32,838 nt of DNA, from positions 1 to 32,838 of the IMG/VR virus record IMGVR_UViG_3300010392_000413; one strand, given 5' to 3'. This DNA comes from a virus. This document shows positions 1 through 32,838 of the stretch, piece by piece. Numbering within the stretch: position 1 is the stretch's first letter; every line of letters begins with the position of its first letter. Under the pieces are notes generated by a model. The model did not search any database. It saw only the letters and a program-made list of their open reading frames with translations, and was not told where the DNA came from. A program made the position numbers and the translations under genes.

Positions 1-132
1 AAACGTCGCCGGGGTCCAGTCGATGGTGTGGAGGAGGGTGGCGCCAGCCTCTGGATACTCAGTCCTGCCGGTGTTCAACCCCGTCTGCAACCCATTACTA
101 TTGGGCAGGTATAGGCCAGTCTTCAACGCCAT
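1..132 (-). CDS. Distal late-operon protein, N-terminal fragment (runs off left edge)
   Basis: The first 44 codons are open from an ATG at 132 to the window edge, with no stop. The protein begins MALKTGLYLPNSNGLQTG. The preceding gene stops with TAA at 136-134, one base before this ATG (TAAGATG), so the two are very probably translated together. No family can be recognised from 44 residues. Its place at the end of a structural operon suggests a virion or host-range protein, which is inference only. Confidence 0.6.
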   Translation of the reverse strand, partial: MALKTGLYLPNSNGLQTGLNTGRTEYPEAGATLLHTIDWTPATF

Positions 133-133
133 C

Positions 134-520
134 TTAGTGAGTCTTCTTGATGCTCCAGTAGATCCTCACAGTACCGCTACCGGCACTACGGACGAACTTG
201 AACCGGACCATAGCCGAGCCCAGGTTACCCACATTGAACAGCTCCTGTGCTGCCGCACTAGCCGCCGCTGCAATGGTCACATCAGTGCTAGTCACCCAAT
301 CGTCATCCGTAGTCAACACTGGATTAGGAATACAGGTCTCCTGTAGTTCACTAGTCGTAGTAACTAGGTCAGATCCAGCTGTAGTATACTGTACCTGGAA
401 GGCAAATACGGAACCGTTAGGGACAACGATAGGATCTGTATAGATGGTGCTATCCGTACCATCGATGGTAAGTGCCCCAGTGTCTCCACCAGGGAAGGCT
501 GCTTTGTATCCACTAGGCAT
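134..520 (-). CDS. Small beta-rich virion protein (unknown)
   Basis: This 128-residue protein is rich in Thr, Ser, Val and Ala, with alternating hydrophobic residues that suggest beta structure. Residues near the end (RFKFVRSAGSGTVRIYWSIK) look like paired beta strands. The ATG at 520-518 overlaps the upstream TAA by one base (TAATG), and a GGAG ribosome site lies inside the upstream gene. It sits downstream of the large internal virion protein genes and is probably a minor structural or fibre-associated protein. I recognise no specific family. Confidence 0.65.
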   Translation of the reverse strand: MPSGYKAAFPGGDTGALTIDGTDSTIYTDPIVVPNGSVFAFQVQYTTAGSDLVTTTSELQETCIPNPVLTTDDDWVTSTDVTIAAAASAAAQELFNVGNLGSAMVRFKFVRSAGSGTVRIYWSIKKTH

Positions 521-2772
521 TATCTATTCTCCAATTTTTGAGCTGCTGTTGGTTGGTTGAGTCCAGTACTGGGTGCTTCTGGAGTAGGACCTGCCTGGAC
601 TGCTGCCTGGGCCTGCTCATCTAGAATTCTAAAATTATCTTGCAACTGGGGCATGATCATCAAGGTCGGATCTGTAGGTACATCGAATAGAAGACCAAGG
701 TTGACCCGCATATGATAATCGTTTTCCATCTTCTCAATGATGTTTGGATCTTCCATAATCCTCTTCTGCATTTCCGCAAAGTGAGCCGGCTCCAATTCCT
801 TGAGAACCTCTGCCGCCTCTGGGGTCAGCCTACCAGCCATAGCCCTCTCTACAATGCCGGCTGGATCGTGAACCGCCTCTGCATACCTGCCGAACTTGAT
901 TAGATCTTGGGGAGACGGCACCCAACGGTCACCAGCAATCGTTGTCATATTGCCTGGGTTGATGGGGAACTTCTCTGCTAGGTACTGGGTCTTTGTGAGT
1001 AGGCTGTTCTTGGTCAACTCTCCCAGCTCTGGGTCGATGACAGAGATGGCTGAAGTAGCCTCCCTCATCCTCTGAGCTAGAGCATCTGGGTTATTGACTA
1101 GGCCATTGACAGCTTTCATCTGAGCCTTGAACTTCTGGGCATCATTCTTCTTGCTAGCAATGTCGTCTTTTTCAGCCCCAGTGAGGACACCGTCAAAGCT
1201 TTTGTGAGCAGCCAACTGTACAGGGCCTCTAAGGAACTGCTTCCCGAATCGAGTGACAGCCCTACCGATTCTACCTTGAGAGCCCAACTGAGCCCGGACA
1301 GCAGAACCGATGTCTTTGTCTAGAACCTTAGCCGTTGCCTTTCGAGCAGCTAGGTTGCCTACAGCACCGATGCCCAAAGCCAAGTCTTGACCCAGCCCCA
1401 GCTTTGTGCCTGCAGTTCGACGGAGGCCACCTTCTGTAGCTCTGCCGATGAAGCTCTGACTAGCTTGACCCAGGAGCCCTGAGCCCTTCTTAGAGACAGC
1501 CCCCTTCACTACCCTAGACAGGAGAACACCCTGAAGGACAGTAGATGCTACGGGACCCAGATCTCCTAAGGCCGGCTCTGCAACCTCCAACCCAGCAATA
1601 GCTACTAGGTCTTTGAGGCCACCCCCTGCTTCGAAGGCACCCTCCTTACCTAGAAGGTCGTCAATCCTAGTCTTGATGGCAGCGTCAAAGGCCTCTCCTT
1701 GCTGAGCTAGGACCCCCCTAGTAGCAGCAGAGGCCTCCCCGCCGGCACCCAAACTCTCATCAATAGCCTTGACATACTTATCATAAGCACCGGCAGCCCG
1801 GATAGCAGCATCGTCTGAGCCACTCTCAAGGACTCGAATGAAGTCATCGGCTGTAACTGTCTTGGACCCTAGGGACTTTGCGAAGTCAGCCTTGGCCCTA
1901 CGGAGGTCTCCAGCAGCTAGACCTTGGAGCCCACCTGTGAACCCAGCAACATCATCGCCGGCACCCTTGGCAAACTTGGAGTACTCATCCAGGTTGTTGA
2001 AGTGAAGTCGAGCGGCCTCTCTAGCATTGACAGAGGTATTGTCTGAGGCTGAGAAGATCTGCTTAGTCCCTCTAGCCTTGATAGCTCTGCCGCCTAGAGT
2101 GAGAGCAGCCCCAGCACCTCCGAGGGCTCCACCCAGGACAGTGCCTAGAGCAGCCTCCTTCAAGATGTTAGCCGCTAGAGCTTCACCCGTGAGTGGCTTG
2201 TCGGTAATGACTGCGCTGCTAACCGCTTGACCAGCAGAGAACAGACCAGTCTCTAGAGCACCAGCAGCTACGCCTCTACCCAGGACACCAGCCTTTGCTA
2301 CGCCACCACCTCTAGTGATAGCATTAGCTCCCCTAGCAGCCAGCCCAGAGAGGCCAGTGAGGGCTCCAACACCAGCACCTGCTTGGCCACTGATGAGGCC
2401 TAGACCTACACCTGCCAGAGTGCCAGCAGTCCTAGCCCCGGGATGAACCTGGGCCCTAGCCAGAGTGCCACCAGGAGCTTCACCAAAGAGGCTACCTACA
2501 CCCTCGGAGAAGAGGGTACCTGCGCCTGGTATAAACGTATCAAGAGCACCTTCAGCGCCAGCCCTAGCTCCCTCACCAAAGCCACCATACCGCCGCTGTA
2601 GGTCAGCCCTCTGAGATGCCTCTACAGCTTCTGTAGGACTCTCAAAGTCTGCACCTCTCTCCCTAGCGGCAGCTGCCTCTTCAGGAGTATCAACGAGGAT
2701 AACCTCGCCAGCCTCCACCATACGGATCTTCCCCGATGGTGTAATGGCTGTTTTAGGTACCTTGGGTGGCAT
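520..2772 (-). CDS. Large internal virion / DNA-ejection-like protein (750 aa)
   Basis: Residues about 100-230 hold several long Gly/Ala/Leu-rich stretches (for example GTLAGVGLGLISGQAGAG and LGTVLGGALGGAGAAL) that could insert into membranes. Further Ala/Gly-rich helices follow to about residue 490, and the C-terminal third is more polar and helical. Podoviruses carry internal core proteins of this size and composition that are ejected to form a channel through the host envelope, and the position after the nozzle gene fits that role. I see no lysozyme or transglycosylase motif. It is coupled by TAATG to both neighbours. The assignment rests on composition and context, not on a family match. 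Confidence 0.6.
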   Translation of the reverse strand: MPPKVPKTAITPSGKIRMVEAGEVILVDTPEEAAAARERGADFESPTEAVEASQRADLQRRYGGFGEGARAGAEGALDTFIPGAGTLFSEGVGSLFGEAPGGTLARAQVHPGARTAGTLAGVGLGLISGQAGAGVGALTGLSGLAARGANAITRGGGVAKAGVLGRGVAAGALETGLFSAGQAVSSAVITDKPLTGEALAANILKEAALGTVLGGALGGAGAALTLGGRAIKARGTKQIFSASDNTSVNAREAARLHFNNLDEYSKFAKGAGDDVAGFTGGLQGLAAGDLRRAKADFAKSLGSKTVTADDFIRVLESGSDDAAIRAAGAYDKYVKAIDESLGAGGEASAATRGVLAQQGEAFDAAIKTRIDDLLGKEGAFEAGGGLKDLVAIAGLEVAEPALGDLGPVASTVLQGVLLSRVVKGAVSKKGSGLLGQASQSFIGRATEGGLRRTAGTKLGLGQDLALGIGAVGNLAARKATAKVLDKDIGSAVRAQLGSQGRIGRAVTRFGKQFLRGPVQLAAHKSFDGVLTGAEKDDIASKKNDAQKFKAQMKAVNGLVNNPDALAQRMREATSAISVIDPELGELTKNSLLTKTQYLAEKFPINPGNMTTIAGDRWVPSPQDLIKFGRYAEAVHDPAGIVERAMAGRLTPEAAEVLKELEPAHFAEMQKRIMEDPNIIEKMENDYHMRVNLGLLFDVPTDPTLMIMPQLQDNFRILDEQAQAAVQAGPTPEAPSTGLNQPTAAQKLENR

Positions 2773-5132
2773 TAGAAGGTCATAAGATCAGGGGGAGTCT
2801 GAAGCAGTTTGCCTCCTGCCGCATCCTTAGCCGCCTTCTTCTCAGCCTGCTCAAACTTTTTAGCGTTCAACCGCATACCAGCCTCGATGTCCTTTACAAT
2901 CTCCTGAGTCTCCTTGTAGACCTTAGGATCTCCCTTCTTAAAGTCGTTTAGTCTGCTCTTGAGCATGGTCAGAGTACCTGAACCATTGTGATGTTTGGCG
3001 ATGATACCAGATTCTGGATTAAGGGCATCCGGGGAGTCAACCAAGCGGAAGAAGTTATACGCCGCTGTCCTAACTCGGGAGATATCCTCTGCATCTTCCA
3101 GGATATTCTGGACCTGCTTGAGGGTGGGGTTGACATCCTCATCCTTGCCTTTGCTGGGCATGATGCCTTTGAGGCTAGTCTTGGGATTAGTGAATTGCAG
3201 CTCCTGCCCCTCTTGGAGGTGAGCCTGAATTGTGGTCCTACCCTCAAAGATAGCATTGTCCTTAGCCTCTCGGAATCGAGACATAACCATCTCATCCCCA
3301 GCCCACTGAAGTAGAGCAAGAGGGTTCTTACCACCTCGGGCATTCTGCACAACCTTGAGGTCTTCCTCACTGAGGCCTCGACCCTGGCTGATAATATACG
3401 CCTGGTCAATCTCAGCTGCAATCTGCTTAGCCATGATGACCCGCTCAGAAGTGGGCATACCCTTGCCACCTTCCCCAGCTAGCAACTGAAGCTTGTTAAT
3501 ACCTTTGATGAGCTGGTACCTAGCAAAGAGCTGCTTGCCCGCATCCTTGGCAATCTCTTTGTCTTGGAAGTCCACAGCAGGCTGTCTAGTGAGGACATTA
3601 CCCGCTGCATCCTTGGTAACAACTTCCCAACCATAGGCTTTAATCCGCCTCTCTGTAGGCTTCATGCCCTTGGCAATACCCTTATCAGTACCACCGCCAC
3701 CGCCTTTGCCCTTCTTCTTGAGCATTGCTGTCCGGGCAGCGATGAGGGAACCAGCGACCTTCAAGGCAGCATTCTGCCATCGGTCTTCCAGTTCAGCTAG
3801 CTGCAACTGAGCCGCCGCCAAAGCCTTCTCGTCCATGTTGCCAGCCATCTCCTTGTTTAGGACAGCGATGGCACCAGAGATCTTATTCATAGCACTCTTG
3901 GCCAGGGCAGCATTCTTTAGCTGAGTCAGCCTCTCATCGTCCAACTGATCTTGACGAAGGTGGCCCCTCTCCTGGATAATCTTGTTCAGGTTAGCTTCCT
4001 GAGCTGCCAGATCTGTCCGCATAGCATTGTCTAGGGCAGTGATGATGGGGTTGCCACCACCAAGGGTACCCTGCTTAAGCTGCAATGCTCTGTACAGACC
4101 GGAGCTATAGCCAAGGAGGAGCTTCTCTCCCAATCCCTTATCCTGCCAAGATGCTGCCGGATTAATAGACCCGCTTCGATACTGTTCATCCAACTCTGCA
4201 ATGGAAGAGAACCTATTGACAGCCCTCCCCATCATATCGTTGAAGTTAGCTTCTTCCTCTTCGGTCAGCTTGTTCAAGGTCTCGACCTCCGTCTGGAATC
4301 GATCCTCCATAGCCGCCTGGTCTACGGTAGCAACCTTCCTCTGAGCCTCAATAGCTTCGATGTAAGCGTCCTTAGACCCACCGATGAACTCAGAGACACC
4401 CTCTCCCAAAGACTGCGCTAGCGGCCCTGGGAGGATGCCTGAGAGGATGTTGGTAATCGTAGTAGCATCTTCAATATGCCTAGTCTCTCTGGCAACCCGG
4501 GCCCTGTACTCTTCCCTCTGCTGCTGAGTGGGAGGTACATAGCTCATCTGGGATTCCATCTCTGCTGGAGATGTACCCATACCCTCCTGGGGTAGTATAG
4601 TCGGGTCTACTTCACCAGGAGCCAATGGCCCCGGATCTACGTCACCAGCTTGCACACCCTGGATTAGGTCAATGTCGGACTGCCTCTGCATAGCAGCCTC
4701 TGCCTCTTCTGGGGTCCTAAGCTCCAGCCCCCCACCGGGGAAGCCGAACTGAGCCCTCTCTGCAGTCATTGTTGCTAGGCCCTGGTCCATAGCCGTGGGC
4801 GTAGAAGAGACTGGAGGAGTCAACGCCAGATCGCCTAAGCTGAACCTGTGCATCCGGCTATCGGCCAATCGCTGCTGGTCCGCTTCCATAAACTCGTCAA
4901 AGGAGGGAGCTGCTTTCTTCCCTCTCTTCCTCTTTACAGTAGAGCCAATCTTCTTGTTAGACTCGGCTAGGCTCTTATTGACTGCATCAATAGCTGCCTT
5001 CTCTGCCGCTGCCTGCTTTAGAGCCTCTTCTGCCGCCTTCTGTTTGTCGTGGGCCGCTGCTGCTTCTGCATCAAAGTCAATGACGTTGCCATTTCTACCG
5101 TAAGTGTAAAAGTCTTCTTTGGGACCGGCCAT
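2772..5132 (-). CDS. Large coiled-coil internal virion protein (786 aa)
   Basis: The protein is almost entirely charged and helical, rich in Lys, Glu, Ala and Gln. Residues about 20-75 are a Lys/Ala coiled-coil-like segment, residues 210-460 are long amphipathic helices, and a Gly-rich break with a run of five Gly follows the Lys cluster near residue 475. There is no signal peptide or recognisable enzymatic motif. With its neighbours it forms a trio of large proteins after the tail nozzle, as expected for core or ejection proteins of a short-tailed phage. Start and stop both overlap the neighbouring genes as TAATG. Function is inferred from composition and place. Confidence 0.6.
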   Translation of the reverse strand: MAGPKEDFYTYGRNGNVIDFDAEAAAAHDKQKAAEEALKQAAAEKAAIDAVNKSLAESNKKIGSTVKRKRGKKAAPSFDEFMEADQQRLADSRMHRFSLGDLALTPPVSSTPTAMDQGLATMTAERAQFGFPGGGLELRTPEEAEAAMQRQSDIDLIQGVQAGDVDPGPLAPGEVDPTILPQEGMGTSPAEMESQMSYVPPTQQQREEYRARVARETRHIEDATTITNILSGILPGPLAQSLGEGVSEFIGGSKDAYIEAIEAQRKVATVDQAAMEDRFQTEVETLNKLTEEEEANFNDMMGRAVNRFSSIAELDEQYRSGSINPAASWQDKGLGEKLLLGYSSGLYRALQLKQGTLGGGNPIITALDNAMRTDLAAQEANLNKIIQERGHLRQDQLDDERLTQLKNAALAKSAMNKISGAIAVLNKEMAGNMDEKALAAAQLQLAELEDRWQNAALKVAGSLIAARTAMLKKKGKGGGGGTDKGIAKGMKPTERRIKAYGWEVVTKDAAGNVLTRQPAVDFQDKEIAKDAGKQLFARYQLIKGINKLQLLAGEGGKGMPTSERVIMAKQIAAEIDQAYIISQGRGLSEEDLKVVQNARGGKNPLALLQWAGDEMVMSRFREAKDNAIFEGRTTIQAHLQEGQELQFTNPKTSLKGIMPSKGKDEDVNPTLKQVQNILEDAEDISRVRTAAYNFFRLVDSPDALNPESGIIAKHHNGSGTLTMLKSRLNDFKKGDPKVYKETQEIVKDIEAGMRLNAKKFEQAEKKAAKDAAGGKLLQTPPDLMTF

Positions 5133-5404
5133 TATGGACCTCCTAGAAACTCTTCTTCAAGGGTTTCCCACTCAGCTTCCATGTCAACCTCTTCATTGGG
5201 GACAACAGCGCCACCCATCATGGCAGCTTCGAAGTCACCATCCTCACCCTCTAGCTGAAACTCAGCCCCATCCTGTGAGACATCGGGTAGAGCCCCTGGG
5301 TTATTAATGACCTGGACTAGAGGTGGAAGCCTGATAGGTGCAGGTACATTGAGCATACCCCCTAAAGGGCCTGACTTGGGTCGACCTGTATCATCTATGG
5401 GCAT
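5132..5404 (-). CDS. Small acidic virion-operon protein (90 aa)
   Basis: The N-terminal half is Pro-rich (VPAPIRLPPLVQVINNPGALP) and the C-terminal half is strongly acidic, ending in a Glu cluster. No family is recognised. It is tied to both neighbours by TAATG overlaps, so it should be made in step with the internal virion proteins and may be a chaperone or minor component. That role is inferred. Confidence 0.6.
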   Translation of the reverse strand: MPIDDTGRPKSGPLGGMLNVPAPIRLPPLVQVINNPGALPDVSQDGAEFQLEGEDGDFEAAMMGGAVVPNEEVDMEAEWETLEEEFLGGP

Positions 5405-6336
5405 TAGCCTAGCCCCCTACCGCCGCCTAGAATCTCATTTGGGTACTGTTGAGTAGGTCTACCTGGGCCAACTGTACGAGCACCATCCATCTCTTCCTGA
5501 GCCTTCTGCTGCCAGGTTCGCTGATCCCTGGGCCGTCTAGCCAAGACCTCTCCCCAGCCAACCAGTTGAGCGTTTAGCATATCTTGATGAGTGAGGTCAT
5601 TAACCCTCTGTCCAGGGGATGCCAAGACACCGAATCGACCAGTACGGTCGCCAGTGTAGGCCAGCTGTCCAGTTTGGTTCAATCGGAACAGACCTTCATT
5701 GCCTCTGAGCCTGCCCATCTGTGCCCTGAGGCTTTGGTCCTGCAACCCACCAGCCAGTCCAGCCGCAGCTGAAGTACCAGCTAGCTGAGCCTGCAAATCT
5801 GCTTGAGTGCCTGTAATGCCGGCTTGACCAGAGATGTTAGCTAGAGAGCCAGCTAGGGTTCTGTTAGCCAAACCAGCAGCATTCCTACCAGAGGCTGCCC
5901 TTAGCCCTCTTTGCTCTTGACCAGCGGCTGCAACTTGACCACCCAATCGACGATCAATATTCTCTTGAGCTACACCCTGGCCCCGGGCATTGGCCATCTG
6001 CATCTGCAGTAGGTCCCTCTGCATCTGGGCCTCTGGGCTCTGATTGAACTGGTCAAAGAACATATTGTTCTGAGCCATGGCCTGATTGACACCAGCAGGC
6101 ATGTAGTCCTCTCGACTCATGCCTCGGAACTCATTGTTTAGGAGGTCATTCCGCCTCTGCTGTGGGCTCTTGCCCTGATTGAGGATACCAGAACCGCCTA
6201 GAGCTGCACCAGCGGCCGCTCCCCAGGGACTACCAGTAGCCATGAAGCCACCCAGGCCACCCTGCAGGGCACCACCCCAAGAGGGACCTCCGCCACCACC
6301 AAAGTGTCTACCTTTTCTGTTTCTCCAGTCGGCCAT
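5404..6336 (-). CDS. Gly/Ala/Gln-rich internal virion protein (310 aa)
   Basis: The N-terminus is Gly-rich, with a run of five Gly near residue 14, followed by a hydrophobic Gly/Ala stretch (residues about 24-50: GGALQGGLGGF, AAAGAALGG) that could be membrane-active. The central part is a Gln/Ala-rich helix with repeated QAxLA-like patterns, and the C-terminus is basic. Small internal core proteins of podoviruses share this layout. It lies directly downstream of the nozzle gene and is coupled by TAATG at both ends. No enzymatic motif is visible. Confidence 0.6.
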   Translation of the reverse strand: MADWRNRKGRHFGGGGGPSWGGALQGGLGGFMATGSPWGAAAGAALGGSGILNQGKSPQQRRNDLLNNEFRGMSREDYMPAGVNQAMAQNNMFFDQFNQSPEAQMQRDLLQMQMANARGQGVAQENIDRRLGGQVAAAGQEQRGLRAASGRNAAGLANRTLAGSLANISGQAGITGTQADLQAQLAGTSAAAGLAGGLQDQSLRAQMGRLRGNEGLFRLNQTGQLAYTGDRTGRFGVLASPGQRVNDLTHQDMLNAQLVGWGEVLARRPRDQRTWQQKAQEEMDGARTVGPGRPTQQYPNEILGGGRGLG

Positions 6337-9300
6337 TAGATTGTTTTACTCCCCGGTAGCTTAAATGTATCGTCGTAGCCGCCAGCTTCGATGGCTAGTC
6401 CTGTGAGTTCAAAAGATGCTCCTAGATCTGTTTCTGGAGGAATCTCAGTTAGTGTTAGTTGCACAGCCATGATCCGCTGATCTCTCAAGATATGGCCCAC
6501 CTGATAGACTCTATCCGGCTTGGTACCGTCACCGATACCGAGGGCATCACCGCCGCCTAGGGTAGCAGGGCCACCAAGGGTGCTATTGTTTAGGGCCACA
6601 CTAGTATCCCAGCTTTTCCTATAGGCATCATACTCTCGGTAGTTGAAGGCCACCGTAACCTGCAAGTCATGATCGCTAAGGTAGTTACCCAGAAGGACTG
6701 CCTTCCGAATATGCCACCGCTGCTGTAGTCCAGAGGGTCGGATCCAAGGAAACTTCACCTCCGCCGTAATCACAGACCCCGCGTCTAGGTACCCAGAGTA
6801 GCTCTTGTACACGGAGGCACCGTCTGATCTGAGGTAGTAGTAGGTATCGTTGATAACCGTAGCAGCTAAACCGCCATGATCCGTGTAGGTAGTCCACAGG
6901 TTATGCTCATAGTCATAGACCAGGGTCCTGCCAGACTCTGATAGGAAGATGACAATCTGGTCATCCGGTACCAGGGTCGAGGCTACAAAGGTATCACTGT
7001 TGTAAGCTTCCACAGGAGCGCCGATGTAGTTAACAGCCTCTCCTCGATTGAGCCAGTAAATGCCCTTATCGCTTTGGAACATGACACCCTGAGCTACCCT
7101 CTCGATAGTCCTCTTGTCCTTGCAGCCAGCATCCGTCCTGATCAGCCTAGGGATAGAGTAGGAGCCAATACCCAAAGCATTGGGGCCCTCTCCTGAGGAC
7201 ATGTACATCCTGTCCCTCTTGAACATAACCAGCTTATTGTCTAGAGTCGCCAGTCCAGTGATGTCACCACCATCTGGAGGCACCTGGATATACAGCCCCT
7301 CGTTGAAGTTCGGTGGGGTGTTGTCTGTGCTCCTCTTAGAGAAGTACACCCTGTCCTTGTTAGCTACGAAAATACGATCGTCATGACTAAGTAGAGCAGT
7401 GCCAGCAACAGGAGCAACATGGTCCAACTCGCCACTAGATAGGTATAATACTTCACCGGCTTTGAGGTCATCGTCTGCAGTGCTGTCTATGAAAGTAAAA
7501 GGTCCACTAGCCAGTGATACACCTGGATACAGACTGCCACTATTATGAGGCACCCTAAAAGCAAGGGCAACACTATCCGAATGAGTGCGGTACACAGCAG
7601 CTCGGACATCCGATTTCCAAGTGACATTGAGGTCTGGGATGACGATTGTGACATTGTCTGTGCCTGGGTTCTCCATGTTGTCCATGGTGATAGGGACAGC
7701 TGCCGACTGATGCCTATTCCCTTGGTGATCGTACCACTCGTAAACTACGTAGTAGAGGTAGGTATTGGTATGTCCACCATCCGTCCGCTGGATAGTGAAG
7801 GGCTGGTTCTCTACCGCATAGTCTAAGGTAGCTCCAGAAACAGTGATACCAGACGCACTCTTGTCCAGCTCTGGGTAGATGAGGAACCCTGCCTCTGCTA
7901 GAGAGACGCCATCGTACTGCCAGACCAGGGAGCCACCCATGTAAAGGTTGCCCTCTGCTGTGACTGCATCCACACCAAAGCCACTCTGCGTGAGGGTGAA
8001 TAGCTCTATCCCCTCCTGAGTGTAGGCGTCTGCCTGGCTATCGTCAACGTCCACTCTCTGCTTGACAGCGACTGGGAATGATAGTGCATTTGCACTATCC
8101 CTGTGACTATCTGGATAGGGCTTGGTAGTGTTAAGGGAAGCTAAGCCTCTAGCGAAACTGGAGATAGGATTGCCACTGGAATTGTATACCAAGACAGTGG
8201 ACTGCAGCTGAGAGGAATAAAAGAGGGGCACCACCCAGGAGGCATCCTGCCCGGCAGAGAAGTCGTCGAAGTCTTCTGTCCTAACTGGCTTAGCCGCTAG
8301 GACTACATCTTGAGCAAAGGTTCTTTGAGCGGCATCCCAGGAGGAAATGCTTCTCTCTCGGATGAAGGTATCGGTGCCGTCTGTGTATAGGATCTCCCAG
8401 AACTGAGCCCCATCGCTGATATCTACAGCAACACTGGTAGCATAGGTATAGGCTGTGGATGAGCCAATCTCTAGATCATTAGCAGCAATAAGGCCAGCAG
8501 CATCAGTAGTGACAACAAAGCACCGAGTAGCACTAGACACACCATAGCAAACCGACCACAGGTAACCATAGGCTACAGCTGTGTCCGTAACGTCAATGGG
8601 TTTGCTATTAGCCTTGACATCGATAAACCGTTCGACCCCACTCGTAGTCGGCATCGTAGTATCTTCCTCTTGGAAGGCACCAGTCTTGTCTACAGTGAAG
8701 GCTCGGACATCCCCACCAGTCTCCTTGTACGCTAGCAAGCCTAGTTGACCCTCTACCGAGTAGCCGAAGTCATACAGGTTGTCCGTGTGCAAATCTGTGA
8801 GGAGCAGGAACCTGGACGTTGGTTCTGGGTTATTGGCTGAGAACTGGAGGAAGCTAATACTGGCAGCTGCTGTGTCCAGGTAGGACAGGAGGATACCGGA
8901 CTCAGTCTCCTGTACCTGGGACCGAGTAGCCCCAGCTGTAATCAACGTTGGGCCCTTCAGGACCGTTGTGCCGTCAGCGGATAGGACCGAGTAGTAGTCC
9001 CCGTCACCGTTGGCCCAGGCATAGACTCGGATAGTACCATCAGTGGCAGAGGAGACATTGGTCTGAGCTGTGGGTAGATCGCTAACTCTTTGGCTGCTCT
9101 CTTGATAGAGGGCGAAGTCCCCCTTGTCAATCCACCTGTCCTGGTTCTGAGAGTAAGAGTACAGCTTAGTAGCAGATGCTGCCACCAACTCATCCTCTCG
9201 ATTAGCCAGAACCTTGAGCCCGGAGATAGAGGTATCATCCAGGTCTTCCATACTGACACCAGTGTACCCAGTCCGCTTAGTCAGGGAGCCATGCTTGTTG

Positions 9301-9413
9301 AACACCATATTCTTGATGTCCAAGAAGGAGGGCAGAGTGACCAGCTTCTCATCAGTCTTGGTATCCAAGCCCCCAGATAGTGGGAACTCGTATGTCTCCA
9401 GATTAACCGGCAT
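6336..9413 (-). CDS. Tail nozzle / tail-tube hub protein (T7 gp12 or P22 gp10-like)
   Basis: The 1025-residue protein starts with a pattern typical of nozzle and stabilisation proteins of short-tailed phages: GGLDTKTDEKLV near residue 14, then SFLDIKNMVFNKHGSLTKRTGY. The rest is beta-rich with repeated blade-like units, and includes VDHVAP- and YFSKRSTDN-like loops between residues 660 and 720. The family forms the hexameric tube below the adaptor. The neighbours fit: fibre-like and adaptor genes lie upstream and internal virion proteins downstream. It is coupled by TAATG at both ends. The family assignment is from pattern recognition, since no search was possible. Confidence 0.75.
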   Translation of the reverse strand: MPVNLETYEFPLSGGLDTKTDEKLVTLPSFLDIKNMVFNKHGSLTKRTGYTGVSMEDLDDTSISGLKVLANREDELVAASATKLYSYSQNQDRWIDKGDFALYQESSQRVSDLPTAQTNVSSATDGTIRVYAWANGDGDYYSVLSADGTTVLKGPTLITAGATRSQVQETESGILLSYLDTAAASISFLQFSANNPEPTSRFLLLTDLHTDNLYDFGYSVEGQLGLLAYKETGGDVRAFTVDKTGAFQEEDTTMPTTSGVERFIDVKANSKPIDVTDTAVAYGYLWSVCYGVSSATRCFVVTTDAAGLIAANDLEIGSSTAYTYATSVAVDISDGAQFWEILYTDGTDTFIRERSISSWDAAQRTFAQDVVLAAKPVRTEDFDDFSAGQDASWVVPLFYSSQLQSTVLVYNSSGNPISSFARGLASLNTTKPYPDSHRDSANALSFPVAVKQRVDVDDSQADAYTQEGIELFTLTQSGFGVDAVTAEGNLYMGGSLVWQYDGVSLAEAGFLIYPELDKSASGITVSGATLDYAVENQPFTIQRTDGGHTNTYLYYVVYEWYDHQGNRHQSAAVPITMDNMENPGTDNVTIVIPDLNVTWKSDVRAAVYRTHSDSVALAFRVPHNSGSLYPGVSLASGPFTFIDSTADDDLKAGEVLYLSSGELDHVAPVAGTALLSHDDRIFVANKDRVYFSKRSTDNTPPNFNEGLYIQVPPDGGDITGLATLDNKLVMFKRDRMYMSSGEGPNALGIGSYSIPRLIRTDAGCKDKRTIERVAQGVMFQSDKGIYWLNRGEAVNYIGAPVEAYNSDTFVASTLVPDDQIVIFLSESGRTLVYDYEHNLWTTYTDHGGLAATVINDTYYYLRSDGASVYKSYSGYLDAGSVITAEVKFPWIRPSGLQQRWHIRKAVLLGNYLSDHDLQVTVAFNYREYDAYRKSWDTSVALNNSTLGGPATLGGGDALGIGDGTKPDRVYQVGHILRDQRIMAVQLTLTEIPPETDLGASFELTGLAIEAGGYDDTFKLPGSKTI

Positions 9414-10546
9414 TAAATGATTTTGTCAGTTTTGTACCAGACAGCGTTAATCGTTAGCCCACCCGATGTGTTTGGGGGTTGGAATCGGATAGAGTACGTA
9501 GTCGAGTCTGTTGCTACCGAGTTAGGCGTTAGAGTTATAGCCCCCGTAGTAGAGATTGTTCCTGTCGTATCCGCTGCCCAGGAGCCTGCAGTAATATCAC
9601 TGGAGTAAAGCCCCCAGGTAGCATTACTTGAGAGAGACTCTGCGTTGACATAGCAGCCCACCTCAGTGATTCTCTCACCCTCTCGAACCAGCAGAGGGAA
9701 CTCTGCATAATAGTTTGCTGTCCCATCAGGTGTGGTAATTGTAAAGCTAGAACCGGAGCTGGTTACAGACGCACTTACTGAGGAGCCAAATAAACCTGCA
9801 CTATGTGGCAAGAACCTGGCCACCTCCCCATGCTGCTGATTCTGGAGGTAGGTCCCAGAGAAATTAGTGACACCAGTGAAGGTCAAAGCATCTGGAATCG
9901 TCGTCTCAAATGAGAGAGTACCGGAACCATCGGAGGTTACCAACCCTGCTGTAGCAGCAGCTGGGAAGGTAAGAGTATAGGAAGCAGCTAAGCTAGGGGA
10001 CTCTAGCTGGATATTGTGGCTGGAACCATCCCAGATTTGCAGTCCATGCGCCGTCAATACAGCGTAATCATCTGCCCCTGCACCAGATTTGAACTGGTAG
10101 TTAGTACCGGCAGCGTTCCAGTTGATAGCCACACCACCGCTACCATAGCCAGCGCCAGTGATGTCTGAGCCAGTGGTAACGGATAGGGAGCCACCATCGG
10201 TGATCTGCACCTCTGTGCCAGCACTGTCCTTGTAGAACAGCTCATCCACGGAGCCGACCAACTTGGAGTAGATGGTCTCATTAGCAGACGGAGCAGAGCC
10301 TTGGGTGACCAACTCCAGGTACGTGAGGTTTTCCGCTGGATTGGTGCTAAAGTCTACAGTCCCGTTGACGTTCAACTCTGCAGCTGTGACCTTAGCCTCT
10401 GACCGATTCATCAGCTCTGTGATGATCGTAACTAGAGAGGCCATAGCCGCTGTGTTCAGGTTGCCAACTTGGGGTATATCTGTACCTGAGGGATCTGCCC
10501 CTGTACCAGTGGTATACCCAGTAGTTATGTTATCGCCTCTAGCCAT
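9413..10546 (-). CDS. Tail-fibre-like beta-rich protein (377 aa)
   Basis: I chose the ATG at 10546-10544 (MARGDNITTGY) because it forms a TAATG overlap with the upstream stop, as at most junctions here. An ATG four codons earlier (10558) is possible. The sequence is Thr/Ser/Gly-rich and beta-predicted. The segments DELFYKDSAGTEVQITDGG (about residue 105) and YTLTFPAAATAGLVTSDGSG (about residue 190) are typical of phage fibre and appendage proteins. The C-terminal region (residues 255-377) looks like a separate globular beta domain that could bind a surface receptor. It is probably a fibre or tail appendage lying between adaptor and nozzle genes. Confidence 0.65.
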   Translation of the reverse strand: MARGDNITTGYTTGTGADPSGTDIPQVGNLNTAAMASLVTIITELMNRSEAKVTAAELNVNGTVDFSTNPAENLTYLELVTQGSAPSANETIYSKLVGSVDELFYKDSAGTEVQITDGGSLSVTTGSDITGAGYGSGGVAINWNAAGTNYQFKSGAGADDYAVLTAHGLQIWDGSSHNIQLESPSLAASYTLTFPAAATAGLVTSDGSGTLSFETTIPDALTFTGVTNFSGTYLQNQQHGEVARFLPHSAGLFGSSVSASVTSSGSSFTITTPDGTANYYAEFPLLVREGERITEVGCYVNAESLSSNATWGLYSSDITAGSWAADTTGTISTTGAITLTPNSVATDSTTYSIRFQPPNTSGGLTINAVWYKTDKII

Positions 10547-10845
10547 TAGAACACCCACAGGTCAGCAGTGCAGGTAGCACTGGCAGTCAGTTTAAGATAC
10601 TTAGCAGTATGAGACCTGCCGTGAACAGTAGCAGCAGCACTGAGGCCAACCACTACATACCCTTGAGGCTTCCTACCTAGCTTATGCCTCACCTCTGTCT
10701 CAGCCGTTGTTAAGGCTGCAGTGACCACTTGACCGTCCAAGATAGCCTTGCCGCCGACATCGTTGAGTTTGGCCAGCATCAACCGGAGGGCCCGGAAGGT
10801 CTCCTCATCCTCTACATGAGGAATCTCTAGCTTAGAAGTAGCCAT
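10546..10845 (-). CDS. Small structural protein (99 aa)
   Basis: The start is the ATG at 10845-10843 (MATSKLEIPHVEDEETF). It lies 14 bases inside the end of the adaptor gene, and the upstream in-frame codons belong to that overlap. The central pattern HKLGRKPQGYVVVGLSA recurs in short virion proteins of many phages and usually forms a beta sandwich. It stops with TAA that overlaps the next ATG. A minor head-tail or fibre-linked component is likely; the exact role is unknown. Confidence 0.65.
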   Translation of the reverse strand: MATSKLEIPHVEDEETFRALRLMLAKLNDVGGKAILDGQVVTAALTTAETEVRHKLGRKPQGYVVVGLSAAATVHGRSHTAKYLKLTASATCTADLWVF

Positions 10846-11560
10846 TATTGTAGTAGAAGTCTGGGTACCAAGGGAACCGTTTATCGGCGGCATCCGTTAG
10901 TCCCATTTGGTCATACACGTCATTGACTGTATAGGTTGAGTTGAGGTATCGAGCCTCCACCTCATCCTCAATAGCCTTCTCCCACTTCTCTCGTTCAAAG
11001 ACCAGAGTGGATGGGTCTAGGTTATCCCTAGTATAAATTTTGACAGCAACATCCAACACAACGTATTCATGCCAACCAAGGACATCATCAATAGAATCTG
11101 TATCGGCTGAAAAGGTGAGGACAGGAACATACACGTGTTTATAGGTTCCTGAAGATGGATTGGGATAAAACTCAATCCGTTTGTTGGTAAGAGAATCACC
11201 CTTCTTCTCCCCTAGCTCAAAGATTCGGTATCTGCTACCGTATGTACCATCCAGAGGGGTCTGAAGTGCCCTCTCGATATCATCCATCTCTCGTAACCGG
11301 GAAGTTCCCTGGCTCTCCACGTACCAAACCCCCACCGTTGCCAAGTAGTCATCGGGGAGGGCGTAGTCTGTAGAACCGTCTACTGTGGGCTCGTGAACCC
11401 TTTGAATTTTTACCAGGCCCTTCTTGAGAAAGATGGCTTGCAGCCGTTTCAAAGAGTCATTGATATACTGGTTGAGCATATCATCGGTATGACGGACACA
11501 ATCATTGATGATGTCCGCCCGTTCCCGAATCATGTCTCTTATGGTTTCTCTTGTAGCCAT
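10832..11560 (-). CDS. Head-to-tail adaptor-like protein (T7 gp11 / P22 gp4 type)
   Basis: This 242-residue protein starts with two amphipathic helices (RETIRDMIRERADIINDC, then DDMLNQYINDSLKRLQAIF), followed by a beta domain containing DYALPDDYLATVGVWY near residue 68, then a C-terminal helix bundle. Adaptor proteins that join portal to nozzle share this order, in particular the ALPDDYL-type motif. The gene is the first after an intrinsic terminator, which ends one base before the ATG. No strong ribosome site is visible, only AAGAGA before an internal ATG at codon 10. The start is therefore less certain than the gene. Confidence 0.7.
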   Translation of the reverse strand: MATRETIRDMIRERADIINDCVRHTDDMLNQYINDSLKRLQAIFLKKGLVKIQRVHEPTVDGSTDYALPDDYLATVGVWYVESQGTSRLREMDDIERALQTPLDGTYGSRYRIFELGEKKGDSLTNKRIEFYPNPSSGTYKHVYVPVLTFSADTDSIDDVLGWHEYVVLDVAVKIYTRDNLDPSTLVFEREKWEKAIEDEVEARYLNSTYTVNDVYDQMGLTDAADKRFPWYPDFYYNNGYF

Positions 11561-11589
11561 AGAAAAGATGCCCCGATTAGGCTCGGGGC
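11561..11589 (-). terminator. Intrinsic terminator between head and tail genes
   Basis: On the minus strand a 7-bp perfect stem (GCCCCGA with TCGGGGC, bases 11589-11583 and 11576-11570) encloses a 6-base loop and is followed by ATCTTTTCT. This is a compact rho-independent terminator or attenuator. It ends one base before the adaptor start, so readthrough would set the ratio of head to tail transcripts. Confidence 0.75.
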
Positions 11590-11595
11590 CACACC

Positions 11596-11793
11596 TTATT
11601 TGATCAACCTGACCAGCTCCTTCAGGGCTTCAAGCCGCTGAGTTGCTGATAGGTCATTGTTTTCGAAGTCCCGCATAAAGACGATAGCGTCCTCATGCCC
11701 CTCATCTACTTCATTGGGTGAGGTAGGAGTCTCCACGTTTTTAGGGACGGAGATCTCCAACATCTTCCCAAGTAGTCCTGCTTTTTCAGCCAT
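11596..11793 (-). CDS. Small acidic head-module protein (65 aa)
   Basis: The protein starts MAEKAGLLGKMLEISVPKN, and its C-terminal half is helical (SATQRLEALKELVRLIK). It begins two bases after the preceding stop (TAATCATG) and ends just before the intrinsic terminator, so it closes the capsid transcription unit. No family is recognised. A capsid accessory or connector role is possible but unsupported by a motif. Confidence 0.6.
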   Translation of the reverse strand: MAEKAGLLGKMLEISVPKNVETPTSPNEVDEGHEDAIVFMRDFENNDLSATQRLEALKELVRLIK

Positions 11794-11795
11794 GA

Positions 11796-12212
11796 TTAGC
11801 TCGTGTAGGTGACGTCGAGGCTATCTCGATTGTGGAAAACCGCAATAAAGTTAACCCGGGGTCCGTTACCATCAGCCAGGGTTGCAAAAGCATCCGAGGC
11901 AGTGAGGAGTTCAAGGACACCAGTTGCCTTAGTATACACACCTACCTGACAAACCAAGTCATCAGCGGTAGCCGACGTATCTGCCTGCACAGTAGCTGTA
12001 CACGAGATAAGTCCCTTGCCGAGACAGCCAGGGAAGGTAACAGTGTAAACACCAACAGCTGAGTCATCAACAGTGAAGCCCTCGCCTTTGACGTTGGTCA
12101 CATCATTAGTGCCGTCCACTTCGAAAGATCCTGCGATCACAATGTAATCTGGACCTCCGAAGAGGGACCGGGGGTATTGCCGCCTCGAAGGGGTGGCTGG
12201 AATAGTTGCCAT
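11796..12212 (-). CDS. Beta-rich head protein, possible capsid decoration protein (138 aa)
   Basis: The gene follows the major capsid gene and has a good ribosome site (AAGGAG, 10 bases before the ATG). The protein has a short basic N-terminus (PSRRQYPRSLFGGPDY) and then a run of beta strands (GVYTVTFPGCLGKGLISCTAT) with three Cys. Size, fold type and location match capsid decoration or head-fibre proteins, but I recognise no specific family. A long hairpin in the 60-base gap before it may tune expression relative to capsid. Confidence 0.6.
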   Translation of the reverse strand: MATIPATPSRRQYPRSLFGGPDYIVIAGSFEVDGTNDVTNVKGEGFTVDDSAVGVYTVTFPGCLGKGLISCTATVQADTSATADDLVCQVGVYTKATGVLELLTASDAFATLADGNGPRVNFIAVFHNRDSLDVTYTS

Positions 12213-12271
12213 AATATCGCTCCTTAAGTGTGAGCGGTAGGGGCTGGGCGAACCATACCCCTACCGATATT
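12213..12271 (-). promoter_or_regulatory. Hairpin between major capsid and following gene
   Basis: A 9-bp perfect inverted repeat (CGGTAGGGG at 12235-12243 and CCCCTACCG at 12258-12266, 14-base loop) fills the gap. A second pair, AATATCG near 12213 and CGATATT at 12265-12271, could form an outer stem around the AAGGAG ribosome site of the next gene. The two stems share bases, so they may be alternatives. There is no U tract, so a simple terminator is unlikely; an mRNA stabiliser or translation control element is more plausible. Confidence 0.55.
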
Positions 12272-12272
12272 G

Positions 12273-13556
12273 TTAGCTGATGCTGATAACGCCGTTGTTC
12301 TTAGGCTCTCGACAAGCGAGGTCAACCCACATACGGACTCGGACTTCGACACCGTCTGCACTCGACAAGCGAGCCATACGGAGTCCATCCGTAGTAACGA
12401 TGTGAGGAACCGGATCCATGTGATGGAGGGTCCAACAGTCCCGCTTCATGAGGTAACCCACGTCATCGGGACAGAACGCTCCTGCCATGACAGATTTGAC
12501 ACCGTCTGGCGAAGCATACTTGATGCTGGGGATACCGAAGGGCGAGCCCGAACCATCATCTCGGATTGCTCGACTACCAAGCTCCTGCTCAAGTCGATGC
12601 CAGTTGGTATGCGAGAGCCAGATGGTATCATAGTTACCACCCAATCGTCGCATTTTGGCAGCACACTTCTTCAGGGTCTCCTCGATACTACCGAGGTAGC
12701 TCTGACGGAAGCCCTGCAGTCGCTGGACATCATCCGGTCGATCAGACGATCCCTTGAAGGTACCACTGGATTCAGCAGTCTCAGGGATCCAGCCAGCAAG
12801 ACCGATAACGAGGTTAGAACCACCGTCACCTTCACCAGCTTCACCGTCTGCATCATTGCGGAAGAGGAAGTCGCCAACAGCCCACGAGTGGTCGGTCACG
12901 AGATCTGAGGTCATCGTGATAGTACCAGCGTCGAGGTCGAGGGCAGTAACAGCCTCCGCTCCATCTCGGTCAGTAGCCGTTGCAGCAGTATCCGCATCAT
13001 TGGCGCCGACGAGCATACCAACATGGAAGTTGGCAACGTCATCAGCGTTGGTTAGGGTAATGACTGCAGGAGTGGCCGTGGTGATTGCGGAGATAACTCC
13101 AGAAACACCCTTACCATCTCGCCAGAGATGCTTCTCAAGCTCCATCGAGATCTGTTTCACCATATCCTCGATTTCAGCTTCTTTGATGTCGTAAAACGCA
13201 CCATTACGATCTCGGGCAGCTCGAATACTCTCATCGTCCAGAGCAAGAACACCGTAGTAGGCATTACGAGCTAGTTCGAATCGAGTGACCTTGCCCGCAC
13301 CAGTTCCAGAAACACCGGAGTTGGTCTGAGCAGTGCCAAACTGACGAGCGATGGACTGTGGCATGCCATACTTGACGGGCACGTGGTAGTATCCACCAGA
13401 GCTTTTTCCGCCAACGAGGTCATCCTTTTTGGGGAGCCACTTGAAGAGGTCACGATCCATCTCAGCCAACTGGTTGAGGCGGATCTGTGGAAAGAGTTCT
13501 TTATACGCATTTGCCAGATTGGCAATGGTAACTTGGGGGGTCTGTGATCCAGACAT
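12273..13556 (-). CDS. Major capsid protein
   Basis: The 427-residue protein lies directly after the scaffold gene and has a strong ribosome site (AAAGGA, 9-10 bases before the ATG). Typical coat features are the N-terminal TIANLANAYKELFPQIRLNQ, the SIARQFGTAQTN region, FELARNAYYGVLALDDESI, a long helix equivalent to the HK97 spine (IKEAEIEDMVKQISMELEKH, about residues 143-162), and late GSPFGIPSIKYASPDG. An inserted beta-rich segment (about residues 172-230) resembles the extra domain of some short-tailed phage coats. Context between scaffold and adaptor supports the call. Confidence 0.85.
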   Translation of the reverse strand: MSGSQTPQVTIANLANAYKELFPQIRLNQLAEMDRDLFKWLPKKDDLVGGKSSGGYYHVPVKYGMPQSIARQFGTAQTNSGVSGTGAGKVTRFELARNAYYGVLALDDESIRAARDRNGAFYDIKEAEIEDMVKQISMELEKHLWRDGKGVSGVISAITTATPAVITLTNADDVANFHVGMLVGANDADTAATATDRDGAEAVTALDLDAGTITMTSDLVTDHSWAVGDFLFRNDADGEAGEGDGGSNLVIGLAGWIPETAESSGTFKGSSDRPDDVQRLQGFRQSYLGSIEETLKKCAAKMRRLGGNYDTIWLSHTNWHRLEQELGSRAIRDDGSGSPFGIPSIKYASPDGVKSVMAGAFCPDDVGYLMKRDCWTLHHMDPVPHIVTTDGLRMARLSSADGVEVRVRMWVDLACREPKNNGVISIS

Positions 13557-13575
13557 TATTTAGTTCCTTTGAGTA

Positions 13576-14658
13576 TTATCCTCCCTGCATCGTCTTGAAG
13601 AAGTTTGCCCGGGCAGCTGCTGCTACCTCATCGTAGGACAAGTCATCCAAAGACTTCTCAGGTGGGACGTTAGAAGACATAGAATTGCTAAGGGTTTTCT
13701 TTGCTGGCTTCTTACTCTTAGGTGCCGGCGCCGCCGCTGCTTTGCTATCTTGTGCAGGGCTCAATTTTCCCAGAAGTTGACTGTATCGATTTTCGACCTC
13801 AGCCATACACTGCTCCGGGGTCAGTGCTGCCCCTTGACCGTTCATCTGTTCCGCATAGCTCTGAGCAACGGCAAACATATCAGCAGCAACATCTGCTTCT
13901 GAATACGCATCCACCACCCGGGCTACTGAGGGGAACTTCTCTGTGTCAAAGGTCTTCGTGGCCTCGATCATGCTATCTTGGTAGGCCTTAAACGCTTCCT
14001 TGTTGGCACCTTTCTCAGGTGCCGCTTCCTTAGCTTCCAGACGGGCCTCTAGCTCTGCTAATCTACGCTTAAGCGCTAGAGATTCTTTCTGTCCTTTATA
14101 CTCGTCGGGAGCACTGTCACCAAGGCTTTCGTAGTACGCTGCCCTGGCTATATCGGTTAGTTTCTCTTGTGTGACACCGAGAGTCTGAAGGTACCCGATT
14201 GGGTCGACCTCGGCGTGCTTCTTCGCTGCCTCGTACTGGGCAAGCTTATCTTTGAATTCTTTTTGCTCAGTTTCAAAAGCTGTCTTATCTTCTCGGAGCT
14301 TAGCTTCCCTGGAGAGGATTCGTTTGAGGGCTTTTGACTCTGGCTCGGCGGTTGCTTCCTTCTGTGCCTCTTGGACGAACTTAGGATCTTCACTCCCTGC
14401 TTGTTCATCTTCGGCTTCGACTTCCGCTGCTGCCTCTTTTGCCGGTTCCGGCTGTTCCTGTGATTCGATGCTAGCTTCACTGGGCTCCTGGTCGTTATAC
14501 CATTCTGGATGCTCTGCCCGCCTCTGGGCAATGTATCCTGCTAGGCTCTCGCCTACATCACCCATCCCACTTGCATCATCATCACCAGTAACCACCTCCG
14601 TGCTAACACCGGGTTCCATTGTACTTGACGTAATCTCAGCTTCTACTCTACCTGACAT
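13576..14658 (-). CDS. Capsid scaffold protein
   Basis: This 360-residue protein has an acidic, disordered N-terminal third (residues 1-115, Glu/Asp/Ala-rich). A long Lys/Glu/Ala coiled-coil region follows (about 105-225, for example LKRRLAELEARLEAKEA), and the basic tail contains APKSKKPAKK near residue 315. This is the usual architecture of phage scaffolds, whose basic C-terminal part binds coat. It sits between portal and coat genes and has its own AGGAAAG ribosome site 6 bases from the ATG. No protease motif is visible. Confidence 0.8.
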   Translation of the reverse strand: MSGRVEAEITSSTMEPGVSTEVVTGDDDASGMGDVGESLAGYIAQRRAEHPEWYNDQEPSEASIESQEQPEPAKEAAAEVEAEDEQAGSEDPKFVQEAQKEATAEPESKALKRILSREAKLREDKTAFETEQKEFKDKLAQYEAAKKHAEVDPIGYLQTLGVTQEKLTDIARAAYYESLGDSAPDEYKGQKESLALKRRLAELEARLEAKEAAPEKGANKEAFKAYQDSMIEATKTFDTEKFPSVARVVDAYSEADVAADMFAVAQSYAEQMNGQGAALTPEQCMAEVENRYSQLLGKLSPAQDSKAAAAPAPKSKKPAKKTLSNSMSSNVPPEKSLDDLSYDEVAAAARANFFKTMQGG

Positions 14659-14686
14659 ATCTTTCCTAGTCTATACTGTTCTACAC

Positions 14687-16600
14687 TTAGCCGACGCCGG
14701 CTCTTTCTACTGGGATACCTTGAGCAGAGGTTGCCACTGCTGACTGTAGGTTCCCTTCTGGGCCTATGTTCTGGGGCTCGAAATTCTCCCCTGAGGCCAT
14801 AGCTGCCATCATGGCTGCCTCTTCCTGCTGCTTCGCCAACTCTTGAGCCTGCGCCGCCGCCGCATCTACGATACCCTGTGCTAGGGCAATCCAATCTCTG
14901 TAGTTCTGAAGGATAGTCTCTGGGGCCTTCTGCTCCACCCTCCGAAGATAGGTGAGGTGAATGAAGGGGATGCCAGCATTTAGATCTTGCAAAGGATCTG
15001 GCTGAGGGAACTCTTCCCTGTCCAGCTGCTCTGCTGTCATCTTGATGTTATCCATGCCAATGCTGCCTAGGGCCTGGACCTCTTCTAGATCTGGATGCCC
15101 CAGGTTGCTCTTGTACTGGTTGGTGTCGATCAAACCTCGGAAGGCTAGCGAATCCAACTCGTCCATCCTAGCTGCCGGGGACATGTTCATGACCGAGGAA
15201 GCCTCTATCTGCAACACGTATTGACGATTAGCGACAAGGTCCTTAACATCTGACCAGGCGATATCGTCGATAAGCTTGCGATTGTGGAACCGCACGCTTC
15301 TATCTGTGCCGGACTCATAGAGATTGGAGGCCAGTTCCATAAAGTGTTCAGCCACCTCAAGGAAGAAAGCCTCATACCGCTGGGCCTGTAGAGAGAACCG
15401 CTGATTCTCCACGGCGTTGTATTCTCGGATAGCCTTGGAGGAGTCCAACCTGGCCTGATCTGGGAGCTTGGCTTGAGCCGACATCTGTGAGATGCCCGCA
15501 TACTCAAAGGCAGAGGCTCGAATCCGTTCTCTTTCGGCATAGATCTCCGGGGAGATCCCTGGCCAGTTCATCGGTTCCGGCGTCTTCCCTCTGTAGTGAA
15601 TAACTCTCGCAATCTGATTATCCAGCTGGGTCTTGACGATTCGAGAGCCGCCATCAACGAAAATGCGAGGGACGCACATAAGGTCTTGGGCCAGCCGGAT
15701 TTTGTGATTAAGCTCATTCATCCTCAGCTGGAACGGGGCAATCTCTTCTACTAGCGGCTTTCCGTAAAATCCTGTCGGAAGGTTCTCCCATCGAAAGAAT
15801 ACAAATGGGAACCGATCCCTATCATACGTTTCGTCGAGAAGAGTCGCTCCGTCAATGACAATGGAATGCCGACCCGGGGAACCGTCTTTACCAAGTTTCC
15901 ACGCTTCAATGACAACGACATTATCAGCGGACGGCGAGCGGTAGGACGTGTAGTAAAAGTTACCGGAACTCTGGGCGTTTTGAATCTCTCTCTTCCGGCC
16001 TGGAAAAGCCCATTCGAGAACCACTCGGGGAACCAGTTTCCTCTGATACAGTTGAAACGGCTTTTGACCTGAAACAACCTCTCGTTGGTCCACGATAATC
16101 TCATCGGGCATCACTCTTTCTGTGTGGATCTCTCCGTTGTCTGTGTAGACTTTGAGAGCCCCTAACGGTGCCCAGCAGGCATCGTTGAAGACCTTCTGTC
16201 CCTTTGCCCAGATGTCCTGGTGCTGGAACTCCCCATAGAGGTAACGGTCAAGCTGCTTGCCCAATCGTTCAATCGCGAAGGAGGCATCCTTAACCACGGG
16301 GGTAGGTTTTGGCTTGTTCTTGCTAATGAGAGCTGAGACAGTATTGACAACTGATGCAACTAGATTCTCCGCTGTATTGCTGACCGGCTTGTAATCGACA
16401 TTCCGTTCTGTATGAGAGCCCCAGTCCAACCCCGGCAGTTCCCTGTTACAATACAAAGCTGCATTGATGAAGGTCTGCTTATGAATCGCATACTGGTATT
16501 CCTCGATGGTCCTCACCGTATCAAAGAGGGTCTCATGGACCCTACTTGCAGCTGGATCCTCGGGCTCACCCTCCCACCAGAATGTCTTCATGAAGGACAT
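14687..16600 (-). CDS. Portal protein
   Basis: The 637-residue protein starts MSFMKTFWWEGEPED. Portal-like features include SNTAENLVASVVNTVSALIS (about residue 75), the wing/crown region APLGALKVYTDNGEIHTERV, and FRWENLPTGFYGKPLVEEI followed by FQLRMNELNHKIRLAQD (about 275-300), which resembles the stem/clip helices of portals. The C-terminal QAQELAKQQEEAAMMAAMA segment is a likely barrel helix. It lies between TerL and scaffold, the canonical order. The ATG overlaps the upstream TAA (TAATG). Confidence 0.8.
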   Translation of the reverse strand: MSFMKTFWWEGEPEDPAASRVHETLFDTVRTIEEYQYAIHKQTFINAALYCNRELPGLDWGSHTERNVDYKPVSNTAENLVASVVNTVSALISKNKPKPTPVVKDASFAIERLGKQLDRYLYGEFQHQDIWAKGQKVFNDACWAPLGALKVYTDNGEIHTERVMPDEIIVDQREVVSGQKPFQLYQRKLVPRVVLEWAFPGRKREIQNAQSSGNFYYTSYRSPSADNVVVIEAWKLGKDGSPGRHSIVIDGATLLDETYDRDRFPFVFFRWENLPTGFYGKPLVEEIAPFQLRMNELNHKIRLAQDLMCVPRIFVDGGSRIVKTQLDNQIARVIHYRGKTPEPMNWPGISPEIYAERERIRASAFEYAGISQMSAQAKLPDQARLDSSKAIREYNAVENQRFSLQAQRYEAFFLEVAEHFMELASNLYESGTDRSVRFHNRKLIDDIAWSDVKDLVANRQYVLQIEASSVMNMSPAARMDELDSLAFRGLIDTNQYKSNLGHPDLEEVQALGSIGMDNIKMTAEQLDREEFPQPDPLQDLNAGIPFIHLTYLRRVEQKAPETILQNYRDWIALAQGIVDAAAAQAQELAKQQEEAAMMAAMASGENFEPQNIGPEGNLQSAVATSAQGIPVERAGVG

Positions 16601-16830
16601 TATTTAGTCTTTGCCGGGAACATCTTGTCTGGATCGAAGCCCAGGTGGTCATAGGCCATGTTGACCTCATCTACACCTCGGTTAGGCTTCTCGACCTCAG
16701 GATCGATCTCAGGTTCTGCAGCCATCGGCTGGGCTTCCAGGACCAACTCGTATTGCTCACACTTAAACGCTGCAACGCCATTACGACGGAGCATCTTAAG
16801 CATAGCCTCTACATGTACTGGATCTACCAT
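16600..16830 (-). CDS. Small protein between peptidase and portal (76 aa)
   Basis: The protein begins MVDPVHVEAMLKMLRRNGVAA, a helix. A stretch rich in Glu and Pro follows (MAAEPEIDPEVEKPNRG). The ATG lies inside the last codons of the peptidase gene (ATGGTAG), and the stop overlaps the portal ATG. No family is recognised. It is conserved-looking in codon use and surely translated, but its role is unknown. Confidence 0.6.
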   Translation of the reverse strand: MVDPVHVEAMLKMLRRNGVAAFKCEQYELVLEAQPMAAEPEIDPEVEKPNRGVDEVNMAYDHLGFDPDKMFPAKTK

Positions 16831-17267
16831 CTGGCTCTATATCCCCTGTTATCATAGTGAACGAAATTCTTGTAGAGGCCGACTCCACCCTCTTCCATAA
16901 TGCCGAGGTTGATTAGGCCCTCAATCATTACCTTGACTAGGGCTGGCTCAACTCCCTGCACCTGGACATCTACAGCGAAGGCACCCTTGTCATAAAGGTG
17001 ATAGCTATTCTTGACCCCACCGACAGCGGCATTGTATTGGGGAGTCCTGTAGGCACTCGTAATGAAGATCCGACTGTCCAGGAACTCCCTGAGCGGCTGG
17101 AGATTCTTAGCTACAAACTTCTCCAGCTCTGGTACCAGTTCATCTGGAACTGGGGTGCCATCTCTACAGTCAAACTCGTACAGCCAGAAGTTGTTGCTGA
17201 GCTGCTGCCGTTCATTCTCAGTAGCGGGCATTTCTTTAATCGGTATCTGTTGTCCTACATCAGCCAT
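16824..17267 (-). CDS. Peptidase M15-family cell-wall hydrolase (147 aa)
   Basis: The start MADVGQQIPIKEMP at 17267 lies inside the end of terL; an ATG 12 codons upstream is less likely. Family features are TSAYRTPQYNAAVGG (residues 70-84), the zinc motif with His90 and Asp100 (SYHLYDKGAFAVDV), and the C-terminal FVHYDNRGYRARW with the third ligand His137. Peptidase M15 enzymes of this kind cut peptidoglycan stem peptides and serve phages as endolysins or virion-borne hydrolases. The usual His-x2-Gly-x-Ala-x-Asp spacing is longer here by three residues. No signal peptide is present. Its place between terL and portal is unusual for a lysis gene. Confidence 0.8.
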   Translation of the reverse strand: MADVGQQIPIKEMPATENERQQLSNNFWLYEFDCRDGTPVPDELVPELEKFVAKNLQPLREFLDSRIFITSAYRTPQYNAAVGGVKNSYHLYDKGAFAVDVQVQGVEPALVKVMIEGLINLGIMEEGGVGLYKNFVHYDNRGYRARW

Positions 17268-18901
17268 GTGCTGCCATCCTCTGCCAGTAGGACATCCGTC
17301 CACTCTGGCTCATATTCCTGTTCATCCTTACGAAGGTACTTCTCACACGCTGCCTGGTACTCTGCCTCGTCCCAGGCCTCGTAAAACTCAGTTGTCTCTG
17401 CCTCTGGCTCCACCTCTCTTTGCCTAGAGAAATGGTGAAGGGAGAACCTCCAGGTGTACAGCATAGCATCACAGAGGTGATTGGGCTGATTGGGGTCCTC
17501 TTTAAGCTTGTTCCGGCGAATGGCAGTCTTCTTGTCCATTCCTCTCAGATCCCACTGCAGGTGCATCATTTCCTCGAATAGGTCCGACCTAGCCAGGATT
17601 TTCAGCTTCTTGTCGTAAAGGTCCGAATTCAGCAGCTCAATGTGGTCTAACTTCTCAGATCTCTCTGCAGCCTCAATAAAGAAGCCATATTGCTTATTCA
17701 GGGTCTCTACGACCATTTTTGCGAGATTGCCGGTATCTGCGACCATAGCTTCGATCTTATCGTCGAATTGGTCCACAACCCTCTTTACAAGGGATGCAAT
17801 CTGCGGGACGATCATATGATTCGCCCGGAAGTCATAAACGTGATATAGAGTGTCTAAATAGGGACTGTAGGCAACTACGACCAAAGCAAAGTCGTCATTG
17901 AAGCCCATGTCCATTCCCATGATGTATTGCCACTCCATATCCTTGGGTAGCCCATGGTCATCGAATTTAGCGCCCTTACCTCGTTGCCAGACCGACCGGC
18001 ACTCCCCAACCCCGCCATCAGTGGCTACAAGGTGGTTGAGGGCATATACCATCGTATCGCCTTGAGATACCCACCTACCTAGCGCCTCTCGTTGCCAAGT
18101 GGGGTTATCATCGCTCCAGCCCTCCCTATTCTTATCATCTAGGAAGTTTGCCCAGATATGGGGGCAATGAACGTTCTGTTCGACCGTCCAGGTGTGTCTG
18201 GACCATCTCCACTTCTTATCTGGGTGCTCTCCCCACCAAACCTCGGGATTTCCGAAAGTCCGGGTCATTAGCCGCCCATGATCGTCTTTTAGGCCTGGAC
18301 AGGTCGCCTCATAGAAGGGTCCGTCCAGAATGTTGCCAGGAGTACCGATGATGCAAATAGTGCCATTTGTATCGTTAGTAGCAGCTCGAAGAATGTCGTC
18401 AACCAGCTCCTGAAACAGATATGTATCAAATGACTTACACTCATCGATCAAAACGAGTTTATAGGCTCCTCCACGGAGCTTTTCGATGTCTTTCATGGTC
18501 TCAGCCCCGTTTAAGAAGATCTGAGACCCATTTGGGAGCAAAATTACGTTATCTGCCCTCTTGTACTCCAGTTTTAGGGCATATTTGCGGTTAAACTCGG
18601 CAAATGGCTCCCAATAGAGCCTTTTTGCACTCCTCAGGGTCAATGTGATGATCGGAATCCGACATCCAGGGTTCTGAAGGGCGCAAATGAGGGCGTAGCA
18701 GATAGCCGTGTAGGTCTTACCGGCTCGTCTAGGGGTAATCAGGCTCTTTCGTCGATCCGGGTCGGTGACAAAGTCCTGTTGCTCCTTAAAGAGGTCTGCT
18801 AGAATAGCTTGCCAGGCGTCTCCATCTCGGATGCCTTGGTCTTTTGCGAGGGCGTTTTGGGCTTTTTGCTTTTGGAAGAGGATTTCTGTTTTTGTGGCCA
18901 T
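17255..18901 (-). CDS. terL: Terminase large subunit (packaging ATPase-nuclease)
   Basis: The 548-residue protein has the two terminase domains. The ATPase has Walker A TPRRAGKT (residues 56-63), Walker B KLVLIDE (148-154) with catalytic Glu154, and a coupling motif IIGTPG (184-189). The nuclease is RNase H-like, with Asp331 in MGMDMGFNDD, Asp389 in AMVADTGN and Asp478 in HLCDAML. It cuts concatemeric DNA and drives it through the portal. The first ATG gives this start. No good ribosome site precedes it, and the gene starts 103 bases inside the upstream gene, so coupled translation is likely. Confidence 0.93.
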   Translation of the reverse strand: MATKTEILFQKQKAQNALAKDQGIRDGDAWQAILADLFKEQQDFVTDPDRRKSLITPRRAGKTYTAICYALICALQNPGCRIPIITLTLRSAKRLYWEPFAEFNRKYALKLEYKRADNVILLPNGSQIFLNGAETMKDIEKLRGGAYKLVLIDECKSFDTYLFQELVDDILRAATNDTNGTICIIGTPGNILDGPFYEATCPGLKDDHGRLMTRTFGNPEVWWGEHPDKKWRWSRHTWTVEQNVHCPHIWANFLDDKNREGWSDDNPTWQREALGRWVSQGDTMVYALNHLVATDGGVGECRSVWQRGKGAKFDDHGLPKDMEWQYIMGMDMGFNDDFALVVVAYSPYLDTLYHVYDFRANHMIVPQIASLVKRVVDQFDDKIEAMVADTGNLAKMVVETLNKQYGFFIEAAERSEKLDHIELLNSDLYDKKLKILARSDLFEEMMHLQWDLRGMDKKTAIRRNKLKEDPNQPNHLCDAMLYTWRFSLHHFSRQREVEPEAETTEFYEAWDEAEYQAACEKYLRKDEQEYEPEWTDVLLAEDGSTWLM

Positions 18902-19101
18902 GGTACAATCTTAATAACGTGATGTAGCGGGACCCAGACATCCTCGTGATTCGGCTCCTCAATGACCAAGAAGGAATACTCATTGATGTACATGTCTACA
19001 TTGGGAAGGGTGACCTTGCTGATCAGCCTTACGAGGCCTTTCCTCGCTCCAAAATCGACATCTGCCGAGAATCTAGCTTCTTTTACCGGGAGTTTCTGCA
19101 T
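18799..19101 (-). CDS. Small protein overlapping terL (100 aa)
   Basis: Residues 1-67 look like a compact beta domain (ARKGLVRLISKVTLPNVDMY and VWVPLHHVIKIVPW). The last 33 residues are a Lys/Ser-rich tail encoded within the start of terL in another frame. It starts 29 bases before the end of the GNAT-like gene. No family is known to me. The domain part looks genuine, while the basic tail may be a consequence of the overlap or a nucleic-acid-binding extension. Confidence 0.6.
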   Translation of the reverse strand: MQKLPVKEARFSADVDFGARKGLVRLISKVTLPNVDMYINEYSFLVIEEPNHEDVWVPLHHVIKIVPWPQKQKSSSKSKKPKTPSQKTKASEMETPGKLF

Positions 19102-19534
19102 AAATAGGTTCCAAATCTTTCCTACGAGCTACTGCTGGGCAGTGAGACCCGTTTTTGAACTTACGACAATCAGGGGTTCTATAGGTGTAAAGGAAGGGTT
19201 GCCCTGAGACCGCCCCAGCTGCCTCTAGGAGCCTGGGAAAGAATCCCATGCCCCGGAGTACCGGCTTTACATAAACGTAGTGTATGACGGGGATGGCGGC
19301 CTCCTCGAAGGCGATAAAGCCAATCTGCGTCTCTGGGTCTTCCGACTCCATGATGAGGATCTGCATCCCCCGGCCCATGAGCTGGTTAACCCCCTCGAAG
19401 AACACCTGGTTGAACAGGTTGTTGGGGACTATACCGGCAAAGGGACTCTTCTTCCATCCTTTGAGCCAGGGGTCTAAGACGAACTTCTTATCGTCGCCGC
19501 CTGGGTCAAATGGTCTTATTTTTACGTTGCTCAT
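19073..19534 (-). CDS. GNAT-like acetyltransferase-fold protein (153 aa)
   Basis: The middle of the protein matches the GNAT core: a strand IGFIAFEEAAIPVIHYVYV (residues 71-89) followed by the acetyl-CoA-binding turn and helix VLRGMGFFPRLLEAAG (92-107), which fits the R/Q-x-x-G-x-G/A motif as R94-G-M-G97. The C-terminal part (YRTPDCRKFKNGSHCPAV) has two Cys and is atypical. It lies in the packaging block between the small-terminase candidate and terL and overlaps both neighbours by 29 bases. Its substrate is unknown. It might modify a host protein or serve structurally in packaging. Confidence 0.65.
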   Translation of the reverse strand: MSNVKIRPFDPGGDDKKFVLDPWLKGWKKSPFAGIVPNNLFNQVFFEGVNQLMGRGMQILIMESEDPETQIGFIAFEEAAIPVIHYVYVKPVLRGMGFFPRLLEAAGAVSGQPFLYTYRTPDCRKFKNGSHCPAVARRKDLEPIYAETPGKRS

Positions 19535-19922
19535 CCCGGTCGTACTCTATTTCTCTGAATCCCCGTAGGAGAGCATACCAGTTGTTCCGACCTAGGGCCT
19601 TTGCCCAATTCAGGAACGCCTCGACCTGCTCCTCCACCGACATGGACTCAGCCATCTTTTCATTCACCTGCTGGATCTTGAGATACATCTGACCAATCGA
19701 GTTAAGACTCTTGACCAGATCCTCCCCTTGCTTTGCCAGCCGGGCATTCCATTCTGGGGGAGTCTCTTCAGTGGAGCCATCAAACATGGCCCTCTCGTGC
19801 CTCTTGATGTGCTCGTCTAGGAGCCTCAACCCTCTAAGGAATGTCTGTTCTAGTTTAGGCCGGTTTCTCCGGTACCTAGCAAACGAATGTGTAAACGTTA
19901 CACTCTCTTCCGTACTCGCCAT
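19506..19922 (-). CDS. Probable terminase small subunit / first late gene (138 aa)
   Basis: The protein is helical and charged throughout. The N-terminal region RYRRNRPKLEQTFLRGLRLLDEHI could be DNA-binding and a central helix pair could oligomerise. No small-terminase family was recognised by motif. The call rests on size, helical nature and being the first gene of the operon containing terL. It starts about 190 bases downstream of a consensus sigma70 promoter. GGTGAT about 8 bases before the ATG may be the ribosome site. Confidence 0.5.
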   Translation of the reverse strand: MASTEESVTFTHSFARYRRNRPKLEQTFLRGLRLLDEHIKRHERAMFDGSTEETPPEWNARLAKQGEDLVKSLNSIGQMYLKIQQVNEKMAESMSVEEQVEAFLNWAKALGRNNWYALLRGFREIEYDRDEQRKNKTI

Positions 19923-19997
19923 ACAACTATCACCAAAATCCTACTTTGTTCTTCGTTCCCTTGTTAGCCCCTTGTTCCTAATAGATTGAACAATAGA

Positions 19998-20051
19998 GGA
20001 CTGAAAGTCCGAATGAGGTTGAAGTAAAAGGCCCGAAGGGACTTGCTTCAA
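19998..20051 (-). promoter_or_regulatory. Structured 5' leader of the late operon
   Basis: Two hairpins lie between the leftward promoter and the first late gene. One is long and stacked: TTGAAG/CTTCAA (20019-20024 with 20046-20051), then AAG/CTT and CCC/GGG with small symmetric interruptions. The second is a 5-bp stem GGACT/AGTCC with a 3-base loop (19998-20010). Neither is followed by a clear U tract. A processing site, attenuator or antitermination signal would fit; nothing in the sequence decides between them. Confidence 0.5.
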
Positions 20052-20095
20052 TGCCTCCAAAAGTACATAAGACTAAACATCAGGAACAAAACCTA

Positions 20096-20123
20096 TTGAC
20101 GTTTCTCTGTATATATATATTAT
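20096..20123 (+). promoter_or_regulatory. Rightward sigma70 promoter candidate
   Basis: TTGACG (20096-20101) and TATTAT (20118-20123) are separated by 16 bases, each one base off consensus. Transcription would start near 20131 and run through the origin into the rightward genes. The -10 overlaps the -10 of the leftward promoter, so both cannot be occupied at once. Confidence 0.6.
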
Positions 20124-20147
20124 ACACACTCCCCTACACCTTGTCAA
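20119..20147 (-). promoter_or_regulatory. Leftward sigma70 promoter, perfect consensus (late operon)
   Basis: Read on the minus strand, TTGACA (20147-20142) is followed after exactly 17 bases by TATAAT (20124-20119): both hexamers and the spacing are ideal. The start would be near 20112, giving a leader of about 190 bases before the first late gene. A promoter this strong in front of structural genes implies tight control by something else, perhaps the nearby operator-like palindromes or occupancy of the overlapping rightward promoter. Confidence 0.85.
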
Positions 20148-20219
20148 GGGTTATTTTACACTATCTCATAAGTCCACAGGTTCCTTGAGCTTTTCCCCTC
20201 CTCGAAGGCGGCTAAAAAG

Positions 20220-20236
20220 GTAGGTATATGTCCTAC
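20220..20236. promoter_or_regulatory. Operator-like palindrome, copy 1
   Basis: GTAGGTATATGTCCTAC has 5-base inverted arms (GTAGG/CCTAC) around an AT-rich centre. A nearly identical copy lies at 20346-20362, and a degenerate relative lies near 20289-20306. The arrangement suggests a dimeric regulator binding next to the divergent promoters. Confidence 0.55.
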
Positions 20237-20345
20237 ACACTCCTGTTATTCCCGTAGGGCGGGTGGGTGGCATCAACTATTATAGGGACTAGGAGACATA
20301 CTACCTATACTTGTCAACATCTGCCCACCTTTTGTCTCCCCTCAT

Positions 20346-20362
20346 GTAGGTATATATCCTAC
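20346..20362. promoter_or_regulatory. Operator-like palindrome, copy 2
   Basis: GTAGGTATATATCCTAC differs from copy 1 (20220-20236) by one base in the centre, with start points 126 bases apart. It borders the AT-rich stretch 20366-20389 on the promoter side of the DnaA boxes. Confidence 0.55.
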
Positions 20363-20413
20363 CCCTTTTCAAATCAAAATTTTGCATAGTCACAGTTCGG
20401 ACGCCCTCACAAG

Positions 20414-20759
20414 TTATCCACAGGGGAAATCCCCTTTAATATCAACCACTTAGCCACCCTTATCCACACCCCATCCACAGCTTATCCACAGGGGCATCCA
20501 TGTCATATGCAAGCCCCATGCCAACGGTGTACCCCACAATACCTAGTGATATCATACACTTAGGCCATGACATCAATGTCATACCACCACGACATCCATG
20601 TCATACCCCTGACATCAATGTCATACCTCCAAGTAGGCGATATCATTGGGCAAATGACAGCAATGTCAGTGTCAAATATGCCACAGAATCGGGCTGAGCA
20701 CCATTCAAAAACCACTTATCCACAGGTAGTCATATCAACCACTTAGCGACTTATCCACA
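20414..20759 (+). repeat. Five perfect DnaA boxes (TTATCCACA)
   Basis: TTATCCACA occurs at 20414-20422, 20460-20468, 20482-20490, 20716-20724 and 20751-20759, all in the same orientation, four of them followed by GG. This is the strongest consensus site for bacterial DnaA. A degenerate CCATCCACA sits at 20471-20479 between two boxes. Five exact copies in about 350 bases cannot be chance in a sequence of this composition. Confidence 0.9.
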
Positions 20760-21028
20760 GGAGCCACTTGAACCCCCTTCATTGGGGTCTGTGGCCCCCA
20801 ACTGAGGACCATTCAACCTGAGGCCCATTCAGGCCCCACTGAGTACAGCAGACCCCACTTAGTGTCCCATTGGCGATTAGCGTCGACCCGGCCCGAGTAC
20901 GGTGGCGGGGGTCGATTGTCCCCATCGCAGGTGGCCGCCTGTACGGCCCGTGGTCGGCTCCAACGGTCGGGGGCGGCTAGGGCCCATGGCAGCCAGTTCC
21001 GCAGTTTCCCAACAATATCAACCACTTA
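20438..21028 (+). repeat. Dispersed repeat ATATCAACCACTTA
   Basis: The 14-mer lies within 20438-20453, 20732-20747 and 21014-21028, with a two-mismatch copy at 20549-20563 and a partial one near 20709-20719. The first two full copies stand beside DnaA boxes. The motif is not palindromic, and all copies point the same way. It may be a binding site for another replication or transcription protein. Confidence 0.6.
20568..20668. repeat. Palindromic iterons TGACAT-N2-ATGTCA
   Basis: Copies lie at 20568-20581 and 20610-20623 (both TGACATCAATGTCA), 20590-20603 (CGACATCCATGTCA) and 20655-20668 (TGACAGCAATGTCA). A half-conserved fifth lies at 20494-20505. The first three are followed by TACC and are centred 22 and 20 bases apart, about two helical turns, so bound dimers would line up on one face. 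This looks like an initiator or repressor array. Confidence 0.75.
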
Positions 21029-21436
21029 CACCGATTCAGCTGAATACACCTCAGGGGCCGAAAAATCGACATCGATGGGCGATTTTGTGTCGATTTCGGT
21101 AGACACGGGGGCCGAGCTTTAGTAGTGTGGTTCTTGTAGCGACATGGCGGGGCCCAACGGGGCCGAGACCCTACGGGGCCGTTTCAGACGATAGGCTAGG
21201 GCCAGCCGATGGGACCCCAACAGATGCTCGGTACTTCGTCCTTAGTGTGGGGGCGACCCGGTTCGCGAGCATAGGCGCTAGGGGCATGACAGCGGATTGC
21301 ACTCTCCGAGTAGGGCAACGAGCTGAAGCATGTAGGTGTAGCGGCATCAACTCCTAATGGTAGGGGCCTTGATAGTGGCGGGGGGCATGTTGCCTCTCCC
21401 CATAGTTGAGACCCAAACATACGGAGATAGAAAACC
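20761..21436. other. Non-coding stretch before the rightward genes
   Basis: About 680 bases without a convincing gene: short open frames here lack ribosome sites and have odd composition. Visible items are CCATTCA repeated at 20701, 20809 and 20825; a TTGGGG/CCCCAA hairpin near 20783-20802; a perfect 12-base palindrome ATTCAGCTGAAT (21034-21045); a strong hairpin at 21058-21099; and five GGGGCC motifs between 21054 and 21180. No good sigma70 promoter for the first rightward gene was seen. Confidence 0.55.
21058..21099. promoter_or_regulatory. Strong inverted repeat in the control region
   Basis: CCGAAAAATCGACA (21058-21071) pairs with TGTCGATTTCGG (21088-21099) in a 12-bp stem with a two-A bulge and a 16-base loop. 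No U tract follows on either strand. It could act as a single-strand origin, a protein site or an mRNA leader structure. Confidence 0.5.
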
Positions 21437-22249
21437 ATGTTCAATCTAGACAACCTAATCAGTGACAGTGACATCGAAACCGCTAGCAAGCCGGAAACGG
21501 TTAGAGCCGGCGGTATCAAACGGTCGCAAGCGCAGGCATTCGCCAATCAAGGCGGACAAGCCGGCTTCTTCGTCAAGGCTGCGCAGGCATGGATGGCCAA
21601 TGATTCGGCCCCTTGCATGTATATCCCAACGGTTGCTTTGCAGCCGGTACTGGTGGCAGCGGTTCAGATGATTGACGCTGAGTGGCCAGTTCAGACCGGT
21701 GAAAAGCTTTCGAGCCTCGCCATGCGGACTTGGCATTCCGCTGAAATCAAAGACCGAGGCAAGGGTATTAATGCCTTGCTAGGCCAGTTGAACGGCTACC
21801 GTCCGGATGGATTCGCTGTTCTGGGATTGCGAGCATTTCGAGCTAGTAATGGCAAGATTGCAATCGTGATTCATGAGCAGACGAAACGAACCAAGAAGCT
21901 CCGAGAGCGACTTGGAGTGTCGGAGAATGCCGGTGATACTGAGTTCGACCAGGCGATTGCGGCGCAAGCTCAAGTCGAATGGGACAAGCTCGAAGGCATC
22001 GCCGATGGCAGCATCGACATCACGCCGAAGAAGGTAACCGAAGAGGGTATCGAATCGGTCACCGTTCGAAAGGCTCACGATAAAGCAGACGCCGATGAGC
22101 TTGAACGAGTCCGCAAGCTCTACGCTGAGAAAGGCGACGAGCTACCCTTTGACGATGACGATTACCTAATCCATACGGACGACGGTGAATTGTACACGTT
22201 GGAGCATAGCGGCGATCTAGTCCACCGAGACGACCTAGTCACTAGCTAG
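21437..22249 (+). CDS. First rightward gene, unknown (270 aa)
   Basis: The gene has a ribosome site (GGAGAT, about 9-12 bases before the ATG) and begins MFNLDNLISDSDIETASKP. The N-terminal part is mixed alpha/beta. Residues 145-160 are basic (EQTKRTKKLRERLG), and the C-terminus is very acidic (DELPFDDDDYLIHTDDGELY). Lying next to the origin with no other candidate, it could be an origin-binding or early regulatory protein, but no helix-turn-helix or nuclease motif is clear. It has more CGA and GAA codons than the small genes that follow. Confidence 0.7.
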   Translation: MFNLDNLISDSDIETASKPETVRAGGIKRSQAQAFANQGGQAGFFVKAAQAWMANDSAPCMYIPTVALQPVLVAAVQMIDAEWPVQTGEKLSSLAMRTWHSAEIKDRGKGINALLGQLNGYRPDGFAVLGLRAFRASNGKIAIVIHEQTKRTKKLRERLGVSENAGDTEFDQAIAAQAQVEWDKLEGIADGSIDITPKKVTEEGIESVTVRKAHDKADADELERVRKLYAEKGDELPFDDDDYLIHTDDGELYTLEHSGDLVHRDDLVTS

Positions 22250-22260
22250 AAAGGTAGAAC

Positions 22261-22374
22261 CATGGGGCCACCGGGAATTAACTCGGTGGTCACTATCAAG
22301 GGCCCAACCATTAACCAGAGTGTGATAGCAGACTACTGGGACCAAGTAAGGAGACAGCATGATTCAACGCATTG
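22261..22374 (+). CDS. Possible 37-aa small protein
   Basis: An ATG at 22261, 7 bases after AAAGG, opens a 37-codon frame starting MGPPGINSVVTIKGPTIN and ending 16 bases inside the next gene. A hairpin (CCACCG/CGGTGG, 22266-22290) lies within its first codons. Spacing and ribosome site favour translation, but there is no homologue I know of, so it may equally be a structured leader for the next gene. Confidence 0.35.
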
Positions 22375-22769
22375 AAGCGTCGCACTGCGACCACAATATT
22401 AGCGATGAGCAGCTAGCCTACATCCTAGGTTCTCTCGATGAGACCGAGGGTGTAGCAATCCGACAAGTAACACTGCCGGACAATCTTGGAACCGTACCAT
22501 GCGGCCTATTCGGGCCAATCATGGGAGATGAACCAGTTACTGAGGACGAAGTTACATACGACGTTCGAGGTGGTAGAACCGGATCATCTAGACTAGTAGC
22601 AAGAGAACCACGACAGGTTAAGACTGTCACGGTTATCTCTGGACCTTATGAAGATAAAGCTTGTGTATTATACACTGCTTTCGGCGGTCCAGCTGCACCT
22701 AGAGAACCATTCGAGGACCCTTGCGCTGAGAGTGTGGAGTTTTGGAAGCTCCACGCCTTAGCAGTCTAA
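22359..22769 (+). CDS. Conserved hypothetical protein (136 aa)
   Basis: A strong ribosome site (AAGGAG) precedes the ATG. The pattern is one I have seen in many bacterial and phage hypothetical proteins: ISDEQLAYILGSL early, CGLFGPIMGDEPVTEDEV in the middle, and VTVISGPYEDKACVLYTAFG then GPAAPREPFEDP near the end, closing with SVEFWKLHAL. The biochemical role of the family is unknown to me. It stands as the second robust gene of the rightward block. Confidence 0.7.
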   Translation: MIQRIEASHCDHNISDEQLAYILGSLDETEGVAIRQVTLPDNLGTVPCGLFGPIMGDEPVTEDEVTYDVRGGRTGSSRLVAREPRQVKTVTVISGPYEDKACVLYTAFGGPAAPREPFEDPCAESVEFWKLHALAV

Positions 22770-22783
22770 CAACCCTAGTTTGG

Positions 22784-22818
22784 TCCTGGTAGTCTGCTAT
22801 TCCACTCGCAACCAGGAG
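22784..22818 (+). promoter_or_regulatory. Hairpin covering a ribosome binding site
   Basis: TCCTGGT (22784-22790) can pair with ACCAGGA (22811-22817), which contains part of the AGGAGAT ribosome site of the 67-aa gene at 22827. The loop is 20 bases. Opening of the stem would be needed for initiation, suggesting translational control. Confidence 0.45.
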
Positions 22819-22826
22819 ATAAGAAG

Positions 22827-23030
22827 ATGAGCGAAGAAACATTGCACAAAGTAATCTATGCTTTCTCAGATGATACACAAGTTTCCCTTACTGGGTGGCT
22901 TGATCACCCTGAGGCATACGATACGATGCTGGAAATATCGAAGAGTGAAGAGTACCCAATAGAGTACTTGAAGCTGCAGAAATACAATCCAGTGGCAGAA
23001 GCTCTAGCTGAATTGAGGACCCTACGATGA
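22827..23030 (+). CDS. Small protein (67 aa), unknown
   Basis: It begins MSEETLHKVIYAFSDDTQVS and is mixed alpha/beta with an aromatic-rich middle (EEYPIEYLKLQKYNP). AGGAG lies 8-9 bases upstream within a possible hairpin. The stop overlaps the next ATG by four bases (ATGA), so the two genes are coupled. No family is recognised. Confidence 0.6.
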   Translation: MSEETLHKVIYAFSDDTQVSLTGWLDHPEAYDTMLEISKSEEYPIEYLKLQKYNPVAEALAELRTLR

Positions 23031-23266
23031 TTAACATCTACAAGGTAACCAACAAGCTCAGTCATGAATGGAACCAAGTTCGAGGCTGCATCGTAGCAGC
23101 CAAGGACGAAAGTATGGCTCTTGACATGGCTGAGTGTGTGGGAGACTGGGATCCCGATGCAGTAGAAGAAGAAGATGCGAGGTTTCACGTGGACATCACC
23201 ATGCTAGGTTATGGTGGTGTCTCCGTGTTACCGCAAGTCTTCATGGTAGACAACACAGGATCGTAA
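23027..23266 (+). CDS. Small protein (79 aa), unknown
   Basis: The protein starts MINIYKVTNKLSHEWNQVRG, followed by CIVAAKDESMALDMAE, which resembles the beta-alpha pattern of small phage proteins carrying an AxDxxxA segment. An acidic middle (DPDAVEEEDARF) precedes the C-terminal strand. It is coupled to the preceding gene by ATGA. An open frame continues after its stop in the +1 frame without an ordinary start codon. Confidence 0.6.
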   Translation: MINIYKVTNKLSHEWNQVRGCIVAAKDESMALDMAECVGDWDPDAVEEEDARFHVDITMLGYGGVSVLPQVFMVDNTGS

Positions 23267-23279
23267 AGGAAACAAAGCA

Positions 23280-23477
23280 ACGACCGAAGCAGAAGCAATC
23301 GTAAAAGCAATCGCCTACCTAAATGACGTGGGCGTTCCTATCCCAATGGGAGAAGGATTAAACGCCAAGAGGGATTGGGACGGTAACATGACTGTTAACT
23401 TCAAGGGCAAAAATCCTGAAGTTGACATTATGATCACTTCGATCATTGTTACCTTTCCTAAGGCTACTGAGAAGTAG
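23280..23477 (+). CDS. Open frame without a standard start codon (about 65 aa)
   Basis: The frame is open from about 23248 to the TAG at 23475-23477 and looks protein-like (EAEAIVKAIAYLNDVGVPIP, then MGEGLNAKRDWDGNMTVNFK). The first ATG or GTG codons fall well inside. AAAGGA at 23265-23270 lies at a normal distance before an ACG codon at 23280. Either ACG starts translation, or the frame is reached by a +1 shift from the end of the 79-aa gene, or a base is missing in the assembly. The coordinates given assume ACG. Confidence 0.4.
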   Translation, partial: TTEAEAIVKAIAYLNDVGVPIPMGEGLNAKRDWDGNMTVNFKGKNPEVDIMITSIIVTFPKATEK

Positions 23478-23495
23478 CTAGGAGCCGTGGAACTT

Positions 23496-23625
23496 GAGGT
23501 TTGCACGTATATCACCTCTTGAGAGTGTAGCTGTATGAGCCTAAACAGCCAAGGAGCTGGCCAGTCCCTTCTACGCAACTGGCCCACCTATGAGGGTATG
23601 AGACAGTCTCGTACCTTGATAGGTG
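23496..23625 (+). promoter_or_regulatory. Run of three hairpins between genes
   Basis: First, GAGGT/ACCTC (23496-23500 with 23514-23518). Second, GGCCAGT/ACTGGCC (23559-23565 with 23578-23584), a perfect 7-bp stem. Third, beginning at the next base, CACCTAT/ATAGGTG (23585-23591 with 23619-23625) encloses a 9-bp stem GGTATGAGA/TCTCGTACC with a 3-base loop. The last two would stack end to end. No U tract follows, so a processing site, stabiliser or small structured RNA is more likely than a terminator. Confidence 0.55.
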
Positions 23626-23665
23626 TAGAAATACACCAACACAACCCTGACCATTAGGAGATAAC

Positions 23666-23905
23666 GTGACTATTGAAAGCTCATTTGTTGACAGTGTTCA
23701 TTTCGATCCAGATAAGAGTGAGTTGGTCTTTTTTCTTAAAGGCAAACCCTACGGTTATCCGGTGACTAGTGACAAGGCATTGACCAAGGTAGTTGATCTA
23801 GCTCTCAAGCTTGGTTCCATGGGAGAAGCGTACAACTTTATGGTTGGCGTGAGACCTGAGGGGCTAATCAAGAAGGCTGTTGAAGCTGGCTTGCACAGTG
23901 TCTGA
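23666..23905 (+). CDS. KTSC-domain-like protein (79 aa)
   Basis: The GTG start at 23666 is preceded by AGGAG at 7-8 bases. The sequence follows the small KTSC-type domain: SSFVDSVHFDPDKSELVFFL (residues 5-24), then a KGKPYGYPV turn and LGSMGEAYNFMVG (49-61), equivalent to the S-x-G-x-x-x-N segment. Such domains occur singly in phages and fused to enzymes and may bind nucleic acid or nucleotides; function is not settled. The stop overlaps the GTG of the next small gene. Confidence 0.6.
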   Translation: MTIESSFVDSVHFDPDKSELVFFLKGKPYGYPVTSDKALTKVVDLALKLGSMGEAYNFMVGVRPEGLIKKAVEAGLHSV

Positions 23906-23993
23906 GGTAGTAGTCGAGGCATGGCTGGCCCTAGGAATAGGGTCGGCTGTGTTTCTACTGTGGATCTATGAAGTAATCACAGGAAAGGACTAG
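23898..23993 (+). CDS. 31-aa single-pass membrane peptide
   Basis: GTG at 23898 lies in the last codons of the preceding gene and opens a 31-codon frame: a short acidic head (MSEVVVEA), a hydrophobic span WLALGIGSAVFLLWIYEVI (residues about 9-27) and a charged tail TGKD. The frame fills the gap exactly, and the next gene starts 3 bases after its stop. It may be a small membrane regulator or lysis accessory protein, but nothing shows which. Confidence 0.5.
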   Translation: MSEVVVEAWLALGIGSAVFLLWIYEVITGKD

Positions 23994-23995
23994 AA

Positions 23996-24412
23996 ATGAA
24001 GACAGGAACAGACCAAGAGTTGTTTGATTTTGTTCTAGAACAGATGTCAATACAAGGTAAACCTTCTACTGAGGCTAACGGTGGCTGTAGCTACCGAGGT
24101 CCTGGTAATCTGAAATGTGCAGCTGGCTTCCTACTTGAGGATGGAGATTTCCACAAGAGTATGGAGAACAGTGCTGTATGCGACATACTTCTATTTAAGA
24201 AGACGTATGACGCTCATCAGCTGTGTCTTATAGGAGACATGCAAGAGTGTCATGATGAGGCCGCTCATTATGCTACCGATGGTGGCTATAAGGACGGTGT
24301 CTATATGAGACGGATTCAGAAAGACCTATTCATGGAAGATTTCTTGAATAGGATGAAGAGAGTCGGAGTAGAGAACGAGCTGAGTGTTGAAACCCTGAAA
24401 GGAATGAGATAA
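23996..24412 (+). CDS. Conserved hypothetical protein, Cys-rich (138 aa)
   Basis: The ribosome site AGGAAAGGA stands about 7 bases before the ATG. A family signature I recognise from many phages spans residues about 19-60: QGKPSTEANGGCSYRGPGN then KCAAGFLLEDGDFHKSMEN, in which two or three Cys are invariant-looking. The C-terminal half is helical (QECHDEAAHY, MEDFLNRMKRVG). The role of this family is unknown. It is co-oriented and almost contiguous with its neighbours. Confidence 0.65.
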   Translation: MKTGTDQELFDFVLEQMSIQGKPSTEANGGCSYRGPGNLKCAAGFLLEDGDFHKSMENSAVCDILLFKKTYDAHQLCLIGDMQECHDEAAHYATDGGYKDGVYMRRIQKDLFMEDFLNRMKRVGVENELSVETLKGMR

Positions 24413-24413
24413 A

Positions 24414-25127
24414 ATGACGTTAATGGTAGAATCACGTAAGAGCTATGACGAGTTGAAAGCAATTCCCATCCCTGATTCCTATGGAATCTACAGGCCAGTA
24501 TCGTACTGTGATCATATCGATATGATCCGAGACGTCTACTGGAGGATGTATGGATTGGAGCCATCCTCCGCTATCTATGGTACTAACAAGAGTGGAACGC
24601 AGATGTTCGGCGTTATGGACTTTGACCTAGATGATAACGGAGTGTTCACCTACTCTCACGGTTTCCGAGGCTCTTATGATAAGAGCATTAGTAACCAGAG
24701 CATTGCAGGGGCTTCGGTCTTTGTCTGTAGTAACATGATGATGGATGGCGATACGCATAAGGTAGCTAGGAAGAACACTGTCCGAGCTTATGATGATCTT
24801 CGTTATCTCCTAGAGGGTGTGGCATCTAATGCACAGGTCAACTATCGAAAGATGCAAGAGTCTGTGATGCAGATGCAAAACAGTGGTCTCTCAGAGACTA
24901 GGGGCTACCAGCTCCTAGGAGAGGCCATTGGGACGAAGGCTATTACGCCAACTGTGGCTAACGTAGCTTTCGAGGACTGGCGGAACCCTCGACATGAGGA
25001 ATTCGCTGAGAGGAATGTATGGTCATTGTACAATGGCTGTACGGAGGGGTTGAAGAAGGTAGCACCGAGTAATCGGGTACAGGGCCAGGTCCGGGCTCAC
25101 AAGTTCTTTGACAAAGTGGTAGCGTAG
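24414..25127 (+). CDS. DUF932-like phage protein (237 aa)
   Basis: The hallmark segment of this group is visible: FRGSYDKSISNQSIAGASVF then VCSNMMM, followed by KVARKNT (about residues 80-120). The C-terminal part holds FEDWRNPRHEEFAERNVWSL and a final region with a Tyr/Asn/Cys-Thr motif (LYNGCTEGLKK). Proteins of this group are common in phages and plasmids; none has a settled biochemical role. An ATG three codons later is an alternative start. A hairpin with a T-rich tail follows the stop. Confidence 0.65.
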   Translation: MTLMVESRKSYDELKAIPIPDSYGIYRPVSYCDHIDMIRDVYWRMYGLEPSSAIYGTNKSGTQMFGVMDFDLDDNGVFTYSHGFRGSYDKSISNQSIAGASVFVCSNMMMDGDTHKVARKNTVRAYDDLRYLLEGVASNAQVNYRKMQESVMQMQNSGLSETRGYQLLGEAIGTKAITPTVANVAFEDWRNPRHEEFAERNVWSLYNGCTEGLKKVAPSNRVQGQVRAHKFFDKVVA

Positions 25128-25137
25128 GACTACCGAG

Positions 25138-25172
25138 GGGGCAGGAGCTACGGTTCCTGTCCCTGTTTAGTC
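25138..25172 (+). terminator. Probable intrinsic terminator
   Basis: GGGGCAGGA (25138-25146) pairs with TCCTGTCCC (25155-25163), 9 bp with one G-U, around an 8-base loop, followed by TGTTTAGTCTT. The tail is only moderately U-rich, so partial termination after the DUF932-like gene is likely. Confidence 0.6.
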
Positions 25173-25201
25173 TTATGAACCAGTAACCAGAAGGAGAAGA
25201 G

Positions 25202-25411
25202 ATGCTAGTAGAACCCTGCCCTCAGTGTGGGCAAGAGCCATGTATCATACATGACTTAGGAGTTGTAGATATCATCTGTAACGATTGTTACGATGGAGCC
25301 CCTGATTCTGGACCACGGCCGCATGTTTGGTGGTGGACTGAGAAGGAGGCTATGGAGAAATGGTCTGACCTCTGTGATGAGTGGGAAGGCCCAGTACAGG
25401 AGACAAAATGA
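25202..25411 (+). CDS. Lar-like zinc-ribbon protein (69 aa)
   Basis: Two Cys pairs form a likely zinc ribbon: CPQCG (residues 6-10) and CNDC (26-29). The aromatic run WWWTEKEAMEKWSDLC follows, matching the s-x-x-E-A-x-x-x-W ending of Lar-type restriction-alleviation and related phage zinc fingers. Known Lar proteins modulate host restriction enzymes, but most relatives are uncharacterised, so that role is only possible here. A GAAGGAGAAG ribosome site precedes the ATG; the stop overlaps the next start (ATGA). Confidence 0.6.
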   Translation: MLVEPCPQCGQEPCIIHDLGVVDIICNDCYDGAPDSGPRPHVWWWTEKEAMEKWSDLCDEWEGPVQETK

Positions 25412-26085
25412 TAGTCCATGAAGATGAAGATGTTCGAATCGTTGTCACTCCTAAGAGTAGCAACAGAAAGACGGATGACATGCCCCAGCTGTGGATCTTA
25501 CCCAGAAAGGTAGATCCAGTTGAGGCTGTCAAAACTGGAGCAGACTCTATTGTCTGTGGAGATTGTAAGCATCGACACTACAAAGAGGGTGCCTGCTACG
25601 TTCCACCTTGGCAAGCTCCCAGAGCAATCTGGGCAGCGGCTGAGAGAGGTAGCTATGACGGTGTTAAGCACATAGCCAAGACCTTGGAGATCATGGCAGA
25701 GAACAAGCTTCGACTAGGAGCTTGGGGAGATCCAGCCTACATTCCCAAGGAGGTGCTACAAGAGGTGTTGGACCATGTCCCATCCTGGACTGGCTACACT
25801 CACCAGTGGCACAAGGGAGCGGATCTGCAGGATGTCTGTATGGCTTCCGTAGATTCCATGAGGGAGTACGAGGAGGCCAAGGCTTTGGGCTACAGATGCT
25901 TCCTAGTCTTAGCTGAGGGGGCTGAAGCTCCAAAGGATGCTATCGAGTGCCCCGCTGATTCCAGGGGCGTCACGTGTAAGCAGTGCGGTCTCTGCGATGG
26001 TAAGGAGGGGCCGGCGGATAAGAGGAAGAACATCTGGATTAGAGTCCACGGGGCTAGAAAGAAGAGGTTGCCAGTTGTTGGATAA
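25408..26085 (+). CDS. Conserved hypothetical phage protein with Cys clusters (225 aa)
   Basis: I chose the ATG at 25408 because it overlaps the preceding TGA as ATGA. The protein has a CGDCKHRHYKEGACYV segment (about residues 50-65), LRLGAWGDPAYIPKEVL, then WTGYTHQWHKGADLQDVCMA, ECPADSRGVTCKQCGLCDG and a closing IWIRVHGARKK. This order of motifs recurs in phage proteins of unknown function. The Cys clusters suggest metal binding, and the SMREYEEAKALGYRCF region suggests a helix-strand unit. Confidence 0.65.
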   Translation: MIVHEDEDVRIVVTPKSSNRKTDDMPQLWILPRKVDPVEAVKTGADSIVCGDCKHRHYKEGACYVPPWQAPRAIWAAAERGSYDGVKHIAKTLEIMAENKLRLGAWGDPAYIPKEVLQEVLDHVPSWTGYTHQWHKGADLQDVCMASVDSMREYEEAKALGYRCFLVLAEGAEAPKDAIECPADSRGVTCKQCGLCDGKEGPADKRKNIWIRVHGARKKRLPVVG

Positions 26086-26095
26086 GGAAGAGCTG

Positions 26096-26227
26096 ATGCA
26101 GTGGCTAGCTAAGCATGCCCATGAGGCAGAGCAGGTGGCCAAAGAAGAGAGCACCGAGTATTTTGACGGTGTTCGAGATGGGTACAACGAGGTATGGAGG
26201 AAACTAAATGAGAGCATCACCGACTAA
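26096..26227 (+). CDS. Small helical protein (43 aa)
   Basis: AAGGA sits 7-8 bases before the ATG at 26096, which lies 10 bases after the preceding stop. The sequence MQWLAKHAHEAEQVAKEEST then EYFDGVRDGYNEVWRKLN looks like a single amphipathic helix. A longer version from an upstream TTG is possible. The stop lies 20 bases inside the next gene. Confidence 0.5.
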   Translation: MQWLAKHAHEAEQVAKEESTEYFDGVRDGYNEVWRKLNESITD

Positions 26228-26390
26228 GAAGTATGCGAGTAAGAAGTACCGCAAACGAGTTAAGCATATCCAAAAATTTCCAAACAAGCTAGCTAGGAAG
26301 GCATACCGGTCCATGTGGGCCGGTGGTGCCTACACTGCAGCGATTAAAGGGTATTTCTGGACCAAGAACAGGAAGGAGATGGGGCTGTGA
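26208..26390 (+). CDS. Small basic protein (60 aa)
   Basis: The protein is strongly basic (KKYASKKYRKRVKHIQKF) with an aromatic, Gly/Ala-rich second half (SMWAGGAYTAAIKGYFW). GGAGG precedes the ATG at a normal distance. Its charge suggests nucleic-acid or ribosome binding. The stop overlaps the GTG of the next gene (GTGA). No family is recognised. Confidence 0.55.
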   Translation: MRASPTKKYASKKYRKRVKHIQKFPNKLARKAYRSMWAGGAYTAAIKGYFWTKNRKEMGL

Positions 26391-26581
26391 AGATTCGACT
26401 GATAGATCTAGTCTACACTTGGCTACAACATGCTCAGGCTGTAGACTTGATTGACTGCGATGACGACGCATTGTATCACCACTTCGAAGGCTACCTCTCA
26501 GGGGTAGTCAGTGGTGGTAACTTGCAGCCGGGTGAATGCAATCGGCTAACTGAAATTGACATAACTATAGGGAATGATTGA
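26387..26581 (+). CDS. Small acidic protein (64 aa)
   Basis: The GTG start overlaps the previous TGA and is preceded by AGGAAGGAG. The sequence has a helix (MKIRLIDLVYTWLQHAQAVD) and then an acidic patch (DCDDDALYHHFEGYL). No family is recognised. Confidence 0.5.
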   Translation: MKIRLIDLVYTWLQHAQAVDLIDCDDDALYHHFEGYLSGVVSGGNLQPGECNRLTEIDITIGND

Positions 26582-26583
26582 CA

Positions 26584-26736
26584 ATGGAATTAGCTAATAT
26601 TATCAACGTCTTGTATGAGCTACTAATCAACAAGCCCATGAAAGTTAGCAGCTATGCTCTAGATGACCAATATGACAGGGTAAAGTTGTTCCATGTCATG
26701 CTCAATGAGTTCATGGTGGAGATGAATAAGGAATGA
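26584..26736 (+). CDS. Small helical protein (50 aa)
   Basis: An ATG at 26584 opens a 50-codon frame (MELANIINVLYELLINKPMK to MLNEFMVEMNKE) that fills the gap between two genes. Its TGA overlaps the next ATG (ATGA). AGGGA about 10 bases upstream could be the ribosome site. It looks like two amphipathic helices; function unknown. Confidence 0.5.
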   Translation: MELANIINVLYELLINKPMKVSSYALDDQYDRVKLFHVMLNEFMVEMNKE

Positions 26737-27134
26737 TAATCTGCATAACAGGGGCTCCTAGATCTGGGAAGACCACCCTAGCTAACCGCCTGGGTGAGCT
26801 TCTAGCTTTGCCTGTAATCCATACAGATGGTTTCCTGCATCTCCACCGAGAGCGGCAACCGTATGAAATTGCTAGGAAAGTAGCCCAGACCGGATCCTGT
26901 ATCCTGGAAGGGGTATCGGCGGCCAGGTTACTTCGACCCCAGAAAATCTATTACCTTGCTCCACAGGTGGTATTCATCTGTCGTAATGACTACGCAGAGA
27001 TAAAGATACCTGGGATGGACTGGGCTGTAGAATACGCTGAACAGTACGGTATCAATAATGAGGGTACTACCGAGACACTTTACTTGCTAGGAGGAGGACC
27101 AGATGAAGCATCTGACCAAGGGACTATTTTCTAA
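26733..27134 (+). CDS. P-loop kinase-like protein (133 aa)
   Basis: A Walker A motif GAPRSGKT spans residues 7-14, and HTDGF (30-34) follows at the distance where small-molecule kinases hold a catalytic Asp. SCILEGVSAARLL (55-67) resembles the second strand region of nucleoside- or adenylate-kinase-like proteins. No lid domain with the usual Arg pattern is obvious, and the protein is short for the family. It may phosphorylate a nucleotide or RNA end, with substrate unknown. It sits among small early genes and shares 32 bases with the next gene. Confidence 0.6.
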   Translation: MIICITGAPRSGKTTLANRLGELLALPVIHTDGFLHLHRERQPYEIARKVAQTGSCILEGVSAARLLRPQKIYYLAPQVVFICRNDYAEIKIPGMDWAVEYAEQYGINNEGTTETLYLLGGGPDEASDQGTIF

Positions 27135-27300
27135 GAAGAAGAAGCTATTCATTAAACGGAAGAAGAAGCTCCGCTACGTTCCATTCGAGATTGGTCGAGA
27201 GTACGCTCATCGAGAGGGACTGTCAAATCAGGACCTTGAGAACATGCTGGATGACTCGACCCTCAGCGATTGGGATAAGGTCTGGATGGGCCTAGACTAA
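27103..27300 (+). CDS. Small protein with basic N-terminus (65 aa)
   Basis: The ATG at 27103 lies in the kinase gene and is preceded by GGAGGA. The first 24 residues are very basic (LFSKKKKLFIKRKKKLRY); the remainder is acidic and helical (LSNQDLENMLDDSTLSDWDK). It is a possible nucleic-acid-binding protein of unknown role and the last gene before a promoter and long non-coding gap. Confidence 0.55.
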   Translation: MKHLTKGLFSKKKKLFIKRKKKLRYVPFEIGREYAHREGLSNQDLENMLDDSTLSDWDKVWMGLD

Positions 27301-27332
27301 CCGCAAGATCTATGCCAACCTGGATTTGGTCC

Positions 27333-27362
27333 TTGCAATTTTGGATTCACCTATGCTATAAT
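27333..27362 (+). promoter_or_regulatory. Sigma70 promoter with extended -10
   Basis: TTGCAA (27333-27338), an 18-base spacer and TATAAT (27357-27362), with TG one base before the -10 (TGCTATAAT). The -10 is perfect and extended; the -35 is moderate. Transcription would start near 27369, upstream of a structured leader and the lipoprotein gene. Confidence 0.75.
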
Positions 27363-27368
27363 AGTAGG

Positions 27369-27679
27369 ACGAGAAATCGTTGGACCTCAAGCACCAAGTC
27401 CAATACCAAAAGGTGAAGCAGGGATAGCCATCAACTGCAAGAAATTGGCTGGATTCAGAGCAGCACCTGCGAAGGTGGTCATGGAGGATGATTCACGAGG
27501 GCATCCCGAAACGCTGCATGGGTCCTAGAGTTGGTGACGGTACCCTTTCCTGAATGAGACCAGGGAGGGGGCATCAAAGCCGATACCGAGGTGGCCGGGT
27601 ACAGCGACCCCGAGGGGCTCCATCAAGCATGGGGTCTCGGTATACCCCTCGTGTATCTACCCCCGACCTAGGAAATCGA
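27369..27679 (+). ncRNA. Structured leader or small RNA (about 310 bases)
   Basis: No convincing gene lies here, although a strong promoter precedes it. Hairpins include TTGGAC/GTCCAA (27380-27385 with 27398-27403), a CACCT/AGGTG stem capped by a GCGA tetraloop (27464-27477) and a long-range 8-bp perfect stem ATACCGAG/CTCGGTAT (27583-27590 with 27636-27643) enclosing GACCCC/GGGGTC. It may be a regulatory 5' leader of the lipoprotein mRNA or a separate RNA. No known riboswitch class is recognised. Confidence 0.45.
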
Positions 27680-28003
27680 ATGAAGAAAGTGATGATTGCC
27701 CCCCTTTTGGCCTTGCTCTGCCTCTCGACCTGTGCTACAATAGATGAGTACTTTTTCGGGCAGTACGAATGCCCGGCCGGTTTCGAAGATATTGGCGGCG
27801 ATGGACCAGCCTACTGTTATAGGCACTGCGAGCTGCAGGAAGACTGTCGTAACTTTGAGATCTGTGTAATCTATGAGGAGCATGACATAACACTATGCAC
27901 ACCAGAGTGTGCCTCCAATGTAGCTTGTAATGACGGTACAGTCTGCTTACCGCTATCCTGGAGGAGACAGATTTGTGTACCGGAGATTTACTATGACGGA
28001 TGA
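27680..28003 (+). CDS. Cys-rich secreted lipoprotein candidate (107 aa)
   Basis: The ATG at 27680 has AGGAAA about 6 bases upstream; the longer frame upstream is leader sequence. The N-terminus is a signal peptide (KK, then VMIAPLLALLCL) with a near-lipobox LSTC at residues 15-18 (Thr at -1 is unusual). The mature part is Cys-rich, with a module Cx3Cx5Cx5Cx10 followed by Cx3Cx5Cx5Cx9 ending in C. Such repeats are typical of secreted proteins of Myxococcota-like bacteria. It could be a surface protein blocking superinfection, which is inferred. Confidence 0.7.
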   Translation: MKKVMIAPLLALLCLSTCATIDEYFFGQYECPAGFEDIGGDGPAYCYRHCELQEDCRNFEICVIYEEHDITLCTPECASNVACNDGTVCLPLSWRRQICVPEIYYDG

Positions 28004-28238
28004 AGAGAAGCTAGAAGATTTGAGAGAGATGATCGACGTGGCTACAGATACTCTAGAAAGGTTAGAGGAATCAGGACTGCCAGCTAATCTGGCAGCAGGG
28101 TCACTGGCCATCGCTATCGGAATTTTGGTAGAGAATGTGGGTGAGGCTCAGGAGTTAGTGAGGACCGCCCACAATGAAGTTAACGCAATCCTAGCTGAAG
28201 CTAAAAAAGACGACGAAAAGAAGGAGATGATGAATTGA
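27993..28238 (+). CDS. Small helical acidic protein (81 aa)
   Basis: I chose the ATG at 27993 (MTDEEKLEDLREMIDVATD), with GGAG about 9 bases upstream; it overlaps the lipoprotein stop by 11 bases. The protein is a heptad-like helix with a small hydrophobic middle (ANLAAGSLAIAIGILVENVG) and a Lys/Glu/Asp tail. The TGA overlaps the TTG start of the next gene. No family is recognised. Confidence 0.55.
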   Translation: MTDEEKLEDLREMIDVATDTLERLEESGLPANLAAGSLAIAIGILVENVGEAQELVRTAHNEVNAILAEAKKDDEKKEMMN

Positions 28239-28966
28239 GCAAACTGAACCAGATCATCGCAGTTGAGAAGAGTGTTAAGAGTGAGGCTCACAAGAGTGCC
28301 TCTACCGTTTACAAGCAGGTACAGAAGCCAGCCTTATTTGATGGCTTCGTAAAGAATTGGCGTCCTTCTGAGGACAGTGGTGAAGAACGACCCCCAGAAT
28401 CTAAACGGGTCCAGATCAGAGCACAAGAGGCTCTGGATCTCCTACGAGAGAGTTTCTCGGAACTAATCGACATCACTGCCCAGAAGGACTATGCTAACTG
28501 TGGAGCTACTGCTGACGTTGTTGTTGCTGGTCGTACCATCGTTGCTGGGGCACCTGTCACTTACCTTCTATTCCTGGAGAAGTACCTCATTGACATCCGA
28601 GCCTTCCTCTCCCATCTCCCAGTCCTATCCGAGGATGAGAAGTGGGAGCTTCGAGAGGCTACCGGATTGTATGAGAGTGAGCCTCTAACCACTCAGAGTA
28701 CTAAGAAGGTACAGAAGCCGATCGTCCTTTACGATGCAACGGAGAGGCACCCGGCGCAGACTCAGTTGGTTAGCCAGGATGTCATTGTTGGACACTGGGA
28801 GACGATCAAGCAGAGTGGGGCTATGTCCCGGGATCAGAAGAAGCTCTACCTTACTAGGGTAGATACACTGTTGAAGGCAGTTAAGTTTGCCAGAGAGGAA
28901 GCAAATGCAGTAGATGCACCGAAGATCAACGTCAGTGACGAGGTCTTCAACTATCTACTGGGATAG
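28235..28966 (+). CDS. DUF7873-like conserved protein (243 aa)
   Basis: The TTG start overlaps the previous TGA and is preceded by AAGGAG. The pattern MSKLNQIIAVEKSVKSEAHK, VQKPALFDGFVKNWRP, DITAQKDYANCGATADVVV, VTYLLFLEKYLIDIRAFL and DATERHPAQTQLV is one I associate with a protein found widely in actinobacteria and phages and named only as a domain of unknown function. It has a long helical middle and no catalytic motif I can name. It precedes the RNA island and may be of early or middle class. Confidence 0.7.
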   Translation: MSKLNQIIAVEKSVKSEAHKSASTVYKQVQKPALFDGFVKNWRPSEDSGEERPPESKRVQIRAQEALDLLRESFSELIDITAQKDYANCGATADVVVAGRTIVAGAPVTYLLFLEKYLIDIRAFLSHLPVLSEDEKWELREATGLYESEPLTTQSTKKVQKPIVLYDATERHPAQTQLVSQDVIVGHWETIKQSGAMSRDQKKLYLTRVDTLLKAVKFAREEANAVDAPKINVSDEVFNYLLG

Positions 28967-29057
28967 ATTTGAGGCAAGTTCAGGCTTAGGCTTAAACTTA
29001 GAAGAGAGCAATCTGAAGCTTTCCTCACAAGTTTAGACTTATCTGAGAGAGTCGCCT
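28967..29057 (+). other. Non-coding segment before the RNA island
   Basis: The segment has a stem TAAACTT/AAGTTTA (28993-28999 with 29029-29035) and further short complementarities. It may be part of the transcript of the permuted tRNA. I looked for group I intron core elements here and found only weak resemblance. Confidence 0.35.
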
Positions 29058-29164
29058 TCGATTTACTCAAGCCTTAGAGATACGGGTTCGATTCCCGTGA
29101 GTCCCTCCACGTATGGGACTCTGGTCAAATGGCAAGACGCTAACGTTAACGTAAAGTAGATCGA
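29058..29164 (+). tRNA. Circularly permuted tRNA-like gene (isotype uncertain)
   Basis: The 3' half comes first: TTAG (29074-29077), a T arm ACGGG-TTCGATT-CCCGT (29082-29098), acceptor strand GAGTCCC (29099-29105), U73 and encoded CCA (29107-29109). After CGTAT the 5' half follows: acceptor GGGACTC (29115-29121), a perfect 7-bp match, T8, a D arm GTC/GAC with A14, G18-G19 and A21 in place, and CTAA (29140-29143), which pairs with TTAG. The helix continues outward (GTT/AGC, a 3x3 loop, GTAAA/TTTAC, TCGA/TCGA) instead of closing in an anticodon loop. Joining within the 3x3 loop would give GTTAAGC, with a UAA anticodon. No conventional tRNA can be built from either half. Confidence 0.6.
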
Positions 29165-29185
29165 GAAAGACAATCTCACAAGCAT

Positions 29186-29260
29186 ACGTTTGTAGATCAG
29201 CTCGGTTAGATCGCAAGACTTTTAATCTTGATGTCGTAGGTTCAAATCCTACCAAACATG
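29186..29260 (+). tRNA. tRNA-Lys (anticodon UUU)
   Basis: D stem GATC/GATC with loop AGCTCGGTTA, anticodon stem CAAGA/TCTTG with loop CTTTTAA (anticodon at 29221-29223), variable region ATGTC and T arm GTAGG-TTCAAAT-CCTAC are all canonical. The acceptor ACGTTTG/CAAACAT has a C2-A71 mismatch, and position 73 is G rather than the usual A. No CCA is encoded, unlike both neighbouring RNAs. Confidence 0.8.
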
Positions 29261-29274
29261 AACATGCCATAGAG

Positions 29275-29300
29275 GGTGCCCGCAAGGATAGGCGGGTACC
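29275..29300 (+). promoter_or_regulatory. Hairpin between tRNA-Lys and tmRNA-like RNA
   Basis: GGTGCCCGC (29275-29283) pairs with GCGGGTACC (29292-29300), 9 bp with one G-U and an 8-base loop. It is not followed by a U tract. It may separate the two RNAs in the primary transcript or guide processing. Confidence 0.5.
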
Positions 29301-29308
29301 TTCGCCAA

Positions 29309-29393
29309 GGGGACGGTGATAGGTATCGACAGGGTAGAGAGCCTCCAGTAGGAACTATTCTGGACCTCGGTTCGACTCCGAGCGTCTCCACCA
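29309..29393 (+). ncRNA. Minimal tmRNA-like RNA (tRNA-like domain only)
   Basis: The acceptor GGGGACG (29309-29315) pairs with CGTCTCC (29383-29389), with a G3-U70 pair, A73 and encoded CCA: the alanine identity set shared by tRNA-Ala and tmRNA. GGTATCGACAGGG matches the tmRNA D-region rather than a tRNA D arm. TGGAC then the T arm CTCGG-TTCGACT-CCGAG is the usual tmRNA 3' end. Between them a hairpin (TCCAGTAG with CTATTCTGGA, GAA loop) takes the place of helix 2. No tag frame or pseudoknots are present, giving 85 bases instead of about 350. Confidence 0.7.
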
Positions 29394-29422
29394 AAGAATG
29401 AAACCAACAACAGGGAGAGAGA

Positions 29423-29665
29423 ATGTTCTGGAAGAAGAAGGAAGAGAAAGCCTCAAGGTTATTGAAGAGGCAACGAGAGGTGAATGCCCGACTGCGGCGG
29501 AAGCTTCGGAACCAGAAGGAGCAGCTACGAGCGCTGAATATAGCTATCCTTCGAAAGAATGCTCAGATTCGAAACATGGAGGCAGAGTGGAAACCCGTAC
29601 AGAAGACTCGTACACACACCGGGGCAGTATCGATTCCCAGCTTGCATACCTCTCTGTCCAGCTGA
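29423..29665 (+). CDS. Small basic coiled-coil protein (80 aa)
   Basis: GGGAG lies 6-7 bases before the ATG. The first 55 residues form a basic helix (MFWKKKEEKASRLLKRQREV then NARLRRKLRNQKEQLRALN) with heptad spacing; the tail is Thr/Ser-rich. An overlapping frame starting at 29398 is longer, but its first half is low-complexity and has no ribosome site. The TGA overlaps the next ATG. Confidence 0.55.
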   Translation: MFWKKKEEKASRLLKRQREVNARLRRKLRNQKEQLRALNIAILRKNAQIRNMEAEWKPVQKTRTHTGAVSIPSLHTSLSS

Positions 29666-29814
29666 TGGAGGTCTGGGCCCTCGTACATAAGATCGTAGAG
29701 TACTCCAGAGTAACAGGGGAGCTTAACCACCCTCTGATGTATAAGGTATACGAGGACGTCTGCGAGAGGTACGGGGAGAAGCCTAGGGTGGTGCATATTG
29801 ATACGGGTCGCTAA
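29665..29814 (+). CDS. Small protein (49 aa)
   Basis: ATG at 29665 overlaps the preceding TGA (TGATG). The sequence MEVWALVHKIVEYSRVTGEL then MYKVYEDVCERYGEKPRVV is helical. The frame is open further upstream, but the coupled start is the best choice. It ends 17 bases inside the nuclease gene. Function unknown. Confidence 0.5.
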   Translation: MEVWALVHKIVEYSRVTGELNHPLMYKVYEDVCERYGEKPRVVHIDTGR

Positions 29815-30649
29815 GACATCAGTCGAGACGTTTGCTCGATGCCCCAGGCTGTACAAGTACAAGTACCTGGACAATAGGACTACCAAGTTCAACAGCGACA
29901 ATCTCACATTTGGACAGGAGTTTCATGAGGGACTGGACGGGTTCTGGAATGGTAAAAGCGGCTACAAGATTAAGCCGGATCTATTTGTTGACCCGGACCA
30001 GTTTCAAATCGCCCAAGCCCTCATGGACTCTTACTTTGACAGGTATGACCTCGACGAGGTTAATGTCATACAGGTGGAGACCAAACACGAGATCGACACC
30101 GAATTTGGACAAAGGGTTGTTATATTCGACGCCATCATCGAGTATAGAGGAAGGACCCTCCTGGTCGAGAGCAAGACGACTCGATCGTACCTGAGTGACT
30201 CATCTTGGTACTGGGCCAAGTTGGACTTAGATCTCCAAACAGGATACTATGCCTGGTTCGCTAAGGAGATTCTAGACATACCGATTGACGGTGTCCTCTA
30301 TGATGTGTCCAGGGTGCCTAAGATGAAGATGGGCAAGGATGGCCGCCGAATCATACAAGAGACTCCTTCTGACTTCTATCACAGGGTCAGGGGTAAGATC
30401 TTCAATGACCAGGACAGCTATCACGTGAGGCGGTTGATTCAACCTAACGTAGATGAGGTGATGGAGCAGGTGGGCATGTGGGAAGAGGCCATGAGTGAAG
30501 CCACTCGATTGGGTCGATTCCCAAAGAACCACACCTCTTGTCAAATGTATGGCAGGACTTGCGAATTCAAACCAGTCTGCACAGGTGAGTCTGACCTAGA
30601 CAATGAACGATTGTATAAGATAAGGAAACGAAAGAATGAAACTACCTGA
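29798..30649 (+). CDS. Cas4/RecB-like PD-(D/E)XK exonuclease with Fe-S cysteines (283 aa)
   Basis: Motifs in order: Cys15 in SVETFARCPRLYKYKY, FGQEFHEGL with His43, the active site Asp111 (VVIFDAIIE) and Glu124-x-Lys126 (LLVESKTT), Q147-x2-Y150 (LQTGYYAW), then Cys248, Cys255 and Cys261 (SCQMYGRTCEFKPVCTG). Four Cys in this layout hold a 4Fe-4S cluster in Cas4 and AddB-type nucleases. It probably resects double-stranded ends for recombination or processes replicating DNA. The start is TTG; no ATG fits. The next gene encodes an annealing protein candidate, which matches a phage exonuclease-annealase pair. There are no CRISPR repeats nearby. Confidence 0.8.
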   Translation: MIRVAKTSVETFARCPRLYKYKYLDNRTTKFNSDNLTFGQEFHEGLDGFWNGKSGYKIKPDLFVDPDQFQIAQALMDSYFDRYDLDEVNVIQVETKHEIDTEFGQRVVIFDAIIEYRGRTLLVESKTTRSYLSDSSWYWAKLDLDLQTGYYAWFAKEILDIPIDGVLYDVSRVPKMKMGKDGRRIIQETPSDFYHRVRGKIFNDQDSYHVRRLIQPNVDEVMEQVGMWEEAMSEATRLGRFPKNHTSCQMYGRTCEFKPVCTGESDLDNERLYKIRKRKNETT

Positions 30650-31025
30650 GATCTCAACCGACACCATCAACGATATCGTCGGTGAAGGTATCCTGTCCCT
30701 GAAGGGCAAAGACTACCTCCAAGTGGCCCACCGTGTGGTCCGATTCCGATACATGAACCCTGAGGCTACTATCTATACAGAGGTAGAGCAGGTCGGAGAT
30801 ATCCCCTATGTCAAAGCGACCATCGCTGAAGGATACGATGTTAGGGCCACAGCTTATAAGCAGGTCAAAGTCGGAGGCAAAGGGGCGGCTGCACAGTACC
30901 CTCTTGAGTGTGCAGAGACAGGCGCTATTGGACGGGCTCTTGCTCTTTGCGGTTTTGGTACTCTTAGTGGCGACCTTGATGAGAGTGATCAGCTTGCTGA
31001 TGCTCCCCTCGTAACTGGCAAATAG
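30636..31025 (+). CDS. Single-strand annealing protein candidate (129 aa)
   Basis: KGKDYLQVAHRVVRFRYMNP (residues 23-42) and, above all, PLECAETGAIGRALALCGFG (89-108) match the conserved ends of small Erf/Rad52-like phage annealases, in which the A-E-T-x-A-I-G-R-A-L-A segment is diagnostic. At 129 residues it is near the shorter end. These proteins anneal complementary single strands during recombination-dependent replication. It overlaps the nuclease gene by 14 bases, is preceded by AAGGAAACGA, and is followed by ssb, an arrangement that fits that role. Confidence 0.65.
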   Translation: MKLPEISTDTINDIVGEGILSLKGKDYLQVAHRVVRFRYMNPEATIYTEVEQVGDIPYVKATIAEGYDVRATAYKQVKVGGKGAAAQYPLECAETGAIGRALALCGFGTLSGDLDESDQLADAPLVTGK

Positions 31026-31053
31026 ACAACGAAACAGAAAAGGAAAACGAAAC

Positions 31054-31455
31054 ATGAATCTACAAATTATCCACGGTAACCTTGGTGCTGATCCCGACCT
31101 TCGAGAGGTTGGCAGCTCTGTCGTCTGCAATATGACCGTCGCTACCAACGAAGTCTGGTTTAGCAAGGACGGAGAGAAGCAGGAGCATACGGAGTGGCAC
31201 AAGGTTGAGGTCTGGGGCTCCCAGGCAGAAGCCTGCGCTAAGTACCTTGCCAAGGGTGCTGGTGTCATTGTTCAGGGTAACCCTCGGACTCGGACCTATG
31301 AGACCGACGATGGGGACACTCGATACATTACGGAGATCAAGAATGCCCGGGTGGAGTTTATGCCCAAGGCTGGCGGATCTCAGGAGGCATCGGCTAAACC
31401 GAGTCGGCGTCGATCTCGAAAGAAGTCTTCGGCTACTGACTTCCCTGTAGCTTAA
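31054..31455 (+). CDS. ssb: Single-stranded DNA-binding protein
   Basis: The 133-residue protein has the SSB OB-fold: MNLQIIHGNLGADPDLREVG, VVCNMTVATNEVWFSKDGEK, then TEWHKVEVWGSQAEACAKYL and GAGVIVQGNPRTRTYETDDG. It ends with a basic linker (KPSRRRSRKKS) and SSATDFPVA rather than the acidic DDIPF tip of host SSB, so it may not recruit the same partners. AAAAGGAAAA precedes the ATG. A strong terminator follows, closing the recombination block. Confidence 0.9.
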   Translation: MNLQIIHGNLGADPDLREVGSSVVCNMTVATNEVWFSKDGEKQEHTEWHKVEVWGSQAEACAKYLAKGAGVIVQGNPRTRTYETDDGDTRYITEIKNARVEFMPKAGGSQEASAKPSRRRSRKKSSATDFPVA

Positions 31456-31463
31456 ATCCCTGG

Positions 31464-31497
31464 GAGGGGCTCCGGTCTTAGGACTGGGGCCCCTTTT
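31464..31497 (+). terminator. Intrinsic terminator after ssb
   Basis: GGGGC (31466-31470) pairs with GCCCC (31489-31493). Inner pairs CC/GG and GTC/GAC and a TTAG loop form a long interrupted stem followed directly by TTTT. It has the stem and tail of a rho-independent terminator. Confidence 0.8.
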
Positions 31498-31515
31498 GTA
31501 TCTAGAGGAGGAACT

Positions 31516-31962
31516 ATGGACAAGAGAAGTAGAGCGTACAAACTGGCCAAGCGGGGAGAAGACGCATGGAATCAGGTCTTCAAGAACGAGACGAATGACA
31601 TCCGGCCACTACTCTGCGCCATCGCTGTCATGCTAGACGCTGCCACCGCTAAAGGTAAAGCCGCCACTGCATTTCGACAAGACCCAGATGCTGTGGCCTT
31701 CATTGACTCCCTCTTAGCTGTTGCTGGTGATACCGTTGTATCGGAACCTTTCGACACCAAGTGGTACAAACTAGCAGAATGGCGTATGAGGGAAGTGGAC
31801 GGCATGACTCCAGACAGTGCATACGTCATTGGGGAGTATCTGGCTGCTGGCGGCTGGAAGGGCAAGGCCCTCCCGACTGTAGAGCAGATCCTTCGATACT
31901 ACCCAGACTTGCTCAGAAAGGCGGAAGATGCAGGGACACATGACCCACGGTGGAACGTCTGA
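31516..31962 (+). CDS. Unknown protein before the helicase gene (148 aa)
   Basis: The protein is helical (MDKRSRAYKLAKRGEDAWNQ, LLCAIAVMLDAATAKGKAAT) with an aromatic C-terminal third (TVEQILRYYPDLLRKAEDA). AGAGGAGG precedes the ATG. It overlaps the helicase gene by 35 bases, which suggests coupled production and perhaps a role as helicase loader or accessory factor; no family motif supports this. Confidence 0.6.
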   Translation: MDKRSRAYKLAKRGEDAWNQVFKNETNDIRPLLCAIAVMLDAATAKGKAATAFRQDPDAVAFIDSLLAVAGDTVVSEPFDTKWYKLAEWRMREVDGMTPDSAYVIGEYLAAGGWKGKALPTVEQILRYYPDLLRKAEDAGTHDPRWNV

Positions 31963-32838
31963 GATAGACCCTAACCAGTTCCTGAACGATCAGGAGATGA
32001 GTCTGATAGGCCGGCTGATCTTAGACCCAGACCTGGCTGGGGAATGTGGGTTAGCCCCGGAACACTTCAGTAACCACTACTGTGGGGAAGTGTATGCAAG
32101 TATCCTACATCTATCAGATTCAAAAAATTCTGTGGAGGAGATTGACATTGTCACGGATCTTGGAGACGGAAGCAAAGAAGCAGAGACGCATTGGTGGTCC
32201 TTCGTTTCGAGAGCCGTGGTTAAGGCGGCAACGGTTGGGGTTCACGGTACCATCTCTGCACATATCCGCAGGGAGTACGGCAAGCGAGCCACAGCTAACA
32301 TTACAAGCGAGGCTTCGCAAAGGGTACAAGAAGCCCATGATGCCGCCGATATTATCGAAGGAACAATCAAACAGCTAGAGGAGATCCAGACCCTTGGACA
32401 TACCAGTCGAGCGACTCAAGCGGACGAAGCCAAAGCTCTACTGTCCGACCTGGCATCTTGTGGGGAAGTTGAAGTTGCTGGACTATCATCAGGAGTCGGA
32501 CTTGAGAGCGTGGTCCCCGGGGGTATCCCGAGGGACAAGGTCACGGTACTCTTTGGGGAAACGGGTACATTCAAAACTACCCTCAAGAGTAACATCATTG
32601 ATGCAATCGCCAAGGAGTCCGGTCTTGTGCTGGACTTCTCCCTCGAAGACTCCAATTCCCTCACACTATACCGGGCGATGGCGAGAGTATCTGGAGTACC
32701 GTATAGCCGATTCGCAACTTCAAGCTTTACGAAGGGAGACTTGGAGAAACTTAGCCGAGTCGGTAACAGTGATATCTCCCACCTGAAGAACATCACAACC
32801 ATTGGAGATATACCCCCAAGTGCTGACGAAATTATCAG
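31928..32838 (+). CDS. DnaB-like replicative helicase, N-terminal part (runs off right edge)
   Basis: Bases 31928-32838 give 303 codons without a stop. Residues about 15-60 resemble the DnaB N-terminal domain (NDQEMSLIGRLILDPDLAGE, PEHFSNHYCGEVYASIL). A helical linker follows, then the RecA-like core with VVPGGIPRDKVTVLFGE, a Walker A at residues 210-217 reading GETGTFKT, and VLDFSLEDSNSLTLYRAMAR. Phe replaces the last Gly of the P loop. The start at 31928 has AAAGGCGGA upstream; a second ATG lies at 31940. It would unwind the replication fork started at the putative origin. Confidence 0.75.
   Translation, partial: MQGHMTHGGTSEIDPNQFLNDQEMSLIGRLILDPDLAGECGLAPEHFSNHYCGEVYASILHLSDSKNSVEEIDIVTDLGDGSKEAETHWWSFVSRAVVKAATVGVHGTISAHIRREYGKRATANITSEASQRVQEAHDAADIIEGTIKQLEEIQTLGHTSRATQADEAKALLSDLASCGEVEVAGLSSGVGLESVVPGGIPRDKVTVLFGETGTFKTTLKSNIIDAIAKESGLVLDFSLEDSNSLTLYRAMARVSGVPYSRFATSSFTKGDLEKLSRVGNSDISHLKNITTIGDIPPSADEII

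Follow-up and report, generated by a model that had tools for sequence, protein, structure and literature searches.

Genome organization around the divergent region

The window analyzed here, taken over its whole length, is a 32,838-bp IMG/VR virus record from an uncultured virus of bacteria, and it is a fragment, judging by a DnaB-type helicase gene truncated at the right end. The leftward genes encode the terminase, an endolysin, a portal-like head-tail adaptor, the major head protein and virion proteins, the late genes being of podovirus type, and the rightward genes include those for an exonuclease, a single-strand DNA binding protein (SSB) and the helicase (Table 1). Leftward late and rightward early genes part in a single region, which agrees with the preliminary description of this DNA as a centre of divergence. 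The region is apparently non-coding; the largest ORF wholly within it has 86 aa (20862-21122, +), and a 116-aa TTG ORF (21196-21546, -) reaches into it antisense to the 270-aa gene. Structure models gave a pLDDT of 42 for the 270-aa protein (unusable) and 59 for a 148-aa early protein. Neither an integrase nor a repressor was among the family matches for the part of the ORFs scanned in this fragment. No Rfam family reached its gathering score in the divergent region (best sub-threshold match for 19900-21500, E 0.28), and its DNA had no match in plasmids; one 44-bp match to a microvirus, found on comparison with phages, was taken as chance.

RNA-like elements were also found further along the rightward arm. 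An 85-nt match to the tmRNA model (29309-29393) runs from the first to the last model position with 62.9 bits (gathering 47) and has almost no mRNA part, so that it may be a tmRNA-like tRNA domain only; the match was not listed when a 301-base stretch was searched. At 29078-29150, a T arm, an acceptor 3' end with CCA and, after 5 nt, a matching acceptor 5' strand with a D-like arm look like a circularly permuted tRNA-like gene, and its halves, when rejoined, gave a long hairpin and no ARAGORN calls other than odd ones. Both elements lie beside a tRNA-Lys (ttt) at 29185-29261. The nearby 28235-28966 encodes a DUF7873 protein (3.9e-92), a family common to 73 phages of very different hosts.

Table 1 Genes and sequence elements in and around the divergent region, numbered as in the window.
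Feature	Position	Strand	Basis or remark
Terminase large subunit	17255..18901	-	phrog_2, 3.7e-26
First leftward gene, 138 aa, no family	19506..19922	-	positional counterpart L006 1802-2245
Divergent intergenic region holding all elements	19923..21436		~1.5 kb between leftward late and rightward early genes
Least stable 50-mer of contig, candidate unwinding element	20074..20123		nearest-neighbour stability; overlaps leftward promoter
Sigma-70-type promoter TTGACA-17-TATAAT, toward late genes	20119..20147	-	12/12 matches; predicted
Imperfect palindrome GTAGGTATATGTCCTAC, copy 1	20220..20236		family D10; copy 2 at 20346-20362
Second candidate unwinding element, adjoins box 1	20341..20390		among ten least stable 50-mers
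IHF-consensus site AATCAAAATTTTG	20372..20384	+	WATCAANNNNTTR match
DnaA box 1, module A	20414..20422	+	exact TTATCCACA
IHF-consensus site TATCAACCACTTA, between boxes 1 and 2	20440..20452	+	WATCAANNNNTTR match; repeat family D1
DnaA box 2, module A	20460..20468	+	exact TTATCCACA
DnaA box 3, module A, 22 bp from box 2	20482..20490	+	exact TTATCCACA
Palindrome TGACA-N4-TGTCA	20568..20581		exact
Palindrome TGACA-N4-TGTCA	20590..20603		one mismatch
Palindrome TGACA-N4-TGTCA	20610..20623		exact
Palindrome TGACA-N4-TGTCA	20655..20668		exact
DnaA box 4, module B	20716..20724	+	exact TTATCCACA
IHF-consensus site TATCAACCACTTA, between boxes 4 and 5	20733..20745	+	WATCAANNNNTTR match; repeat family D1
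DnaA box 5, module B	20751..20759	+	exact TTATCCACA
IHF-consensus site TATCAACCACTTA	21016..21028	+	WATCAANNNNTTR match; repeat family D1
First rightward early-arm gene, 270 aa, no family	21437..22249	+	family searches
Single-strand DNA binding protein	31054..31455	+	phrog_44, 1.2e-37
DnaB-like replicative helicase, off contig end	31928..32836	+	phrog_19, 4.3e-19; Pfam DnaB N-domain

DnaA boxes and IHF-consensus sites form two modules

The nonamer TTATCCACA is present in five exact copies on one strand, and the 32,838-bp contig contains no other. Shuffled contigs held 0.24 copies on average and never five or more (0/100 shuffles), at least three boxes arose in 0/20,000 simulations of the local 801 bp under order-1 and under order-2 models, and TTATCCACA is the top-clustered 9-mer of the contig (346-bp span). 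The sequence common to all five copies is the 9-bp box alone; flanks differ, although GG comes next in four of the five, and no 1-mismatch box was found among the exact ones. The five-box cluster reported in the preliminary description is thereby confirmed, and more strongly than first stated. Its wording "perfect host DnaA boxes" holds for the exactness of the match, and the word "host" is presumptive. The AT-rich stretch said to adjoin the boxes is also there: the least stable 50-mer of the contig by nearest-neighbour stability (20074-20123) lies 5' of the boxes, as do 20272-20321 and 20341-20390, two more of the ten least stable.

A point missed at that stage is that the accompanying direct repeat, TATCAACCACTTA, fits the IHF consensus WATCAANNNNTTR (PMC4585315), as does ATATCAACCACTTAG, a direct repeat returned by the repeat search. 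The consensus is matched five times in the contig against a shuffle mean of 0.72 (0/100 shuffles reach five), and four of the five matches fall within the same ~0.7 kb as the boxes, where 0.02 would be expected; three of these four are exact copies of one repeat. Boxes and IHF-consensus sites are arranged in two box-IHF-box modules, with module A comprising the box at 20414, the IHF site at 20440, the box at 20460 and a further box at 20482 (span 20414-20490), and module B the box at 20716, the IHF site at 20733 and the box at 20751 (span 20716-20759). The modules flank an array of four TGACA-N4-TGTCA palindromes within 101 bp, of which one has a mismatch and exact copies are absent from the rest of the contig.

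A sister contig shares the palindromes and an IHF-consensus site

Searches of viral contigs with the terminase, the first rightward protein, the portal and the capsid returned a single sister, L006/L007 (portal 88%, capsid 78% and terminase 74% identical by alignment), and a portal search of genome contigs returned no relatives. The sister has a ~1.2-kb divergence region in the same place, with one TGACA-N4-TGTCA palindrome, a second with a mismatch and one IHF-consensus site, TATCAACAACTTG, that differs from the window repeat only where the consensus is open; taken alone this IHF match is weak, at least one match being found in 84/200 shuffles of L007. An exact DnaA box is absent from the whole 22,552-bp record, and the region contains one TTATTCACA. 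On this comparison of two sequences, the IHF site and palindromes look like a conserved core; the DnaA boxes seem either to have been added or to have been lost in the sister.

Box clusters recur upstream of one terminase family

IMG/VR was scanned for two boxes 10-40 bp apart and for the reversed motif. Each search gave at least 120 loci, which makes the totals unusable as a measure of enrichment, and the contents of the two sets were compared instead. Among the matches listed, at least four boxes within 346 bp were present in 39/120 box-pair loci compared with 9/120 reversed-motif loci. According to a crude custom ORF caller, 30 of the 39 box clusters were intergenic and 13 lay between divergent ORFs; the corresponding figures for the nine reversed-motif clusters were 3 and 0. 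Phages with DnaA boxes, presented as exceptional in the preliminary description, are thus a recurrent occurrence.

One terminase family (group X) was found in 24 of the 120 box-pair loci listed and in none of the 120 reversed-motif loci listed, with L105, a weaker relative (terminase 30%), left out of the 24. Among the matches listed, the reversed-motif set had one weak terminase (25%), and a set of palindrome-pair loci had four weak ones and no group X (0/120). The 24 group X loci have 112 boxes, every one of them upstream of the terminase and none in the 103,603 bp on its other side; 81/112 have the same sense as in the window, and in 15 loci all boxes do. Steps between boxes peak at 11-12 and 21-23 bp, in runs such as AAGTTATCCACAGGTTATCCACAGG, and the 11-12 bp class is outside what the search pattern could select.

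Five of the 24 records were read whole, and the early arm was scanned for families in one of them (G004). The boxes sit at the minus-to-plus strand switch in all five and within ~0.2 kb of the skew minimum in four. The window likewise has its cumulative GC-skew minimum (21051) in the divergent region, as far as the skew check proposed in the preliminary description goes; because skew tracks gene direction it is not independent evidence, and as proof of an origin it was rejected (it follows gene direction in six records, and the minimum of G003 is away from the boxes). The genes of G004 include those for a primase-helicase, a family A polymerase, ThyX and ribonucleotide reductase, and the first rightward ORF of at least 80 aa past its DnaA boxes (L398 8448-9230) is an N6/N4 DNA methyltransferase. 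G002 has a second group of three boxes (34103-34207) ~2 kb from the main array. In G001, G002 and G003 the first 100 bases are repeated near the record end, and these three may be complete genomes of ~32-36 kb.

Near the group X boxes, 10 IHF-consensus sites were counted compared with 1.3 expected, but the reversed pattern was also elevated there (0.30/kb inside, 0.08/kb outside); in the other clusters, density inside was 0.39/kb versus 0 for the reversed pattern. Overall, enrichment of IHF-consensus sites near boxes in other phages is moderate. Kinship of the window terminase to group X is distant: 28% across 195 aa, with a profile probability of 98% across the ATPase part. Common descent of the window and group X origins is not claimed, and their shared placement may be convergent. 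Two palindrome-pair loci, L317 and L367, have terminases ~30% like that of the window and no DnaA boxes; a link between palindrome pairs and this terminase is not claimed, 2/120 versus 0/240 among the matches listed being too few. The terminase of Pelagibacter phage Greip (L369) also matches that of the window, and the Greip record is without exact TTATCCACA and has a Bac_DnaA_C domain protein annotated at 4477-4998 (- strand).

Box clusters are patchily distributed among relatives

The 24 group X loci had been selected for boxes, and a counter-sample of 21 loci was obtained from GTDB contigs by a search with the terminase only. None of the 21 has a box cluster. An exact box within 4 kb was absent from all nine relatives with at least 46% identity and at least 900 bp of upstream DNA; the other 12, excluded because identity was low or the upstream DNA short, are likewise without boxes. 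Single one-mismatch hits were found twice among the terminase-sampled relatives, and one of these relatives, L371, has one exact box at 6.4 kb. L371 also carries TCTAAATCC three times in 11-bp steps ~1042-1072 bp upstream of the terminase, near the place of the DnaA boxes in box-bearing relatives, and these repeats may be the sites of another initiator. On a terminase tree of 21 positive and 9 negative rows, from which the partial terminases of L034, L115 and L122 were omitted and in which L372 and L373 stayed unlabelled for want of upstream DNA, the box label needs at least six changes. Among 13 named phages none has a box cluster, and two have one box.

Comparison with known replication origins

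The unwinding element of E. coli oriC is on the 3' side of R1. The window resembles a bacterial oriC in its cluster of exact R-type boxes (five), in the IHF sites inside that cluster (as consensus matches) and in the adjoining unstable DNA at a gene-direction switch. It differs in having exact boxes only, in their wide spacing, in the AT-rich DNA being 5' of the boxes and in the cluster not being conserved in close relatives (no exact box in the sister, and 0/9 among terminase-sampled group X relatives). The same scan settings returned two exact boxes in the oriC stretch of E. coli K-12.

P1 oriR is described as combining two DnaA-box arrays with an IHF site, AT-rich DNA and a further repeat array, and host DnaA and IHF as assisting several iteron plasmids, with DnaA, Rep and IHF sharing the work in pSC101 and R6K (PMC4980987, PMC5043065). 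The origin of the plasmid-prophage P1, as described there, has the two box groups, IHF site, repeat array and AT-rich DNA of the window, and other iteron plasmids (RK2, pSC101, R6K) are counted with it among the closest systems. Unlike the Rep-bound direct iterons of those plasmids, the second array of the window is palindromic, and its main direct repeats fit IHF sites or DnaA boxes. The window also differs in its three exact copies of an IHF-consensus repeat, in the podovirus-type late genes of the contig and in the absence of a Rep family among the early proteins scanned in this fragment.

Among phages, the origin that Ori-Finder predicts for Pseudomonas phage vB_PseuGesM_254 has DnaA boxes and AT-rich DNA in common with the window (PMC11512268); IHF modules and a cross-phage comparison are absent from the part of that source describing it. 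The lambda origin is comparable as a theta-type phage origin on host machinery, but there the phage proteins O and P are described as standing in for DnaA as initiator (PMC5043065).

A proposed facultative DnaA/IHF-assisted origin and its alternatives

We favor the reading, at a probability of roughly 0.55, that the region is an origin of the oriC or P1 oriR design, which DnaA and IHF would assist facultatively. The region would be the phage replication origin, or its core, and would enlist two host proteins: DnaA would bind the five high-affinity boxes and IHF would bind and bend the DNA at the sites between them. The resulting box-IHF-box complexes would help a phage-coded factor bound at the intervening palindromes, and together they would open the nearby AT-rich DNA and load the phage DnaB-type helicase, with replication then proceeding outward along both gene arms. 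DnaA would probably act as a helper and not as a strict requirement, because close relatives are without boxes.

The DnaA-dependent origin put forward in the preliminary description therefore survives in part. Its IHF repeats, palindromes, unstable DNA, divergence and recurrent placement (24/120 versus 0/120 of the loci listed) make the region origin-like, and the SSB, exonuclease and DnaB-type helicase genes in the rightward arm also speak for an origin. A strict need for DnaA is doubtful: the sister has no exact box, and relatives sampled without regard to boxes have none. These absences (no exact box in the sister, one within 4 kb in 0/9 terminase-sampled relatives and a cluster in 0/13 named phages) count against an origin as a whole, as do the boxes facing away from the AT-rich DNA when compared with oriC, the primase-helicase and polymerase of one group X phage's own, the lack of an identified initiator gene and the distant kinship between the window terminase and the recurrent group X family.

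The strongest rival, which we nevertheless consider unlikely, is a datA-like sink, akin to the titration site also raised in the preliminary description. The modules would bind DnaA, possibly with faster hydrolysis of its ATP, and many phage copies would thereby starve or switch off host initiation, with phage replication starting elsewhere or without DnaA. It ranks first because datA requires an IHF site lying, at a set spacing, between its DnaA boxes 2 and 3 (PMC4585315, PMC5835720), and the window has this box-IHF-box order twice, with DnaA boxes on both sides of an IHF site each time. The scan settings used here recover known sites in the datA stretch of E. coli K-12 (one exact box and one IHF-consensus site), exclusively exact boxes would suit a titrator, and absence from the sister fits a dispensable function. 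However, the datA IHF site faces the opposite way and is farther from the exact box (a comparison with the E. coli datA exact box and IHF site, to which box numbers are unassigned), and the window differs further in having two modules, sites all on one strand and a location in a phage divergence region. Nor would a sink have to lie where the arms diverge or upstream of the terminase, yet in 24/24 group X loci the boxes are upstream, and five boxes per genome would make a small sink early in infection.

DnaA is also a transcription regulator, and a switch in which DnaA and IHF between the two arms would control early and late promoters, tying infection to the host growth state, comes next and is improbable. 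The perfect sigma-70-type promoter and two imperfect palindromes in the same region are in keeping with it, as is the resemblance of palindrome arrays to operators. Sites for the host cell-cycle regulator CtrA have been described in phages, but the same study reports DnaA sites without positional bias in its alphaproteobacterial phages (PMC9437464). Moreover, the boxes lie at least 267 bp from the leftward promoter (-35 at 20147), the promoter scan of the region found no strong rightward promoter, and the tandem arrays of group X, with many boxes in 11 bp steps, better fit an initiator filament. Boxes without present function, arising by repeat expansion or left from the origin of a former host, would explain the patchy presence (the label changes on the terminase tree, the sister) but are very unlikely, given that nothing beyond the 9-bp box is common to the five copies and their flanks vary, that clusters recur in a fixed place in other phages and that the IHF repeat and the sister's site differ only at consensus-open positions.

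Implications for uncultivated phages

In textbook phages that carry replication genes of their own, replication begins independently of the host initiator. At least one lineage of the short-genome phages considered here has its own primase-helicase and polymerase. As a tentative proposal that we ourselves hold to be doubtful, several lineages of uncultivated short-genome phages may have acquired and dropped a host-type orisome of DnaA boxes and IHF sites time and again, at one fixed position upstream of the terminase; host DnaA and IHF would then decide when or whether phage replication starts, or the same sites would draw DnaA and IHF off the host chromosome. The parts of such an arrangement are known, and its owner and layout are unusual; no description of DnaA-IHF modules in such phages was recognized from titles and abstracts in the open-access literature, which leaves subscription journals mostly outside. 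If the boxes work, environmental phages would tie their own or their host's replication to DnaA and IHF, and the patchy presence would be a natural experiment on an origin adding and dropping a host initiator. Box clusters also offer a sequence-only route to origins in uncultured phages.

Follow-up and report, generated by a model that had tools for sequence, protein, structure and literature searches.

A permuted tRNA-like head on a predicted noncoding RNA linked to DUF7873 genes in phages and bacteria

Introduction

Y RNAs reportedly lie near Ro60 genes in bacteria and phages, as is said of the primary Y RNA survey by Chen et al. 2014. In its crystal structure, a Y RNA can be superposed on tRNA, of which it is a circular permutation (PMC11472068). 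In the bacterial Y RNA YrlA (Rfam RF02553; PDB 6CU1), a basal stem bears a tRNA-like domain. Enzymes that modify tRNA also act on YrlA, which serves as a tether between Rsr and PNPase; its known partners are PNPase and the tRNA-modifying enzymes (PMC8394870).

Two other described systems share this order of parts. In circularly permuted tRNA genes, such as those of Cyanidioschyzon merolae and some archaea, the 3' half precedes the 5' half, and the acceptor strands are complementary across a short spacer. The literature that we found on such genes concerns algae and archaea, with no phage case in its titles or abstracts. The two-piece (permuted) tmRNA (RF04321) likewise has a T arm, an acceptor strand, CCA, and the acceptor complement in that order.

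Here we analyze IMG/VR virus record IMGVR_UViG_3300010392_000413, whose whole 32,838-nt stretch is called the window below. An initial annotation had proposed that it contains a circularly permuted tRNA gene of a phage.

Results

A permuted tRNA-like core in the window

Read 5' to 3', the core consists of a T arm, the acceptor 3' strand, UCCA, a 5-nt loop, the acceptor 5' strand, U8, and a D arm (Table 1). By direct reading of the sequence, the T arm is ACGGG TTCGATT CCCGT (29082-29098), and it is followed by the acceptor 3' strand GAGTCCC (29099-29105) and by T73 with an encoded CCA (29106-29109). Five bases (CGTAT) separate this CCA from the exact complement GGGACTC (29115-29121), after which come T8 (29122) and a 3-bp D stem, GTC/GAC (29124-29126/29136-29138), whose loop contains GG and several A residues. 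The permuted order described in the initial annotation, including G18-G19 in the D arm and the outer strands CTAA and TTAG, is thus present in full between 29074 and 29143. The window sequence has no normal 5' tRNA half upstream of the T arm. A reading of the element as two neighboring normal tRNA halves was rejected on this ground and from covariation in the permuted order (below).

When the window was analyzed with ARAGORN, only a tRNA-Lys (29185-29261) was called, and the permuted element was left uncalled. We used a detector of our own that requires a T arm, an acceptor strand, a spacer, the exact complement, and a D arm; it was designed after the window had been seen, and its matches in other sequences are independent of the window. 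In the window the detector found a single match, on the plus strand; the minus strand gave none, nor did 6.4 Mb of dinucleotide-preserving shuffled sequence. The permuted arrangement is real and lies far beyond chance. A normal tRNA-Lys does follow the D arm at a distance of ∼45 bases, and these loci often contain tRNA clusters, as might be expected of a chance resemblance or of degenerate tRNA halves in such a cluster. However, the lack of matches in the shuffled sequence and the conservation and covariation seen in more than 100 loci leave that explanation a negligible probability.

Table 1. Positions of the features discussed in the text, numbered from the first base of the window
Feature	Position	Strand	Evidence
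DUF7873 protein gene, 243 aa, TTG start	28235-28966	+	PF25283, E = 3.9e-92; constant neighbor of the RNA
Probable extent of the noncoding RNA	28967-29302	+	17 full-length relatives, aligned and folded as a consensus
Leader and linker motifs	28976-29047	+	Sequence, relatives, fold
Basal stem of the module: P1 (29044-29048/29174-29178) and P2 (29057-29067/29155-29165) with an internal loop between them	29044-29178	+	Window fold; covariation in relatives
4-bp "anticodon" stem, TTAG (29074-29077)/CTAA (29140-29143)	29074-29143	+	Sequence; connects core and internal loop
Permuted tRNA-like core, module B type	29082-29138	+	Sequence, detector, covariance model R1
3' hairpin, GGGTGCCCGC-AAGGATA-GGCGGGTACC	29274-29300	+	Consensus fold columns 559-589; window fold

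The arrangement recurs beside DUF7873 genes in phages and bacteria

The gene adjacent to the RNA encodes a clear member of Pfam family PF25283 (308.8 bits; cut-off 27), a family without an assigned function. Its AlphaFold2 prediction has a mean pLDDT of 90. A fold search with this protein returned nothing at E ≤ 1e-3 among PDB or viral entries, sequence searches gave no convincing PDB match and no NCBIfam match above its cut-off, and a literature search found no paper naming DUF7873.

Fifty viral contigs were retrieved via the DUF7873 protein. Nearly all of them contained the permuted arrangement just downstream of DUF7873, usually two in tandem, and the acceptor stems of these modules were quite different in sequence. 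Over 641 kb, made up of the window and 62 related sequences, the detector returned 102 matches, all on the plus strand and distributed over 56 of the 63 sequences; 85 of the 102 had no normal 5' half nearby. In most relatives, two heads stand in tandem within one RNA of ∼400 nt. Cultured phages of Gordonia (for example GodonK), Arthrobacter (for example Racecar), Rhodococcus, Rhizobium, Klebsiella, Vibrio, and Pseudanabaena had the same arrangement, and their records leave the RNA stretch mostly without annotation. A DNA similarity search in phages returned mostly other tRNAs, and a search of the viral contigs with the pattern GTGAGTCCCTCCA..GGGACTC gave a single match (L052, 1350-1370), which had no T or D arm and was set aside as chance.

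The pairing of the core is maintained despite this divergence in sequence. Acceptor stems were fully paired in 84 of 85 non-redundant modules, compared with 1.6-2.0% when partners were swapped between loci. With 34 second modules aligned, standard pairs made up 98.5% of the three core helices (64% when shuffled), double-changed cells numbered 183 (48 when shuffled), and pairing fell to 35-53% in slid controls. The compensatory change in relatives that the initial annotation had suggested looking for was therefore found, with the parts in the same order, in a comparison that covered well over a hundred related loci.

A covariance model, R1, was built from the 34 second modules with the window left out. 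It matched the window at 29043-29170 (47.7 bits, E = 9.6e-11) and all 26 of the phage records tested. In several large phages (G003, G005, G015, and W06), extra matches to the permuted core were also observed away from DUF7873, for example at G003:109460, G003:120354, and G005:253897, 257887, and 265450.

DUF7873 is also chromosomal in many species, with at least 565 confirmed stretches. The RNA was found just downstream of the gene in 79 of 80 retrieved chromosomal loci (from Streptomyces, Myxococcota, Chloroflexota, and others), and no other neighbor gene common across groups was found at the chromosomal DUF7873 loci. Among the phage records, one (L016) has the RNA ∼8 kb from the DUF7873 gene. 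These comparisons establish a near-constant linkage of the predicted RNA to DUF7873 in both phages and bacterial chromosomes.

The core is carried on a two-helix basal stem

In the minimum-free-energy fold of the window element (z = -3.3), the core is followed outward by the 4-bp stem, a 6 x 11-nt internal loop, the 11-bp helix P2 (UUCGAUUUACU/AGUAGAUCGAG), and the helix P1 (UGAGA/UCUCA). The flanks had been proposed to pair as GTAAA/TTTAC and TCGA/TCGA; P2 and then P1 pair better, both in this fold and by compensatory change in relatives. In the relatives, 90.6% of P1 and P2 cells are paired (64% when shuffled), with 84 double changes (26 when shuffled), and the internal loop between the two helices is conserved as AUCGACC opposite CUUAAACG.

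The RNA as a whole probably extends well beyond this module, and the fold of 28967-29305 has a z of -5.6. The leader and linker contain purine/pyrimidine 6-mer repeats (AAGTTC AGGCTT AGGCTT AAACTT, and AAGTTT AGACTT ATCTGAG). A short hairpin at 29004-29023 occupies the place of the tRNA-like module A of the relatives, so that the window has a one-module form of the RNA, with the tRNA-Lys inside its span. Module A is replaced by a short hairpin in L009, L037, L043, and others as well. Since the leader, linker, and second module are retained when the first module is replaced, all of them are most likely parts of a single molecule. The 3' hairpin of the window has a GGATA-type loop, as does the hairpin at the end of the RNA in relatives. 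From the aligned sequences, we conclude that the predicted RNA places a permuted core on a stem of two helices and a conserved internal loop, which is the layout of YrlA, and that it bears one or two such heads.

Two further observations concern this region. The repeats of the leader (28976-29002) and linker (29029-29047) have a 6-nt periodicity (three purines, two pyrimidines, any base) in which the pattern but not the letters is kept from phages to Streptomyces, and they may be a protein-binding repeat; a translated leader peptide (K-L-K-L-like codons) was considered and rejected, as start and frame were inconsistent by eye. The tRNA-Lys, which has the anticodon UUU and is normal, sits between the basal stem and the 3' hairpin, and L037, L045, and L062 seem to carry a tRNA, apparently also Lys, at the same place.

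The sequence data do not support a permuted tRNA gene

If the element were a permuted tRNA gene like those of Cyanidioschyzon and some archaea, the anticodon loop would be the site at which its transcript circularizes, the acceptor end would be opened by RNase P and 3' trimming, and a functional Leu-UAA tRNA would result. Several properties fit this proposal: the order of parts is exactly that of a permuted gene, CCA is encoded in the window, the T and D loops are conserved, the Y-R-U|G that precedes the acceptor 5' strand is reminiscent of a tRNA leader, and ARAGORN accepts the joined sequence. However, when the window halves were joined arbitrarily, ARAGORN also accepted 238 of 296 joins, which had a wide range of anticodons. 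Because arbitrary joins pass as readily, the Leu(UAA) call for the join proposed in the initial annotation is no evidence for that anticodon.

The relatives argue against a joined product as well. The putative U33 is T in only 7 of 40 first modules and 19 of 45 second modules, and CCA is encoded in only 39 of 85 modules. The U73 that had seemed odd for tRNA-Leu turned out to be the rule in second modules (30 of 45), and A73 is found in 32 of 40 first modules. Unlike known permuted tRNA genes, the phage RNA has no anticodon loop and no bulge-helix-bulge at the junction, where the 6 x 11-nt internal loop lies instead; its stem runs on beyond the "anticodon" stem, and both the junction loop and the covarying helices beyond it (P2 and P1) are conserved. 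One of the modules is often missing. Splicing enzymes were not found, and the RtcB ligase occurs in only 1 of 22 such phage records. Finally, the Rfam model of YrlA, a tRNA mimic of the same topology, aligns with the element end to end. Based on these results, a permuted tRNA gene is not supported and we regard it as very improbable; what stands of the original proposal is a permuted tRNA fold in a virus record, and not a gene for a joined tRNA.

The RNA resembles YrlA but is not linked to rsr

YrlA was the best informative Rfam match across the window and its relatives, and no Rfam match was obtained to a group I or II intron, a permuted form of which had been considered. The window matches YrlA over its full length, but weakly (20.1 bits, E = 0.05). 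The score is 38.2 bits (E = 6e-7) in Gordonia phage GodonK and 29-39 bits, up to 39.2, in relatives including chromosomal ones, all below the gathering score of 69. Like YrlA, the DUF7873-linked RNA has a T arm, a closed acceptor stem, and a D arm in one permuted module, and the module stands on a basal stem made up of two helices and an asymmetric internal loop. It differs from YrlA in its linkage to DUF7873 rather than to rsr, in its greater length and usually two heads, in its long linker with purine/pyrimidine repeats, and in its 3' hairpin with a GGAUA-type loop; known Y RNAs have neither two heads nor the long linker.

One possibility is that this is a bona fide Y RNA, bound by a phage or host Rsr (Ro60), with DUF7873 as an accessory protein of that particle. 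Besides the YrlA layout and the Rfam matches, this would agree with the finding that R1 also recognizes the RNAs beside TROVE (Rsr) genes, which score 32-59 bits with YrlA and so also fall below 69. In this connection, RNAs with a permuted core were seen to adjoin TROVE genes in L154, L155, L157, and L164-L167; several of the TROVE proteins there are divergent, of ∼545 aa, with a Pfam match only around positions 289-351.

The distribution of TROVE genes bears on the same possibility in two ways. TROVE was found in 8 of 13 bacterial hosts, unlinked to the RNA. In samples of three phyla, it was present in 5 of 6, 5 of 10, and 6 of 16 genomes with DUF7873, compared with 4 of 240, 8 of 179, and 6 of 235 genomes without it. 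This enrichment (Fisher p = 1e-7, 1e-4, and 2e-5; 2e-6, 1e-3, and 1e-4 with the seed genomes dropped) is confounded by phylogeny and genome size, neither of which enters the p values, so that these are an indication only. Deinobacterium chartae was the only member of the control set in which both families occurred. Within these samples, predicted Ro60/TROVE genes, unlinked to the RNA, are over-represented in bacteria with DUF7873. However, TROVE occurred in 4 of 22 phage records and never adjacent to the RNA, and 2 of these 4 records have a separate YrlA-like RNA near the TROVE gene. Moreover, 10 of the 16 Chloroflexota genomes with DUF7873 had no TROVE match, a count in which divergent TROVE proteins may be missed. 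We consider a bona fide Y RNA somewhat unlikely, and the RNA is not classed here as a YrlA member because it scores below the Rfam threshold and is not linked to rsr. We conclude that the DUF7873-linked RNA contains a Y-RNA-like, tRNA-mimicking module, and we do not claim that it is a true Y RNA.

Possible processing at the acceptor tips

The last bases of the tip loop, ahead of G+1 of the acceptor 5' strand, are Y-R-U in both module A and module B, with U at -1 in 47 of 85 modules. This Y-R-U resembles an RNase P leader, and to judge from the sequence, cleavage at the acceptor tip to give a multi-piece RNA is possible. RNase P and 3' processing would then nick the acceptor tips, leaving two or three pieces held together by the tRNA-like cores, as in two-piece tmRNA. 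The shared order of parts, the preference for U(-1) and G(+1), the discriminator preferences of first and second modules given above, and a CCA encoded in about half of the modules are in keeping with such a product. In contrast to permuted tmRNA, though, the phage RNA has a D stem and lacks a tag reading frame and SmpB-type features; tip loops of only 6-10 nt are common, and RF04321 scores 12.3 bits in the window against a gathering score of 47. As a full account of the RNA this is improbable, but multi-piece processing is compatible, as a step, with the explanation that we prefer, a structured noncoding RNA downstream of DUF7873.

A separate tmRNA-like element was noticed downstream of the RNA, at 29309-29393. 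This tag-less "mini-tmRNA" has both tmRNA ends (GGGGACGG..GGTATCGACAGGG and ..GGACCTCGGTTCGACTCCGAGCGTCTCCACCA) and lacks ∼300 model positions; it exceeds the gathering score of RF00023 (62.9 bits, E = 1.8e-22; gathering score 47), and its fold is no better than that of shuffled sequences. A search of the viral contigs with the tag-less tmRNA pattern gave no match, and in phages a 28-base match to the T arm was all that was found.

Discussion

On the evidence above, 29043-29178 is likely to form the tRNA-like head and the basal stem of a noncoding RNA whose gene directly follows that of DUF7873. This RNA is likely also to be Y-RNA-like and, by inference, to act as a scaffold. The longer RNA that carries the head is apparently undescribed.

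In the mechanism that we propose, the RNA would persist as a stable scaffold and would at no stage be joined into a tRNA. Its tRNA-like heads would dock a host factor that recognizes tRNA or structured RNA, and its stem and purine/pyrimidine repeats would bind DUF7873 and possibly also a Ro60-type ring protein. A phage might use such an RNA to redirect or block a host machine for RNA processing or RNA decay. More broadly, and with confidence a little short of even, we suggest that DUF7873 and the one- or two-headed RNA form an undescribed, horizontally spread ribonucleoprotein of phages and bacteria, which would capture a tRNA-processing or RNA-decay machine through permuted-tRNA mimicry; it would act alongside Ro60 without being a Y RNA, and its RNA may be cut by RNase P.

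Such a particle would extend Y-type tRNA mimicry beyond Ro60-linked loci to a separate and widespread RNA-protein pair, one that spans phages with widely differing hosts (Gordonia, Arthrobacter, Rhodococcus, Rhizobium, Klebsiella, Vibrio, and cyanobacteria) and bacterial chromosomes, including those of Streptomyces, which is readily handled in the laboratory. The present reading also explains how a permuted "tRNA gene" comes to be read into a phage genome. For DUF7873, an uncharacterized family, the RNA is a candidate partner, and it would become directly testable which factors bacterial Y-type RNAs recruit through their tRNA-like head.
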